Shown here one piece after another: positions 1-64,000 of a stretch of DNA of 64,000 bases. Numbering within the stretch: position 1 is the stretch's first letter; each line of letters begins with the position of its first letter. This stretch comes from Bombella saccharophila (lineage in GTDB: Bacteria; Pseudomonadota; Alphaproteobacteria; Acetobacterales; Acetobacteraceae), in contig NZ_JANIDW010000003.1 in assembly GCF_026385475.1 (NCBI RefSeq), positions 1 to 64,000 on the forward strand, in the 5' to 3' direction. The translations under genes were made by a program, and so were the position numbers. Below the pieces are notes generated by a model that saw only the letters and a program-made list of their open reading frames with translations, was not told where the DNA came from and ran no database searches.

Positions 1-242
1 AAGTCCTGTTTCTTCATAAAATTTATTATGATAAAGTTAACGTCCCTGAATGGTGATGGCTCTGTCAGCCGTGGCTTCCCTGCCGATTTGCTAGGGGTTG
101 CTTTGCTATATGATTCTATTTTGGGAATATACGTGCCCTAACGTGGGATATTGTATGTTGATTTTAAAAGGAAAGGCGTTACGGGCTGTATCGTTTTATT
201 GTACGGGACTGTGTTTTTAATATGATGCGGTGAGTGTCGATT
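1..242. other. Intergenic region downstream of cas9
   Basis: No convincing coding sequence lies between the window edge and the cas9 stop. A cas1 gene does not start directly after cas9 here, unlike the common cas9-cas1-cas2 order. The only structured element seen is the repeat-like unit near 62-97. Whether cas1, cas2 or an array lies further left cannot be judged. Confidence 0.5.
62..97 (+). repeat. Solitary CRISPR-repeat-like unit downstream of cas9
   Basis: Bases 69-92 are the reverse complement of 3461-3484 with 22 of 24 positions identical; the mismatches are adjacent and central. The right copy begins a tracrRNA-like structured RNA, so this copy has the sequence expected of the crRNA repeat that would pair with it, read on the plus strand. 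From memory, the core CGATTTGCTA resembles repeats of other alphaproteobacterial type II-C systems; that comparison is unchecked. The 36-base boundaries are a guess from usual repeat length. No second repeat lies 30 bases to either side, so this is not a visible array. It could be an isolated or decayed repeat, or on the minus strand a second anti-repeat in the cas9 3' region. A short GGCT/AGCC hairpin sits at its 5' edge. Confidence 0.5.
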
Positions 243-3200
243 TTAATCATAATGAGTGTGGGGTGGGGAGGGACATATTAACCCGTGCCACGTTCGGGTT
301 TCCTGTCTGATGAGCGACAATTCCCCGAAGCGATTGATAGAAAATTTTTGAAACAGGTCTAGTGTTTTTATGCCGATCCCCTTGTGTAATTGGGCCGTAT
401 TATTGGGGTCAGCCAAGGCTATGGAAGCGGTAGCGCGATTACTCCCCGCAAAATAGCCTTCCATGATGGTTCCGTTTTTGATGAGACGAATGTAACTACG
501 AGGGTAAAGACTAAAATGAAATTGCGCTCTCTCGTCCATGATGGGCCATTGTTCTTCCGGTTTATTGGCTAGGATAGCTCTATTAGGAGGAGAAGGCCAT
601 CTGGCTGGATTCATGACATGGTGGCGATAAATAGGCACCATAAACCATTCCTTTTTGCCGCTTTTGCCGTGCATTGTAAAAACATCCACGCGTACCATAT
701 CGCCCCGATCTGCCATCCCTCCTCGGACGGGGACGGCAGGCCTTCTATTGGTCATGAGCCGTACTTTACGTACGAGATGGCCTTCATGCGCTACGGTGCA
801 GGGAGTGCGCGGGGGGTTGTTGGTGGGTTTACCCGCTTTGATCCAACGATATAAGGCGTGGATAAGCTCGCTGTTACGCTCAGGGTCTTTAATTTTAGTA
901 AGGTCTGTTATTTTTAGAGAGTCGATGGCTTTACGCTCATAAATGACAGGGCGTGTTTCCTCTATACGTATTTGACGGATGGTAGCGCCGTGCCCTTCGC
1001 CGCGTGCGCGACGGCGCTCAGGGCGAGCGACTAATAATGCCGCATATTTTTTGCGTAATTCATCTTGGAAACCTATCCATGGTGGGGGAATGTTGCGTAG
1101 GAGACGGGGACGTCCAATTTGTTCATTATATTGAAAAGATTTTGTCAGTTTCTGGAGTTCGCGCTCGCTCACAGCGGCAACGACGGTAGCATCTAGCGCA
1201 TGATGGCGGCTGTCTGGGATACGGCGCCCATCAATTTTTTTGAGGGACTCAATATCCCAAGCATTACGTAAGGCTGCGGTAAGTGCCCCGGGGCGGGTAA
1301 AGACGCGCCGCGTGCCTCCTTTTTCGGCCCTTTGTCCAACCGGGTAGAAAATATGAGCCGCCTCTGCAATGAGGCGTGCTGCGTAACGTGTGTCGTTAAG
1401 ATTACGCCGGCGGAAACGCTTTTCAGTTTCGTGATTTCCTTTGAGCAAGAAGTTACGTTTTTTAATGCCTTTTGTATTCTTGCGTCCCTCCACAATAGTG
1501 GAAAATTGCTCCCACGCGGCTGGTCCCTTTGTCGTGTATATCCACTCATAAGGTGTTCGATTTTTCTTATCTTGGTTCGCTTTTGTGAAGCAAAGAGCCC
1601 TATTATTATAACTGCTATCGCCAAAGCGTGACCAAGGAAGAATATGATCAATTTGGATCATATTGCTCTCATCAAGGAGTAGGTAAGGCGCAATTGGCTC
1701 ATTAGTATAGCAGCACCGGCCGTCTTGTTCCTTCCATAAGCGATAGCGGAGCAATATATCGTCTGAGACATCCTCAAGGGATAATAAGGCACGAGCTTCT
1801 GTGCGTTCTTTTTCGCGTTGTTTTGTCCTTGCTTCAATGTTGCGTTCAATCAGGCGGCGTTTTTCTAGGCTATTGCCGACATCCCGGGCAAGTTCAATGC
1901 AAATGCACCCAGGGAGCCCCCAGCGGTTGCGCATAGCCCAGAGTTGTTTCATCCCCTCACTAATGGCTTTTTTCGCAATAGGGTTTGTGATGTCCTGGCG
2001 GAGGTCATCCATAAGGGCTTTAAATTTGGCTTTTGTGTTTACAATTTCACGGCCGTGGAATTTAGATGCAGCGTGATTATAACCGACAGCTTCGCATGCT
2101 TTATCGTAAGTGAGTCCCTGCTGAAGATAAGGAATCAGTTTCCGGGCGGCTTTATCTGAAAGAGAGGATGCCCCTTTAAATTTGGCGAATTTATTGGCAG
2201 AAAGAGCTTGTAGAATAAGGCTATAAGCCTGCGAGGGGAGGCCAAGCTTTGCGAGTTTCTTAGCGATTGTGTCTGTTAGTTCGTGGAAACTAATAATCCA
2301 AGCGGTTTGATCAAGCAGCTCAGGATGTGGGTGGAGTTGCCACCATAATGTATCTCCTAAGACAGATCGAAACGTGGCTGTGCCCGGAAAACTCTCCCCT
2401 GTGCGGCTTGTGATGTCTCGTTTTTCCTGCCCCAATGGGATAGTGGTAAAGCGGTGGTGGTCATGTAACTGGAGGAGATGGCGCAGTTTGTCGCCTGTTA
2501 GTTTCCGTGTCTTACTGGCTGTTAGATAAATCTGCTGTAATTCATCTGGGGTGAGAGGATATTCGTCTATTCCATCTGTAATGCGTAAATTTACTAAGCG
2601 GCAGAGAAGGCGAAATTGCTCAAATGAGGGAGAAAAGCGGGATGAGCGTTTTTCCCCCGGTTCAAAAGGACAAAATTCTACGAAACTACCACTATCTTGC
2701 ATGGGCCGTTGATGGAAAGCAATGGCAGTAAAAGCACGCTCAATCGTGGGGGTAGCCACGAGGCTGCCAAGGCGGCGTTGTGTGTTGAAGAGGATTCTTG
2801 TTTCTTGTTGTAAGGCCTTGCGGCTCATAGTCCGGTCAAATTGGCCTTCCCGGTTACGGCGCCTTTGGCTATAGGCGGGGTCCCGCGCAAACATCTCTCC
2901 AATTGTGCGATATTGGGATGCTCGCTCCTCGGTAGCTGTAAGAGCTGAGAGCATTTTATGATCATGAGTTGATGTTGTTTTGGGCACCCGTTTGGCAGAG
3001 GATTTGAAGCCCCGCCGTTTTGCAATGTGGCCTAATGCGGTAGCGAATTCCTGGGGTGTGAGAAGGCGGTCAAGCCCTTGGGCCCGCATTTCCCATGGGT
3101 CGGCCCCTATTTGACGGAAAGCCTCAGGATGGGGATGGTCGAGCAGGTGATACATTGCAAATAGATGGCGAATTTTTGCCATACGATGGCGACGTCGCCT

Positions 3201-3401
3201 GACGACGCGGCGGAGCAGACGATTATTCCGCCTAATGTGGTTGGTAGGGGTGCGGTCTTTATCGGTTTCGGGGACGTTAAAGCACCAGCTGCCCAGTGCT
3301 TCGATTTGTTGGGCCCCTTCTGTTTGATTGATGACAGCCCATCCACAGGAGCCAATGCCAATGTCAAGGCCAAATATATGCGATTCTTTGATACATGTCA
3401 T
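243..3401 (-). CDS. cas9: CRISPR-associated endonuclease Cas9, type II-C
   Basis: RNA-guided DNA endonuclease of a type II CRISPR system, 1052 residues, the compact size of subtype II-C. RuvC-I (GLDIGIGSCGWAVI) carries Asp13. An arginine-rich bridge helix spans about 57-82. RuvC-II has Glu503 in IELARD. HNH has QIDHILPW with His586 followed by Asn609 in KANQDK. RuvC-III has HHALDA with His734 and Asp737. All catalytic residues are therefore present and the enzyme should be active. The last roughly 270 residues would be the PAM-interacting region. The chosen ATG precedes RuvC-I by ten residues, normal for the family, but has no clear Shine-Dalgarno. No cas1 or cas2 is seen beside it, and a tracrRNA candidate is transcribed divergently just upstream. 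A -10-like TATACT lies about 35 bases before the start. Confidence 0.97.
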   Translation of the reverse strand: MTCIKESHIFGLDIGIGSCGWAVINQTEGAQQIEALGSWCFNVPETDKDRTPTNHIRRNNRLLRRVVRRRRHRMAKIRHLFAMYHLLDHPHPEAFRQIGADPWEMRAQGLDRLLTPQEFATALGHIAKRRGFKSSAKRVPKTTSTHDHKMLSALTATEERASQYRTIGEMFARDPAYSQRRRNREGQFDRTMSRKALQQETRILFNTQRRLGSLVATPTIERAFTAIAFHQRPMQDSGSFVEFCPFEPGEKRSSRFSPSFEQFRLLCRLVNLRITDGIDEYPLTPDELQQIYLTASKTRKLTGDKLRHLLQLHDHHRFTTIPLGQEKRDITSRTGESFPGTATFRSVLGDTLWWQLHPHPELLDQTAWIISFHELTDTIAKKLAKLGLPSQAYSLILQALSANKFAKFKGASSLSDKAARKLIPYLQQGLTYDKACEAVGYNHAASKFHGREIVNTKAKFKALMDDLRQDITNPIAKKAISEGMKQLWAMRNRWGLPGCICIELARDVGNSLEKRRLIERNIEARTKQREKERTEARALLSLEDVSDDILLRYRLWKEQDGRCCYTNEPIAPYLLLDESNMIQIDHILPWSRFGDSSYNNRALCFTKANQDKKNRTPYEWIYTTKGPAAWEQFSTIVEGRKNTKGIKKRNFLLKGNHETEKRFRRRNLNDTRYAARLIAEAAHIFYPVGQRAEKGGTRRVFTRPGALTAALRNAWDIESLKKIDGRRIPDSRHHALDATVVAAVSERELQKLTKSFQYNEQIGRPRLLRNIPPPWIGFQDELRKKYAALLVARPERRRARGEGHGATIRQIRIEETRPVIYERKAIDSLKITDLTKIKDPERNSELIHALYRWIKAGKPTNNPPRTPCTVAHEGHLVRKVRLMTNRRPAVPVRGGMADRGDMVRVDVFTMHGKSGKKEWFMVPIYRHHVMNPARWPSPPNRAILANKPEEQWPIMDERAQFHFSLYPRSYIRLIKNGTIMEGYFAGSNRATASIALADPNNTAQLHKGIGIKTLDLFQKFSINRFGELSLIRQETRTWHGLICPSPPHTHYD

Positions 3402-3435
3402 GCGATGTTTATTTGCACATCTATTGACATATTTC

Positions 3436-3443
3436 AGTATAAT
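3436..3443. promoter_or_regulatory. Overlapping divergent -10 elements for cas9 and tracrRNA
   Basis: TATAAT at 3438-3443 on the plus strand would start RNA near 3450, just before the anti-repeat. On the minus strand the overlapping TATACT at 3441-3436 would start cas9 mRNA near 3429, giving a leader of about 28 bases. The -35 matches are weak on both sides. Both assignments are by eye. Confidence 0.4.
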
Positions 3444-3449
3444 TCTTTA

Positions 3450-3550
3450 GAAGCTATGTAAGCAAATCGGTCGGGAAGCCACGGTAACATGGTTTTCCAT
3501 GTGAAGGATTACCTCTCCCTATTCATAAAGGGAGAGGGATTCCCCTTTCA
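3450..3550 (+). ncRNA. Candidate tracrRNA, divergent from cas9
   Basis: The anti-repeat at 3461-3484 starts AGCAAATCGG, like tracrRNAs of other alphaproteobacterial type II-C systems as I remember them. It is followed by a nested hairpin: GGTA/TACC (3483-3486 with 3510-3513) around ACATGG/CCATGT (3487-3492 with 3497-3502, loop TTTT). A 9-bp stem follows (3512-3520 with 3529-3537), then a pyrimidine-rich tail that may end transcription. A perfect TATAAT precedes it at 3438. The order anti-repeat, one or two hairpins, terminator-like hairpin is the type II-C tracrRNA plan. Start and end are approximate. Confidence 0.75.
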
Positions 3551-3581
3551 TTTAGGTGTAATAAAAATTTAATATTTTTGT

Positions 3582-4520
3582 TTAGAGGATAGGGCGGTAG
3601 ATGAGTATGCCGCGTCTTTCCTTGAGGTAGGTTGTAAGCGGTGTATCTACGACATAACGATGTTCTGGCAATGATGAAGCATTGCGGAAGAGAAGTTCAT
3701 GCCCGTGCCAAATGGCTAACCCGATATGAAAGACGTCTAAGCCCGGTAAGGGGCTGTAAATACCGATAACATCGCCATTTTTTATGCGTCCCTTTACATT
3801 ATTATGCCGTAAGTCCTCTAATAATGGGCCTGTGGGCAGGTAAGTGATGAGTCGTTTTTTTAAGGGAATCCCGGGTAAATAGCGATCCATTGATGGTGTC
3901 GTGCTGGGGGATGGTACGGATGATGATGGGATTTTAAGATTAAGTGTTTTGAGGATGCGTTGCGCATAGGGGAAATGGGGACCAAGATCGCGGCATAGCA
4001 CGGGTGTGCCATGTAGCCAGTCGCTAAAGAAGTGCCGGCGTTCGGTAAAAGCGACATGGTAATGGCGGTAGCGTGTGGCGATGAGGGCGTGGATGAATTG
4101 CTCTACGGTGAGGCTACGACTAGCGGCAAGAATGATTTCTACAAAGGTCATGCAATTTACCCCTCGCCATGAGAGGATGAGTTCCTCTTGCGTTGTGGCG
4201 GAGCCAATAAGTGGCTGGGCGAGATAGGGCGTCCCTTTCATAAATTGGGACATAAGGACGATGCGCTCTTGGCGGGAGCGATGAGGGGCTATGGCAATTA
4301 ATTGGCTGAGCTGCTGGCGTGTGGAATCAGATAATGCCTCAAGAGGGGGCGCATCGGAGGGTAATTTATGGTGTGTGGGGGCAACCTTGTGATGGGGATG
4401 GGGGGCTAAAGGGTGTCTTCTAGCATAAGTGGGACGATAAAGGCCGAGCCCCCCCATGCCGATACCGGCAAGGAAGGCCCGTCTTTTTAACGTGTGGTTG
4501 TGAGAATGACCTTTAGACAA
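3582..4520 (-). CDS. DUF1460 family secreted protein (amidase-like)
   Basis: Resembles the DUF1460 family, NlpC/P60-related proteins annotated as N-acetylmuramoyl-L-alanine amidase-like. The N-terminus has a twin-arginine-like signal (KRRAFLAGIGMGGLGL, Arg13-Arg14), suggesting export, possibly folded, to the periplasm. The probable catalytic cysteine is Cys123 in GVNCMTFVE, preceded by a GTPYL motif and followed by an RYRHYH...HFFSDW segment typical of the family. Length 312 is normal for such proteins. Its start overlaps the end of the upstream phosphodiesterase gene by 8 bases, so the two are probably translationally coupled. The true substrate is unknown; a peptidoglycan role is inferred from the fold. 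Confidence 0.75.
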   Translation of the reverse strand: MSKGHSHNHTLKRRAFLAGIGMGGLGLYRPTYARRHPLAPHPHHKVAPTHHKLPSDAPPLEALSDSTRQQLSQLIAIAPHRSRQERIVLMSQFMKGTPYLAQPLIGSATTQEELILSWRGVNCMTFVEIILAASRSLTVEQFIHALIATRYRHYHVAFTERRHFFSDWLHGTPVLCRDLGPHFPYAQRILKTLNLKIPSSSVPSPSTTPSMDRYLPGIPLKKRLITYLPTGPLLEDLRHNNVKGRIKNGDVIGIYSPLPGLDVFHIGLAIWHGHELLFRNASSLPEHRYVVDTPLTTYLKERRGILIYRPIL

Positions 4521-5532
4521 GGTAGCGTGCGCTTTGTTCAGCCATAAGAAAGTGGACGCCTATATCATTACCATCCTGGAGGTCACGATAGATCTGGCGT
4601 GTGGGGCATTCCCCGTCATGGAACGTTTCTTTGACATGGGAAATAATGACGCGTAACCCACGGATGTGATGACGTCCCCCGCATATATGGCCAAGCTCGC
4701 GTAGGCTCGTAAGGAGGTCTTTAGGGCGCAGCTGGCCACAAAGTGCATCATCTGGGTGGGTGTCGGGATATGTTACGCCAATAATGATCGTATTGAGCGT
4801 GTTATTTTGTACCAGAGGGGCAACAGCTTCCCACAAATTATGAAGATTTTGTGGGCCGTCTGGCTGGTCTGCCTGTGTATCTCCGAAATAGAGGATGGCA
4901 CTACCTTTTTGTTGAATTAGAAAGGCCGTGGAGGTCGTACTCGCATGGCTGAGGGGCCATGCTGTGATATTCATGGTCGTATCTTGTAGTGTGTGTGACT
5001 GACCTGGCTCCATATTATGGTAGGTGTATTTCCCAATACGCGGCTTTGGCCCTTTATCACCCATGGCACCCCAAACACGGTTATTGAAGAGGTTCTCAGC
5101 TAAAATAGCGTTAGTTTGGGAGAGCGCATAAAGGGGCTTTGGTGTATCCTCTGGTGAAGTTAGGACGAGCCCTGCGACATGGTCGAGATGGGCATGGCTG
5201 ATCAAATAAGCCCGTATAGTTTGTTTGAGGACATGCCCAGCCCGGCTGAGGGTGGAGTTGGGCATAATGGGGATGTCATTGAGGGCTCCTACTGCCTCTG
5301 CGCGTTTAAGGCCGTGGCCTAATGTCCCAGCATCGCAGAGGACAGCCTCATTGGTACCGAGGGGGCGGATGAGATAGGAGGATAGATTTCCATCAGCAAC
5401 GCCACTGCGGACCCCCAGTGCGATGACCTCAAAATGAGGATGAGCATCTGTGAAGGTAACAGGGGTACTTGTCGCGTTGGTGCGGGGTGTTTGTAACCGA
5501 TCACGAAGTGTTTTTAAGTGGCGTAAGGGCAT
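4513..5532 (-). CDS. Class II 3',5'-cyclic-nucleotide phosphodiesterase
   Basis: Likely hydrolyses cAMP to AMP using a metallo-beta-lactamase fold. The signature HAHLDHVAG (His113, His115, Asp117, His118) matches the class II phosphodiesterase zinc motif. CDAGT near residue 67 and FGDTQAD further on supply other expected ligands. Length 339 fits PDE1/CpdP-type enzymes. No clear signal peptide is visible, so it is probably cytoplasmic. It is the first gene of a two-gene unit with the DUF1460 protein and overlaps that start by 8 bases. A general metallo-hydrolase role is the alternative. The gene is separated by about 150 bases from the divergent DUF3465 gene. Confidence 0.8.
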   Translation of the reverse strand: MPLRHLKTLRDRLQTPRTNATSTPVTFTDAHPHFEVIALGVRSGVADGNLSSYLIRPLGTNEAVLCDAGTLGHGLKRAEAVGALNDIPIMPNSTLSRAGHVLKQTIRAYLISHAHLDHVAGLVLTSPEDTPKPLYALSQTNAILAENLFNNRVWGAMGDKGPKPRIGKYTYHNMEPGQSHTLQDTTMNITAWPLSHASTTSTAFLIQQKGSAILYFGDTQADQPDGPQNLHNLWEAVAPLVQNNTLNTIIIGVTYPDTHPDDALCGQLRPKDLLTSLRELGHICGGRHHIRGLRVIISHVKETFHDGECPTRQIYRDLQDGNDIGVHFLMAEQSARYLV

Positions 5533-5686
5533 GGTTCTTTCCTTCCTATGAGCAGGGGGGGGAGGTTCCTATCTGTTATGTCCCACTGCTTGTCTTGCTG
5601 GGATGTTTCCAGTCCAGTAATGACGAGGCTTACCCACGATACTCTTGCCTTGCTCATGGGGGAAGGGGGAACGGAAAGGAGAGATT

Positions 5687-6187
5687 ATGCGTTTTTCATG
5701 TTCGCGCTTAGTAAAGGCAGGATTATTAGGATTTGTAGTGAGCATAATGGGGGGGGCTGTTCCGGCCCTGGCGGAGTCTTCTATGCCAGCGCAATGCGAT
5801 AATACGCGTTTTGTGCAAGATCAGGCCCATTATGCGCAACAATTTGCTCATCGGCATGTGCCTTATGGGCAGCATTTAGACCTGCCAGAGCATATTTGCG
5901 GGATGGTTGTGCATGTGTACCGTGCTCAACAAAGCCGGAGCGGCCGGCATGGTTATTTTCTGATGTCTGTAGCGGGAGGAACAACACCTATCCGCATTGT
6001 CTCAAATCTTGATGAAATGCGCGCCCCAGCATGGCCTTGGGTTAAGGTTGGAGATCAGGTCGAGGTCCAAGGACGGTATTATTATGATGGGCCAAACCGC
6101 CAAGGTGTGGATTGGACACATCATGGGACAAGCCGCCAATGGCCATGGCCTGGCTTTGTGAGTGTAAATGGCCAGCGTTACCAATAA
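5687..6187 (+). CDS. DUF3465 domain secreted protein
   Basis: A 166-residue protein with a good signal peptide (hydrophobic run about 8-25, cleavage after PALA) and a DUF3465-like body. The signs are a GMVVHVYRA strand near the middle, a KVGDQVEVQGRYYYD segment and the late WTHH motif characteristic of the family. Function is unknown; the fold looks like a small OB-type beta barrel. I placed the start at 5687 because AAGGAGAG lies a few bases before it and the signal peptide begins there; an in-frame ATG at 5645 has no such site. A strong hairpin follows the stop. Confidence 0.75.
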   Translation: MRFSCSRLVKAGLLGFVVSIMGGAVPALAESSMPAQCDNTRFVQDQAHYAQQFAHRHVPYGQHLDLPEHICGMVVHVYRAQQSRSGRHGYFLMSVAGGTTPIRIVSNLDEMRAPAWPWVKVGDQVEVQGRYYYDGPNRQGVDWTHHGTSRQWPWPGFVSVNGQRYQ

Positions 6188-6245
6188 GACCTAATACCCC
6201 GGCAGGTTTGGGATGCCTAGGCCGGGGTAAGGGTCTTTGTTGTTT
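6186..6245 (+). terminator. Hairpin terminator after the DUF3465 gene
   Basis: Perfect 9-bp inverted repeat TACCCCGGC (6195-6203) and GCCGGGGTA (6221-6229), extended by an outer AAGACC/GGTCTT stem (6186-6191 with 6232-6237) and an inner AGG/CCT pair. A T-rich stretch follows on the plus strand. It overlaps the last codons of clpA, so one hairpin may serve both convergent genes. Confidence 0.7.
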
Positions 6246-8553
6246 TGACCTTTTTGGTCTTACGTGGTGGGGGCGTGATTGTAGCAGAGGAGAGGGTGAA
6301 GGTGAGCTCACCCTCTCGGGCCCCGATTTTGACATTCCCGCCATTGGTCAACTTGCCAAAGAGAAGTTCCTCCGCCAGTGGTTTTTTGATCTTATCCTGT
6401 ATTAGGCGGCTCAGAGGGCGTGCCCCATTGATGCGGTCGTAGCCATGCTCAGCAAGCCATGCTTTTGCAGCAGAGGTGAGGTGGAGCGTAACATGTTTGG
6501 CAGCCAACATGGTGCTGAGCTGTTGTACAAATTTCTCCACCACATGGGCGACAATGGCAGGGGTGAGCGGGGCAAAGGGGATGATCGCATCCAACCGATT
6601 GCGGAACTCAGGTGAGAAAAGCCGTTTTATGGCGTCTTCATCATCACCAGTGCGGGCGGTGCGGGCAAAGCCGATGGCTTCTTTAGAGAGATCGCTTGCT
6701 CCTGCATTGCTGGTCATGATGAGGATAACATTACGGAAATCGACCGTCTTGCCAGAATTATCGGTCAATTTCCCGTGGTCCATAACTTGTAAGAGGAGAT
6801 TAAAGAGGTCTGGATGGGTCTTTTCAATTTCATCAAGGAGCAAGACAGCATGAGGGGTCTGGTCTATGGCGCTGGTTAATAACCCCCCTTGCTCAAAACC
6901 AACATAACCGGGCGGGGTGCCAATAAGCCGGGAGATCGAATGGGCCTCCATATATTCCGACATGTCGAAACGGATCAGCTTAATATCAAGCGATTTGGCT
7001 AATTGCCGTGCGGCTTCTGTTTTGCCAACCCCCGTTGGGCCGGAGAAAAGGTAACTCCCGATGGTTTTTTCCGAATCGCGCAACCCTGCACGAGATAGCA
7101 TAACCGCTGAGGAGAGAGCCTCCAAAGCGGCGTCTTGCCCATAAACAGCGCGGCGTAGATCCTCTGGTAAATGGCGCAACGCGGTGCGGTCATCTGTGGA
7201 GAGATGACGGGGGGGAATATGGGCGATGTGGGCAATTGTGGTTTCAATATCCTTTACCCCGACTGTGCGGCGTTTGCGGCTATTGGGGAGTAAGCGGCAC
7301 GCCGCCCCGGCTTCATCGAGGACATCAATCGCTTTGTCGGGGAGCTTGCGGTCATGGATATATCGCGCTGAGAGCGTTACGGCACTGCGAATGGCAGAAT
7401 CGGTAAAGCGGATATCATGATGGTCCTCATAACGGTCTTTTAACCCGCGGAGGATGCGGATCGTATCGGCCTGAGAGGGCTCAGCAATATCAATCTTTTG
7501 GAAACGCCGGGTAAGGGCGTGGTCTTTCTCAAAATGCTGGCGATATTCTTGGTAAGTGGTGGACCCAATGCAATGCAACTTCCCCGCTGCTAAGGCAGGC
7601 TTAAGGAGGTTGGAAGCATCCATAGAGCCATTTGTGGTAGAGCCCGCCCCAACAAGCATATGGATTTCATCGATGAAGAGCAGATTATGGGGATTTTCTT
7701 CCAATTCATTGATGATGGCTTTGAGGCGCTCTTCAAAATCACCGCGATAGCGTGTTCCGGCGAGTAAGGCCCCAAGGTCTAGGCTATAGAGGCGCGCTTC
7801 AGCGAGGATGGCAGGCACTTGCCCGCGAATGATCCTTTGTGCCAACCCCTCGGCAATGGCTGTTTTGCCTACGCCTGGCTCTCCAACAAGGAGGGGGTTG
7901 TTTTTGGTACGACGGCACAGAATCTGGATAACGCGGTTTACCTCTTCTTCCCGGCCAATTAGGGGGTCAATGCGGTTATGATAGGCGCGTTCATTAAGGT
8001 CGGTGCAGTATGTTTGTAGGGCTTCTTTGGTTTCACTCTCAGTAGATGCTTCTGAGGAGGCTGTATTATTTTTGCGCGATTGGCGTCCTTTTTTATCGGC
8101 CTGGCCCCCTTGTTGTGAGGGGGGGAGGTCATCGCGTTGTATTGCGCGGATGGCATCGAGCCGGGTAAGGCCTTGCTGTTGGAGGAAGAAAATAGCGTGG
8201 CTTTCTTTCTCTGCAAACATGGCTACCAAGACGTGCCCGCCTGTCATAACAGGTTGGCCCGCATTTTGAATATAAACCGCTGCGCGCTGGATAACACGTT
8301 GAAATGCTGTCGTCGGTTGTGGTGCGTCCTCTAGGTCCGGTCGGACTACAGTACGTTGCTCGCTTAGGAGAAAACGCTCCAAAGCCTGACGCAGATGGTT
8401 TAGGTCAGTGTGACAGGCTGTGAAGATCGCTGCTGCATCATAATCATCACAAAGGGCGAGGAGGAGATGCTCTAATGTGATGAATTCATGGTGATTCTGT
8501 CCGGCTATGATGAGGGCGCGCTGAAGCGTCTGTTCAAGTGTGGTAGACAACAT
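6217..8553 (-). CDS. clpA: ATP-dependent Clp protease ATP-binding subunit ClpA
   Basis: AAA+ unfoldase that feeds substrates, including N-degron proteins delivered by ClpS, into ClpP in the cytoplasm. The 778-residue protein has a Clp N-domain (about 1-140), a low-complexity linker, a first AAA module with GEPGVGKT (224-231) and FIDEIH, and a second module with GPTGVGKT (505-512) and LLDEIE. The IGF tripeptide near 627 is the expected ClpP-docking loop. I start it at 8553 because AAGGAGCGC precedes that ATG; an upstream in-frame ATG adds 18 unlikely residues. clpS lies immediately upstream, so they form an operon. clpP is not in the window. Confidence 0.96.
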
Positions 8554-8648
8554 AATGCGCTCCTTGTGACACAAAATAATGTCAGAATGATGAAAACAGC
8601 GGTACAAAAAATCATCTCATAGTGCTCGTTTTTAAGGTGGATATTTGG

Positions 8649-9017
8649 TCAGGCTTTCTCAAGAGTGCATTGTAGGGGATGTTGGTTTTGTTGTGCGAGG
8701 TCCATAACCTGCCCTACCTTAGTTTCCGCAATTTCATAGGTAAAAATACCGCAAACCCCACTACCGCGGTTGTGAACCTCTAACATAATGCTGTGGGCTT
8801 CATCGGGCGATTTGGCAAAGAAACGCTCCAGAATAAAAACGACAAAATCCATAGGGGTATAGTCGTCATTAAGGAGCAGAACTTTATACATAGACGGGTA
8901 GGAGATGTCCGTTTTCTGGCTGGTAAGTGTCTCTTCTTTTACAGCACAGATCGGCGCGTCTAGGACAGTAGAGCCCTCTGGCTGACGAGCCGTCATTCCG
9001 TATGGCCTGCGCTGCAT
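8649..9017 (-). CDS. clpS: ATP-dependent Clp protease adaptor ClpS
   Basis: Adaptor that binds N-degron substrates and the ClpA N-domain. The core [24 protein letters not shown] and the later [20 protein letters not shown] segment match the ClpS fold; the Asn-Asp pair and the Val-His stretch belong to the N-degron pocket. The 122-residue length is typical. The start at 9017 is preceded by AGGAGA with seven bases between; further upstream ATGs lack a site. It is followed 95 bases later by clpA on the same strand. Confidence 0.93.
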
Positions 9018-9353
9018 GGGGAAGTCTCCTGGCATTGAGTAAAGACACAAAGTCATGCTGACCATTCTATCAGGAAAAAGTTGGAATCCTATGGTGGAGA
9101 CAATGAGAGAATAGAGAGATGTTCGTGTCTTTTCGATTCGATACTATATGCTGTTTGCTGGGCATTTTGAGAGTCCAGCATGATCATTTCTTACAGAAAT
9201 ATAACAAAGATGTGATGAAGTAAGGTTAATTATTAATGATTTATCCAATAATTGTTGCTTCTGTAGAAATTATCTAGACAGGGCGCGTAAGAAGATTTTA
9301 AAATCTGCCATATTTCGTATGCCTTCGTTTTAGCCTGAGGATAGTGTGTTTTA
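9018..9353. other. 336-base divergent intergenic region
   Basis: Lies between the divergent clpS and D,D-carboxypeptidase genes and must hold promoters for both. It is AT-rich, especially 9180-9330. A weak TGCTGG/CCAGCA inverted repeat lies near 9157-9182. I see no RNA gene or small reading frame that I can support, and no promoter pair convincing enough to place. Confidence 0.5.
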
Positions 9354-10349
9354 ATGCGTCCGTTCTTTCGCCGTACCGTATTGTCTTTTGCCGTGGGCTT
9401 GGTAACGCTTGTTGGTACAGCGCGGGCTCAGTTTGCTGGTCATGTCTCTTCTATCGTGCTGAATGCACGGACAGGGGCTGTCCTCTCTGAAGATGATGCG
9501 GATTTGGAGCGGTATCCCGCCTCTTTGACGAAGATGATGACATTGTACCTCACCTTCCAAGCGTTGGAGCGCGGGACAATTACGCTGGATGACGAGATGC
9601 CCGTCTCCATCCATGCCTCTGTACAGGCTCCTTCTAAATTAGGGCTGAGGCCGGGCACACATCTGACGGTGGAGCAAGCGATTCTCGCATTAGTGACAAA
9701 GTCCGCTAATGATGCGGCCTGTGTGCTGGGTGAGTATCTAGGTGGTGGGGATGAAACACGCTTTGCTGCGCATATGACCTTCCAAGCACGCCGTTTGGGG
9801 ATGGCTCATACGACATTCCGCAATGCGTCTGGCTTGCCAGACCCCGACCAAGTGACGACAGCGCGGGATTTGGGGGTTCTAGCGCGGTCTTTATTGCGGG
9901 ATTATCCGCAATATTATCATTATTTCGGGGTGCGGCAATTTGCCTTCCGTCGTCATATGATCCCAAATCATGACCCTCTGTTGGATGTGTATCAGGGGGC
10001 TGACGGCTTTAAGACAGGCTATACCGAGCTTGCTGGCCATAATCTTGTAAGCTCTGCTCAGCAGGGAGAGACGCGCTTAATCGCTGTTGAGATGGGGGCG
10101 CCAAGCAACGCCAGCCGTAATGAGACTATGATTTCTTTGCTGGATGATGGTTTTACGAAGGTCGGGCAAGCGCCATTGCCGCTTATTAAAAAGCCGGGTG
10201 CTTATGCTGTGGCGTGGCGTGGGGAACATCGCGCTGTGCGGGTAAAGCATATGCATCGCAATGTTATGTTGGTGAGCTATCGTGCTCATGGGGCACCGCG
10301 TGGTTTGCGTCATTCTTGGGCATCGCGGCGTGGGCACCATCGTTCCTGA
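9354..10349 (+). CDS. D-alanyl-D-alanine carboxypeptidase (penicillin-binding protein)
   Basis: Serine DD-peptidase that trims the terminal D-Ala from peptidoglycan stem peptides in the periplasm. A signal peptide ends at TARA (about residue 25). The three active-site motifs are present: SLTK (Ser57, Lys60), SAN (117-119) and KTG (220-222). At 331 residues it is shorter than PBP5-type enzymes; the C-terminal beta domain is reduced and no amphipathic membrane anchor is obvious, so it may be soluble in the periplasm. It stands alone after a long intergenic region, with map about 80 bases downstream. Confidence 0.92.
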   Translation: MRPFFRRTVLSFAVGLVTLVGTARAQFAGHVSSIVLNARTGAVLSEDDADLERYPASLTKMMTLYLTFQALERGTITLDDEMPVSIHASVQAPSKLGLRPGTHLTVEQAILALVTKSANDAACVLGEYLGGGDETRFAAHMTFQARRLGMAHTTFRNASGLPDPDQVTTARDLGVLARSLLRDYPQYYHYFGVRQFAFRRHMIPNHDPLLDVYQGADGFKTGYTELAGHNLVSSAQQGETRLIAVEMGAPSNASRNETMISLLDDGFTKVGQAPLPLIKKPGAYAVAWRGEHRAVRVKHMHRNVMLVSYRAHGAPRGLRHSWASRRGHHRS

Positions 10350-10428
10350 TCCTATTGTAGATTACAGAGAGCAGTAGATAGGGGTGCGTGCGTAGGACGC
10401 CTTTTCAGTATAAGGACTATCAAACGGT

Positions 10429-11229
10429 ATGGCTTCTCAAGATGGGCGTAATATCCAGCATTATACGGCAGAGGATTTTAAGCACCTCAAAGCGGCAGGG
10501 CAGCTAGCTGCGGCAACGCTGGATATGATTACCGAGCATGTCCGCCCCGGTATTACAACGGGTGAGTTGGATAAAATCATCCATGATTATACGTTAGCTC
10601 ATGGGGCCACACCGGCTCCTTTGAATTATCATGGCTTTCCTAAATCATGCTGTATTTCGCTGAACCATGTTGTCTGCCATGGCATCCCCGGTGAGCGGCG
10701 TTTGCAGGAAGGTGATGTACTTAATATTGATGTCACTTCCATCTTAAACGGGTGGTATGGTGATACGTCGCGCATGTATGTGGTGGGCAAGCCCCCGCGC
10801 AAAGCAGAAAAATTGATCGACCTGACCTATCAAGCCCTTATGCTGGGGATAGAGCAGGTCCGCCCCGGTGCAACGCTAGGGGATATTGGTTATGCCATTC
10901 AAAGCTTTGCGGAGAAGCATCGCCTTGGTGTCGTGCGGGATTTTTGTGGGCATGGCATTGGGCGTAGTTTCCATGAAGCCCCGAGTGTTCTCCATTACGG
11001 GCGGCCCGGTCAGGGCACGGTTTTGGAGGCAGGTATGGTCTTTACCATTGAGCCTATGTTGAATCTCGGTAAGCCGGATGTGAAAGTCCTCGCTGATGAA
11101 TGGACAGCTGTGACGCGGGATCGCTCTTTATCCGCTCAATTTGAGCATCAGCTTGGCGTGACAGAAGATGGGTACGAGATTTTTACCCTCTCACCGCGTG
11201 GTTACACAAAGCCGCCTTACGCTGTTTAA
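10429..11229 (+). CDS. map: Methionine aminopeptidase, type I
   Basis: Removes the initiator methionine from nascent proteins. The 266 residues show the pita-bread metallopeptidase pattern: NIDVTSILNGWYGDTSRMY with the two aspartate ligands, FCGHGIGRSFHEAP with a histidine ligand, FTIEPM with a glutamate and a final QFEHQ glutamate. No SH3-binding extension is present, as expected for type Ia. A short gap separates it from ggt on the same strand. Confidence 0.96.
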   Translation: MASQDGRNIQHYTAEDFKHLKAAGQLAAATLDMITEHVRPGITTGELDKIIHDYTLAHGATPAPLNYHGFPKSCCISLNHVVCHGIPGERRLQEGDVLNIDVTSILNGWYGDTSRMYVVGKPPRKAEKLIDLTYQALMLGIEQVRPGATLGDIGYAIQSFAEKHRLGVVRDFCGHGIGRSFHEAPSVLHYGRPGQGTVLEAGMVFTIEPMLNLGKPDVKVLADEWTAVTRDRSLSAQFEHQLGVTEDGYEIFTLSPRGYTKPPYAV

Positions 11230-11244
11230 GGGGGTAGAGGGGGT

Positions 11245-13068
11245 ATGATGGCGTGGCGTAAGAGAGCAATGCGGCTGGTTATCGGGGCATTGTGCGTTGG
11301 TATGGTGCCTTTTTGCCAAGCAGAGCCGCTTAGTGCCGACCATGACCCCCTTGCTTATGGGCCAGATACAACCCGCCCCGGCCTTTTGGTTAGAGGGGAG
11401 CGGGGGATGGTGGTCTCCGCTCAGCATTTAGCCTCAGAGGCAGGAGCGCGTATTTTGCGTGAAGGCGGTAATGCGGCAGATGCGGCGGTGGCTGTTGGTT
11501 ATGCGTTAGCCGTCGTTTATCCCGCAGCGGGAAATCTGGGTGGGGGTGGGTTTATGACCCTTCGCCCCCCGCATGGCCCAGCTGTGTTTATCGACTTCCG
11601 CGAACATGCCCCTTTGCGGGCACAGCCTGATATGTATGTAGATGCTGCAGGGCATGTGAAGCCGGGCCTCTCTACCATTGGTTGGCAAGCTGTAGCGGTA
11701 CCGGGGACGGTTGCCGGGCTGGAGGCTGTGCGTAAACGCTGGGGGCGGTTAAGCCGTGCGCAGGATATGGCCCCAGCCATTGCTCTCGCACGAGATGGCT
11801 TTGTGCTGGAGGAAGGCGATGTAGAGCTTTTGCATACATCGACAGATTATTTCCGCCAAGATGAGTATGCGCGCGGTATTTTCCTTCGCCCTGATGGGTC
11901 AGAGCTCGCTGTAGGGGACCGGCTTATCCAGCCCGGTTTAGCGCGCTCTTTAGCGTTAATTGCTCAACAAGGTGACCGCGCATTTTATCACGGACCGATT
12001 GCGGCGGAGATTTTGCGTGTGGCTCGCTTAGGGGGTGGCTTGCTTACAGAGGCGGACTTCCACGCCTATAAGCCGCGTTTTATGGAGCCCATACGGTGTG
12101 CTTATCGGGGCTATCAGATTGAGACTGCCCCGCCCCCAAGTGGGGGTGGTGTTGCGCTATGTGAGATTCTGAACATCCTCTCTGGCTATAATATGACCCA
12201 GCTGGGGTTACATAGCGCGCAAGCTGTGCGTTACGAGATTGAGGCGATGCGCCATGCTTATTCTGACAGGCGTGACCTTGGCGACCCCGCTTTTGTGCAA
12301 AATCCGGTCTCTTATTTAACAGACCCCGCCTATGCGGCACAGATTCGCGCAGCTTTACCAGCGCATCATGCTATTGCGTCCGATGCTTTGTTTGTCGGTC
12401 AGCCCGGCCCTAGCCATGTGGCCCATGCTGGGGCGGAGCCAGCGGAGGAGAAGCATGAGACAACGCATTTCTCCACTATTGACGCCCAAGGTATGGCGGT
12501 CTCCACAACCTATACGCTCAATGGTTGGTTTGGGGCTGGCGTTATGGGCGGGCGGACCGGCATTTGGATGAATGATGAGATGGATGATTTTTCCATCAAG
12601 CCTGGTGAGCCGAATATGTTTGGCCTTGTTGGGTCTGCGGCTAATGCGATTGCCCCGGGTAAGACGCCTCTTTCCTCCATGTCGCCTACGATTATTAGCC
12701 GTGAGGGCAAGGTGGTTATGGTCACTGGTAGCCCCGGCGGGTCGCGTATTCCGACCATTGTGCTTTCAAGCTTATTGGGGGTGGTGGATTACGGGTTGGA
12801 TTTAGCCCAGGCGGTTGATCTCCCACGCCTGCATGAGCAATGGAAGCCAGATAGTGTGGAGATGGAGAGCGGCGCGCTTAGCCCCGAGGTGCAAAAGACG
12901 TTGGAGCATATGGGGTATCATTTCATCGCGCATCGCCCATGGGGGATTACGGAGGCAATTTTGGTAGGTGGGCCACGTTTGGGTATGCAGCCTTCTGCTA
13001 AGGCGATCGGGCCGTTTTATGGGGTGGCGGACCCGCGCCATCCCGGTGGTGGGGCTGTCGCTCCGTAA
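11245..13068 (+). CDS. ggt: Gamma-glutamyltranspeptidase
   Basis: Ntn-hydrolase that cleaves gamma-glutamyl bonds of glutathione and transfers the glutamyl group, normally in the periplasm. The N-terminus has a signal peptide (hydrophobic run about 9-24, ending FCQA). The body begins with the family pattern VSAQHLASEAGARILREGGNAADAAVA. The autoprocessing threonine should be Thr406 in HETTHFSTID, splitting a large and a small subunit. The PSGGGV and GSPGGSRIPT motifs typical of the active site are present. Length 607 is normal. It starts 16 bases after map. Confidence 0.94.
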   Translation: MMAWRKRAMRLVIGALCVGMVPFCQAEPLSADHDPLAYGPDTTRPGLLVRGERGMVVSAQHLASEAGARILREGGNAADAAVAVGYALAVVYPAAGNLGGGGFMTLRPPHGPAVFIDFREHAPLRAQPDMYVDAAGHVKPGLSTIGWQAVAVPGTVAGLEAVRKRWGRLSRAQDMAPAIALARDGFVLEEGDVELLHTSTDYFRQDEYARGIFLRPDGSELAVGDRLIQPGLARSLALIAQQGDRAFYHGPIAAEILRVARLGGGLLTEADFHAYKPRFMEPIRCAYRGYQIETAPPPSGGGVALCEILNILSGYNMTQLGLHSAQAVRYEIEAMRHAYSDRRDLGDPAFVQNPVSYLTDPAYAAQIRAALPAHHAIASDALFVGQPGPSHVAHAGAEPAEEKHETTHFSTIDAQGMAVSTTYTLNGWFGAGVMGGRTGIWMNDEMDDFSIKPGEPNMFGLVGSAANAIAPGKTPLSSMSPTIISREGKVVMVTGSPGGSRIPTIVLSSLLGVVDYGLDLAQAVDLPRLHEQWKPDSVEMESGALSPEVQKTLEHMGYHFIAHRPWGITEAILVGGPRLGMQPSAKAIGPFYGVADPRHPGGGAVAP

Positions 13069-13108
13069 AGGGCTTGCCATCCCCCCCACCTTTCATGCTA
13101 GAAGCCGC

Positions 13109-13208
13109 GTGGGGGATCGGCCCTGGGCGGTTGACTTGCGAACCCGGTCAGGCCCGGAAGGGAGCAGCCGTAGTGAGATCGTATCGGGTCGGGTGTCCGG
13201 TCTTCCAC
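13109..13208 (+). ncRNA. ffs: Signal recognition particle RNA (4.5S, small type)
   Basis: Contains the diagnostic apical SRP domain GGTCAGGCCCGGAAGGGAGC starting at 13147, with the GGAA tetraloop and the adjacent asymmetric loop. The flanks GTGGGGGATCGG (from 13109) and CCGGTCTTCCAC (to 13208) pair into a terminal helix allowing G-U pairs, which sets the roughly 100-base boundaries. It binds Ffh to target membrane proteins. The location directly before dnaX is frequent in alphaproteobacteria. Confidence 0.93.
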
Positions 13209-13305
13209 CTGTTAGGCTTTGGAGGTACAAAGTCTGCGGGCTTAGAGAAATGCCCTCCGCGTGGTCTTTTCCAGAACATGAGAGCTGTGGGAGGCCAGAA
13301 CAGCC

Positions 13306-15381
13306 GTGACGGATGATGATGCTTTGCCCCTTCCCCCGGAAGAAGGTGGTGCAGGCTTTTTTGGTGATGCTGCCCCGCTAGAGGCTGCTCCCTCGGCAGG
13401 GGAGGGTACGCCTTATCGTGTTTTAGCGCGTAAATATCGCCCCCAAACATTTGATGACCTCATTGGCCAAGAGAGTTTAGTCCGTATTTTACGACGGGCT
13501 TTTGCTGTGGGGCGTGTGGCACATGCCTTTATGCTGACAGGGGTGCGCGGTGTGGGTAAGACCACAACCGCTCGGATTATTGCTCGCGCGCTTAATTGTA
13601 TCGGGCCAGATGGTAAAGGCGGCCCAACAGCGGAGCCATGCGGAGTTTGCCCTAATTGTAAGGCTATTTTGGCGGACCGTCACCCCGATGTGCTGGAGAT
13701 GGACGCAGCCTCTCGCACAGGTGTGGATGATGTGCGCGAGATTATTGAGGCCTCTCGCTTCCGCCCCATGCAAGCGCGGATGAAGGTCTTTGTTATTGAC
13801 GAAGTGCATATGCTCTCGCGCAATGCGTTTAACGCGTTGCTTAAAACGCTAGAGGAACCTCCCGCGCAGGTAACGTTCATTTTCGCTACGACAGAATTGC
13901 GGAAGGTTCCTGTCACGGTCTTATCGCGCTGTCAGCGTTTTGACCTCCAACGTGTACCGCAAGCTATGTTGGCTGAGCATTTTGCGCGCATTGCCCAAAA
14001 AGAAGGGGCAACGCTGGAGGAAGGGGCTTTATCGCTCATCGCGCGTGCAGCTGACGGTTCGGTGCGTGATGGGTTGTCATTGCTTGACCAAGCGATTGCC
14101 CAAGGGGCGTCCGATACTGCTGCGGTAGCGGATATGCTTGGTCTAGCAGACCGTGGCTTGGTGTTCGACCTCTTAGAGGCGGCTTTACGTGGGCAGGTGG
14201 CTGAGGTCCTCACCATGGCAGAGCAAGCCTATGCCCGGGGGGCAGACCTTGGCGTGTTGCTGACCGATGTGCTGGATGTGCTGCATCTGCTCTCGCGCCT
14301 TAAGGCCCTGCCTAGCCTGCGCGAAGGGAACGAGCTGCCAGAGATGGAGCGTGTTCGTGGTGGGGTGATTATTGAGCATGTCGGGGCGAGCGTTTTAGGT
14401 CGTGCATGGCAATTAGTGCTGAAAGGTCTGGCAGAGGTCGATATGGCCCCCGACCGCCGCCAAGCGGCTGAGATGGTTTTGATTCGCCTCTGCCACGCAA
14501 GTTTACTGCCAACCCCTGCACATTTGGTGCGTCAGTTGCAGGAGGTTCCCGCAGCAGAGCTTCATAAAACAGCGGGAGGAGCGCACCCAAACGGGCCATC
14601 TGGTGGGGCGTCACCTCGTGGGGCGGCAGGGCCAGCGGAGCATATGGGGCAACAGCAGCCCCCAAGCCGTGCCGCGGCAACGCCTTCTTCTACAGCGTCT
14701 TATCAGGGGCAGAATGTACCTTCTGGCCCCGTAGTGCGGGGGAGTGCGATGGCGCAGCCACAGTCTGCTATGGAGGCAGAGGCGCAAACCAGCCCCGCCC
14801 CGCAGCCTTTGCGCTTAGCAACCGAGAATGGGAGCCCCGTTGCTGCACCAATCATGCCACAACCGACCTTAGGTGAGGCGGAAGGGAGTATTCCCCCCAT
14901 GCCGCGTAGCTGGCGGGAAATGGTGGCGTTGGTAGGCCAGCAAAAAGAGGCGCATCTTCATGGTGTGTTGCGTCATTTGGGGCATTTGGTAGAGTTTGCC
15001 CCGCCCCGCGTTGTGTTGCGCATTGCTGATGAGGATAAGGAGCGTAAAAGGCAGGCTTTTCGGACGCTTATCGCGCTGTTAGAGCGGCTTTATCCCGGCC
15101 GGTGGGAGGTTCTGCCCTCCGAGGCGGCGGGGGAGCCGACATTAGATGAGCAGGGGGCGGAGATTATTGCTTTGCATAAGGATAAAGCAAAGCAACATCC
15201 GCTTGTTAAAGCGATTTTACAGCGTTTTCCCAAAGCAGAAATTGGCGAGGTGCGGGATCATACGTTGGATGATTATGGCCTCCCACCAGAGATGATTGTT
15301 CCATTAGGGGAGGATGTCCCCCCTGGTTTTGAGTTCGCCCCACCGGATGCCGATTATGCCAATGAGGATGAGTTTGAATAA
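13306..15381 (+). CDS. dnaX: DNA polymerase III subunits gamma and tau
   Basis: Clamp-loader ATPase of the replicative polymerase. After about 45 N-terminal residues comes YRPQTFDDLIGQE, Walker A GVRGVGKTTTARI, a zinc knuckle PCGVCPNC, VFVIDEVHMLS and the sensor region. A proline/alanine-rich linker (about 420-530) leads to the tau-specific C-terminal domain, giving 691 residues. The start is GTG at 13306, with GGGAGGCC about 11 bases upstream. No obvious slippery A-run for a short gamma form was noticed. It leads the conserved dnaX-ybaB-recR order. Confidence 0.95.
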   Translation: MTDDDALPLPPEEGGAGFFGDAAPLEAAPSAGEGTPYRVLARKYRPQTFDDLIGQESLVRILRRAFAVGRVAHAFMLTGVRGVGKTTTARIIARALNCIGPDGKGGPTAEPCGVCPNCKAILADRHPDVLEMDAASRTGVDDVREIIEASRFRPMQARMKVFVIDEVHMLSRNAFNALLKTLEEPPAQVTFIFATTELRKVPVTVLSRCQRFDLQRVPQAMLAEHFARIAQKEGATLEEGALSLIARAADGSVRDGLSLLDQAIAQGASDTAAVADMLGLADRGLVFDLLEAALRGQVAEVLTMAEQAYARGADLGVLLTDVLDVLHLLSRLKALPSLREGNELPEMERVRGGVIIEHVGASVLGRAWQLVLKGLAEVDMAPDRRQAAEMVLIRLCHASLLPTPAHLVRQLQEVPAAELHKTAGGAHPNGPSGGASPRGAAGPAEHMGQQQPPSRAAATPSSTASYQGQNVPSGPVVRGSAMAQPQSAMEAEAQTSPAPQPLRLATENGSPVAAPIMPQPTLGEAEGSIPPMPRSWREMVALVGQQKEAHLHGVLRHLGHLVEFAPPRVVLRIADEDKERKRQAFRTLIALLERLYPGRWEVLPSEAAGEPTLDEQGAEIIALHKDKAKQHPLVKAILQRFPKAEIGEVRDHTLDDYGLPPEMIVPLGEDVPPGFEFAPPDADYANEDEFE

Positions 15382-15408
15382 GCAGCCCTTTTTTGGAGGA
15401 GTGATGTT

Positions 15409-15732
15409 ATGAAGAATCTGGCTGGTATGATGAAGCAGGCCACCCAAATGCAAGCCCGCATGAAGGAAGCCCAAGCGAAGTTGGAACGCTTGGAGATTGA
15501 GGGTACGGCAGGTAATGGCCTTGTTCGTTTGAGCATGACGGGGAAAGGCGTGTTGAAAGCCATTACTATCGACCCCAAATTGGCAGACCCAGAGGATATG
15601 GAAACATTGCAGGATTTAATCCTGGCCGCTTTTGCTGATGCACGCACAAAGGTTGAAGCTACCAGTGCTGAGGAGATGAAGCAGGTGACAGGTGGGTTGC
15701 AGTTACCACCGGGCATGGACTTGCCCTTCTAA
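15409..15732 (+). CDS. YbaB/EbfC family nucleoid-associated protein
   Basis: Small DNA-binding protein of 107 residues with the family plan: an N-terminal helix ([25 protein letters not shown]), a beta hairpin with [22 protein letters not shown] and a C-terminal helix. Such proteins dimerise like tweezers and bind DNA. GGAGG stands about 10 bases before the ATG. It sits between dnaX and recR, its usual place, probably in one operon. Confidence 0.93.
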
Positions 15733-15754
15733 AAAGTGAGGACCATCATAGACC

Positions 15755-16351
15755 GTGCGTATAAGCCCTGAGATTGACGCTCTTATCACTCGTCTTGCCC
15801 GCTTACCCGGCCTTGGCCCACGCTCGGCACGGCGGGCGGCCTTAGCCCTTTTGCAAGCCCCAGAGACACGTTTACAGCCCTTGATGGGGGCGATGCAGCA
15901 GGCCGCGCAGACGATTCAAACCTGCCCAGAATGTGGCAATTTGGATAGCTGTAGCCCTTGCTCTCTTTGTGCGGACCCGCAGCGTGATGGGTCTGTCATT
16001 TGTGTGGTGGAGAGTGTGGGTGATTTATGGGCGTTGGAGCGTGCAGGGATGCATCGCGGGCGGTATCAGGTGTTAGGTGGGGTTCTTTCTGCTCTTTCAG
16101 GCTGTGGACCGGAGGATTTAAACCTTGAGGGCTTGATGAAGCATGTGGAGCAAGGCGCGGTGAAGGAGGTTATCCTTGCCCTAGGGGCCACGGTGGAAGG
16201 GGCAACAACGGCTCATTGGCTGCAAGAAAAGCTCGCCCCTTACCCGGTGATTGTGAGCCGGTTGGGTCATGGCGTCCCGATGGGCGGGGCGTTAGATGTG
16301 TTAGATGAAGGCACATTGGCTGCGGCTATGTCCTCACGCAAGGCGTTATAG
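15755..16351 (+). CDS. recR: Recombination mediator RecR
   Basis: Works with RecF and RecO to load RecA at single-strand gaps. The 198 residues show the N-terminal helix-hairpin-helix (LARLPGLGPRSARRAAL), a four-cysteine zinc finger (CPECGNLDSCSPCSLC) and a Toprim domain (VICVVESVGDLWALE), all normal. The start is a GTG at 15755, because the protein begins at MRISPEIDAL as expected. It ends directly before an SDR gene on the same strand. Confidence 0.95.
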   Translation: MRISPEIDALITRLARLPGLGPRSARRAALALLQAPETRLQPLMGAMQQAAQTIQTCPECGNLDSCSPCSLCADPQRDGSVICVVESVGDLWALERAGMHRGRYQVLGGVLSALSGCGPEDLNLEGLMKHVEQGAVKEVILALGATVEGATTAHWLQEKLAPYPVIVSRLGHGVPMGGALDVLDEGTLAAAMSSRKAL

Positions 16352-16352
16352 G

Positions 16353-17105
16353 ATGATGGGTCTCTCGCCCCACATGCCGCGTGTGGCGTTAGTGACGGGT
16401 GGAGCGCGGCGTCTCGGCCGGGCAATGGTGGAGATGCTGGCAGCGGAAGGATTTGCCGTTGCTATCCATTATCGTAACAGCCGGGATGAGGCCGAAGCCC
16501 TATTGCGCCAGATTGGCGGGCGGGGCTGTGTGGTGCAGGCAGACCTTGCCGATGAGGCCGCCTTATTGCCGATGATGGAGCATGTTACCGCCCAGCTTGG
16601 CGCGCTGGGGGTGCTCATCAATAATGCATCAGTGTTTGAGCGGGATGAGTTTGGCAGTGTGACGCGTCAGAGTTGGGATGCGCATATGGAGCCAAATCTC
16701 CGTGCGCCTTTTGTGCTCTCCCAAGCCATGGCGGAGGCCCTGCCAGAGGGGGCTGAAGGTCTGATTGTGAATATGTTGGACCAACGCGTATGGAATCTCA
16801 CGCCGCATTTTGTCAGCTATACAGTAGCGCGCTCTGCTTTATGGAGCTTGACGCGTACGATGGCTTTGGGGTTGGCCCCACGCGTGCGGGTAAATGCGAT
16901 TGGCCCCGGCCCGGTCTTGCCGGCTGCTGGGCAGTCTTTGGAGCATTTTGAGGCGATGTGCCAGCGTACACCGCTGCATCGTGGGGCAGATGTTGAGGAA
17001 ATTGCGGCGATTGCCCGCATGTTCCTCATGCTGCCATCTGTTACGGGGCAGATGCTCGCCCCTGATGGGGGACAACATTTAAACTGGTCGCCCCCGGCGT
17101 TGTAA
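16353..17105 (+). CDS. SDR oxidoreductase, pteridine-reductase-like
   Basis: Short-chain dehydrogenase with the dinucleotide motif TGGARRLG (15-22), an HYRNS segment of the NADPH-binding type, NNAS (90-93) and a PGP motif in AIGPGPVLP. The pattern resembles FolM/pteridine reductases that reduce dihydropterins. The catalytic YxxxK is changed: Tyr156 is present but position 160 is Arg (TAT ... CGC), so activity may be altered. I chose the ATG at 16353, just after the recR stop; MPRVALVTGG at 16374 is an alternative. The gene overlaps a convergent reading frame by about 65 bases at its 3' end. Confidence 0.75.
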   Translation: MMGLSPHMPRVALVTGGARRLGRAMVEMLAAEGFAVAIHYRNSRDEAEALLRQIGGRGCVVQADLADEAALLPMMEHVTAQLGALGVLINNASVFERDEFGSVTRQSWDAHMEPNLRAPFVLSQAMAEALPEGAEGLIVNMLDQRVWNLTPHFVSYTVARSALWSLTRTMALGLAPRVRVNAIGPGPVLPAAGQSLEHFEAMCQRTPLHRGADVEEIAAIARMFLMLPSVTGQMLAPDGGQHLNWSPPAL

Positions 17106-17580
17106 CAGGCGTTAGAGCCGCGCGGTTATAGCGTTCTATCAGATACGCCAAAGGCTTGCCGTCTGCTTTGCGGCGAAGAATGGCGCGATTTTCTATGATG
17201 ATAAGCGGCGGGAGGCTCCCCATAGGGCGACTCAGACGTTGGCGATAGAAATGCCCTTCCCCCACAGCGCGGCCAAAGGGTGTATGACCATCGGCTAAAA
17301 GTGTGCGTGCTTGTGGGGTGAGGCGGTCTGGTAGGTAAAGATTCCACGCTTCGGAAAGTGCCGTACCTTCACAGAGGAGGAGCACATGGCGGGTGGTTAA
17401 GTGGCCATCAGAAGGGGCGTTGAGGGCATGACGTGCCTCATTATGGAGGGAAGCCGGAGTGTCTGCGCCTAATAAGCGTGCCGTTATGGGGATAGGGCAG
17501 CGTTGTTGTAACACAGCCGTGGCACTATCGCGTTGGTTTAGCTCTTGGGTGAGGGTGGCTATTGCGGTGGGCTGTGCCAT
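17041..17580 (-). CDS. Putative chorismate-lyase-like protein
   Basis: About 179 residues from the ATG at 17580. Segments NQRDSATAVLQQRC, TRHVLLLCEGTALSEAWNLYLPDRL and TPFGRAV resemble proteins of the chorismate pyruvate-lyase (UbiC/UTRA) fold as I remember them, where an arginine before VLL and the PFGR stretch line the pocket. A GTG at 17637 would add a signal-peptide-like run but falls inside the stem of the upstream terminator, so I prefer the ATG; neither has a good Shine-Dalgarno. Its last 65 bases overlap the convergent SDR gene. Function is tentative. Confidence 0.5.
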   Translation of the reverse strand: MAQPTAIATLTQELNQRDSATAVLQQRCPIPITARLLGADTPASLHNEARHALNAPSDGHLTTRHVLLLCEGTALSEAWNLYLPDRLTPQARTLLADGHTPFGRAVGEGHFYRQRLSRPMGSLPPLIIIENRAILRRKADGKPLAYLIERYNRAALTPVTTPGATSLNVVPHQGRASAP

Positions 17581-17624
17581 GATGGGGAGCGGAATGGCAG
17601 CGCAGCCTAGAAAATGGGCAATAG

Positions 17625-17658
17625 AAAAAAGCCGCACCCAAGGGAGGATACGGCTTTT
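17625..17658 (-). terminator. Intrinsic terminator after the FYDLN gene
   Basis: On the minus strand a 9-bp stem (GCCGTATCC at 17654-17646 with GGGTGCGGC at 17639-17631, two G-U pairs) and a 6-base loop are followed by six T residues (17630-17625). It lies about 70 bases beyond the FYDLN stop, so it should isolate the downstream chorismate-lyase-like gene from it. Confidence 0.75.
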
Positions 17659-17725
17659 GCCGGGGAGGTGCGCAAGGGCCTCCCCTTTAGGGGGGCATGA
17701 CCCCGGATGAGCATGAGAGCGTGAT

Positions 17726-18043
17726 TTAGGAGTCGTCACGCTCATCTTTATCGGTTGAGACCTCAATATCTTTGCTGATGTCATCGTCATCATCCAAATC
17801 ATCATCATCGGAGATGACATCATCATCTTCGCCTGTATCGAGGTCCACATCATCCTCGTGGTCCTCTTGGGAGAGGTTTTTGTCTTTCTCGTCTGCGAGC
17901 TCGCCCTCTTTCTTCAAGCGGGAGAGGTGGCTTGGCTGGGTTGTGCCGCATTTAGGGCAGACAACTGGCATGTTGTTGAGGTCATAAAAGCGCGCATTAC
18001 AATCGACGCAAGTCCGTTTCAGACCGAGTTCTGGTTTTGCCAT
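17726..18043 (-). CDS. FYDLN acid-domain zinc-ribbon protein
   Basis: Begins MAKPELGLKRTC and carries CVDCNARFYDLN followed by CPKCG, a four-cysteine ribbon around the FYDLN signature of an alphaproteobacterial family (TIGR02300 type). The C-terminal half is almost all Asp, Glu and Ser, which explains the dense GAT/GAC composition. Length is 105 residues. I start at 18043 where the family begins; an ATG at 18094 would add unrelated residues. It diverges from aroA, a common arrangement. Molecular function is unknown. Confidence 0.88.
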   Translation of the reverse strand: MAKPELGLKRTCVDCNARFYDLNNMPVVCPKCGTTQPSHLSRLKKEGELADEKDKNLSQEDHEDDVDLDTGEDDDVISDDDDLDDDDDISKDIEVSTDKDERDDS

Positions 18044-18209
18044 AATCTTGGAAGCCCGTATTGCCACAAAAGAGAAGTGTTTGGCCCATGCCACCGAAAT
18101 GCCCGCCTGTCAAATCATTCATGATAAGGAAGGGGACAGACTTTTCCCTTTAGATGCTGTAACCTCGCAGAATCAAACGCTCTAAACCGAGATAATGTGA
18201 CGTAAAATT

Positions 18210-19538
18210 ATGACAGCACAACGCCCTTTGATAGTTTCCTCTGCTCCTGCTGGCTTAGCGGGGCGGGTCCGTGTGCCGGGGGATAAATCCATCAGCCATC
18301 GTGCCTTGATGTTCGCAGCCCTTGCAGAAGGACGGACGCACATTACCGGCTTATTGGAGGGAGAAGATGTTCTCCGCACGGCTGAGGCTATGCGCGCTTT
18401 AGGGGCCGAGGTAACGCGTAAGGACACGCAATGGGTTGTGGAGGGTTGTGGCGTAGCTGGGCTTAAAGAGCCTGCCGATGTGCTGGATATGGGTAATTCT
18501 GGCACAGCAGCGCGGCTTTTGAGCGGTGTGCTGGCAACGCATCCTTTTATGAGCATCATGACAGGTGATGCCTCATTGCGCAGTCGGCCTATGGGACGTG
18601 TGAGCGTGCCTTTGGCCGAGACAGGGGCGCGATTCGTCACCCGTGCGGGGCAGAAGCTGCCTATGGCTGTGGAGGGGACTGGTAAAGGCAAGCCATTGCA
18701 TTATCGCTTGCCAGTGGCCTCGGCCCAAGTGAAGTCCGCTATCCTGCTCGCAGGGTTGAATTGCGAAGGAGAAACCGTGGTGGAGGAGCCCGCCCCCACG
18801 CGCGATCATACCGAGAATATGCTCCGTCATTTCGGCACAGAGGTGAAGGTGGAGGAGCTACCAGAGGCAGGGCGGCGCATCACGCTAAAAGGTCCAGCGC
18901 GTTTGGTGGCTCAGGATGTGTTGGTACCGGGGGATCCATCATCAGCGGCTTTCCCCGTTGTGGCGGCGTTGCTTGTGCCGGGGTCGTCCATTGTTATAGA
19001 GGCTGTGGGGCAGAATCCGTTACGTACAGGCCTCTTTAAAACCCTCAAGGAGATGGGGGCCTCACTAGAGATACGCGATGAGCGCATTGAGGGCGGGGAA
19101 GTCATCGGGGACCTTCATGTGCGCGCTGGGCGGCTAAAGGGTGTTGATGTACCTGCCATACGCGTGCCCTCCATGATTGATGAATATCCGATTCTCGCTG
19201 TGGCCTGTGCTTTTGCGGAGGGGACATCACGCTTGCGCGGCCTTGCCGAATTGCGGGTGAAGGAGAGTGACCGCCTCGCTTCCACCGTAGCGTTGTTAGA
19301 GGCAAATGGCGCAAAGGTGCAGGTGGAAGGTGATGATGTGATTATTGAGGGCCAAGCCCGCCTCCCCGGTGGGGGGCATGTGCAAACCCATATGGACCAT
19401 CGTTTAGCGATGAGTGCTACCGTGTTAGGGCTTGCGGCAGAAAAACCCGTCCATATTGATGATACAGCGTTTATCGAGACGAGCTTCCCCGGTTTTGTGG
19501 CTTTAATGAATCATCTTGGTGCGGGGCTTACGGCATGA
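18210..19538 (+). CDS. aroA: 3-phosphoshikimate 1-carboxyvinyltransferase (EPSP synthase)
   Basis: Joins phosphoenolpyruvate to shikimate-3-phosphate in the shikimate pathway. PGDKSISHRALMFAALAEG, SAQVKSAILLAGLN, RDHTENML, DPSSAAFPVVAALLVPGS and SMIDEYPILAVA all match the class II, CP4-like group found in Rhizobiales and relatives. In the loop LDMGNSGTAARL the position held by alanine in CP4 is glycine. Length 442 is normal. It overlaps cmk by four bases, so aroA-cmk are coupled and rpsA probably follows in the same region. Confidence 0.96.
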   Translation: MTAQRPLIVSSAPAGLAGRVRVPGDKSISHRALMFAALAEGRTHITGLLEGEDVLRTAEAMRALGAEVTRKDTQWVVEGCGVAGLKEPADVLDMGNSGTAARLLSGVLATHPFMSIMTGDASLRSRPMGRVSVPLAETGARFVTRAGQKLPMAVEGTGKGKPLHYRLPVASAQVKSAILLAGLNCEGETVVEEPAPTRDHTENMLRHFGTEVKVEELPEAGRRITLKGPARLVAQDVLVPGDPSSAAFPVVAALLVPGSSIVIEAVGQNPLRTGLFKTLKEMGASLEIRDERIEGGEVIGDLHVRAGRLKGVDVPAIRVPSMIDEYPILAVACAFAEGTSRLRGLAELRVKESDRLASTVALLEANGAKVQVEGDDVIIEGQARLPGGGHVQTHMDHRLAMSATVLGLAAEKPVHIDDTAFIETSFPGFVALMNHLGAGLTA

Positions 19539-20188
19539 GCAAGCATGGCATGAAATACCCTATCATCGCGATTGATGGCCCTGCGGCGGCGGGGAAGGGG
19601 ACATTAGCGCGGCAATTAGCGGAGGTACTGGCTTTGCCTTACCTTGATACCGGGTTGCTATACCGCGCTGTGGCTCGCCGTGTGCTAGACCAAGGTGGTG
19701 ACCCCGCCCATGACGGGCCAGAGCAAGCTCGCCAGCTTATGCCAGAGGATATGCGCCGCGATGATTTACGCACGCCAGAGGTGGATCGTGCAGCCTCTCT
19801 CGTGGCAAAGGAGCCAGAGGTTCGTGCAGCGTTGCTAGAGCGGCAACGTCTCTTTGCTCGTGCGCGTGGCGCGGTTGTGGATGGGCGGGATATTGGTACG
19901 GTCGTCTTCCCCCAAGCTACGGCGAAGTTTTTTATTACGGCCTCGCCAGAGGTCCGCGCCCAGCGGCGTTACATCCAGCGTTATGGCCAGTCTTGTACCG
20001 ATTCGGCAGCGTTAGCGGCGGAAGTGGCCGCTATTAATGCGCGCGATGGGCAGGATGCCTCACGCCAAACGGCTCCGCTTCGTCCTGCTGAGGATGCTGT
20101 GCAGATTCTGACTGATGGGCTTGATGCTGCTGCCGTGTTAGAAAAAGTATGCCAGATTTTGCAGGAGAAAGGGATTATTCGGGTGTGA
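19535..20188 (+). CDS. cmk: Cytidylate kinase
   Basis: Phosphorylates CMP and dCMP with ATP. The P-loop is GPAAAGKGTLA near residue 14, followed by LDTGLLYRAVARR and DGRDIGTVVFP, the CMP-binding hallmarks. Length 217 is standard. The ATG overlaps the aroA stop (ATGA); an internal ATG five codons later (MKYPIIAIDG) is also possible. The aroA-cmk-rpsA order is widely conserved. Confidence 0.95.
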   Translation: MSKHGMKYPIIAIDGPAAAGKGTLARQLAEVLALPYLDTGLLYRAVARRVLDQGGDPAHDGPEQARQLMPEDMRRDDLRTPEVDRAASLVAKEPEVRAALLERQRLFARARGAVVDGRDIGTVVFPQATAKFFITASPEVRAQRRYIQRYGQSCTDSAALAAEVAAINARDGQDASRQTAPLRPAEDAVQILTDGLDAAAVLEKVCQILQEKGIIRV

Positions 20189-20438
20189 TTTCACACTTCG
20201 TTATTGACAGTCCCCCCTCCAAGCGTGTTGTGGTGGTAGCGTAGCGTTATACAGCCCGTAATGTTACGGCCTTATATCCCTGAGAAGGTGGATGTGGGGT
20301 GTTTTTTGTGATGATGACTTCCACTCCGGGTTGTGGGGCTGGGAGGAGACGTTGTTTCTTGAGGCTTCGATAGTCGGGGGAATAGCGCATAGCTGAGTGT
20401 CGGGCATAGGCTGCGACACTCTGGAATGCTGGAAATAC

Positions 20439-22148
20439 ATGGCTTCTGCCACTCAGAATACACCGGAACACGGTAAAGAAGATTTTGCAGCCCTGTTGGA
20501 AGAGACATTGGGCACTGACAGTGCGTTTGATGGCACTGTTGTCCGCGGTCGCGTTGTCCGTCTGACAGATGACCACGTGATTGTTGATGTCGGCCTTAAG
20601 AGCGAAGGCCGCGTGGCTCTACGTGAGTTTGGCCCGCCGGGCGCAACACCGGACATTAAGCCTGGTGATGTGTTCGAGCTGTTTATCGAGCGCTACGAGG
20701 ACCGCGATGGTTCCATCGTGCTGTCCCGCGAGAAAGCCCGTCGTGAAGAGGCATGGACTGCTCTGGAGAGTGCCTTTGCACACAATCAGCGCGTTAATGG
20801 CACGATTTATGGCCGCGTGAAGGGGGGCTTCACGGTAGATTTAGGCGGTGCGATGGCCTTCCTACCGGGTAGCCAGGTGGATATCCGCCCCGTGCGTGAT
20901 GTTGGGCCGTTGATGGGCCAGCCGCAGCCTTTCCAGATTCTGAAGATGGATCGTGCGCGTGGTAACATTGTCGTCTCCCGCCGTGCTGTGTTGGAGGAGA
21001 CCCGTGCTGAGCAGCGTTCTGAATTGATTCAGGGCCTGAAGGAAGGGATGATCCTTGATGGCGTGGTCAAGAACATCACCGATTACGGTGCGTTCGTTGA
21101 TCTTGGCGGTGTGGATGGTCTGCTGCATGTGACAGATATTGCGTGGAAGCGCATTAATCATCCGTCCGAAGCGTTGCAGATTGGCCAGCCCGTTCGCGTG
21201 CAGGTGATCCGCTTTAACTCCGATACACAGCGTATCTCCTTGGGGATGAAGCAGCTTGAGGCTGACCCATGGGAGAATGTGGCTGTTAAATATCCCGTCA
21301 ATGCGCGCTTTACAGGCCGCGTGACCAACATCACCGATTACGGTGCATTTGTTGAGCTGGAGCCGGGCGTTGAAGGTCTGGTTCATGTCTCTGAGATGTC
21401 CTGGACGAAGAAGAACGTCCATCCGGGCAAGATCGTGGCTACCTCTCAGGAGGTTGAGGTCATGGTGCTGGATGTCGATAGCGCAAAACGCCGTATCTCT
21501 CTGGGGCTGAAGCAAGTTCAGCGCAATCCTTGGGAGCAGTTCGCTGAGGAGCATAAGGTTGGCTCCATCATCGAAGGTGAGATCCGCAACATCACAGAGT
21601 TCGGCCTGTTCATTGGTCTGTCTGCCGATATTGACGGTATGGTCCATATGTCCGACCTCTCTTGGGATGAGTCCGGCGAAGAGGTCATGAAGCGTTACGA
21701 AAAGGGCCAGGTCGTTCAGGCTAAGGTTCTTGACGTTGATGCTGAGAAAGAGCGCATCTCTCTTGGTATTAAACAGCTTCAGGAAGACCCTGCTGCCGAT
21801 GTGCTGGAGCGCATCAATAAAGGCGATGTTGTGACCTGCATTGTCACTGCTGTGCAGAGCAACGGGATTGAGGTTAAGGTTGACGATGTGTTGACAGGCT
21901 TCATCCGCCGTGGCGAGCTGGCTCGTGATAAGAGCGAGCAGCGCCCAGAGCGTTTTGCTGTTGGTGAGAAGGTTGATGCCAAGGTTGTTGGTTTGGACCG
22001 CGCTTCCCGCAAGCTATCTCTGACCATCCGTGGTCGTGAGGTTGAGGAAGATAAGCAGGCTATCAACGAGTATGGTTCTTCCGACTCTGGGGCCTCTCTT
22101 GGTGATATTCTGGGTGCGGCTATCCGTCGTCGTAGCTCAGAGGACTGA
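20439..22148 (+). CDS. rpsA: 30S ribosomal protein S1
   Basis: Six successive S1 (OB-fold) RNA-binding domains make up the 569 residues; repeats such as NITDYGAFVDLGGVDGLLHVTDIAW and NITDYGAFVELEPGVEGLVHVSEMSW mark domains 3 and 4. It brings mRNAs to the 30S subunit. I start at 20439 (MASATQNTPEHGKEDF), as other alphaproteobacterial S1 proteins begin; an ATG at 20397 adds an unlikely extension. The 250 bases before it hold no gene I can support; a leader for autoregulation is possible but not demonstrated. Confidence 0.95.
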   Translation: MASATQNTPEHGKEDFAALLEETLGTDSAFDGTVVRGRVVRLTDDHVIVDVGLKSEGRVALREFGPPGATPDIKPGDVFELFIERYEDRDGSIVLSREKARREEAWTALESAFAHNQRVNGTIYGRVKGGFTVDLGGAMAFLPGSQVDIRPVRDVGPLMGQPQPFQILKMDRARGNIVVSRRAVLEETRAEQRSELIQGLKEGMILDGVVKNITDYGAFVDLGGVDGLLHVTDIAWKRINHPSEALQIGQPVRVQVIRFNSDTQRISLGMKQLEADPWENVAVKYPVNARFTGRVTNITDYGAFVELEPGVEGLVHVSEMSWTKKNVHPGKIVATSQEVEVMVLDVDSAKRRISLGLKQVQRNPWEQFAEEHKVGSIIEGEIRNITEFGLFIGLSADIDGMVHMSDLSWDESGEEVMKRYEKGQVVQAKVLDVDAEKERISLGIKQLQEDPAADVLERINKGDVVTCIVTAVQSNGIEVKVDDVLTGFIRRGELARDKSEQRPERFAVGEKVDAKVVGLDRASRKLSLTIRGREVEEDKQAINEYGSSDSGASLGDILGAAIRRRSSED

Positions 22149-22206
22149 GAGCCTTGATTCTGCGGTGAGGCAGTGGATTTTTCGACTGCCTCATGCAGAA
22201 GAGATA

Positions 22207-22242
22207 AGGGGTGGCCATTTGTTGGTCACCCTTTTATTGTTT
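22207..22242 (+). terminator. Intrinsic terminator after rpsA
   Basis: An 8-bp stem GGGTGGCC/GGTCACCC (one G-U pair) with a loop ATTTGTT, followed by a T-rich tail. It lies about 60 bases past the rpsA stop and separates it from the glycosyltransferase operon. Confidence 0.75.
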
Positions 22243-22335
22243 CACCTTGATAAGAGTGATAAATCGTCATTCAGAATATATTAAGGTAGCGTTTACTCTA
22301 TCGTGCGATAGGCTTCTGGGGGCTTGAGGTCATAA

Positions 22336-25300
22336 ATGGCGATCATCTACAACACTAATTATACGCATAACGCGAATGCTTATCTGACCTTAGCCATCCA
22401 GCGTGCGGCGGAAGCACTCTTTGGAAAAGAGAATATCGTTGTCGCAGATAATATGAGCCTCGCAGGTGTTGCGGCTTCTGGTCAGCATGATACGCTTTTA
22501 TGTATCGATGGACAGCGCTTAAACCAAGCGTTGATTCGGCGTGTCCGCTCCGCTTTTAAAACGGTTATTTTATGGACGTTTGAGGACCCTTTTATGAGGG
22601 AATTCAACGCCCAAGCTGCCCCCCTTTTTGATTATATTTTTACGAATGATCCCTCTTGTGTGGATGCGTATCAAGGTAAGGGGCATTATCTGCCGTTAGC
22701 AGCGAGCCAAAGCCTGCATGAGCGTACAGTACGTGCCGTGCCTGATTGTGATTATGACTTGTTTTTTGCAGGGACGATGTGGCCGAATCGCGTGCGGACC
22801 TTACGGCGCGTGTTGGCCAGTTTTCCTGATGTGCGCCTAAAGCTCGTCTGCCCTGGGAATGAGTTTCTTCCTCCGTTGCCTGATGATATAGCCGCCTTGG
22901 CGTTGCAACGGCCTGTCAGCCATGAAGCCTTCATTGATTTTGCCAATGCGAGTGCTGTGACGCTGACCATGTTCCGTGACTATGCAAGTCACGGTGATGT
23001 CAGCCAAGCTACAGCACCAGGGCCACGTTATTTTGAGCTTGGCTTGGCGGGTACGGCGCAAGTGGTTGAAGTTGCGTCGGGGATGGATATTAATTGTTTT
23101 AAAACTGTAGAGGGTGTTCACCTCGCACATAATGATGATGAAGTTGTCGAAAATATTGCGCGACTTCTTAATAATGCTGCGTTGCGTAAACGCTCTGCAA
23201 TTAATGCACAAAATACTGTCCTTAAACAGCATCTTTACGAACATCGACTACAGAAAATTCAAGATATTACGAAGGCGGATTTTAAACGTTCTCTTCCAAC
23301 GGAGGTACGGCCTAGCCCTCGGCGGAATCGCCTGCGTGTGTTGATGTGTACGCATTCCACAATTCATGAGCAAGTGTGGGGTGGGGTCGAGGTTTATCAG
23401 CGGGAGCTGTGCGCGGCTCTTGGGCGTGAGGTTGAGTTTTATTTCTGGCTAAGGCGTGGGGCATTTTGTCGCCTTCTCTCTGCTAATGGGCACGAGCTAG
23501 AGCGTTTTGATATTGTCGAGCGGGATTGGCAGGATATTGTTTGCGATGCACAGGAGGAGACAGCTTTCTCGAGTGTGTTGAGCCAGTATAATATTGATGT
23601 TGTACATTTTCAGCATCTTGGCCACCATGCATTATCTTTGCCGTTGATTGCTAAGGCAAACGGCACGGGTGTGTTATTTTCTGCTCATGATTTTTGGTTA
23701 GTATCATCCCGCTATAACTTGTTGAATCAAGATATGCGTTATGCCGAGGGTGAGTTTTACTCGGTTTTAGCCATGGATGTGATGCTCAAATCCGCTGAGG
23801 GGGTTGAGTATGGTGGCGAGCAGACCCGTCGTGCCTTTATCGACAGGATGTTGCACCATGTTGATGCTATCATGTTCGGGACGAAGCACTCACGTGACTT
23901 CATGCACCGGGTTTATCCTGTCCTTGATAAAAAGATCAGCCTAGTTAATGGGATTCCCAGCCCAGATGTAACGGTACCGGTAATCCCCAATCGGTATGCG
24001 CCGCTAGAGCAACGACCACTTGGTGTGGCGATTGTGGGTAATTTTGTGCGGACAAAGGGGGCGGATACGATTCTCGCTCTCATTGAAGCGGCCCATCCTG
24101 AGCATTTCCACTTTCATATTTTAGGGCATATTCACCCCGATTATCAGCCAGTATTGGAGAGATTACAACGGCCCAATGTGACGGTTCATGGGCGGTATGA
24201 CGTTGGTAGTACTGATGTCATGAAGCAAGCTGATGTTGCTCTATTTTTATCCATATGGCCGGAGACTTATTGCATTTCCCTCTCTGAGGCATGGCAATAT
24301 GGGCTTGTGCCCATTGTTACAGATGTTGGGGCGTTGCATGACCGTGTGACTGACGGGGTGAATGGCTATAAAGTGCCGATTAGCCGGCCTGATATTGCGT
24401 TAGAACGGTTGGAGCTGCTGCGGTCCTCAGAAGAGATTCGCGAGCGGATGATGAAGGCAATCGGCCCTGAGCTTTGGACGCATGAGGGTGATTACGCAGC
24501 TAAGCTATTAAAGTTATATCATGACCTTGCCCCCCAGCGTTTGCTTGGTGTGTCGGAGTTAATGTTGGATGCAGGGCAGATTCATCTCCTGCCTATTTCC
24601 TCATGGAAGCATCAAGCCCCGCCGCGGCATATTTTTGACCCTCCATTAGTGCGGGATTTATCTGTCAGTTTGCCAGGGCATATAACGGATTGGTTCGCCA
24701 TCCAGGGGGCGCAATGTTATTTGGATGATATTTGTCATCATGTCCTTGTTGAAGGGGCAGAGCGGACATTTAAACCTGCTGATGAGTTCCATCTCCGTGG
24801 TTGGCTCTTCTTACCGGATGTCAGTACCTCAGGGCAGGTCTATGTTGTTCTGATTAATGAGAAAGAGAATAGCCCTCTCATCTTCATGAAAGCAGAGCGT
24901 GAAATACGTACAGATATTTCAGAGCTTTTTGGTAATAAAGTCCCGCGTCGTTCTGGTTTCTCAGCAAAAGCGGCGTTGCGTGGTAAATGGTGCGAAGGGA
25001 CATATCGCATTGGTATTATCAATGTGATTAATGGACGCGGTGCCTTCCAGCTTTTATCGCATGGGATGGATGTTAAGGGTGGCCAGGTGCAGAGCATCCG
25101 CGCCGCCAAACCAGAAAATAGCGTTATTCTGGCGGATTTCTTCCGCGTGACAAATGGGGATAATGTGTTGCGCGGGGTGCCTTTGGCGCGCTTCCCCCGT
25201 GGGCGTCTGTTCGCGCAGGAACGTGGGGATCAGCTTTATTTCTTAGACCGTTTCGATGTTCTTGGCTCAAGCGATAAGAAGGAGGCAGGTACTCCGCAAA

Positions 25301-25719
25301 ATATGGAGGATCAAGGGGCCTTAGCTTTACGGGGGTGGAGCTTCCTTAATGGCCTAGGGCGCTCTGGTACAATCTATGCGGCGATGGTCGGAGATGAGAG
25401 CGATAAGGTGGTCCTTTTCGCCTTGGAGCGTTTCGCGCGGGATGATGTGCGTGTCGTGCATGGGGATGCCCCGCTTTGTTCTGGCTTTGAGGGCGTGTTG
25501 CGCCCTTGGAAGGGGCAGATCAACACCATGAAAGGGATATGGCGGCTAGCTTTGGTGAATATTATTGGCGAAGTGTTTGGGATGGTGGTGACGGATCTTT
25601 GCGTCCAGATGGAAGAGGGACGTTGCCATTCTGCAAAGCGTAAAGAGCCGACAGCTCAGCAGGCAGAGCGTATCAGGGCGTTGGTGACAGAATTAGCAGA
25701 CCAACAGCCTAGCTTATGA
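22336..25719 (+). CDS. Large modular glycosyltransferase (CgeB-like plus GT4)
   Basis: At 1127 residues this combines several units. Residues 1-310 resemble CgeB-like glycosyltransferases (DYDLFFAGTMWPNR, then TAPGPRYFELGLAGT). A GT4 enzyme follows at about 333-730: GGVEVYQREL, GVAIVGNFVRTKGAD, and the donor-site stretch ETYCISLSEAWQYGLVPIVTDVG with the EX7E pattern. The C-terminus holds two related segments, about 815-915 and 995-1092, each with LRGW-FL, a Phe/Leu..ER..R/D stretch, SGF and a closing YR/WR-I/L-IN motif; they look like beta-sandwich modules. It should build a cell-surface polysaccharide or glycan. It overlaps the next gene by four bases. Confidence 0.8.
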   Translation: MAIIYNTNYTHNANAYLTLAIQRAAEALFGKENIVVADNMSLAGVAASGQHDTLLCIDGQRLNQALIRRVRSAFKTVILWTFEDPFMREFNAQAAPLFDYIFTNDPSCVDAYQGKGHYLPLAASQSLHERTVRAVPDCDYDLFFAGTMWPNRVRTLRRVLASFPDVRLKLVCPGNEFLPPLPDDIAALALQRPVSHEAFIDFANASAVTLTMFRDYASHGDVSQATAPGPRYFELGLAGTAQVVEVASGMDINCFKTVEGVHLAHNDDEVVENIARLLNNAALRKRSAINAQNTVLKQHLYEHRLQKIQDITKADFKRSLPTEVRPSPRRNRLRVLMCTHSTIHEQVWGGVEVYQRELCAALGREVEFYFWLRRGAFCRLLSANGHELERFDIVERDWQDIVCDAQEETAFSSVLSQYNIDVVHFQHLGHHALSLPLIAKANGTGVLFSAHDFWLVSSRYNLLNQDMRYAEGEFYSVLAMDVMLKSAEGVEYGGEQTRRAFIDRMLHHVDAIMFGTKHSRDFMHRVYPVLDKKISLVNGIPSPDVTVPVIPNRYAPLEQRPLGVAIVGNFVRTKGADTILALIEAAHPEHFHFHILGHIHPDYQPVLERLQRPNVTVHGRYDVGSTDVMKQADVALFLSIWPETYCISLSEAWQYGLVPIVTDVGALHDRVTDGVNGYKVPISRPDIALERLELLRSSEEIRERMMKAIGPELWTHEGDYAAKLLKLYHDLAPQRLLGVSELMLDAGQIHLLPISSWKHQAPPRHIFDPPLVRDLSVSLPGHITDWFAIQGAQCYLDDICHHVLVEGAERTFKPADEFHLRGWLFLPDVSTSGQVYVVLINEKENSPLIFMKAEREIRTDISELFGNKVPRRSGFSAKAALRGKWCEGTYRIGIINVINGRGAFQLLSHGMDVKGGQVQSIRAAKPENSVILADFFRVTNGDNVLRGVPLARFPRGRLFAQERGDQLYFLDRFDVLGSSDKKEAGTPQNMEDQGALALRGWSFLNGLGRSGTIYAAMVGDESDKVVLFALERFARDDVRVVHGDAPLCSGFEGVLRPWKGQINTMKGIWRLALVNIIGEVFGMVVTDLCVQMEEGRCHSAKRKEPTAQQAERIRALVTELADQQPSL

Positions 25720-28700
25720 CATTCGCTTTATCCGTCCCAGATGCTAAGACGCGTGAGGAACATAGACCTCTTTGGATGGGGTTTGAGCGTGAATGGTATG
25801 AGCTCCGTTACCCTGATGTAGCGGAGCTCATGGTGCAGCATGGGTATGAGGATTCCTACCTTTTTTATGAGGAGGTGGGTTGTCATCGTGGTCATTCTCC
25901 CAACCGGTATTTTGATGAGATTTGGTATAAGCAGGCTTATCCAGAGGTCCGGCGTGGTTTGTTAGAGCGGCGTTGGAAGTCTGGTTTTGCCCATTATTGT
26001 GACGTTGGTTATACGCATCTTGCTCCGCATTGGTTGTTTGATGAAGCCGCCTATCGTCGTCGTTATGTTACGCTGACAGATCATTATTTAGCGCAGCGGG
26101 GCTTTTATAACGGGTATGACCATTATCTTTCTTACGGGGAGCAGCACGGTTTTGTAGCGGGGCCATTTTGTGATGTCCGTCTCCTACGGGCTATGGCTCA
26201 TCGTTATGGGGAATGGTTTGGCCCCGAGGGGTTGTTAGCCTCATGGTTGGTTTTACCAGCCCATATTGCTGATGCAGCACCAGCCTCATGGTATTTTGAC
26301 CCTGCCTGGTACGTGCAGACTTATCCGCAGGTGCAAGAGGCGATTGCGGCCGGGGATTATGGTAATGCGCTGCACCATTATTTAACAAACCCAACGCCTG
26401 AGGCCTTTAACCCCTCTCCTTGGTTTGATGAGGCTTATTACCGTGAGACATCGCCTGATATTCTGCCATCCCTAGGCGGAGAGGGGTTGCGGAATGGTTA
26501 TGAGCATTTTGTGCGGTTTGGAGCGCATGAGGGGCGTAGCCCTATCGAAGGGGTGGACCTTAGGCGATATAAGCAACTTCCGCTTGTATGGTTTGATTGT
26601 GATGGCGGGGTTTTTGATAGCCCATTTGCACGGTTTGTGGCGGAGAAGAATGGTCAGGCTACAGCGGCGGGGATAGATGAGCCTGCGTTGGTGGAGGATC
26701 AGACGCGCCAGCTTTTTCGTGATGAAGCAGCTTTATATCTTCCTCTTCTTGCGCGTCAGAAGTTGGATTTCCGCGTGCGGGGTGTGCCAGATGTTAGCGT
26801 CATCATGGTGGTGCATGATCAGATAGACCTCACACTTCAAGCTTTGGCCTCTTTGCGGGGGGGGTATAAGGGCGCGATTGAGTTAATCCTCGTTGATTCT
26901 GGCTCTCGGGATGAAACAACAGGATTAGAGGACCTTGTGGAGGGGGCCATTATCCTGCGTCACAAGGTCAATATTGGGTATTTGCTGGGTTGTAATGAGG
27001 CCCTAGCACATGTGACGGCCCCAGCTGTTTTATATCTTAATAACGACGTTCGCTTATACCCTGAGGCATTGCACCATGCCCTGAGGCGTCTTTATCGTGC
27101 GGAGACAACGGGGGCTGTAGCAGCACGGTTGGTGCGGACAAATATGCAGCTGCAAGAGGCTGGGTCCATCATCTGGCGGGATGGTGCGACATATGGGTAT
27201 CGCAGACAGGATGATCCGAACACCCCAGAGGCTAGCTTTACGCGTGATGTTGATTATGGCTCGGCAGCGTTTTTGCTGGTTAAAACGGGGTTGCTACGTC
27301 GCTTGGGGGGGTATGATACGCGCTATTGGCCCGCTTATTTTGAGGATACGGATTTATGCGTTCGTCTCCAAAAAATTGGGGCGCGGATTGTGTATGAGCC
27401 ATTGGCGATGGTCGAACATTTGGAGTTTGGCAGTTCCGGCCAGAGTGGGTCGCATAAACTAATCCAACGGCATTGGAAGGTTTTTGCCCAACAGCATTTA
27501 GAATTTTTACGTCATCAACAGCCCCAGCATATTCGTAATGCTCTGTTAGGGCGGGAGCGGCGCAGGCCAGAGCGGCAGCGCGTGCTTTTGATAGAGGACC
27601 GAATCCCTTTACGAGGGTTGGGCTCAGGCTATGTGCGCTCTAATGATATCGTGCGTGCTTTAGTAGCGTTGGATTATCACGTAACAGTCTTTCCCGTAAT
27701 GCGTGAGCAACTGCCTGCTTTCTTACTTTATCGTGATTTCCCAGAGGAAGTAGAGTTAGCTTTTGACCAAGATATGTCCACCTTGCCGGCTTTTTTAGAG
27801 GAGCGTGCGGGGTATTATGATTTACTCTGGGTCGGGCGGACACATAACATGGCGCGTTTGTTACCTGTACTGAATGAGGCGAGCCGGTTTTTAACGCATT
27901 GTGGCTCGGTGATGGATACAGAGGTTGTTGCAGCTCCACGGGCTTTATTGCAACAAGCGGTGACGGGCCTTTTGCCTGATGGAACGCCTGCACCAACACG
28001 TACGGCTGAAGAGCAAGAGCACGCTTTGGACGCTCTTCTGGCTGAGGAATTGCAGAGCGCTCATTATTGTCGGCAGATTATCGCCGTAACGGAGCATGAT
28101 GCGAGGCTGATCCAACGCGCAGGTTATGTTAATGTTATGGTGTTGGGTCATAGTATGGTGCCAGCCCCCACGCCGCGGCCTTATGCGGAGCGGCGGGATA
28201 TCCTCTTCCTTGGGGCGTTCCATAATGTGCAATCGCCTAATTATGACAGCATGATGTGGTTTGTGGAGGAGGTTTTGCCTTATCTCAATGCGTTGCCAGA
28301 TGATGTGTGCTTGCATATTGCGGGCTATGTACATCCCTCTGTGGACATGACGGCTTTGGGACAACATCACCGGGTAGAGATCTTGGGAGCGGTGGATGAT
28401 TTAGCCACTCTTTTTGACCGTTACCGGGTTTTTGTGGCGCCCACGCGTTTTGCAGGGGGACTGCCTTTTAAGGTGCAAGAAGCTGCTGCGCGGGGGGTAC
28501 CTATGGTCGTTACAGAGATATTGCGGGAAGAGGTCGGTTGGGACGCCGGAGATACTCTCTTAAGCGCGCCGGCGGAGGATCCGCGCGCTTTCGCTTCGGA
28601 GGTGGAGCGATTGTATAATGATGAGGCTTTATGGCAGCGGCTTCGCCAATCCGCTTTGAAGGCGGTCCAGAAAGATACGGACCCGGAGCATTTTCGGCAG

Positions 28701-28736
28701 GGGTTACAACAAATCGTGAAAGCATCTCTCAATTAA
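25716..28736 (+). CDS. Large glycosyltransferase: WY repeats, GT2 and GT4 domains
   Basis: A 1006-residue protein in three parts. Residues 20-280 contain about five copies of a 40-60 residue motif of the form F[DE]xxWYxxxYPxV followed by a GHxHY/F..G stretch (starting near 23, 66, 108, 193 and 237). Residues 360-590 form a GT2 domain: VSVIMVVHDQIDLTLQALASL, LVDSGSRDET, YLNNDV as the DXD-like metal site, and YFEDTDLCVRL. Residues 620-1006 resemble GT4: ILFLGAFHNVQSPNYDSM and FVAPTRFAGGLPFKVQEAAARGVPMV. It probably adds more than one sugar to a surface glycan. Translation is likely coupled to the upstream gene through ATGA. Confidence 0.8.
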   Translation: MTFALSVPDAKTREEHRPLWMGFEREWYELRYPDVAELMVQHGYEDSYLFYEEVGCHRGHSPNRYFDEIWYKQAYPEVRRGLLERRWKSGFAHYCDVGYTHLAPHWLFDEAAYRRRYVTLTDHYLAQRGFYNGYDHYLSYGEQHGFVAGPFCDVRLLRAMAHRYGEWFGPEGLLASWLVLPAHIADAAPASWYFDPAWYVQTYPQVQEAIAAGDYGNALHHYLTNPTPEAFNPSPWFDEAYYRETSPDILPSLGGEGLRNGYEHFVRFGAHEGRSPIEGVDLRRYKQLPLVWFDCDGGVFDSPFARFVAEKNGQATAAGIDEPALVEDQTRQLFRDEAALYLPLLARQKLDFRVRGVPDVSVIMVVHDQIDLTLQALASLRGGYKGAIELILVDSGSRDETTGLEDLVEGAIILRHKVNIGYLLGCNEALAHVTAPAVLYLNNDVRLYPEALHHALRRLYRAETTGAVAARLVRTNMQLQEAGSIIWRDGATYGYRRQDDPNTPEASFTRDVDYGSAAFLLVKTGLLRRLGGYDTRYWPAYFEDTDLCVRLQKIGARIVYEPLAMVEHLEFGSSGQSGSHKLIQRHWKVFAQQHLEFLRHQQPQHIRNALLGRERRRPERQRVLLIEDRIPLRGLGSGYVRSNDIVRALVALDYHVTVFPVMREQLPAFLLYRDFPEEVELAFDQDMSTLPAFLEERAGYYDLLWVGRTHNMARLLPVLNEASRFLTHCGSVMDTEVVAAPRALLQQAVTGLLPDGTPAPTRTAEEQEHALDALLAEELQSAHYCRQIIAVTEHDARLIQRAGYVNVMVLGHSMVPAPTPRPYAERRDILFLGAFHNVQSPNYDSMMWFVEEVLPYLNALPDDVCLHIAGYVHPSVDMTALGQHHRVEILGAVDDLATLFDRYRVFVAPTRFAGGLPFKVQEAAARGVPMVVTEILREEVGWDAGDTLLSAPAEDPRAFASEVERLYNDEALWQRLRQSALKAVQKDTDPEHFRQGLQQIVKASLN

Positions 28737-28767
28737 TTCAACTAAATAATGTAAAGGGATTGTAAAA

Positions 28768-29808
28768 ATGGGAACGAGAATGAGCGCAGGGAAGAAGCGG
28801 ACCGCAGGGAAGGTTACTCAGACCTCTAGCCGTGGTGAAAAACAGACGCAAAAGGTTTTGCTCTGTAGTGGTGGGCGGTATGAGAGCCATGCGAATGCTC
28901 AGGTACGAGCAACCATTATGGATGGGCTGGAGGATTGCTTTGGTAAGGGCAATGTGATCGCCGCTCATGTCATGACGGCAGCCTCGGCTATTAGGACGTT
29001 AAAGCCAGCTTTGGTTTTTGCAATGGGCTCTTACCTACCGGAGAGTACCTATTATGGGGAGATTGCACGGGAGGCGCGGCAGATTGGTGCTGTGACGACC
29101 TTTTGGGCGACAGAGGACCCGTATGAGCAAGACGCACATTATCAAATCGGGTATGATTTTGATGTGATCTTTTCCTGCGACCGTTGGGGGCATAATTTTT
29201 ATCAGCGTGATAGGGTCTTTCACTTGCCTTTAGGGGCGTGTCCTAAGTTGCATTATGTCCCGCTGGAGCGAAATACGGAAAAGACGATTGATGTGCTTTT
29301 CTGCGGTGTGGCGTTTAGCTCACGCAAAGAGGTGGTGCGGAATTTAATGCCCCTGCTGCAACAGCTTAACATCCGTATCATCGGGCCAGGCTGGGGTGAG
29401 ATGGGGATTGGCTTTTCTGATGCGCGGATTGAGAAGCAACAGCTTATCGAACTTTATAGCCGCTCCCGCCTTGTGTTAAATTTAGGGCGGTCTCTACATT
29501 TTGAGAATAAACGCTTTGCTATTGCTCCTTCCACACCGGGGCCGCGGACCTTTGAGGCCGCAGCGGCAGGGGCCTTTCAAGTCTTTCATGAGGAGACTTA
29601 CGAATTACGCCGCTATTATGAGGCAGATGAGATTCCCGTTTTCTCCAACCGGGATGATTTTGAGCAAATTATAAGCCGGTATTTGCGTGATGATGGATTG
29701 CGTTTTGAGATGGCTAAAAAGGCGCAGGAGCGCACAATGAAGGAGCATCTCTACGGCCATCGCATCCGCCAAGCGGTGGAATATCTTAAAGCGGAGAAGC
29801 TGCTTTAA
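28768..29808 (+). CDS. CgeB-like glycosyltransferase
   Basis: A 346-residue protein resembling the CgeB/DUF3880 type of glycosyltransferases and the N-terminal unit of the first enzyme in this operon: both share an aspartate-led LFFAG/LFCGV strand and a PGPR-FE-AAG/LAG donor-site segment. An early DPYEQDAHYQ and IFSCDRWG region corresponds to the acceptor half. The ATG at 28768 is preceded by AAAGGGAT; an ATG five codons later is an alternative. It follows the previous gene by 31 bases and is the last gene of the operon. Confidence 0.75.
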   Translation: MGTRMSAGKKRTAGKVTQTSSRGEKQTQKVLLCSGGRYESHANAQVRATIMDGLEDCFGKGNVIAAHVMTAASAIRTLKPALVFAMGSYLPESTYYGEIAREARQIGAVTTFWATEDPYEQDAHYQIGYDFDVIFSCDRWGHNFYQRDRVFHLPLGACPKLHYVPLERNTEKTIDVLFCGVAFSSRKEVVRNLMPLLQQLNIRIIGPGWGEMGIGFSDARIEKQQLIELYSRSRLVLNLGRSLHFENKRFAIAPSTPGPRTFEAAAAGAFQVFHEETYELRRYYEADEIPVFSNRDDFEQIISRYLRDDGLRFEMAKKAQERTMKEHLYGHRIRQAVEYLKAEKLL

Positions 29809-29837
29809 ACTACTTTGCGTCAAGCGTAATGGCGATG

Positions 29838-29868
29838 GAAAGGGCACCCGTTGAGGGTGCCCTTTTTG
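29838..29868 (+). terminator. Strong intrinsic terminator
   Basis: AAAGGGCACCC and GGGTGCCCTTTTT form a near-perfect 7-bp GC stem flanked by A and T runs with a GTTGA loop. It ends the glycosyltransferase operon and, being symmetrical, can also stop the convergent M16 peptidase gene. Confidence 0.9.
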
Positions 29869-29891
29869 TTATGGGGTTGTTATGGGGCTGC

Positions 29892-32612
29892 TTAGTGCTG
29901 CGGCTTTGTGTGTGGGGCCGGCCCCATGATGATACGCGCCATATCCGCAGGGCGGACCCATTTTGCAAAAGCTTTCTGCACATCTGCGGCACTGAGTTCA
30001 TATACAGCTTTCGCAGCTTGGTCAGGGCTATCAAGTGGGAGGCCGAGGTCAATGAGGGAGAGCCATTGCCCAGCAAGGGAGCTAAAGCTGGCGCGGCTCA
30101 TAGGGAAGCTACGCAGCAAGCTAGCCTTGGCGAGGTCTAGTACATCGGCCGAGACGGGTGTTGTCCGCAAGCTTTCAAGGTCTTTTAGTGCAAGAGCTTG
30201 GGCGGCGGAGACTTTAGCGGGGTCTGCCCCAAAGGTGATGGAGATGGTACTGCGCGTGCGGCTATAATTAAGTTGGCTACCCACACTATAAACATACCCC
30301 GTGCGGACGCGGAGGTCCTGCATTAAGCGGGAGGAGAAGCCATCCCCAAGGATGGTATTGCCAACGGCAAGAGCGTGACGGTCTGGGTTGGTGATAGTCA
30401 GGCCCAATGTTTCAGTCAATGTAACATGGTCTTGGGAGCGACCCGGGTCCGCTACCACGGCTTGGCTTGCCCGGCTGAGGGGAACAGCTGGGAGGTCTAG
30501 TCTAGGGGTGGGGCCTTCGGCCTTCCATCCCCCAAAAGCGGCCATGATTTTTTGGCGTGCTTCCTCTGGGGTGATGTCGCCAATAATGACGATGGTTGTA
30601 AGGTCTGGCCGGTAGGCTTGTTTATAGTAGGTTTTGACATCTTCAAGGCTAAGAGCGCGGATGCTCTCTGGTGTTGCTTCGCGGAGTGTGGGGTCCGTGG
30701 CGGGGACGAGGGCCTTACGCACCGCACGGCCAAAATGATAGGCCGGGGATTGGAGTGTCCCTTTCTGGCTACGGGCTTCTTGCTCCCGTGTGATACGGAA
30801 GGCTTCCTCTGGGAAGGCAGGGTGAAGCTCATGTTCCGCAAGGAGGGACAGCCCTGCTGGGAAGGATTCCGTCAATGTGCTGAGGGTGAAGCTGCTCCCG
30901 GCATTTTCTTCAGCCGAGATGTCGTCCAACGCACGGGCAAGGGCCAAGCGGTCATGCTGTGTGCTGCCATAAAGGAAGAGTTGATCGGTCAGAGAGGCAA
31001 CGCCATCCTTCCCCTGCGGCTGTTGTAAGGAGGGTGTCTGGCGGATTGTGCCGTAAAGTTCAATGGTGTGGCTAACATGCTCAGGCTGAACAATCAGCCG
31101 CAGCCCGTTTGGTAGGATTGTCGCATAAGGTTGGGGTGAGGCTGGAGGGAGGCTCAGCCGTGCGAGGGCTTGCTCGGCCCAATCAGGGAGGGTGACATGC
31201 TCTTTGGGAGGATTAGTGAAGGATTCTGCCCCGCCAAAGCCTTTATCGGCCAAGGGCTTGCCGGAATTGCTCGGGGTGAGTGTGGCACTAATAGCATGGT
31301 CAGGCTTTAGCCATTCCTGCGCGAGGGCATCAATCTCGGCCTTTGTAACGGTTTGGAAGGCGCGGATCATATCGCGTGGGTTGTGTAGATGTTGGATGGC
31401 AACAGCTTGTGACCAGCTTTCAGCCTGCCCGCTAATGCTGTTGGCATTAAACTCCAATGCGGCAATTTCGCGTCGCCGGGCAGCCTCGATGAGGTCTGCG
31501 GGGAGGCCCGTTGTGCGGTAATGCTCCATAATGGCGGCCATTTGGGCCCGGAGGGGGGCTGGGTCACCCCCTTGGGGGAAGGCGGCATAGACGGTGGCAA
31601 TGCCGCCTTGGGCGTCTGGGTCGTATAAAAAGCCAGTCTCTAACGCTTTGCCTTGGGGAACGAGGGCAAAAAGGTCGCCTCGCTGGCTGGAGAGTACATC
31701 AGCCAGCAAGGTAGCAGCAGCAAAGCGCGGGTCACGCTGGCCGGGCATTTGCCAGGCGCGTGTGACTAACCCCACAGGGAGGTCGGTCGGCAAGGCAAGC
31801 TCATGCGGGGTGACGGGCTTGGGGGTAAATTGTGGGCGCGCAGGCAGAGGGCGCGCGGCCAAAGCCCCAAAGGCCTTCTCAACAAGGGCTAAGGTGTGGG
31901 TTGGTTCAACATCCCCCGTGATGATGAGGACGGCATTATTGGGAGCATACCAATTTTTATAAAATTGCCGTAATTGCTCAACCGTTGTGGCATCGAAGGA
32001 GGGACGGCTGCCAAGGGCATCAGCCTCATAAGGTGTGCCTTTATAGAGCAAGCCGCGCACTTGCGACATATAGCGATAAATGGGGCTGGAAAGGTCGCGT
32101 GAGACTTCTTGCTCAATCGCGCCGCGCTCATGGGCCCATTCATCTTTGCTGAGGGTGAGGCCTTCCATCCGCCCTGCCTCAATGCGGAGGAGAATGTCTA
32201 AATCACTTGCAGGGGCTGTGAAGTAATATTGGGTGACATCCGAGGTTGTATCGGCATTATCATTATTGCCTAGCCGTGCGCTGAGGGTAGCAAGCTGGTC
32301 CCGGCTTAAGGTTTGGGAGCCATTGAACATCATATGCTCTAGCGCATGGGCCGTACCGGGGAAGCCAGCCGGCGCATTGACCGAGCCGACCTCATAATTC
32401 ATCATGGTTTGCACGACAGGGGCGAGGTGGTTCTGGATGATGATAACCCGCAAGCCATTTTTGAGAGTCGCGCGGGTGACCCCGGCTTCATCCTGCTGTG
32501 TGGTCTGCGGTGCGGTGGGGGCCGGTTGCGCAAAGGCCGCATAAGCTGGGAGGCCGCCTGCTAGGAGAGAGGCTGCTAATAAAGCAGAGCGGAAGAGTGT
32601 AGGCCGGGGCAT
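29892..32612 (-). CDS. M16 family zinc metallopeptidase
   Basis: Periplasmic two-lobed insulinase-type peptidase, 906 residues. A signal peptide with hydrophobic run [19 protein letters not shown] starts after about 8 residues. The inverted zinc motif HALEH lies in [11 protein letters not shown], and the third ligand is in AIEQEVSRD. Two homologous halves are present, the second lacking a zinc motif, which is normal for fused M16 proteins. The start at 32612 has AAAGGA upstream; a longer form would overlap the divergent gene. Substrate unknown. Confidence 0.92.
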
Positions 32613-32733
32613 GAGGTATATATCCTTTGATGGCAAGGAGAGGCGGCTTATCGTTAAGAGGAGGGGTTTATTATCCTCCATCTCTATAAGGGATTATGCT
32701 AGGCAATGCTGGCATGGAATGGAAGAGGGCGGA

Positions 32734-33264
32734 ATGAAAGCAGATTTTTTAAAAGCGATTGATGATTTTATTTTGGATAGGCTGTTTCAACCTCTGGTGG
32801 ACCGTCTGCCAGAGGAAACATCCGCTTGGAATATCGGCATCAGTTTTGAGCTTGGGTCTGTTCTTTTACAGGTTGTTTGCCTTTTAGCCCCGTTACTCCT
32901 CTACGGGGCAACGCTGGGTGAAAGTGTGGAAGCTATTTTGGTGCTGCTTTGTAGCATCATGTTGTTTATTGGCTTCCAGCGGTTTCAGACCTTAGTAAGG
33001 CCGAATATGATGAACCCTCTACGGCCGATGATGTATAGCTTGCGTGTGGTGTGTCTTGGGTTTTTGCTCTACGAGACCATCTCGCTATTTGTGGGGGCAG
33101 CCAAGCCACAAATGTGGTTATGGGACCGCTTGGGCTTATTATCGCAGCTGACTTTCGTTGTGGGGCTGTATTTTATGGCATGCCAAATGCCCCCGCCCGG
33201 TGCGCGTCAGGCGCGTAAACGCCGTACAGTGATAAAGGGAGTTGTGTCTGATGGGGTGCAGTAA
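32734..33264 (+). CDS. Hypothetical inner-membrane protein
   Basis: About 176 residues with an amphipathic N-terminus and four hydrophobic stretches (LGSVLLQVVCLLAPLLLYG, ILVLLCSIMLFIGF, VVCLGFLLYETISLFVG and LTFVVGLYFMACQ), ending in a basic tail. I do not recognise a family. I chose the ATG at 32734 because AGAGGGCGG precedes it; the frame is open back to 32611, but that would overlap the divergent M16 gene. The next gene starts within its last codons, so the two are coupled. Confidence 0.6.
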   Translation: MKADFLKAIDDFILDRLFQPLVDRLPEETSAWNIGISFELGSVLLQVVCLLAPLLLYGATLGESVEAILVLLCSIMLFIGFQRFQTLVRPNMMNPLRPMMYSLRVVCLGFLLYETISLFVGAAKPQMWLWDRLGLLSQLTFVVGLYFMACQMPPPGARQARKRRTVIKGVVSDGVQ

Positions 33265-33733
33265 CATGCTGAAACAGCAAAGTCGTTTATGGTTATGTGG
33301 GGCTGCGGCTTTTATGTGTGTAAGTTCTATGGCCATGGCAAAGCCTGTCCATAAGGGGGAGAATCATTTGCTCATCCCCCTCCCAGCGGATGAAACAGTC
33401 GGGCGGCAGGATGTGACCTATAATTGTGTCGTGGATGATAAGAAGGCCGGAGATGATGTCCGCTCTTTACGGACCTCCCTGCCAGCAAAGCCATTTACGG
33501 TCACATATTATAGTGCGGATATTATGGCCCTTGCCATATTGCCTGTGGATGGACGGGTGATGGTGTTTGCCAATGTTGTCGCTGGTGATGGTACGAAATA
33601 TGTCGCAGACCGCTATAGCTGGTGGTCCAAAGGCGATGAGGTCACGTTCGCTCGGGAGGATAAAGAGGGTACGGCTTTTACCTGCCATGTTATGCCTTCT
33701 GGTAAAAGCGATAAGCCAACATCAAGCCATTAA
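33251..33733 (+). CDS. MliC-like lysozyme inhibitor
   Basis: A secreted protein of 160 residues. A signal peptide ends near SSMAMA. The body YNCVVDDKK ... FANVVAGDGTKYVADRYSWWSKGDEVTF ... FTCHV follows the MliC pattern: a disulfide between early and late cysteines and the loop that plugs the lysozyme active site before the WW-KGDE segment. There is no lipobox at the cleavage site, so it is probably soluble. The ATG at 33251 has AAGGGAG about ten bases upstream and overlaps the preceding gene by 14 bases. Confidence 0.75.
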   Translation: MGCSNMLKQQSRLWLCGAAAFMCVSSMAMAKPVHKGENHLLIPLPADETVGRQDVTYNCVVDDKKAGDDVRSLRTSLPAKPFTVTYYSADIMALAILPVDGRVMVFANVVAGDGTKYVADRYSWWSKGDEVTFAREDKEGTAFTCHVMPSGKSDKPTSSH

Positions 33734-33754
33734 GGCTATTATAGGATGGGTCCA

Positions 33755-33798
33755 TTAAAAAAGGCTCTTTCCCATTAAAGGAAAGAGCCTTTTTGTTG
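33755..33798. terminator. Bidirectional terminator
   Basis: AAAAAAGGCTCTTTCC and GGAAAGAGCCTTTTT form a perfect 10-bp stem between flanking A and T runs, loop CATTAAA. It lies between the convergent MliC-like gene and metE and can stop both. Confidence 0.9.
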
Positions 33799-33842
33799 TG
33801 GGGGAGGGCTGATGACACCCCTCCCTCAGCTTACTGCCTGCG

Positions 33843-36173
33843 TTAACCGCGCAGGATCTCGGCAGCTTTGACCATGTTAGCAATGGCCGGGCGGACCTCT
33901 GCCCAATTACGGGTCTTGAGGCCGCAATCAGGGTTCACCCAAAGTTGACGGCGGGAGACCTTCTTCTCCGCAGCACGGAGTAGCTCGACCATTTCCTCTA
34001 CAGAGGGGACGCGGGGGGAGTGAATATCATACACACCCGGCCCAATCTCAGAGGGGTATTTATGATGAGTAAAGGCCTCTAGCAGCTCCATTTTGGACCG
34101 TGCTGTCTCGATGGAGATAACGTCAGTATCCATAGCGGCGATGGCTTCGATAATGTCGTTAAACTCGGAGTAGCACATATGGGTGTGAATCTGCGTCTTA
34201 TCCTGCACACCGCTGGCAGTGATGCGGAAGCTCTCCACAGCCCAATCCAGATAATGTTGCCAGTCTTTACGGCGGAGGGGGAGGCCTTCGCGCAGGGCGG
34301 CTTCGTCAATCTGGATGACGCCACAACCGGCTTTTTCTAGGTCTTGCACTTCATCACGGATGGCAAAGGCAATCTGACGGCATGTCTCAGAGCGTGGTTG
34401 GTCATCACGCACAAAGGACCAGTTGAGGATGGTGACAGGGCCTGTCAACATGCCCTTGACCGGCTTTTTGGAGCAAGATTGGGCATATTGCCACCAATCC
34501 AGCGTCATTGCGGCGGGGCGGGATACATCACCAAAGATGATGGGCGGGCGCACATAGCGGGAGCCGTAAGATTGTACCCATGCATGTTTGGTAAAGACAA
34601 AGCCGGAGAGCTTCTCACCAAAATATTGCACCATGTCGTTGCGCTCAAACTCACCATGAACGAGCACATCCAACCCAACCTCTTCCTGCCATTTGATGGC
34701 GGATTCTGTTTCCTTCTTGAGGAAGGCTACATAATCTTGTGTAGAGAGTTCCTTCTTCGCATGGCGGGCACGGGCTTGGCGTACCTCTTTGGTCTGCGGG
34801 AAGGAGCCGATGGTCGTTGTGGGGAAGAGCGGCAGCTTGAGGGCACCTTCCTGCGCTTTTTGGCGTGTAGGGAAGGGGGATTGACGCTGGGTTAGCTTTG
34901 CATCTTTTTGAGCAGCACGTTTTTTGACTTCCTGATTATGGATGCGTATGGAGGTCTTACGGCTCTGCACGGCAGCATCGGAGGCATCTAAGATGGCTTT
35001 TACGCTCTCATGCCCCTGATTAAGGGCTTTGGCAATCGTAGCCAGCTCGGCAATTTTCTGCACAGCAAAGGCGAGCCAGTTTTTAACCTCTGCATCCAGC
35101 TGTGTTTCACGCTCTAGGTCGATGGGTGTATGGAGCAAGGAGCAAGACGGTGCAACGATGATGTCCCGCTTCTCCGCAATCGGGGCAATTTGTGCGATAA
35201 TTTTGGAGAGGTCTGCCTTCCAGATGTTACGGCCATCAATCACACCGAGGGAGAGCAGCAAGTCCGGCCGTGCTTTTGCGACAACGTCATTAAGCTGCTG
35301 TGGAGCGCGGACGAGGTCGATATGCAAGCCTTGGACAGGCAGGGAGAGGGCAGTCTCTAGGTTATCGCCTAACCCACCGAAATAGGTTGTGAGGAAGAGC
35401 TTGATGCTGGGTACTGCTTTATTCAGGCTCTGATAAGCATGAGCAAAGGCTTTACGGGCGGCATCATCAAGGTCCAGCACTAAAGTTGGCTCATCAATCT
35501 GGACCCATTCTGCCCCGGCTTGGTGCAATGCTTGGAGGACCTCATGATAAACAGGCAGCAAAGCTGGGAGTAAGTCTAGCTTATTAAAGGCAGCCCCATG
35601 CGCTTTACCGAGGAGCAAGAAGCTAACGGGGCCAAGCAGAACAGGGCGTGTCTCAATCCCTTGGGCCTTGGCCTCTTTATAATCATCAATAATTTTGGTG
35701 GAGGAGAGGCGGAAGCTTTGCCCCGCTTTAAACTCTGGCACCAGAAAATGATAATTAGTGTCGAACCATTTTGTCATTTCCGCCGCAGGAACATCGGTTG
35801 CGTGTTGATGCTGGCAGGAACAATCATGGGATTGGTCATGAGCGGGATGCTCGCCAGAGACCTGACGGCCACGGGCCATAGCAAAATAGGTGGTGAGGTC
35901 CACCTTGCCGCCTTTATGGCCGTAAATCTCCGGTACAGCTCCAACAAGTGCGCTGGTATCTAACACATGGTCATAAAGGGAGAAGTCGTTAGAGGGGATA
36001 ATATCCGCTCCTTGCTCCTTCTGGCGGGTCCAATTTTCTTTACGGAGGGCTGCGGCGGTTTCGAGCAGTTCAGCCTCGCTGCTGTTACCAGCCCAGAAGC
36101 TCTCAAGGGCTTTTTTTAGCTCACGGCGACCACCGATACGGGGAAAGCCCAATGTGGCGACACGTACGGTCAT
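33843..36173 (-). CDS. metE: Cobalamin-independent methionine synthase
   Basis: Transfers a methyl group from 5-methyltetrahydrofolate polyglutamate to homocysteine. The 776-residue protein has the usual two barrel domains; FPRIGGRRELKKALESFW opens the N-terminal one, and the C-terminal zinc site appears in HTHMCYSEFND and NPDCGLKTR. I start at 36173 because AGGAGG precedes it; an in-frame upstream ATG is unlikely. It diverges from sahR-metF, whose shared region holds a palindrome at 36349-36374, so SAH-responsive control is likely. Confidence 0.96.
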   Translation of the reverse strand: MTVRVATLGFPRIGGRRELKKALESFWAGNSSEAELLETAAALRKENWTRQKEQGADIIPSNDFSLYDHVLDTSALVGAVPEIYGHKGGKVDLTTYFAMARGRQVSGEHPAHDQSHDCSCQHQHATDVPAAEMTKWFDTNYHFLVPEFKAGQSFRLSSTKIIDDYKEAKAQGIETRPVLLGPVSFLLLGKAHGAAFNKLDLLPALLPVYHEVLQALHQAGAEWVQIDEPTLVLDLDDAARKAFAHAYQSLNKAVPSIKLFLTTYFGGLGDNLETALSLPVQGLHIDLVRAPQQLNDVVAKARPDLLLSLGVIDGRNIWKADLSKIIAQIAPIAEKRDIIVAPSCSLLHTPIDLERETQLDAEVKNWLAFAVQKIAELATIAKALNQGHESVKAILDASDAAVQSRKTSIRIHNQEVKKRAAQKDAKLTQRQSPFPTRQKAQEGALKLPLFPTTTIGSFPQTKEVRQARARHAKKELSTQDYVAFLKKETESAIKWQEEVGLDVLVHGEFERNDMVQYFGEKLSGFVFTKHAWVQSYGSRYVRPPIIFGDVSRPAAMTLDWWQYAQSCSKKPVKGMLTGPVTILNWSFVRDDQPRSETCRQIAFAIRDEVQDLEKAGCGVIQIDEAALREGLPLRRKDWQHYLDWAVESFRITASGVQDKTQIHTHMCYSEFNDIIEAIAAMDTDVISIETARSKMELLEAFTHHKYPSEIGPGVYDIHSPRVPSVEEMVELLRAAEKKVSRRQLWVNPDCGLKTRNWAEVRPAIANMVKAAEILRG

Positions 36174-36348
36174 GACATACCTCCTGGCGTTTTGGTGGAG
36201 GGAAGCCCCCACCAGTAAGAATGAGACTGCTCGTGTAAGACAGCCATGGAAGATTACGTCCAACCGCTTTTTTGCTTTCAACGCGGCGGGTGATCTCTCT
36301 TCGGCCATTAGAAGTGGCAGGGCTTTTTTAATGTGTCAATATGTATTG

Positions 36349-36374
36349 CATATATAATGAAATCGTTATATATG
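36349..36374. promoter_or_regulatory. Perfect palindrome, probable SahR operator
   Basis: CATATATAA (36349-36357) and TTATATATG (36366-36374) form a perfect inverted repeat with an 8-base spacer. A second overlapping ATATG/CATAT pair lies at 36339-36353. The site ends seven bases before the regulator start codon, in the region shared with divergent metE. By position and symmetry it is the likely operator of the adjacent ArsR-type regulator. Confidence 0.65.
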
Positions 36375-36381
36375 CTCTCAC

Positions 36382-37350
36382 ATGGATCGTGCTCTTATCA
36401 TCTTTCAGGCTCTTGCAGAGCCAACACGTTTGCGAATCTTACGTTTATTGCGTGAGATGGAGTTGTCTGTCGGTGAGCTGGCTCAAGTTTTGGGCCAGAG
36501 CCAGCCGCGTGTCTCTCGCCATGTTAAAGTACTGGCGGAGGCGGAGTTGGTGGAACGCCGCAAGGAGGGGAGCTGGGTTTTTCTCGCCTTAGGAGATGAG
36601 AATGACCTAGAGCCCATCTTTGCCGCGTTGGACCATTGGCGGCGTTATCATGAGGAAGAAGATGACGAGATAGGCCGGGCTGACCGTCAACGTCTCCAAG
36701 CTGTGCGGAATGTCCGTATGGGTGAGGCAGAAGATTGGTTTGAGGTCCATGCCGCGGAATGGGATGCGATTCGCTCCCTTCATGTCTCGGAAGATTCGGT
36801 CGAGTCGGCCATTATGGAGCTTGTCGGACCGGGGCCATTGGGGCGCGTGGTGGATATTGGGACAGGTACGGGGCGCATGTTGGAGCTTCTCGCCCCACGT
36901 TGTGAGAGTGCCATTGGGTTTGACCGTAGCCCTTCTATGCTCCGGCTAGCGCGTGTGAAATTGGAAGATGATCGCACGGCTGATGGTGAGGAGATTAAGT
37001 TACGGCAGGGGAATTTTTATGCTCTGCCGTTAGCCGCAGGCTCGGCTGACCTGACGATTTTGCATCAGGCCTTGCGTTATGCACAGCATCCGGCGGCTGT
37101 GATTGCCGAATCGGCGCGGATTTTAAGCCCTGGTGGGCGTTTGCTGGTGGTGGATTTCGCCCTGCATGACCGTGAGGAGCTCCGTACGCGGGATGCGCAT
37201 ATGTATCTCGGTTTTAGTGATGAGCGCATGCAGCAATGGTTTAAAGCGGCTGGGTTGGAGTTAGACCCGCCCCTCTCTTTGGATGGTGAGTTGACGGTTA
37301 AGCTTTGGATGGGCCGCCTGCCGTTACATCAGGATTCGAAAACGCGATAA
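36382..37350 (+). CDS. sahR: ArsR-family regulator with methyltransferase domain (SahR-like)
   Basis: Residues 1-95 form an ArsR winged helix (LAEPTRLRILRLLREMELSVGELAQVLGQSQPRVSRHVKVL). Residues about 110-315 form a class I SAM-binding methyltransferase fold with motif I VVDIGTGTGRMLELL and a later ARILSPGGRLLVVDF. This architecture belongs to SahR, which senses S-adenosylhomocysteine and represses methionine-cycle genes in proteobacteria. The neighbours fit: metE divergent and metF directly downstream on the same strand. The operator-like palindrome sits just before the start. The symbol is by architecture and context. Confidence 0.82.
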   Translation: MDRALIIFQALAEPTRLRILRLLREMELSVGELAQVLGQSQPRVSRHVKVLAEAELVERRKEGSWVFLALGDENDLEPIFAALDHWRRYHEEEDDEIGRADRQRLQAVRNVRMGEAEDWFEVHAAEWDAIRSLHVSEDSVESAIMELVGPGPLGRVVDIGTGTGRMLELLAPRCESAIGFDRSPSMLRLARVKLEDDRTADGEEIKLRQGNFYALPLAAGSADLTILHQALRYAQHPAAVIAESARILSPGGRLLVVDFALHDREELRTRDAHMYLGFSDERMQQWFKAAGLELDPPLSLDGELTVKLWMGRLPLHQDSKTR

Positions 37351-37380
37351 CTTACATTTATTTTAGAAGGAACGGACATC

Positions 37381-38259
37381 ATGGCTGAGGTCTCATTCGA
37401 ATTTTTTCCCGCTAAGACGGACGAGAAAGCCGCGGCTTTATTGCGGGTAGCGCAGCGTCTTGCTGCCTATGAGCCACGCTTTATGTCCGTTACATACGGG
37501 GCGGGTGGGTCCTCGCGGGAGCGTACGTTAGAGGCGTTACGACAGATGGTAGAGGCATTGCCTATCCCATTGGCGGGGCATCTTACATGCGTTAATGCCG
37601 CTAAAGGTGAGGTGGATGATGTCGCCCGTGCTTATTGGGACCTAGGGGTAAAGCATATTGTGGCGTTGCGGGGTGATGCCCCGGTTGCCAAAGGTGAGGT
37701 CCCAACGCCTTATCGCCCGCATCCAGAGGGGTATCATTATGCAGCAGACCTTGTAGCGGGGCTGAAGAAGACTGCCCCTTTTGAGATCTCTGTTGCGGCA
37801 TACCCAGAGACGCACCCCGAGGCGCAATCGGCGCAGTCTGATATTGAGCATCTTAAAGAGAAGTTTGATGCAGGGGCCGATAGGGCGATTACGCAATTCT
37901 TTTTTGACCCAGAATGTTTTTTGCGTTTCCGAGATCGTGCGGTGAAGGCGGGGATTAATAAACCCATCGTACCGGGGATTTTGCCTATTGGTAAGGCGGT
38001 ACAAGCATGGCGTTTTGCCAAAATGTGCGGGGCTTCTGTCCCAGAAGAGTTAAAAACGCTCTTTGAGGGGGTGGATGACCTCCCCCCTATTCGCACGCGC
38101 TTGAGTGCCGTGGTAGTCGATCGCCTTTGCCAGCGTTTGCGCGCGGAAGGGGTGGAGCATTTCCATTTTTATACGCTCAATCAAAGTGCCCCTACCTCTA
38201 CCTTATGCACTTTATTAGGGCGGCAGCGGTCGCATCCACTTGTGGAGCTTGCAAGCTGA
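37381..38259 (+). CDS. metF: Methylenetetrahydrofolate reductase
   Basis: FAD enzyme that reduces 5,10-methylene- to 5-methyltetrahydrofolate, the methyl donor used by the adjacent MetE. VSFEFFPAKTDEK with the catalytic glutamate, SVTYGAGGSSRERT, HLTCVN, ALRGD, and ITQFFFD are family landmarks. Length 292 is normal. AGAAGGAACGG stands just before the ATG. It lies 30 bases after sahR and probably shares its mRNA. Confidence 0.95.
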   Translation: MAEVSFEFFPAKTDEKAAALLRVAQRLAAYEPRFMSVTYGAGGSSRERTLEALRQMVEALPIPLAGHLTCVNAAKGEVDDVARAYWDLGVKHIVALRGDAPVAKGEVPTPYRPHPEGYHYAADLVAGLKKTAPFEISVAAYPETHPEAQSAQSDIEHLKEKFDAGADRAITQFFFDPECFLRFRDRAVKAGINKPIVPGILPIGKAVQAWRFAKMCGASVPEELKTLFEGVDDLPPIRTRLSAVVVDRLCQRLRAEGVEHFHFYTLNQSAPTSTLCTLLGRQRSHPLVELAS

Positions 38260-38267
38260 TAGAAACT

Positions 38268-38301
38268 AAAAAACCCGGCCTTATAAAGGACCGGGTTTTT
38301 A
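38268..38301. terminator. Bidirectional terminator between metF and infC
   Basis: AAAAAACCCGG and CCGGGTTTTT form a stem extended by CCTT/AAGG around an ATA loop. T runs on both sides allow it to stop metF on the plus and infC on the minus strand. Confidence 0.88.
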
Positions 38302-38318
38302 TGGAGCAAGTACAAAGC

Positions 38319-38873
38319 CTACTTTGTATCCCGCTGTTTGCTTGGGGCCAGAATCATAATCATCTGACGATTTTCCAAGCGAGGGGTTTGCTCAGCTTTA
38401 GCAATATCATCCACAGACTCGCGGATGCGGTGCATCATCTTAGAGCCAAGTTCCTGATGAGCAACCTCACGGCCTTTAAAGCGGAGTGAGACCTTAACTT
38501 TATCTCCTTCCTCTAAGAAGGAACGCACAGCCTTTACTTTGGTCTGGAAGTCATGCTCGCCCGTGCCAGGGCGGACCTTGACCTCTTTAATCTCAATGAC
38601 CTTTTGCTTCTTGCGGGCCTCGTTACGCTTCTTTTGCTGTTCATATTTGAACTTGCCGTAATCGAGAATCTTCGCCACCGGAGGCTCGGCCGTAGGGCTG
38701 ATTTCCAGCAGGTCTAACCCCTCAGAAAAAGCACGGGAAAGAGCCTCTCTTGTTGACATAATGCCAACCATCTCGCCTGCGGCATCAATAACGCGCACCT
38801 GCGGTACTCGGATCTCTTCATTAACGCGCGGCCCTTCGCGATTTGGGGCGGCGGGAAATGGCGGTCTAGCTAT
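38319..38873 (-). CDS. infC: Translation initiation factor IF-3, probable ATA start
   Basis: Binds the 30S subunit and checks start-codon selection. The N-domain NEEIRVPQVRVIDAAGEMVGI and C-domain KVRPGTGEHDFQTKVKAVRSFLEEGDKVKVSLRFKGRE are clear. The Shine-Dalgarno AGGAG (38884-38880) directly abuts the ATG at 38879, leaving no spacer, but stands six bases before an in-frame ATA at 38873-38871. Since infC normally uses a rare AUU, AUC or AUA start for autoregulation, I place the start there (about 184 residues). The ATG would add two. It follows thrS on the same strand, a classical pairing. Confidence 0.92.
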   Translation of the reverse strand: MARPPFPAAPNREGPRVNEEIRVPQVRVIDAAGEMVGIMSTREALSRAFSEGLDLLEISPTAEPPVAKILDYGKFKYEQQKKRNEARKKQKVIEIKEVKVRPGTGEHDFQTKVKAVRSFLEEGDKVKVSLRFKGREVAHQELGSKMMHRIRESVDDIAKAEQTPRLENRQMIMILAPSKQRDTK

Positions 38874-38994
38874 GGTCATCTCCTGTCGATGTTAGGGCCT
38901 CACCCGGTACAAAACGGTGAGGGGTCTCAAACTTTCTGTTTAGATTCATACCCCCCGTGCGGGCATGGCGCAAGGGGGGAGGATGGACTGCGTA

Positions 38995-40941
38995 TCAGGC
39001 TGTTTTCTGCTGCATAGCGCGGAGAAGGTCTGGCGGTGTTGCCTCTTCCTGCAAGGCGGGGAGAATCTCCTCAAAAGGGAGGACCTTTTGGGCTTGTTCC
39101 CCAAGGCGGCGGAGGCTGACTGTACCTTCCTCTGCCTCACGGCGGCCAACAACGAGGATGACTGGTACACGGGCGAGGCTATGCTCACGCACCTTCGCAT
39201 TGATTTTCTCATTGCGAATATCAGCCTCCGCATGCAAGCCCGCTTTTTGCAGACGTGCGGTAATCTCTTGAGCATAATCAGCGGCATCCGTCACGATGCT
39301 CGCTACCACAACTTGCGTTGGGGCCAGCCAGAGGGGGAACTTCCCGGCATATTGCTCAATGAGGATACCAAGGAAGCGTTCAAAACTCCCCAAGATAGCG
39401 CGATGGAGCATAACGGGCCGGTGGCGGGCACTATCTTCACCAATATAAGAGGCATCTAGCCGCTCTGGCAGAACATAATCGACCTGCAACGTCCCGCATT
39501 GCCAGTCGCGCCCGATGGCATCAGTCAGTACGAACTCCAATTTCGGCCCGTAAAAGGCACCTTCGCCGGGGTTTAACTCATACTCTACCCCAACCATTTC
39601 GCAGGCACGTTTTAAGGCCCCCTCGGCACGGTCCCAGACCTCATCAGAGCCAGCACGGGTTTCAGGCCGGTCGGAGAATTTAACGCGGAAGCTTTCAAAG
39701 CCAAAATCTTTATAGACCTCGCCTAGCATAGTGACGAAGCGGGCCGTTTCTTCAGCGATTTGGTCATCTGTGCAGAAGATATGCGCATCATCCTGCGTAA
39801 AGCCGCGCACACGCATAATCCCATGCAACGAGCCGGAGGGTTCATAGCGATGACAGGCCCCGAACTCCGCCATACGCAGCGGCAGCTCCCGGTAAGAGCG
39901 CAAGCCATGGCGGAAGATCTGCACATGGCAAGGGCAGTTCATCGGTTTGAGGGCGAGGGTCTTATCCTCATCCTCCACTGTGGCGATGAACATATGCTCA
40001 CGATATTTATCCCAATGGCCGGAGGCTTCCCACAAGGTGCGGTCCACAAGTTGAGGGGTGCGGACTTCTTGATAGCCGTTTCGGTTCTGGGCGCGGCGCA
40101 TATAATCTTGCACCGCTGTGTAGAGCCGCCAACCTTTTTGATGCCAGAAAATCTGCCCTACGGCTTCTTCTTGAATATGGAACAGGTCCATATCCCGGCC
40201 AATGCGGCGATGGTCGCGTTTTTCGGCCTCTTCTAGGCGTTCTAGATAGGCTTTAAGCTCCTTTTTATCGCGCCATGCTGTGCCATAGATGCGCGTAAGC
40301 ATGGGGTTGCGATGGTCCCCCCGCCAATAAGCCCCGGCCACCCGCATGAGCTTAAAGGCATTGCCAACATCCCCTGTCGTGCGGAGATGCGGCCCACGGC
40401 AGAGGTCTAACCATTCCCCTTGGCGGTAAATGGAAATCTCCTCACTCTCTGGCAGGTCGCGAATCAATTCGGCCTTAAAGCTCTCACCGCGTTCCTCAAA
40501 GAAGGCAATGGCCTCGTTACGGTCCCATACCTCTCGTGTGAAGGCATCTCCACGGGCGATAATCTCGGCCATTTTGGTTTCGATGGCGTCAAAATCGGCA
40601 GGGGTGAAGGGCTTGTCGCGGAAGAAGTCGTAATAAAAGCCGTCTTTAATGCTTGGCCCGATGGTTACTTGCGTCCCCGGCCAGAGGGCTTGCACAGCCT
40701 CGGCCATGACATGGGCAGCATCATGGCGAATCATCGGGAGGGCATCTTCATCTTTGCGGGTGATGAAACGAACAGCGCTATCCTGCGTGATGGTAAAGCC
40801 TATATCCACAGCTTTGCCATCAACCTCCATCGCGATGGCCGCACGGGCTAAACCTGGGCCAATGGAGTCGGCGATAGTTGTCCCTGTCACTGCCCCATCG
40901 AAGGTGCGAATGCTTCCATCGGGTAGGGTAATGGCGGGCAT
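38995..40941 (-). CDS. thrS: Threonyl-tRNA synthetase
   Basis: Charges tRNA-Thr. The 648 residues carry an N-terminal TGS domain (about 1-60), an editing domain with [11 protein letters not shown] and YYDF, the class II core ([44 protein letters not shown]) and an anticodon-binding domain near the C-terminus. AAGGAGTCC precedes the ATG. It lies upstream of infC on the minus strand; no T-box or operator-like leader was recognised in the 145 bases before it. Confidence 0.96.
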
Positions 40942-41086
40942 GAAAGGACTCCTTGGTCAGTCATCATCAAGAGGGATTCTTCAGCTTATGTTAGGCGAAA
41001 AGGGATTCGTTGAACATAGCGGGTGGCAAAATGGCCTTTAAAACGGCTCTTCTGCAAGCCCTAATATGAGATAGTGTGCCGTTGGG

Positions 41087-42052
41087 TCATTTTTTTGCAT
41101 GATGTGCCCTGCGTGCTTGCATGAGGGGGAGGCCCCAATCATGCAGCAAGGTCATCACACGTTCTGGCTGTATATGAGCGAGCGTATCTGCTTGCATCAC
41201 GCGGTTTTGCCCTACTGTGAGGCCGTGGGGGGCGCAACGGCGGGGGTCACTTTCGGCAGAAAAGAGGGTTAAGGTGGGGCAATCCATCATAGCGGCCATA
41301 TGTAGTGGCCCGGTATCATTGCCACAACAAAGCAAAGCGCGATGGAGCAGCCCTGCTAAAGCAGGCAATGTGGTTTTGCCGGTAAAGTCCCGCGCTGTGG
41401 GAACATGGTGGCAGATATGCGCGGCAAGGGGAGCGTCTGCTGCACTCCCTACAATGAGGGGGACATACCCCCATGCGGCGATAGTGTGGGCTAAATCTGC
41501 AAAATAGGCGAGGGGCCATCGCTTGGCGGGTCGATGTGGTGCAGCACCGGGGACAAGCACCACATAAGGCTCAGTAAGGAATGGGCCTTCATCCTTTAGA
41601 AAGGTTGGAATCGTGCGGGGCTGTAAAGGGACATTTGCGCTGCGGAGCTGGTCGCGTTGTCGGCAGAGCGTATGCATCTGGCGGGCTTGGGGATTGTGAT
41701 GAGGGAGGCTCGCCCGCTTTTGTTGGCCTGACCATAGGATAGTACGCGGTGCAAGCGTGCGATAACGGCTCGTACGACCAGAGTTTTGGAGGTCGAACAC
41801 AAGGTCCATCTTGTGCAACAGAGCGCGGATATTACGCCAATGCCGCCAATGTGTGATGGGGGGGCGGTCATCAATCGCGATAGCGTCAAACCAAGGGGTG
41901 GAGGCAGCAAGAGCTTGATAAGGGCTGCTGGTGAGGAGGGTAATATGGGCATGCGCAAAGGCCTGCCGAATGGAGGCAAAGGCCTCAAAAGCCTGACAAA
42001 CATCTCCTAAGGCCCCATGACGAATAATAAGGATGTTCTGAATGTTCGTCAT
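41087..42052 (-). CDS. Glycosyltransferase family 9, heptosyltransferase-like
   Basis: ADP-heptose:lipopolysaccharide heptosyltransferase type, GT-B fold, 321 residues. ILIIRHGALGDVCQAFEAFASIRQAF is the N-terminal acceptor motif with the catalytic aspartate, VVLVPGAAPHRPAKRWP the donor loop, and CCGNDTGPLHMAAMMDCPTLTLF the closing motif. It probably adds a heptose or other sugar to the LPS core. It starts 25 bases after grpE on the same strand, so the two share a transcript, an odd but plausible pairing. Confidence 0.85.
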   Translation of the reverse strand: MTNIQNILIIRHGALGDVCQAFEAFASIRQAFAHAHITLLTSSPYQALAASTPWFDAIAIDDRPPITHWRHWRNIRALLHKMDLVFDLQNSGRTSRYRTLAPRTILWSGQQKRASLPHHNPQARQMHTLCRQRDQLRSANVPLQPRTIPTFLKDEGPFLTEPYVVLVPGAAPHRPAKRWPLAYFADLAHTIAAWGYVPLIVGSAADAPLAAHICHHVPTARDFTGKTTLPALAGLLHRALLCCGNDTGPLHMAAMMDCPTLTLFSAESDPRRCAPHGLTVGQNRVMQADTLAHIQPERVMTLLHDWGLPLMQARRAHHAKK

Positions 42053-42076
42053 AGAGCCATGAGGGTGTTGTTTTGT

Positions 42077-42700
42077 TTAATCCTTCTTCGGTGCTTGACC
42101 GGTTGAGGATGGGTTGGAGACTATAACCATAGCAGGTTTAAGCAGCCGGTCCTTGAGCAACCAGGTTGGTGTCCATGCTTGGACGACATGCCCTGGTGGG
42201 AGGTGATCGACCTCTTGCTCCTGCATGGCTTGATGAAGATTGGCATCAAAAGGCTCATGAGTGGGGTCTTGTTTGGTAATGCCATGCCGCTCCAAAATGG
42301 AGAGGAAGGCACGCTCTGTCCCCTCAAACCCTTCACGCAGGCGGGTGATGAGTCCATCTTCGCCTTCTTCATGCGGGGGGAGAGCAGAGAGGCCACGTTG
42401 AAGGTTCTCGGCAGCTTCTACAACATCGCGCGCAAATTTCTGCACCGAGTAATGACGGGCATCCTCAAGCTCGCGCTTATGGCGGGTGCGAAGATTCTGG
42501 TTTTCCGCTTCAGAGCGTTTCCAGCGGTCTTCCATCTCGGCCAATTTCTCTTCTAACGCGGCGATGCGTGCCTCGGCATTATCCTCAGCGTGTGTATGGC
42601 CTTCGCCTGTTTGGCTGTCATGCTGATCAGCGTGAGAGGGAGCCTCATGCTGTGGGGTGTTGGGGTGTTCTGTTTCGGTATGAGACGTTTGTTCTGTCAT
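42077..42700 (-). CDS. grpE: Nucleotide exchange factor GrpE
   Basis: Exchange factor for DnaK. The 207-residue protein has a Glu/His-rich disordered N-terminus, a long coiled coil (ARIAALEEKLAEMEDRWKRSEAENQNLRTRH) and the C-terminal beta domain with HQAMQEQEVDHLPPGHVVQAW and LLKDRLLKPAMVIV. No hrcA precedes it. A candidate heat-shock promoter lies at 42742-42769. Confidence 0.95.
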   Translation of the reverse strand: MTEQTSHTETEHPNTPQHEAPSHADQHDSQTGEGHTHAEDNAEARIAALEEKLAEMEDRWKRSEAENQNLRTRHKRELEDARHYSVQKFARDVVEAAENLQRGLSALPPHEEGEDGLITRLREGFEGTERAFLSILERHGITKQDPTHEPFDANLHQAMQEQEVDHLPPGHVVQAWTPTWLLKDRLLKPAMVIVSNPSSTGQAPKKD

Positions 42701-43116
42701 GTTGTGACCCTAGTTCGCGTCTTATGAGATGGCGGGCCTGCATTATATGGCAAAGACTGTCATCGCAAGCTAGCCTTCTAACCATTTGATGTCGTGGCTT
42801 TGCATATTTTGCAAGGTCATTCGACAAATAGAGGAAATACTCCTCTTAATACCTATAATAGATAGTATTGTTTTTTGTAAAAACAAGAGGCTGAAGGTTG
42901 TTTGCGGTGCAAATGGGTTAAAAAAATGTAAAATAAAGGTACAATATATTAAAAAACCCCTATTTTAAGGTATTCAAAAACTATGACCTTTTGGTGTAGA
43001 AATTGTGATCAGTGAGGGCAGATGTGTGTGTGCTCATCTGTGTCAATGTTATATTGCAATCCGGGGGTAGGACTCTCTGACATCTCCGGTACCTGTGAAG
43101 AATGGTAGGAGTTTTC
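42701..43116. other. 416-base divergent intergenic region with stacked inverted repeats
   Basis: Lies between grpE and the response-regulator gene and should hold both promoters. From 42830 to 42990 it is very AT-rich. It contains GAGGA-AATAC-TCCTC (42831-42845), a perfect 19-base palindrome TTGTTTTT-TGT-AAAAACAA (42868-42886), and a CAGATG/CATCTG hairpin near 43019-43042. I see no supported coding sequence or RNA family. Confidence 0.55.
42742..42769 (-). promoter_or_regulatory. Possible sigma-32 promoter of grpE
   Basis: On the minus strand CTTGCG (42769-42764) is followed after 13 bases by CCATATAAT (42750-42742), close to the sigma-32 pattern CTTGAA-N13-CCCCAT. It lies about 45 bases before the grpE start. 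Weak by eye but biologically sensible. Confidence 0.35.
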
Positions 43117-43893
43117 ATGGTAAAGGGTCCCTTCCCTTGTGTTTATCAACCTTTTGGGGAAGAGAAATATGGCGTTAGGGGGCAGCAAGCCCCGATAATT
43201 GCTCTTGTTGATGATGATCGTAATATTCTGACATCTGTACAAATGACGTTAGAGGCTGAGGGGTTCGTCGTTCATACGTATACGGACGGTGAGAGCGCCT
43301 TGCAGGGTATTTTGTCTCGTTCGGCTTCCTTAGCCGTGTTGGATGTAAAAATGCCGCGTATGGATGGGATGGAGTTATTACGTCGGCTGAGGACGCGCTC
43401 AAGTAGTTTGCCGGTTATTTTTCTAACCTCAAAGGATGAAGAGTTAGACCAGCTTATGGGGCTACGGCTCGGGGCGGATGATTATATCACGAAGCCTTTT
43501 TCCGTGCGTTTGTTGGTGGAGCGTATTCGTGCCCTGTTACGACGGCATGAAGTGAGTCAGGCTGGGTTAGATGGCGACGGAGCTGTTGGTGGTGAGATCC
43601 TCATCCGTGGGGGATTATCACTGGATGAGGCACGCCATCAATGTGTCTGGAATGGGACTGATGTTGCCCTAACAGTGACGGAGTTTTTGCTCGTCAAAGC
43701 TTTGGTCTTGCGCCCAGGTATGGTGAAGTCGCGCGACCAACTCATCGATGCGGCCTATGGAGACAGTATTTATGTCGATGACCGCACAATTGATAGTCAT
43801 ATTAAGCGGGTTCGTAAGAAGTTTCGACAGGTAGATGATAGTTTTAATCATATTGAGACGCTTTATGGTGTTGGATACCGATATAGGGAATAA
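43117..43893 (+). CDS. chvI: Response regulator, ChvI-like (OmpR family)
   Basis: Two-component regulator of 258 residues. The receiver has [10 protein letters not shown] with the acidic pair, phosphoacceptor Asp in [12 protein letters not shown], and the KPF lysine. The C-terminal winged helix ends with [33 protein letters not shown]. Pairing with the histidine kinase 20 bases downstream and with rapZ matches the ChvI/ChvG system, which controls envelope and acid responses in alphaproteobacteria. AGGAG lies five bases before the ATG at 43117. Confidence 0.88.
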
Positions 43894-43914
43894 GGTAATG
43901 GAGCTCATGGGTTA

Positions 43915-45705
43915 ATGGTGAAGGTAAGTGCTGTGCGGCAAAAGTTATTGCGCACGCAGCTATGGTTACATTTACCACAAATACGGCGGTGGGTTTCTCC
44001 GCTCACGAGTCGCTTATTGTTAGTAAATTTCCTCCCTCTATTATTTATGGGAGGGATGTTGCTGTCTATTAATGCTGTCCGCAATACGTTGCTTGATGAC
44101 AGTATTGATGCTCTGCGTGAGCAGGCGCGGATCTACACTTCTGTTCTCCAACAAGGGCATTATCGTGAGGGGAAGGGCGGCAATGTTAGCCTAGATGTCG
44201 CACAGGCCCATCTTTTATTAGAAGATATGATCCGTTTTAGCCGGAATGCTGAGGTGCGTCTTTATGCACCAAACGGCCATATTTTGACAGAAAGTCGGAA
44301 AAAAGGGTCCCCAATTGGAGGGGTAAGCTGGCAGCCGACGGTCAGTATTGCAGATAAGCTTTATGCGTGGGTGCTCGCGCTAATCCCTTTGCAGACAAAA
44401 GAGGGGCAAGTTCCACTAGATAATTCTACAGCATCGCAAAATTTTGGGTATGAGACGGACGAAGATGTCCGCATCAGTGCACGAGGGGAATTGCCTCCTT
44501 ATATTCGCCTAACTGATACGCATGAATTAGTTATGACGGTGGTGGAGCCTGTCTTTATAGGAGGCAAGACGGTAGGGGTTCTGCAATTAACGCGCTTTAA
44601 TGCCGATATTGATCGCTCATTGATGAAAGTACGGTGGGTGATTGTCGTCATGTTACTGCTGAGTATGGGGGCAGCCGTATTACTGTCATGGTATCTCGCT
44701 ATGACATTGGCTATTCCCTTACGACGCCTTGTTGTTCGCTCGCGGAATATGCGTGAGCCAGGGCAGGGCCATGTCGATGGGCTGCCTTATACGTTGCTCA
44801 GCCGTCGGGATGAGATTGGCGAGCTTGCCCGTGCTTTGCGGGAGAGTGCCTTGGCTTTATGGGCACGTATGGATGATGTAGAGCGCTTTGCTGCGGAAGT
44901 TAGTCATGAGTTGAAAAACCCCCTATCATCCATTCGTTCGGCTTTAGATACGCTTCCCCGTATTACAGATATGCAAGCGCGCGATCGGTTATTATCCATC
45001 TTAGGGGGTGATGTTAAGCGTTTAGAGCGGCTGATTACCGATATTTCTTTTGCTAGTCGTGTGGAAGGGGAGCTGCAACGCGAGGAGCGCGTTGTTATTA
45101 ATGTTGTTGAGCTTTTGGAACAGTTTGTTGATGTGCATGAGACGATCCGGGAGGGAAAAGGCGTTCGCTTAATGCTCTCTGTGCCGGAGGGGAAGGGTAT
45201 TTTCTGTGTGCAAGCTGTGCGTGATAGATTAGTACAAGTATTTCATAATCTCATTGGTAATGCAGTGTCTTTCTCCCCTGCGGAGGGGACGATACGGTTG
45301 GTCTTACGTACAGTTACAGGGCCTTCACGGTTGGAAGAAGATGGGTCTATCACGCCTGGTGGTCCTGCCATTGAGATCGCCGTAGAGGATGAAGGGCCGG
45401 GCATTCCCCCTGCTAAATTGAATAGTATTTTTGATCGTTTTTATTCAGAGCGCCCCGTTGGTGAGCATTTTGGAGAACATTCCGGATTGGGGCTGGCGAT
45501 AAGTCGACAAATTATTATGGCGTTTGATGGTGTGTTATATGCGGAAAACCGTGATGAGGTGGATGCCATAACGGGAGAGACCCGTATCTGTGGGGCGCGG
45601 TTTGTGATTAGGCTGCCTTTAATTGCGTGTTTTCTTCCTAAGTGCGCTTTGCGTAAGGATGGTCAATGTTTCTTGCCAACTGAGGACTGTGCTATGTTGT
45701 CGTAG
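43915..45705 (+). CDS. chvG: Sensor histidine kinase, ChvG-like
   Basis: Membrane kinase of 596 residues: first transmembrane segment about 33-52, a periplasmic sensor domain to about 238, second segment about 241-263, HAMP to 325, dimerisation helix with His331 in VSHELKNPLSS, and an ATPase domain with NLIGNAV, DEGPGIP and GLGLAISRQI. This is the ChvG/ExoS plan. The last 25 residues beyond FVIRLPL form a cysteine-containing tail I would not expect. It follows chvI by 21 bases, and rapZ follows. Confidence 0.88.
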   Translation: MVKVSAVRQKLLRTQLWLHLPQIRRWVSPLTSRLLLVNFLPLLFMGGMLLSINAVRNTLLDDSIDALREQARIYTSVLQQGHYREGKGGNVSLDVAQAHLLLEDMIRFSRNAEVRLYAPNGHILTESRKKGSPIGGVSWQPTVSIADKLYAWVLALIPLQTKEGQVPLDNSTASQNFGYETDEDVRISARGELPPYIRLTDTHELVMTVVEPVFIGGKTVGVLQLTRFNADIDRSLMKVRWVIVVMLLLSMGAAVLLSWYLAMTLAIPLRRLVVRSRNMREPGQGHVDGLPYTLLSRRDEIGELARALRESALALWARMDDVERFAAEVSHELKNPLSSIRSALDTLPRITDMQARDRLLSILGGDVKRLERLITDISFASRVEGELQREERVVINVVELLEQFVDVHETIREGKGVRLMLSVPEGKGIFCVQAVRDRLVQVFHNLIGNAVSFSPAEGTIRLVLRTVTGPSRLEEDGSITPGGPAIEIAVEDEGPGIPPAKLNSIFDRFYSERPVGEHFGEHSGLGLAISRQIIMAFDGVLYAENRDEVDAITGETRICGARFVIRLPLIACFLPKCALRKDGQCFLPTEDCAMLS

Positions 45706-45744
45706 TTATCGTATCTTCCTTGATAAGGCGCAGGAAAGCAGGGC

Positions 45745-46680
45745 ATGGTCATAAAGACGAAGGAACACTCTGCGCGGCAGATTGTACTGGTGACAGGTCT
45801 CTCCGGTGCAGGCAAAGCCTCTACCTTACGGATGTTGGAGGACCTCGATTACGAGGTCGTGGATAACCCCCCGCTTGATCTTTTTGGGCCATTGATTAAT
45901 CAAGCCGGGCAGCGTTTAGCCATTGGGTTGGATGTGCGCAGTCGTGGGTTTGAATCACATCGCGTGGCAGATTTCCTCGCCCAGGCACGGCGTGAGCAGG
46001 ATTGTGCAATACAGCTGCTTTTTGTCACGGCGGATTATGATGTGCTTTTGCGTCGTTTTACCGCGACAAGGCGGCGTCATCCTTTAGCAGGTGATGGAGG
46101 TGTACGTCCCGCTTTGGAGCTGGAAGCGGAGATGCTTGCCCCTTTAAGGGTTATGGCTGATCTTGTTATCGATACAAGTGACCTCCCAGTACCAGATTTG
46201 CGCCAGATGATTAATGCGCGCTTTAGTGCGGGGAGTGGGGCGATGCTCTCTGTCATCTTGATGTCCTTTGCTTACCCGGCGGGCCTCCCACGGGAGGCAG
46301 ACCTCGTACTTGATGCCCGTTTTTTACGGAATCCCCATTATGATGAAACGTTACGTCCCCACACAGGGTTAGAAAAATCCGTAGCGGATTATGTGAAGGC
46401 AGACCCTTTTTACCAGCAATTTTATGAGCATGTTTTGGGGCTAATACGTACAGTTTTGCCGCGCTTTGCTGAGGAAGGGAAAAAATACGTTACCATTGCT
46501 GTAGGCTGCAGTGGTGGGCGGCATCGCTCTGTAACGATAATTGAAGCACTCGCGCGGGATTTATCTGAAGAGCCTATGATAGACGAACTTCCCGCCTCTG
46601 TAATGGTTGTACACCGGGAGCTTGCGCGTGAAGGATTGGCCTCATGGCGCTGGGCTGTTTTGCCTGATGGGACGTCATGA
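45745..46680 (+). CDS. rapZ: RNase adapter protein RapZ
   Basis: P-loop protein of the RapZ/YvcJ family, 311 residues, which binds nucleotide and in enterobacteria guides RNase E to a small RNA. Signatures are LVTGLSGAGKASTLRMLEDLDYEVVDNPP, LDVRSRGF, LFVTADYDVLLRRFTATRRRHPL and the C-terminal IAVGCSGGRHRSV. The Walker A reads GKAS rather than GKS; I believe related acetic acid bacteria share this but could not check. The usual neighbour hprK between chvG and rapZ is absent. It overlaps the next gene by four bases. Confidence 0.9.
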   Translation: MVIKTKEHSARQIVLVTGLSGAGKASTLRMLEDLDYEVVDNPPLDLFGPLINQAGQRLAIGLDVRSRGFESHRVADFLAQARREQDCAIQLLFVTADYDVLLRRFTATRRRHPLAGDGGVRPALELEAEMLAPLRVMADLVIDTSDLPVPDLRQMINARFSAGSGAMLSVILMSFAYPAGLPREADLVLDARFLRNPHYDETLRPHTGLEKSVADYVKADPFYQQFYEHVLGLIRTVLPRFAEEGKKYVTIAVGCSGGRHRSVTIIEALARDLSEEPMIDELPASVMVVHRELAREGLASWRWAVLPDGTS

Positions 46681-47231
46681 AAGGGGGAAGGCTAGTGCAA
46701 CAGCAAGCAGAGCCGGATTTTGCAGCGCATGTGATAGCGCGTTTAGATGAGGTAGCCGATTGGTGCCACCATCATGGGCAGCGGCTAACAATAACGCGAC
46801 GGTTGGTTTTAGGGCTTATCCTGGCAGAGGAGCGGCCATTAGGGGCTTATGATATACTCTCTTTATTGCGGGAGTATCAGCCTAAAGCTGTACCGCCGAC
46901 AGTGTATCGGGCGTTGGAGTTTCTTCTCGAGCAAGGGCTTATCCATCGTATTGAACGTTTGAGCGCTTTTGTGGGTTGTCATCATCGTTTGGCGTGCCAT
47001 GCAGATTGTAAATCGCATAAAGCGTGGGGTGTGCATCGCGCTCAGTTTCTTATCTGCCGCCATTGTGGGCGTGTACAAGAGCTGGAGCAGGATGTTGTTG
47101 CCGCTGTTTTATTGCAATCGGCCCGTGGGCAGGGCTTCCATGCTGAAGCGGCAACGGTGGAGATTGAAGGGACCTGTGCTGAATGTGCAGCTGCGGGACA
47201 GTCTAACGGCAATGAGATGATAGACCATTAG
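46677..47231 (+). CDS. Fur-family regulator, probably Zur-like
   Basis: A 184-residue Fur-type repressor: winged helix with RLTITRRLVLGLILAEERPLGAYDILSLL and PPTVYRALEFLLEQGLIHRIE, then a metal-binding dimerisation domain with FLICRHCG and GTCAEC, the paired CxxC structural zinc site. The sequence HRAQFLICRHCGRVQEL is closer to Zur than Fur as I know them. It overlaps the rapZ stop by four bases. Its own target sites were not identified. Confidence 0.82.
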   Translation: MKGGRLVQQQAEPDFAAHVIARLDEVADWCHHHGQRLTITRRLVLGLILAEERPLGAYDILSLLREYQPKAVPPTVYRALEFLLEQGLIHRIERLSAFVGCHHRLACHADCKSHKAWGVHRAQFLICRHCGRVQELEQDVVAAVLLQSARGQGFHAEAATVEIEGTCAECAAAGQSNGNEMIDH

Positions 47232-47318
47232 GTTAAATTACTTTTAGGCTAAATTGTTTTTTATGGTATTGGGTGAGTCTGTCACAAAATGCCCCTGGTG
47301 TAGGAGAGGCTTGAGATT

Positions 47319-48722
47319 ATGAACGAGACAGTTGAGTCCCCGCATTCGACGATCGACCCAACCGCCAGGCGGCGTGTGTTGTTTGTCTGTATCCTTGCCT
47401 CCCTTGCCGGGTTGATGTGCGGGATGGATATTGGTGTCATCTCTGGTGTGTTGCGTCCTTTTGGGCAACAGTTCCATGCCACAACGGTGGAGTTGGAATG
47501 GGTTGTCGGGGGGATGTTGGTTGGGGCGACCATTGGCGCGCTGACAGGCAGTAAGATAACATCATGCTTAGGCCGGAAGTTTACGCTAACAGCCGCTGCG
47601 GCAGCATTCTCGATTGGGGCGATAGGCTGTGCCACATCGCAATCGGTTGCAATGATGATTGCGTGCCGTTTGATTGTCGGCTTTGGGATGGGCCTGTCAG
47701 ATTTTGCAACACCGCTTTATCTCTCCGAGGTCTCACGCACAGAGCAGCGCGGGGCGATGGGTTCACTTTACCAGCTGCTTAAGACGATGGGCATTTTCTT
47801 AGCTTTCTTCTCTAATAGCTGGTTTGCCCCTTCTGGTGCATGGCGGTCTATGATGACGGTGGAGGCTATCCCGGCTGTTATTTTCTTACTTATCTTCCTG
47901 TTCCTCCCCCAAAGCCCACGCTGGTTGATGATTCAGGGGCGGAAGGAAGAAGCCTTGGAGACCATGACGCGCCTGCGTGATGGGCCTGCACAGGCACATA
48001 AGGAGCTGGCAGCCATCAGTGAGCAGCTGAAAACCAAGGAAGAAGGGTGGAAGCTCTTCAAGACGAATGGCAATTATCGCCGCTCTGTAGGGTTGGGGAT
48101 GTTGTTGCAGATTATGCAGCAATTTGCCGGTATTAACATCATCATGTACTATGCCCCTCGTATTTTGGAGGCCGCCCATTTTGGCCTTTCTGCCCAGATG
48201 TGGTGTACAGCCCTTATCGGCCTTGTGAATGTGCTGATGACCTTTGTTGCTGTTGGATATTCCGATAAATGGGGTCGTAAGCCTATCCTTTATGCCGGTT
48301 ATGGCATCATGGCTGCGAGCATGGCGATTTTGGCCTTCCTTCTCTCGATTGGGACGACAACTCTGACCCAGCAGCTTCTTGCCTTGGCGATGATTATCAT
48401 CTTCGTTGGTGGGTTTGCGATGTCCGCCGGGCCGCTTATGTGGGTTATCTGTGCAGAGATTCAGCCAGCGGAAGGTCGTAACTTGGGGATTTCCATCTCC
48501 ACAGGGACGAACATGCTCAGCAACCTCCTTATCGGTACAACCTTCCTGAGTGTGATGGAGGCTATCGGCAGTGCAAATACCTTCTGGCTTTTTGCGATAT
48601 TAAACGCTGTTGGTGTGGTTCTGCTCTATCTCTTTGTGCCAGAGACGAAGGATGTCCCGCTGGATGTTATTGAGAAAGACCTGATGAGCGGCGTAAAATT
48701 GCGCGACCTTGGCCGCCGGTAA
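47319..48722 (+). CDS. Sugar porter, major facilitator superfamily
   Basis: Probable sugar:H+ symporter of 467 residues with twelve predicted helices. Family landmarks: GMDIGVISGVL in helix 1, GRKF after helix 2, ADFATPLYLSEVSRTEQRGAMGS-like segment in helix 4-5, PQSPRWLMIQGR before the central loop, GINIIMYYAPRILEAAHF in helix 7, GRKPIL, and PETKD at the end. It is a tandem paralogue of the next gene. Substrate is unknown; hexose or pentose uptake fits a sugar-oxidising bacterium. Confidence 0.9.
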   Translation: MNETVESPHSTIDPTARRRVLFVCILASLAGLMCGMDIGVISGVLRPFGQQFHATTVELEWVVGGMLVGATIGALTGSKITSCLGRKFTLTAAAAAFSIGAIGCATSQSVAMMIACRLIVGFGMGLSDFATPLYLSEVSRTEQRGAMGSLYQLLKTMGIFLAFFSNSWFAPSGAWRSMMTVEAIPAVIFLLIFLFLPQSPRWLMIQGRKEEALETMTRLRDGPAQAHKELAAISEQLKTKEEGWKLFKTNGNYRRSVGLGMLLQIMQQFAGINIIMYYAPRILEAAHFGLSAQMWCTALIGLVNVLMTFVAVGYSDKWGRKPILYAGYGIMAASMAILAFLLSIGTTTLTQQLLALAMIIIFVGGFAMSAGPLMWVICAEIQPAEGRNLGISISTGTNMLSNLLIGTTFLSVMEAIGSANTFWLFAILNAVGVVLLYLFVPETKDVPLDVIEKDLMSGVKLRDLGRR

Positions 48723-48813
48723 GGCTGCTCTTGTTATAAGCTTGAGGGATGGGGCTGGCTAAGGTCGGTCCCATCAAGTTGGTTTCTCTTTTGTAGAGAG
48801 GGTATGATCGCAT

Positions 48814-50247
48814 ATGGTAGATGAGGTTGACCCCCGCATAGCTCCTCCCGGTATGAGTGACGATGATGAAGATACGTCATTCTTTGACCCAACAAAGTTT
48901 AAGATTTTAGCCATTGGCGTTGTTGCCGCTTTGGCTGGCTTGATGTCTGGTATTGATATTGGTGTGGTGTCTGGTGCGTTAGATTTCTTCTCGCGAGAGT
49001 TTCATCCCTCTACGATGGCTCTTTCTTGGGTTGTGAGTGCTATGATGGCCGGGGCGGCGATCGGCTCTGTTAGTGCGAGTACCCTTGCCCATAAGATTGG
49101 CCGTAAACGGGCGTTAATCTGTGGTGCGTCTGTGTTTGTGATCGGTGCGGCGGGCTGTGCGATTAGCTGGTCTATCTCATCGATGATTTGCTTTCGTGTT
49201 GTGATGGGTTATGCGGTGGGGCTTTCGGCCTTTACAGCGCCGCTTTATCTTTCCGAGATTGCCAGTGAGGACACGCGCGGGGCGATGATTTCTACCTACC
49301 AGCTGATGCTCACAGTGGGGATTTTCATCGCCTTTTTGGCTGATACATTCTTCTCCTATCGGGGGAATTGGCGCGGGATGTTCTGGTTTGCTTCAGCTCC
49401 TGCGGTGCTGTTCTTTGTTGGGGTGCTGTTTTTGCCGTACAGCCCGCATTGGCTGGTGATGAAGGGACGCCATAAAGAAGCACGCCGTATCCTGCTGGAT
49501 TTGCGTAATGACCCGCTAGAAGCGGCTAAAGAGATTCAGGCCATTCGCGCGCAATTAGAGACAAAGCAAGAAGGCTTCTCTCTATTGAAGCGGAACAAGA
49601 ACTTCCGCCGATCTGTGCTGCTGGGGATTGTGTTGCAGGCTATGCAGCAATTAGCGGGCATTAATATTGTGATGTTCTATGCGCCGAAGATTCTCCATGC
49701 GGCGCATTTCGATACCCATTCGCAGGTTTGGTGTACGGCCATTATTGGGCTGGTGAATATGCTGGCGACCTTTGTGGCTGTAGGGCTGGTGGACCGCTGG
49801 GGGCGTAAGCCGATTCTATATGTTGGTTTTGCGGTGATGGCTCTGGCCATGGGCGCATTAGCGGGTTTGTTGAATGAGGGTATGACCGAGCAAGCCTCCC
49901 AAATGATGGCGGTGTTCGTGTTGATGATCTTCTGCGCAGGCCATGCTATGTCCGCTGGGCCATTGATGTGGGTGCTATGTGCGGAGATTCAGCCCATCCA
50001 AGGGCGGGATTTTGGGATGTCCATCTCTACCTTGACGAACTGGCTGGCCAATATGGGCGTGAGTGTCAGCTTCCTCCCTTTGATGGAGTTTTTCGGCGCG
50101 GCAGGGACGTTCTGGCTCCTTGCGGTGCTGAACTTCCTCTTTATTGGGCTGACCTATCTTTATGTCCCAGAGACAAAAGGCATGTCCCTTGCGAAGATTG
50201 AGGAGCGGCTGATGAGCGGTGTGAAGCTGCGTAATCTGGGCCGCTAA
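48814..50247 (+). CDS. Sugar porter, major facilitator superfamily (paralogue)
   Basis: A 477-residue sugar transporter closely related to the preceding one, sharing LAGLMSGIDIGVVSGAL, LYLSEIASEDTRGAM, PYSPHWLVMKGR, LQAMQQLAGINIVMFYAPKILHAAHF and PETKGMSLAKIEERLMSGVKLRNLGR. It has a longer acidic cytoplasmic N-terminus (about 30 residues). The pair probably arose by duplication. A terminator follows the stop. Confidence 0.9.
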   Translation: MVDEVDPRIAPPGMSDDDEDTSFFDPTKFKILAIGVVAALAGLMSGIDIGVVSGALDFFSREFHPSTMALSWVVSAMMAGAAIGSVSASTLAHKIGRKRALICGASVFVIGAAGCAISWSISSMICFRVVMGYAVGLSAFTAPLYLSEIASEDTRGAMISTYQLMLTVGIFIAFLADTFFSYRGNWRGMFWFASAPAVLFFVGVLFLPYSPHWLVMKGRHKEARRILLDLRNDPLEAAKEIQAIRAQLETKQEGFSLLKRNKNFRRSVLLGIVLQAMQQLAGINIVMFYAPKILHAAHFDTHSQVWCTAIIGLVNMLATFVAVGLVDRWGRKPILYVGFAVMALAMGALAGLLNEGMTEQASQMMAVFVLMIFCAGHAMSAGPLMWVLCAEIQPIQGRDFGMSISTLTNWLANMGVSVSFLPLMEFFGAAGTFWLLAVLNFLFIGLTYLYVPETKGMSLAKIEERLMSGVKLRNLGR

Positions 50248-50267
50248 AGCTGCTTTTTATAGTGCTA

Positions 50268-50303
50268 CAAAAAAGGCTCCCCAAGAGAGGGAGCCTTTTT
50301 TTA
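50268..50303. terminator. Bidirectional terminator
   Basis: AAAAAGGCTCCC and GGGAGCCTTTTTTT form a 7-bp GC stem flanked by A and T runs with a short loop. It lies between the convergent sugar porter and the GT92-like gene. Confidence 0.88.
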
Positions 50304-50325
50304 TGGGTAGAAGAGTTTGTGCCTC

Positions 50326-51858
50326 TTATAGGATGAAGGGCGCGAAGGGGCCTAAATAGCTGTGCAGGATGCGGGCCTGTGAGTCTTCCAAATGGGCAGC
50401 CAGCAAGGGAAGGAGCCATGCTGTCATGTGGCGATCCACCTGCGTGAGGAAGCTGATATCCTCTAACGTGATGGTAGGGGTGCGGAGGAGCATCTCAGCA
50501 AGATTAAAGGCAGGGAGGGTTAACCATGAATCCTCTGTAGGTAAGGTCAGCTGTGGGAGGGCTGTAAAATATTCCCACATATCGGCCTTGGGGCGATTGG
50601 TTGTAAGTGGCTCTTTAGGAGGGGCAGAGAGGAAGTACCCTTGGCGGGAAAAGCCGCCCCTTTGTCGTAGCGCAATGGCTGTTTGTTCAACAATCGGGAG
50701 GAGGTCATAACGCGGTAAGCCGCCTAGCCGCCCATCATCTAGGAGGATGAAATCGACAATTTTGTAGGTTTGATCCAGCGCGAAAAGGAAGGCCGCTGTA
50801 GGGACATGGCGGCTTTGGAGGAGGAAAAGAGTAACGTTGTTGTTGTGGCTATTTAGCTCTGCGGCATCCGTATCATAAATAAGGCCCTCTTTAAGGCCCA
50901 AAAGGCGCTCTTCCTTGGGGAAAAGAGCAAAGATATTAAAGGTAGAGGATGATTGTGTGGCCGGGGGAGGCGTGTGTTTTGCATGTGGGGGATATTGATG
51001 CTGTAATTGCATCAGCGCATTGACAACACCAGAGGTGATCACAGGTCGCACTCGGCCTAGTACATCAGCGGTGGCGTGACGAGGTGTAAGGTCCTCCACC
51101 TCATTCCATTGGGAGAAGTCGGCATCAGCTAAAGTAAGCTGAATATCTTTGCGATTCCGGGCGCGCTCAACAAACTGCTCTACGCTACGATTTTGAAAAT
51201 GCATGAGGAACGCCCCCGACCATTCCGGTTGCTCGGCTGTTATGCCAAGTGAGTCCGACCAGGTGATGGGGTGTCCTGTGGCTGTGACGTAACGTCCCTT
51301 TTGCAGAGGGAAATAATGGACATTTACCCACTGCTCATGGTCCCAATAAGAGGGGCGGAGAAGAGTTTTAATATGCCGATTTATATCTTCTTGGATTGTG
51401 CTGTGGCGGGTAAAACTATGGAAAGGTGGCGTGTTAGGGGTGGTAATGCGGTTATTATGACCATAAACACGCCAATGCAGCGCCACCGCACCAACATCTG
51501 TCCCCATCGTAGCGAGGAAGTCTGGTAAGGTTTTATGCTCGCATAGGGTGAGATATTCATCTGTATCAAACAGGCCCACCCAGTCGAACTGCCCTTTTAT
51601 GGCATTGAGCGCATCGCAATAGACTTGCTGTTGGCGTTTAAGATGGCTTTGCTCTGCAAGGTTTAAGCTATGCTCACGAATGTGGAAAAGACGAATATCC
51701 CAATGCACACAAGCAGCACGGATAAGAGCGCGCGTCCCATCGTCTGAATCGTCATCAAAGAGAATGAAGCTATTAATGCCTAAGCGGGCATGCCAGCCAA
51801 GCCAGTATAGGATGTCATGGGCTTCATTCTTGATGATGCCGACCAAAGCAAGTTTCAT
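50326..51858 (-). CDS. Glycosyltransferase family 2/92-like protein
   Basis: Residues 1-250 resemble the GT92/Glyco_tranf_2_4 type: LVGIIKNEAHDILYWLGWHARLGINSFILFDDDSDDGT, then WVGLFDTDEYL with a DXD metal site, and a HWRVYGHN segment. The remaining half (about 290-510) shows no family I recognise. No signal peptide or membrane helix is evident, so it is probably cytoplasmic, acting on surface glycans. It stands alone between terminators and pyrD, 39 bases downstream of pyrD on the same strand. Confidence 0.75.
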   Translation of the reverse strand: MKLALVGIIKNEAHDILYWLGWHARLGINSFILFDDDSDDGTRALIRAACVHWDIRLFHIREHSLNLAEQSHLKRQQQVYCDALNAIKGQFDWVGLFDTDEYLTLCEHKTLPDFLATMGTDVGAVALHWRVYGHNNRITTPNTPPFHSFTRHSTIQEDINRHIKTLLRPSYWDHEQWVNVHYFPLQKGRYVTATGHPITWSDSLGITAEQPEWSGAFLMHFQNRSVEQFVERARNRKDIQLTLADADFSQWNEVEDLTPRHATADVLGRVRPVITSGVVNALMQLQHQYPPHAKHTPPPATQSSSTFNIFALFPKEERLLGLKEGLIYDTDAAELNSHNNNVTLFLLQSRHVPTAAFLFALDQTYKIVDFILLDDGRLGGLPRYDLLPIVEQTAIALRQRGGFSRQGYFLSAPPKEPLTTNRPKADMWEYFTALPQLTLPTEDSWLTLPAFNLAEMLLRTPTITLEDISFLTQVDRHMTAWLLPLLAAHLEDSQARILHSYLGPFAPFIL

Positions 51859-51897
51859 GAGAGAGTTCGTGGTCCTATGGTAGTTCGTCAGGGGTGT

Positions 51898-52956
51898 CTA
51901 GCGTGGCAGAGAGGCGAGGTTGCGAATACCCTCGCGGCTCATTTCTTGCAAAAGCTCTTGCTTTAAACGTGTGAGCACGGCGGGCCCTTCATAAATAAAG
52001 GCGGTATAGATTTGGACAAGGTTGGCTCCCATTTTTAAGCGGTCCAAGATGTCACGCCCACTTTCGATCCCTCCAGAAGATATGAGGCAAAGACGTCTTT
52101 CATTCAAGTTCGCGACTAATCTTAGCACATCGCGTGCCCGAGTAGCGAGTGGTGCGCCGGAGAGACCGCCCGCCTCTGTACGGTGGGGGCCTGTTAAGCT
52201 CTCGGGGCGGGCGAGAGTCGTGTTGGTGAGGATGAGACCATCTGCTCCACCATCAATCGCTGCTTGGAGGATAGGGCCATAAGCCTCGTCCTCAAGGTCG
52301 GGTGCGAGTTTGATGAGCAAAGCTGGTCGGTCTGGATGGGCCGTTTGGATGGCTTCCAACAGGCGGGAGAGCATATCCACCGCTTGGAGGTCGCGCAAAC
52401 CTGGCGTGTTGGGGGAGGAAAGATTGATTGTAATATAATCGGCGTAGGATTTTACCCTGCCAACAAGGGCGGGATAGTCCGTTAAGGGGTCGGCCCCTGT
52501 TTTGTTAATGCCTAGATTAATGCCCAAAGGTACACTGGCCGCCTGGACGTGGCCTTCTTTATTGGGGCGGAATAGCGGTGTGAGATTTTGGCAAAAGCGA
52601 TCAATCCCGCAGCTATTAAAGCCCATGCGGTTGATGATGGCATGGTCATCAATCAAGCGGAAGAGGCGTGGTTTGGGGTTGCCGGGTTGGGGGCGGGGGG
52701 TAACGGTCCCTGTTTCAATATAACCGAAGCCCAATTTTGCGAGGCCTCTTACAGCGCGGGCATTTTTATCAAACCCCGCGGCAAGGCCAATGGGGTTGGG
52801 GAAGGTTAGGCCCAAAGCGTGCGTCTTTAAGGCGGAGTGGTCGGCTTTGCCATGGCCTGCTAAGCCGTATGCAATGCTGTGGATTGCGATTTCATGAGCC
52901 GTTTCGGGGTCGAGGCGGCGTAGAAGCTGTGTGGCGATTTGTCCGAGGTCCAGCAT
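51898..52956 (-). CDS. pyrD: Dihydroorotate dehydrogenase (quinone), class 2
   Basis: Oxidises dihydroorotate to orotate in pyrimidine synthesis, passing electrons to quinone at the inner membrane. The N-terminal helical part (MLDLGQIATQLLRRLDPETAHEIAI) is the class 2 membrane-association region. FPNPIGLAAGFDKNA, GFGYIETGTVTPRPQPGNP, INRMGFN, INLSSPNTPGLR with the catalytic serine nearby, and GGIESGRD are all present. I start at 52956 (AGGGGAAAAAG upstream), giving 352 residues; an earlier ATG at 53001 adds an unlikely leader. Confidence 0.94.
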   Translation of the reverse strand: MLDLGQIATQLLRRLDPETAHEIAIHSIAYGLAGHGKADHSALKTHALGLTFPNPIGLAAGFDKNARAVRGLAKLGFGYIETGTVTPRPQPGNPKPRLFRLIDDHAIINRMGFNSCGIDRFCQNLTPLFRPNKEGHVQAASVPLGINLGINKTGADPLTDYPALVGRVKSYADYITINLSSPNTPGLRDLQAVDMLSRLLEAIQTAHPDRPALLIKLAPDLEDEAYGPILQAAIDGGADGLILTNTTLARPESLTGPHRTEAGGLSGAPLATRARDVLRLVANLNERRLCLISSGGIESGRDILDRLKMGANLVQIYTAFIYEGPAVLTRLKQELLQEMSREGIRNLASLPR

Positions 52957-53117
52957 TCTTTTTCCCCTTATATCAGTTGCCTGGGTTGTTTCAGACCTCA
53001 TCGTGAGGGTTTGTCAAGAGGATTCACATTATTCATGCCGTGCGATGATGGTGATAATCTATCTTCGCAAGATGAGGGCGTGATCGGGGTTGCGTGGGAT
53101 TAATGAGAGGAGAGAGC

Positions 53118-53411
53118 ATGAGTTGGGATGAGTTATATTTAGAGACATGTTGCCGCTCAGCTTTACATCGGGTGGTGTTAAGCGGTGCAACGGGGCGGCC
53201 TGTTGGTCCCCCGCCGGAGGGGAAGATGCCGGACTTCCGCGCCCCGTTAAAGGACCGTGCATGTTTAGAGCGTCTGGCAGGGATGGGGTTTGCCCAGCAA
53301 CGAGAGGATGGCCGGTTTGAGGTCACCGCGGCGGGACGACAACGCCATGAGCGGGAGATTCTGGCTATGCGGCGGGCACGTCATCGTAGAGGTGGTGGAG
53401 GGGCACGGTAG
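53118..53411 (+). CDS. Small hypothetical protein
   Basis: Ninety-seven residues, acidic at the start and strongly basic at the end. I recognise no family. The segment LERLAGMGFAQQREDGRFEVTAAGRQRHEREIL resembles a winged-helix fragment, with a helix followed by a beta hairpin, so DNA or RNA binding is possible. GAGAGGAGAGAG directly precedes the ATG at 53118, supporting this start over ATGs at 53094 and 53103. It diverges from pyrD and lies 80 bases before dusB on the same strand. Confidence 0.6.
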   Translation: MSWDELYLETCCRSALHRVVLSGATGRPVGPPPEGKMPDFRAPLKDRACLERLAGMGFAQQREDGRFEVTAAGRQRHEREILAMRRARHRRGGGGAR

Positions 53412-53491
53412 GCCCTTGTTTGCTCTTTAGCGGGGAGAGCGGTAAAATCCCTCCCATGCCCTTTATAAAAACCCGTAGGTCTTAACGAGCG

Positions 53492-54541
53492 ATGCCCACC
53501 CCGATTCCTTTGCCTCCTATCACATTAGGGCCGGATTGCGTGATTGAGGACCCTGTTATCCTCGCGCCGATGTCTGGTGTGACGGACCTTCCCTTCCGCC
53601 GCCTAACACGCGAGCTAGGAGCAGGGTTGGTGATTTCGGAGATGATTGCCTCTTGGGCCATGGTGCGGGAGAATGAACGTACATTGAGTATGGCGCGTAG
53701 TGCTGGGGCTGGCGGGATTAATGCCGTACAGCTTGCAGGCTGCGACCCTCAAGCTATGGGTGAGGCTGCTAAAATCGCCGTGGCAGGTGGGGCGGATGTG
53801 GTGGATATTAATTTCGGCTGCCCGGTTAAGAAGGTGGCGATCGGGCAGATGGCAGGCTCCTCCCTCATGCGGGATGAGGCATTAGCGGCGCGACTTTTGG
53901 AGGCGACCGTTAAGGCAGTAAATGTCCCTGTGACGTTGAAGATGCGTATGGGGTGGGACCATGCCAGCCTTAATGCGCCTCAGTTGGCGCGGATTGCGGA
54001 GGATGTGGGCATCCGTATGATTACCGTCCATGGGCGGACGCGTCAGATGTTCTATAATGGTCATGCTGATTGGCGATTTGTGCGGACGGTAAAAGAGGCC
54101 GTAAAGCTACCTGTGATTGTAAATGGGGATATTATCAGCATGGCTTCAGCCCGTCAGGCTTTGGCGGAATCAGGGGCCGATGGCGTGATGGTAGGGCGGG
54201 GCTGTTACGGGCGGCCTTGGTTTTTAGCACAGCTTGTACAATCCTTGCGCAGTGGGGTGGATGTGCCAGACCCTGACCTCGCCACCGAGAGAGATATTGT
54301 CCTAAAGCATTATCATATGATGATGGAGTATTTTGGAGAGCGTCCCGGCCTGCGTCTCGCTCGTAAGCATGTATCTTGGTATTCGGCAGGGTTGCCGGGG
54401 TCTGCGGCTTTTCGTGCGGAGGTAAACCGGCTAGATGAGGCGGGTGCTGTCATCGCGCTGCTTACGCGTTTTTATGATGAGGCGATCGCCGCAGGCATTG
54501 TAAGAGACCGAGAAGCCGCCCTTGCTCGGCATGCCGCATAA
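53492..54541 (+). CDS. dusB: tRNA-dihydrouridine synthase DusB
   Basis: FMN enzyme that reduces uridine in the tRNA D-loop. [25 protein letters not shown] with the catalytic cysteine, [26 protein letters not shown] and [10 protein letters not shown] are the family landmarks. Length 349 is typical of the alphaproteobacterial NifR3 form. Its stop codon overlaps the start of the next gene by one base (TAATG). In most alphaproteobacteria ntrB follows dusB; here it is missing. Confidence 0.93.
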
Positions 54542-55272
54542 TGGCGGAGCGTACTGCCCGCGAGGACCGTGCGATGCGGCCTTTATTCCTCCACGGGGCT
54601 AGCGCGCGGGAGCGGTTGGATATTGCCCGGCAAATTCATGCTCATAGTCCCTGCGCGCATGGGGCATTTGTGGTTGCGGGGCTAACAGGTGTGCCACGGG
54701 CTTTGCGGGAGGAGCGTCTCTTTGGCACGGCGGGAAATGGCTGGTTAGAGCAAGCCCAAGGAGGCACGCTCTTAATTGATGAGCTGGATTGCCTCTCTCC
54801 CCAGATGCAGCATCGCTTTGTATTGTTCTTAACACAGCGGCCTCACGTGAAACGAGAGGAGCGCGTACGGATTATCGTAGCGAGCTGCCATGACCATGCG
54901 ACCTTATTGCGTCATGGAGGGTTGGAGGACGGCTTGCAGCATTGGTTGGCGGCTCTTCCCGCCGAGCAATGTTTAGGCCCGGAGCGTTTGCAGGCCGTGG
55001 GAAGTTTAGCTGCGGCCTCTAAAGGTGGTTTGGCGGCGATGTTTGAGCCTGTGATGCGAAGCTATGTGCGTGCAGGGTTAGAGGCAGGGAGTTGTAACCT
55101 CCATAATAGTGTGGTGGGCGCGGTAGAGAAGCCTCTTATCATCATGGCCTTGCAGCATACGGGGGGTAATCAGCTTAAAGCCGCTGCTTTATTAGGGTTG
55201 AACCGGAACACATTGCGTAAACGGATTCAGGAGCTTCAGATTACGATTCCTCGCCCGCCAGGGGCGCGGTAG
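54541..55272 (+). CDS. Degenerate NtrC-like regulator lacking receiver and ATPase motifs
   Basis: A 243-residue relic of NtrC by position (after dusB, before ntrY) and sequence. The receiver domain is gone. The AAA region starts at RPLFLHGASARERLDIAR, where the Walker A lysine is lost (GASARERL, 19-26). LFG (60-62) is followed directly by NGWLEQAQGGTLLIDELD, so the GAFTGA loop that contacts sigma-54 is deleted, while Walker B (76-82) remains. The C-terminal Fis-type helix-turn-helix (about 193-232, GGNQLKAAALLGLNRNTLRKRIQEL) is intact. It cannot act as a normal sigma-54 activator but may still bind NtrC sites. ntrB is absent. Confidence 0.85.
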   Translation: MAERTAREDRAMRPLFLHGASARERLDIARQIHAHSPCAHGAFVVAGLTGVPRALREERLFGTAGNGWLEQAQGGTLLIDELDCLSPQMQHRFVLFLTQRPHVKREERVRIIVASCHDHATLLRHGGLEDGLQHWLAALPAEQCLGPERLQAVGSLAAASKGGLAAMFEPVMRSYVRAGLEAGSCNLHNSVVGAVEKPLIIMALQHTGGNQLKAAALLGLNRNTLRKRIQELQITIPRPPGAR

Positions 55273-55280
55273 GAGAGCGC

Positions 55281-57647
55281 GTGATGAGGCGGTTCTTTTC
55301 TGGGAAAATGAGGGCCTCCCTCTGGCGGCTCACCAGCCCTAACGGTGTGGTGGTGCTGACGGTTGTGGCGTTGGTACTGACCTTTGTGACTTTCATCGTC
55401 TTAGCTGGGGGTGTGTCTCTTGCGCGTGTGCCGCGGGCCCAAGCTTTGCTCTTTCTGCTCGATTTCATCACAATCATGCTCATTGGGGCGGCGGCAGTGC
55501 GGCAAATTGGCCGGATGTTGGCCGAGCGGCGCATGGGCCAAGCAGGTGCGCGGCTGCATACTCAGCTGGTTATGCTCTTTGGCGTTGTGGCTGTAGCCCC
55601 TGCCTTGATGGTCGGGGTATTGTCTGCGTTATTCTTCCATTACGGGGTGGAGATTTGGTTCTCCAATCGGGTGAATAATGCGTTGAGTGAGGCACGCTCT
55701 GTCGCGGCGGGGTATTTGCGGGAACATAATGAGAATACACGGACAGAAGCCTTCGCTTTAGCCAATACGCTGCTGACGGTTCAGAATGATGAAATGTTCA
55801 CTCATGGGACGGATTTGTTCCATGATCATTCCCGCTTACAAGCGTTGTTAGAAGATGAGGTGACCGAGCGCGGGTTGAATGATGCGATTATCTTTAATCC
55901 GTTGACTTATCAAATCATCGCCACTGGGGGATTGCTGGCCATTCGGGCGGAGGACCCGCAAAAGGAGCTTCCTCCACGCTCTGTTGCGACTATGGCGCGG
56001 ACGGGTGAGGTCGTGTTGCTGGACCAACCAGAGGCGCAGGTGGTCCGCGGGGTCGTCTCATTGGGGGGGAATTCTGGCTTGATGCTCGTCATCACTCGCC
56101 CGGTGGACCCTGAGATTCTTCATCATATGACACGGACAAACGCGCTGGTGCAGGATTATCAGCGCATGCTCAATAATCGTGGGAAGGCGCAGCTTGTCCT
56201 TATTGTGATTTTGGCTCTTATGGGGCTGTTGGTGTTAGCGGTGGGGATGTTAAGTGGCCTCTCCCAAGCTAATCGCATTACGCGGCCGCTTAGCCAGTTA
56301 ATCCGCGCGGCACAGCGTATCTCACGGGGGGATTTAACAGCGCGTGTTCCCGTGGAGGGTAAGGGGAATCGGGAAGATGAGTTGATGGCACTCTCTCGGG
56401 CGTTTAACCTCATGGCCAGCCAGCTTGCTGACCAACGCTCTGAACTCATGCTGGCTTATGACCAAATTGATGAACGCCGCCGCTTTACCGAGACAGTCCT
56501 TGCCGGTGTGTCTGCTGGGGTGATTGGTTTAGACCATAATCAGTTTGTTGAGCTGCCTAACCGGGCAGCGTCTTTTATTCTTCAGCGGGATATGGAGCAA
56601 GCAAAGGGGCGGCCCTTAGTGGCCTTCGTGCCGGAGTTTGCTGCTTTGCTGCAAGCGGTGAAGGAGCAGCCTGATAAAGAGCATGGCGCGGAGATTCAAA
56701 TTGATGCTGAACATGCTCATGCCCCCGGTGGCCCGGGGAGTGGTGGCGGGGCTGGGGCAGGGCGGACCTTGCTTGTTTGTGCCGTGGCGGACCAAAATGA
56801 CCATGCAGGGTCAACGGGTTATGTTGTCACGTTTGATGATATTACCCTCCTCCAAGTCGCGCAGCGTAAAGCCGCATGGGCGGATGTGGCACGTCGTATT
56901 GCCCATGAGATTAAAAATCCACTCACGCCGATTCAATTAGCGGCAGAGCGATTGCGGCGGCGTTTTCATAAAGAAATTACCAGCGACCCGGAGATTTATG
57001 ACCGTCTCATCAGCACGATTGTGCGGCAGGTGGGGGATATAGGGCGCATGGTGGATGAGTTTTCCTCCTTTGCGCGGATGCCCCAACCGGAAATGGCCGA
57101 GCATGACCTCGTCCGGCTTTGCCGGGAGACGTTGTTCCTCCAGCAAAATGCCCATCCCGAAATTGCTTATCAGTTGGATATGCCAGAGGGAGGGGCAGTT
57201 ATTGTACGGTGTGACCATCGTTTAATTAGTCAGTCTCTTATCAATCTGTTACAAAATGCAGCAGATGCTATCCTCATGACCAAGCGGCAGGTTGGGGAAG
57301 GGCACCCTGTTATCGGGACGATTATCCTGCGCTTGACGCAAGAGGAGGGAGCGGCAATCATAAGTGTTGCAGATAATGGCGTGGGTCTGCCTGCTGGGGA
57401 GCATCAACGCCTTACCGAGCCTTATGTAACCCATAAGGAGAAGGGGACGGGGTTGGGGCTGGCTATTGTCCATCGTGCGATGGAGGCTCATCACGGTCAG
57501 GTGCGGTTACGCCCGTTGACAGAGCAGGAATGTCAGACAATCGTTGGATTATCAGCTGCAGACCAAGGGATGAGTGGCACTTTAGTGACGTTGGAGCTCC
57601 CCTTGATAAAGAAAGACCTTGCGGGAGACAGCGAAAGCGGAGCATGA
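55281..57647 (+). CDS. ntrY: Nitrogen regulation sensor histidine kinase NtrY
   Basis: Membrane kinase of 788 residues. Two early transmembrane segments (about 22-44 and 55-75), a third near 93-118, a periplasmic region to about 300, a fourth segment 303-325, HAMP with RITRPLSQLIRAAQRISRGDL, a PAS domain (about 395-515) and HisKA with His542 in RRIAHEIKNPLTP, then the ATPase boxes NLLQNAAD, DNGVGLP and GTGLGLAIVHR. It pairs with NtrX nine bases downstream. A Gly/His-rich insert (about 478-496) lies in the PAS region. Confidence 0.93.
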   Translation: MMRRFFSGKMRASLWRLTSPNGVVVLTVVALVLTFVTFIVLAGGVSLARVPRAQALLFLLDFITIMLIGAAAVRQIGRMLAERRMGQAGARLHTQLVMLFGVVAVAPALMVGVLSALFFHYGVEIWFSNRVNNALSEARSVAAGYLREHNENTRTEAFALANTLLTVQNDEMFTHGTDLFHDHSRLQALLEDEVTERGLNDAIIFNPLTYQIIATGGLLAIRAEDPQKELPPRSVATMARTGEVVLLDQPEAQVVRGVVSLGGNSGLMLVITRPVDPEILHHMTRTNALVQDYQRMLNNRGKAQLVLIVILALMGLLVLAVGMLSGLSQANRITRPLSQLIRAAQRISRGDLTARVPVEGKGNREDELMALSRAFNLMASQLADQRSELMLAYDQIDERRRFTETVLAGVSAGVIGLDHNQFVELPNRAASFILQRDMEQAKGRPLVAFVPEFAALLQAVKEQPDKEHGAEIQIDAEHAHAPGGPGSGGGAGAGRTLLVCAVADQNDHAGSTGYVVTFDDITLLQVAQRKAAWADVARRIAHEIKNPLTPIQLAAERLRRRFHKEITSDPEIYDRLISTIVRQVGDIGRMVDEFSSFARMPQPEMAEHDLVRLCRETLFLQQNAHPEIAYQLDMPEGGAVIVRCDHRLISQSLINLLQNAADAILMTKRQVGEGHPVIGTIILRLTQEEGAAIISVADNGVGLPAGEHQRLTEPYVTHKEKGTGLGLAIVHRAMEAHHGQVRLRPLTEQECQTIVGLSAADQGMSGTLVTLELPLIKKDLAGDSESGA

Positions 57648-57656
57648 AGGTAAGTC

Positions 57657-59084
57657 ATGGAGCATGAAATTCTGATTGTTGATGATGAGCCAGACATCCG
57701 CTTTCTCTTAGCTGGGATTTTGGAGGATGACGGCTACCTCACGTGCAATGCAGCGAATTCTGATGAGGCGATGCGTCTTTTTAGGGAGAGCCGCCCCTCG
57801 CTCGTCATTTTGGATATTTGGCTGCAAAACTCGCAGCTTGATGGCATGGCTCTTTTAAAGCTCTTTAAGGAGCAACGCCCTGATGTGCCAGTGATTATGA
57901 TCTCTGGCCATGGGACGATTGAGACCGCCGTCTCCAGCCTTCATCATGGGGCTTATGATTTCTTAGAGAAGCCATTTCAGACGGACCGGCTATTGGTCAT
58001 TGTGCGCCGTGCGTTAGAGGCAGCACGGTTGCGAAAAGAAAATGCTGAGCTACGTTTGCGGGCGGGTGAGCAAGGGACATTGATGGGCGATAGCGCGCTG
58101 ATCAATGCTTTGCGTGGGCAAATTAGCCGTGTGGCCCCTACAAACTCACGCGTGTTGATTTCCGGCCCGGCTGGGGCAGGGAAGGAAGTGGTCGCGCGGA
58201 TGATTCATGCGCAATCTAAACGCGCAGAAGGCCCTTTCGTGGTGTTGAATTGCGCGGCTCTTGCGCCTGATCATTTTGAGGAAGAACTTTTTGGGGTGGA
58301 AGGAAGTGAGGGCAAACCCGGCCGCCCCGGCTTGTTAGAGCGTGCCCATAAAGGCACGCTCTTGTTGGATGAAGTCGCAGATATGCCGCTGGAGATTCAG
58401 GGCAAAATTGTGCGGGCTTTGCAGATTAATACCTTCGAGCGTCTCGGTGGGACGCATAGTATGAAGGTGGATGTTCGCGTTTTAGCGGCAACAAGCCGGG
58501 ATTTGCAGGCAGAGATTACAGCACGGCACTTCCGGGAGGATTTATATTACCGCCTCGCTGTTGTGCCGTTGCAGGTCCCCTCTTTGGCGGAGCGGCCAGA
58601 GGATATCCCCATGCTGGCCCAATATTTCTTGGAAAGTTGCGCACGCTCCTCTGGCTTGCCTGTGCGGACATTGTCGGTCGATGCGTTGGCGTGTCTGCAA
58701 ACTTACGATTGGCCGGGCAATATTCGTGAGCTGCGTAATTTGATGGAGCGTATGCTCATTATGCTTCCCGCTGGGGAGGGGGAGCAGTCCAACATCATCC
58801 GGGCGGAGATGTTGCCTGATATTGTGCGCGAGGGGGCCCCCTCTATGACATGCCTTACTGCGGAGGCCGATGTGATGAGCCTGCCCCTGCGTGAGGCGCG
58901 GGACCATTTTGAGACGCAATATCTGCAAGTTCAGCTTATGCGCTTTGGTGGTAACATCAGCCGGACAGCGAATTTTGTGTGTATGGAGCGCAGCGCGCTA
59001 CATCGTAAATTAAAACAACTGGGCGTCACGCAAGAGGATCGCTCTGCTGCTCAATCAGCGCGAAGCGGGCAGGAAGCAAAGTGA
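57657..59084 (+). CDS. ntrX: Nitrogen regulation response regulator NtrX
   Basis: 475 residues: receiver with phosphoacceptor Asp53 ([15 protein letters not shown]), AAA domain with GPAGAGKE (170-177), Walker [11 protein letters not shown], and a C-terminal Fis-type helix-turn-helix ([25 protein letters not shown]). The GAFTGA loop is absent ([20 protein letters not shown]), which is usual for alphaproteobacterial NtrX. Unlike the neighbouring NtrC relic, its ATP-binding motifs are intact. It overlaps the region where hfq begins. Confidence 0.92.
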
Positions 59085-59095
59085 AGAAGGACCAT

Positions 59096-59323
59096 ATGGT
59101 AGAGCCAAAAGAGAGCGATGTGCAGAGGCAGTTTTTGGCCTATGTGCAGCAGCAGGAAGAAGCGGTGACGGTCTTTTTAGTCAATGGGGTGAAGCTACAA
59201 GGCGTCATCGCTCAATTTGATGATGAGAGCGTGTTGCTACGCCGGGATGGTCATGTACAGCTCGTCTATAAACATGCGGTGAGCACGATTATGCCTGTTG
59301 CTGCTTTGCCGGACATGCTGTGA
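59096..59323 (+). CDS. hfq: RNA chaperone Hfq
   Basis: Sm-like hexameric protein that helps small RNAs pair with mRNAs. The Sm1 region [39 protein letters not shown] is normal. In Sm2 the usual YKHAIST reads YKHAVST, a conservative change. I start at 59096, preceded by AAGAAGGA; a GTG at 59081 overlapping ntrX is an alternative. Length is 75 residues. It overlaps hflX by four bases. Confidence 0.94.
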
Positions 59324-60636
59324 AGCAGCCTTTGCACGATACAGCCCGTAAGCCGACCCTCGCTGCTGTTATCCTTCCCGCGGAAAAGCAGGCTTTTCTT
59401 GAAGGGCGCGCGGCTGCGGCACGTCTTGAGGAAGCCGTAGGGCTGGCGGCATCGATTGGGTTAGAGATTGTTCATACGGCGATTTACCCGCTAAGGGCGC
59501 GGCGGCCAGCGACCTTGCTGGGGGCAGGGCAGGTGGAGGAACTGACGGAGATTGTCAAAGCAGAATCCGTTGGGGTTGTGGTAGTGGATGCGCGCCTCTC
59601 ACCTGCGCAGCAACGTAATTTAGAAAAAGCGATGGGCTGTAAGGTCGTGGACCGTACGGGCTTAATCCTTGATATTTTCGGCGCACGGGCTGCCACGCGG
59701 GAAGGTGTGTTGCAGGTCGAGCTTGCACATTTGGAGTATCAACGCTCCCGCCTTGTAAGGCTTTGGACGCATTTGGAGCGGCAACGCGGTGGGTTTGGCT
59801 TCCTCGGGGGGCCGGGGGAAACGCAGATTGAGGCTGATAGGCGGATGCTGGATGAGCGTCTGGTCAAGCTGCGTAAGGAGCTAGAGCAAGTCCGCCGGAC
59901 GCGTGGGCTGCACCGCCATGCGCGCCGTAAGGTCCCTTTCCCCGTTGTGGCGTTGGTTGGCTACACGAATGCAGGGAAATCAACCCTTTTTAACAAAATC
60001 ACAGGGGCGGGTGTGCACGCGCAGGACCAGCTTTTTGCAACGCTAGACCCTACAATGCGCAATCTGACGCTCCCTTCCGGGCGGCGGGTGATTTTATCGG
60101 ACACGGTGGGGTTTATTAGCGACCTCCCTACGGAGTTGATTGCTGCCTTCCGCGCAACTTTAGAGGAAGTAGCAGAGGCTGATATTATCCTTCATGTCCG
60201 CGATGCTGCGCACCCAGATAGTGCTGCCCAACGTGATGATGTGTTGTCCGTACTTAATGATATGGCGGCCGATGGCATGTTGGATGAAGCATGGCCGGAG
60301 CGCGTTATCGAGGTTCTCAATAAAGCGGATTTGCTTGGTGGGACAGCCAGTATTCCTGTGCGGGAGGGGAGTGTTGCAGTCTCTGCCCTGACAGGGGAAG
60401 GCCTTCCAGACCTTATGGAGGCGATTGATGCCTTCATGACCCGCTCTATGAAGCGTTTTAGCGTCTCTATCCCCGTGACAGAGGGAGCCGCTTTAGCGTG
60501 GCTCTATGAACATGGGGAGGTGACAGAGCGGCATGATGGGGAGGAGCGTCTCACCCTCATGGTCCGTCTCTTCCCAGCTGACCAGCAGCGTTTTGTGCGG
60601 CATTACCCGCATCTCACCCTCCAGCCAGAGGGTTAG
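59320..60636 (+). CDS. hflX: GTPase HflX
   Basis: Ribosome-associated GTPase of 438 residues. The N-terminal HflX domain includes LGAGQVEEL and [54 protein letters not shown] in pieces; a coiled coil with [13 protein letters not shown] follows, then the G domain [18 protein letters not shown] and NKAD. The start is GTG at 59320, overlapping the hfq stop. The hfq-hflX pair is widely conserved. Confidence 0.94.
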
Positions 60637-60660
60637 AATACGGCGTAAAGGGAACTGCCT

Positions 60661-62115
60661 TCAGAGAGTGAAGGCATCCTCGTTAGATTGCTCGGTCAGG
60701 ATGGCATGTTGGGCGTGATTTAACCCGCAGACAGTGACCTCCTTGCCGTGTTTACGGAACTTCTCGACAATCTTTTCTAAGGCTTGTACGGCGGTAATAT
60801 CCCAAAAACGGGCATGGGAGAGGTCTAGCGTTACGCGGGGGGCTGAGGTTTCATAATCCATGAAATCGGCCATGAGGTCAGCTGAGGCGAAGAAGATTTG
60901 CCCCTGTATCTGGTAGGTGAGGATGTTATGTTCCTCCACGGCATGGACATGAACAAGCCGTGCTGTATGCCAAGCAAAGAACAAGCCAGAGAGTAAAACA
61001 CCGACCAACACACCAGCTGCGAGATTATGGGTCAGCACCACCACGATGACGGTGATAATCATCACAAGGCTGGTTAATTTGGGATGATGGAAAATATCCT
61101 TTAGGCTCCCCCATGCAAAGGTGCTGATGGAGACCATAATCATGATGGCCACCAAGGCTGCCACAGGCACACGGGCGACCCATGGATGCAGCACAACCAT
61201 GAGGAGCAATAAGAAAGCCCCTGCGGTGAAGGTAGAAAGCCGGCCTCGCCCGCCATAGCGGAGATTACCCACTGTTTGGCCAATCATCCCACAACCGGCG
61301 ATTCCACCAAACAACCCGACAAAAATATTGGAGATTCCAAGGCCGGTACATTCTTGTTGGGGTTTCCCATGCGTATCGGTGAGGTCATCTACCACGCTGG
61401 CTGTCATGAGGGATTCCAATAACCCAACAGCAGCTACAGCAAGAGCGTAAGGGAAGGTGATGGATAATGTTTCCGCCGTGAGGGGGATATGCGGCAGTGT
61501 GAAATGCGGCAGGCCAGTCGGCAGGGGGCCGAGGTCCGCAATCGTGCGGACAGGCATAGGATGAATCACGGTGATAAGCGTGAGAATAACAATGCAAATT
61601 AGAGGTGAGGGAATGGCTTGCGAGAGGCGCGGCAGCAGGTAAATCATCGCTAACCCAATGAGAATCAGCATATGAGTTTGCCAGCCGACCCCCAGCATTT
61701 GAGGCACTTGGGCAGAGAAGATGAGAATCGCCAACGCATTGACAAAGCCCGTGCGGACTTCGCTTGAGACAAACCGCATGAGGGAATGAAGGCGCAGCAC
61801 GCCAAAAAGGATTTGCAGTCCCCCCGCCATGAGGGTGGCGAGGAGCATGTAATCGACCCCATGAGCATGGACCAGTGGGGCTAAGACCAAGGCAACGGAC
61901 CCCGCCCCGCCAGAAATCATCCCCGGTCTCCCCCCAAAAATAGCGATGGAAACGGAAATGACAAAGGAGGCAAAGAGCGAGACGGAAGGGGCGACCCCGG
62001 CAACATAAGAAAAAGCGATAACTTCGGGAATCAGCGCAAAAGTCCCCACCATCCCAGCGAGGAGTTCTTTAACGGGGCGTTGGGTCCATTGTTGGATGTA
62101 ATGATTCATAGCCAT
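60661..62115 (-). CDS. SulP family inorganic anion transporter
   Basis: Membrane transporter of 484 residues for sulfate, bicarbonate or related anions. The N-terminal core has about ten to twelve hydrophobic segments with GMVGTFALIPEVIAFSYVAGV and FGGIAGCGMIGQTVGNLRYGGRGRLS. A STAS domain follows from about 385 (LTYQIQGQIFFASADLMADF, VTLDLSHARFWDITAVQALEKIV). The anion cannot be told from sequence. The ATG at 62115 or 62109 is possible. A perfect 8-bp hairpin (60656-60676) overlaps its stop codon and may help termination. Confidence 0.9.
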   Translation of the reverse strand: MAMNHYIQQWTQRPVKELLAGMVGTFALIPEVIAFSYVAGVAPSVSLFASFVISVSIAIFGGRPGMISGGAGSVALVLAPLVHAHGVDYMLLATLMAGGLQILFGVLRLHSLMRFVSSEVRTGFVNALAILIFSAQVPQMLGVGWQTHMLILIGLAMIYLLPRLSQAIPSPLICIVILTLITVIHPMPVRTIADLGPLPTGLPHFTLPHIPLTAETLSITFPYALAVAAVGLLESLMTASVVDDLTDTHGKPQQECTGLGISNIFVGLFGGIAGCGMIGQTVGNLRYGGRGRLSTFTAGAFLLLLMVVLHPWVARVPVAALVAIMIMVSISTFAWGSLKDIFHHPKLTSLVMIITVIVVVLTHNLAAGVLVGVLLSGLFFAWHTARLVHVHAVEEHNILTYQIQGQIFFASADLMADFMDYETSAPRVTLDLSHARFWDITAVQALEKIVEKFRKHGKEVTVCGLNHAQHAILTEQSNEDAFTL

Positions 62116-62340
62116 AAATCAGATGTGTGATTTCCTACTTCAGTATGATGATACGCCAAGGCTTAATGTGGCTGTGGGAGTTCCGACTATACGCTGCGCA
62201 TAAAAAGCTGTGAAGTCCGCGCCTCATCTTAGGAGGAGGGAGGGCGAAGGAGGAGGAGAGCTTGTAAAAAAAGATGACAAAATGTTTGTAAGGGGGCTGG
62301 ACGCGACAAGCAGGATTGAATAAACATCAGGTCGCTGTGT

Positions 62341-62417
62341 GGCGGATGTAGCTCAGTTGGTAGAGCGCCGGTTTGTGGTACCGGTGGTCGCGGGTTCAAG
62401 TCCCGTCATTCGCCCCA
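62341..62417 (+). tRNA. tRNA-His (anticodon GTG)
   Basis: Complete cloverleaf: the extra G-1 at 62341, acceptor GCGGATG (62342-62348) pairing with CATTCGC (62407-62413), C73, and an encoded CCA (62415-62417). The anticodon stem CCGGT...ACCGG brackets the loop with GTG. The T arm CGGGTTCAAGTCCCG is standard. The encoded G-1 opposite C73 is the histidine identity element. Confidence 0.97.
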
Positions 62418-62471
62418 GCAATTTCCCCCTTGTAAAATTTATCTCTTTCTCACGTGCGTTGGCGGGAGCCC

Positions 62472-64000
62472 TTATTGTAGCTCTTGCGTGGTTACGCTGA
62501 GGACGTGTAGCCGGTCGAAGCGCGATTCATCAGTATTATCCGTTGCGATATGAGCAAGCTCTTCCAAAGAGAGTGGGCCTGTTTTGATGGTTAGGGTACG
62601 CGATTTGGGGCTGAGGAGGAAATCTAAAACAGGGGCAAGGATAGGCCGTTGGAGCGCGAGCGCATTAAAGCGTGATGAAATGGCCTTATTTTGTGTTGGC
62701 AGGGCGGTGGCCTCGTTAGTTGGTGAGGACGTGGAGGGACGGTCACTGAGCAGCCCGTAATAAGAGAAGAAATCCGTCCCTTGTACGGAGAGCTCCGTAC
62801 TCAAGCATTGTCCTGCATGGAGAAAGCGCGCTGCGTTATCATTAGTGAGATGGAGCGGGTTAATTTCTGGTAAGTTGAGTTCCATCGTCATGAGAGTAGG
62901 GCTATCTGCTCCAAAGAGTGTCCGTAGTTGGAGTGTCTCTCGCCATGATCCCATTTCGAGCCGAGATGTCGTGTTGATATGATAATTGCCAGGCATGGTA
63001 ATGGTGGCGATATTAAGCGATGGCGGTGGGGCAAGTTGGGTGGTCAGCCCTTGTAGATCAGCTTCCGTATGGAGGCTGTTTTTATCATCGCGCCGTTCAC
63101 CAGTGAGATGGGCAAGGCTGATAGTGCGACGATGATCAGCTTGGTTGAGGATGAGCGATAGCCCCGTTATTTCCATTTTTCCCGGTTTTTCCCATAAGGG
63201 AGCGGCAGGGTCTTGCCAGAATGCTTCTGCTGGTTTTTCTTCTTGCCGACTAGGGTGTTTCAGCCATTGGATGTAGCCTTGCCGCGCCTCTAAATGTTGG
63301 AGGGCAAGATGGGCTGCAAAGGGCGTCTCAGCTTGTGGTATCGTTCCATTTTGCGTGGGCAATAAGATTTGCCGTAGGATAGGGGGGATCGTACCATTAT
63401 TCCCCCCAGGGAAGCGTACATCCAGCGAGACCCCCTCCATAAGAGTATGGACGCGTACCCCTTTTCCGTATCCCTCTACGATGAGATTATCAGCAGATAA
63501 TGCGTGAATGGTAAAAGGGCGGTTAGGGGTGGGGTTTTCTTGGCTTGCTGCGGTAGGCAGGCTGTTAACAGATAGATGGTCTAACGCCATATGCTCAAAG
63601 CGTAAGGAGGTAATATCTTCTGGCTCAAAAGACATAATGGCGACAAGGGAGTGCATACTATCGGCCTCATCATGGCCCTCATGCAATGTCTCGGCGGAGG
63701 AGGGGATGAGCAGATGATGGAAGTTGGCTTGTGTGGCTGTGATGTGATGAGTGTGATTAGTATAGCTTGGGGCCTCTAAACGTAGGCTAGCGAGGCTTAA
63801 CGTCCCGTTGGAGAGAAGTTTAGGATACCCAAAACGGATCCGTCGTGCCTGAAAGGCTGTGTCTTTATAACGGAAGGACACATCATAAAGGGTGATTCCA
63901 CCCAGAAGGAGGGCCGGGCGGACTTTACGATAATGGAAGCTGGCCTCTATTGGTAAAGCGGTGCGGAAGCGTTCTAACGCATGAGAGAGGCGTACACCGG
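62472..64000 (-). CDS. Large hypothetical protein, AsmA-like by impression, 5' end cut off
   Basis: The frame is open to the window edge, so the gene begins beyond 64000; about 509 codons are visible. The upstream continuation reads LERFRTALPIEASFHYRKVRPALLLGG before the part starting at YDVSFRYKD. The protein is rich in beta-prone repeats such as LSLASLRLEAP and LQHLEARQGYIQW with no recognisable catalytic motif, a style seen in AsmA/DUF945-like envelope proteins; this is a weak impression only. It ends 54 bases downstream of tRNA-His on the opposite strand. Confidence 0.6.
   Translation of the reverse strand, partial: GVRLSHALERFRTALPIEASFHYRKVRPALLLGGITLYDVSFRYKDTAFQARRIRFGYPKLLSNGTLSLASLRLEAPSYTNHTHHITATQANFHHLLIPSSAETLHEGHDEADSMHSLVAIMSFEPEDITSLRFEHMALDHLSVNSLPTAASQENPTPNRPFTIHALSADNLIVEGYGKGVRVHTLMEGVSLDVRFPGGNNGTIPPILRQILLPTQNGTIPQAETPFAAHLALQHLEARQGYIQWLKHPSRQEEKPAEAFWQDPAAPLWEKPGKMEITGLSLILNQADHRRTISLAHLTGERRDDKNSLHTEADLQGLTTQLAPPPSLNIATITMPGNYHINTTSRLEMGSWRETLQLRTLFGADSPTLMTMELNLPEINPLHLTNDNAARFLHAGQCLSTELSVQGTDFFSYYGLLSDRPSTSSPTNEATALPTQNKAISSRFNALALQRPILAPVLDFLLSPKSRTLTIKTGPLSLEELAHIATDNTDESRFDRLHVLSVTTQELQ

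Follow-up and report, generated by a model that had tools for sequence, protein, structure and literature searches.

Self-targeting spacers typically occur as single members of a CRISPR array, and CreA-type units comprise one or two repeats outside an array. Several published systems come close to the locus reported here. The type II-C system of Bombella has been surveyed in 16 genomes, with sp. AS1 among those named, and the survey lists 32 unique spacers landing in genes (PMC12282179). The locus that we analysed has the same Cas9, tracrRNA, repeat and gene order as the genus, and differs from that system in lacking cas1 and cas2, in having one spacer and in carrying a guide to its own gyrB. 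The main text of the survey contains no word starting with "gyrB", "PAM" or "self-target".

Three further cases offer partial parallels. The hisS spacer of Pelobacter carbinolicus likewise matches a housekeeping gene that is essential to its own host (PMC2923632); it is one spacer of a type I-E array (PMC6990116), whereas the system here is type II-C and the spacer is the only one left. CreA and related ectopic-repeat RNAs likewise show a repeat outside an array giving rise to a crRNA-like RNA against a host site, but CreA works with the type I Cascade and represses a toxin RNA (PMC9458426), whereas here Cas9, full pairing and a coding region are involved. Francisella scaRNA is likewise a tracrRNA-pairing unit near cas9 with a crRNA role outside normal immunity, and pairs partly with 5' UTR DNA (PMC6990116). 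A preliminary description of the present locus had likened its solitary repeat-like unit to scaRNA. The comparison holds for the predicted pairing with tracrRNA through the repeat part and fails for the target, which the guide matches at 24 of 24 positions inside a coding region rather than by partial 5' UTR pairing. Titles and abstract openings of the literature on Bombella CRISPR, solitary repeats, Cas9 self-targeting and crRNA-like autorepression held no report of this locus.

cas9 and tracrRNA

The window (the whole stretch analysed, 64,000 nucleotides of Bombella saccharophila) begins at base 1 of contig C11, so that its left side is an assembly end. A cas9 gene encoding 1052 amino acids lies on the minus strand at 243..3401 (TIGR01865, 577.9 bits; cut-off 100). 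Alignment showed that its RuvC and HNH catalytic motifs are intact, as expected of a type II-C Cas9. In the alignment of the PI domain, Asn occupies the position of Nme1Cas9 H1024.

Sequence constraint on cas9 was assessed against Parasaccharibacter apium AS1, which is labelled as the same species and has the same guide/gyrB pair as the window strain. Between the two strains, cas9 differs in 7 synonymous and 2 nonsynonymous codons (P = 0.0013 under 3:1), an estimate resting on nine codon differences; eight neighbouring genes differ in 35 synonymous and 12 nonsynonymous codons, so that cas9 behaves like its neighbours. Because the one-guide state is common to both strains, this constraint postdates it. 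From the outgroup consensus, cas9 differs in 77 columns, compared with 74 for that of G003, a relative with an array. In AS1, a homopolymer near cas9 codon 250 contains a single-base indel that shifts the frame (L025 / L146); none of the other eight genes compared has a coding indel, and two further small indels in that stretch are intergenic. This frameshift is either a real recent loss or a sequencing error.

On the plus strand, the tracrRNA was placed at 3450..3545, with approximate, inferred ends. It contains the anti-repeat (3461-3485, plus strand), located by pattern search and alignment of relatives, and a terminator-like hairpin (3530-3544, plus strand). A promoter-like site upstream (3414..3443, plus strand; TGCACA-18-TATAAT, 10/12) is weak, as shuffles of the region yielded a mean of 0.7 such sites. 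Rfam gave no match in bases 1-4000 at E up to 1.

Repeat and anti-repeat appear to have changed together. Inspection by eye showed C-G in the window where the relatives have a T-A pair, and repeat and anti-repeat each lack one base at the same step compared with the relatives. The predicted cognate duplex reaches -49.4 kcal/mol, compared with -38.8 to -43.9 for the window repeat with the anti-repeats of four relatives. The reverse contrast is weak: the four relatives' repeats gave -45.0 to -46.6 with the window anti-repeat versus -45.1 to -50.2 with their cognate partners, and the G002 repeat is predicted to pair more strongly with the window anti-repeat than with its own. By sequence and predicted duplex, the repeat described below is thus expected to pair with the tracrRNA. 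Judged by the intact motifs, the repeat/anti-repeat co-change and the constrained cas9, the locus looks kept, with the AS1 frameshift standing against this.

Related loci and the missing cas1 and cas2

A cas9 search of 60 genomes, including the window's own, gave matches in 9. Four of nine other members of the genus carry the gene (G001, G002, G003 and, in two frames, G009), and all four also have type II cas1 (TIGR03639, 287-293 bits; cut-off 120) and cas2 (TIGR01573, 68-69 bits; cut-off 24.5). In G001, G002 and G003 the order is cas9-cas1-cas2-array in the same orientation, with 36-nt repeats and mostly 30-nt spacers; pattern searches recovered 4, 4 and 14 repeats, respectively, in stretches that end at contig ends. 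G009 (Bombella sp. ESL0385) has one full repeat, and its cas1 and cas2 are open beside the split cas9 (L024). A chromosomal target had been expected for its single guide; none was found in 11 genus genomes (E up to 1) or in viral contigs.

The window genome differs from these relatives. No II-C cas1 was found in it: the best PF01867 score was 27.5 bits, compared with 97-102 bits for the II-C cas1 of the four relatives, and the G001 cas1 protein as query retrieved nothing. The preliminary description had noted that cas1 does not follow cas9, and the only cas1 found is indeed of type I-E and on another contig. No cas2 lies beside cas9, and the locus thus lacks the cas1 and cas2 of a complete adaptive II-C system. 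Bases 104..242, where relatives have cas1, cas2 and the remainder of the array, hold no recognisable remnant. Local alignments of 93-245 to the four relatives, made for cas1/cas2 remnants, scored no higher than the best of 100 shuffles each. Separately, the type I-E cas1 (L027 3070-4074, G000:C13; TIGR03638, 352 bits) indicates that the host also possesses a type I-E system, at least in part.

A solitary repeat at the contig end

The only full-length type II-C repeat lies at 68..103 on the plus strand, as defined by the whole-genome pattern and the relatives' repeats. Bases 69-92 are identical to the reverse complement of the tracrRNA anti-repeat at 22 of 24 positions, which reproduces the match first reported, and the best other place for this 24-mer in the 64 kb, the anti-repeat aside, reaches 16/24. 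Searching the whole genome (1,908,656 bases, 17 contigs) with up to 3 mismatches, as had been suggested, returned two places, the unit and the anti-repeat; the reversed control pattern returned none. Compared without gaps with the repeats of four relatives, 21-22 of the first 24 bases agree and only 5-6 of the last 12, so that bases 92-103 have drifted.

As the preliminary description stated, no second copy lies at spacer distance: the window holds no second full repeat on either side of 68-103, the left side being the contig end. On the leader side, bases 2..37 (plus strand) stand in repeat register and are perhaps a degenerate first repeat. They show a weak 16/36 identities to the genus repeat, a score that in this single expected register is reached by about 0.9% of window positions, and bases 27-32 read TATGAT at the place of TATGGT in the relatives' repeats. 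The window, starting at a contig end, thus has one full repeat and at most one degenerate one, rather than an array of at least two. A consensus scan found no promoter-like site in bases 1-250, and no terminator-like site was seen around the unit.

The contigs of the window strain and AS1 end within 2 bases of each other. In G001, G003 and G009, arrays start at most about 110 nt from tRNA-Met or a truncated end of it and run in the same direction as that gene, and 5S rRNA lies beyond the array-adjacent tRNA-Met in the G009 copy L072 and in G003:C4 (L078). A 346-base query of the G009 tRNA-Met/rRNA region had no match in the window genome or AS1 at E up to 0.01; both assemblies seem to lack this region. 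Assembly breaks at an rRNA operon would account for the nearly identical contig ends. In G003, the leader-proximal spacer and one repeat occur a second time (G003:C4:389891-389964; L053, L078), next to a different tRNA-Met/5S flank and not on the contig that carries the cas genes. Solitary crRNA units may thus be able to spread from one rRNA operon flank to another.

Given the order of elements in relatives, the unit is best interpreted as the leader-proximal repeat, with the intervening elements up to cas9 presumably lost. The suggestion of a decayed last repeat was therefore half right: it is mainly the last 12 bases that have drifted, and the best interpretation of the unit is a leader-proximal repeat that survived the loss of the other repeats and spacers.

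The guide and its match to gyrB

By the position and length seen in relatives' arrays (30 nt being usual in three of them), a single 30-nt spacer precedes the repeat at 38..67 on the plus strand. Its last 24 bases, the predicted guide (44..67, plus strand), are identical to nt 224-247 of the coding sequence of a host gene that we take, from a reading of its protein, to be gyrB. The match (G000:C1:613088-613111, 24/24) has the same sense as gyrB. The proposal to examine bases 1-61 as a possible guide thus led to the main result. With bases 1-242 as DNA query against 11 genus genomes, bases 44-67 matched, beyond the locus itself, at 24/24 once each in the window genome and AS1. For a 24-mer guide, 1.4e-8 exact matches are expected by chance. 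The self-match is 24/24 over the guide and 25/30 over the whole spacer, a near-perfect match to the host chromosome: 5 of the 6 spacer bases 5' of the guide differ from gyrB, and the probability that five random differences over 30 positions all fall in the first 6 is 4.2e-5.

The mature crRNAs of Defluviimonas, an alphaproteobacterium, provide the comparison for this border. In its type II-C system, the array is transcribed opposite to the cas genes and mature crRNAs hold 24-25 nt of spacer and 24 nt of repeat (PMC7708072). On this basis, the gyrB match covers just the expected guide, and by the same analogy (PMC7708072) bases 68-91 (plus strand) are the predicted tracrRNA-pairing part of the repeat. 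The 24-nt border could also stem from a single recombination event instead of selection. In G009, sequence shared with two other places in the genome, one of which adjoins tRNA-Met, 5S and 23S rRNA, ends 24 and 22 nt before the repeat, which warns that recombination may also set the guide border in the window.

The gyrB genes of nine congeners have 2-4 mismatches to the guide. Scanning 84,980 species genomes with two free positions in the guide yielded four stretches, namely the AS1 locus, AS1 gyrB, one in ESL0385 and one in Swaminathania salitolerans (gyrB-like context). CreR-type autoregulation employs a guide against the promoter of the cell's own cas gene. The guide here is not of that type, as in its own genome it matched nothing besides itself and gyrB at E up to 0.001. 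We rejected the idea that the guide came from a phage or plasmid: the exact guide had no match in viral contigs, the best E values were 0.6 for phages (best 6 of 27 records) and 2 for plasmids (best 6 of 9), and no phage or plasmid record covered 80% of the guide query.

The putative PAM of the gyrB site

In type II-C Cas9s, Asp at the place of Nme1 H1024 goes with C at +5, and His or Asn with a purine (PMC9433092). Alignment placed Asp at this position in G003 and Asn in G001, G002 and the window Cas9. The host's own gyrB has A at +5, which fits the Asn/purine class and argues against escape by PAM loss at +5. Among congeners, gyrB has C at +5 in G001, G002, G004, G006 and G007, T in G003 and G005, G in G009 and A in G008.

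Protospacers of relatives were used for comparison. Three of the 14 G003 spacers gave 9 distinct protospacers, all with C at +5. Three of the four G002 spacers gave one protospacer each, of which two, on a window-genome contig with a relaxase-like gene, have A at +5 (30/30 and 25/30 identities) and the third, on a Gluconacetobacter diazotrophicus plasmid, has G (27/30). At +6 all three have a purine versus C in gyrB; these three cases, from a relative that shares the Asn, are the only information on +6 to +8. An N4CC PAM, drawn from the G003 spacers alone, would have made the host gyrB a PAM-escape site. It was ruled out because the Asp of the G003 Cas9 and the Asn of the window Cas9 imply different PAM classes. 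The count leaves out two 21/30 matches in L061, taken as chance (+5 of G for a G001 spacer and C for a G003 spacer), as well as spacer matches that were gapped, weaker or without a locus. Exact scans of viral contigs with relatives' spacers gave 0 matches for six of seven patterns; the seventh hit one viral contig, which was not used as the flanking bases do not continue the spacer.

Additional spacer matches were recorded. The contig matched by two G002 spacers (L143, G000:C16, 3673 bases; 30/30 and 25/30) carries an MbeA-like relaxase gene at 185.6 bits, below the cut-off of 500. A 30/30 match to a G003 spacer lies at L047 (G000:C1:901548-901577), with weaker copies in several congeners, and is perhaps a prophage gene. 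A 37-nt spacer of G001 (L021 ~5152-5189) matches its own chromosome over 38 nt (G001:C2:238281-238318, L141), in an ORF that is weakly SctL/FliH-like and adjoins a fliG-like gene (202 bits, below the cut-off of 226.7). With T at +5, outside the purine class, this self-match may be harmless.

Discussion

We regard the anatomy of the locus and the match between guide and gyrB as firm, with high confidence. Activity of the guide on gyrB, like any function of the locus, is a prediction. Of the three options offered in the preliminary description, a guide-like RNA with a single repeat fits best, with a full repeat and a predicted 24-nt guide on its 5' side. Our preferred explanation, to which we assign a probability of roughly 0.55, is a one-spacer, non-adaptive type II-C locus with one predicted gyrB-directed crRNA that is tolerated as gyrB is poorly cut. 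The locus would be the remnant of an ordinary type II-C locus of which cas9, tracrRNA and one crRNA unit are left, and a single deletion running from the 3' end of cas9 to the leader-proximal repeat could account for the loss of cas1, cas2 and the other repeats and spacers. The predicted crRNA would join a 24-nt guide (44-67) to some 24 nt of repeat (68-91), and, judging from its sequence and from Defluviimonas, would pair with the tracrRNA and load Cas9. Because the guide matches host gyrB perfectly, the complex would direct Cas9 against the cell's own chromosome. Tolerance would most likely come from inefficient cutting of gyrB, owing to an incomplete PAM beyond +5, low expression or both.

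The main rival, possible though unlikely, is a domesticated regulator, in which Cas9 with its single crRNA binds gyrB, tunes its transcription and is kept for this non-immune use. It would account for a cas9 that looks constrained after the one-guide state was reached, for the retention of guide and pairing part between drifted spacer bases on one side and drifted repeat bases on the other, and for the A at +5, which fits the PAM class. That constraint, however, amounts to nine codon differences, and AS1 has a frameshift. Being in mRNA sense, the guide would pair with the template strand inside the coding region. Such a position is a poor place for a block of transcription by dCas9. CreA pairs partly with its target. 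A complete match, by contrast, is one that active Cas9 would be expected to cut, and scaRNA, too, pairs partly (PMC6990116). We are somewhat more doubtful that selection has kept cas9, tracrRNA and exactly one crRNA as a gyrB-directed device outside immunity, one that acts on the cell's own gyrase gene or tells its own gyrB allele from the mismatched alleles of congeners.

Less probable again is a silent relic, with the unit untranscribed, Cas9 without a guide and the gyrB spacer an inert accident. The lack of a promoter-like site near the unit, the drifted first repeat, the cas9 frameshift in AS1 and the two-frame cas9 of Bombella sp. ESL0385 would agree with this, but in the window strain Cas9 and the repeat/anti-repeat pair are conserved together. 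It is improbable that the guide is harmful and Cas9 restrained by an anti-CRISPR of a resident mobile element, although self-targeting spacers can be tolerated in this way according to a review (PMC6990116) and the genome includes the contig with the MbeA-like, sub-cut-off relaxase gene. A second anti-repeat or repeat-like element for self-regulation of Cas9, suggested earlier and in keeping with a unit that adjoins cas9, can practically be dismissed, as the unit is in repeat rather than anti-repeat sense and its guide matches gyrB only.

The locus also shows that a solitary repeat needs to be interpreted along with the 24 bases that precede it. Without the 24-base match the unit would be a decayed repeat; with the match it becomes a compact natural experiment in Cas9 self-targeting, in which a Cas9 that is seemingly maintained has a single remaining guide, and this guide matches a gyrase gene perfectly. 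The host is a honey-bee-associated bacterium and offers a test case for living with, or using, a self-aimed Cas9. One small locus of a bee symbiont thus makes testable whether self-targeting spacers are survived accidents or selected uses.
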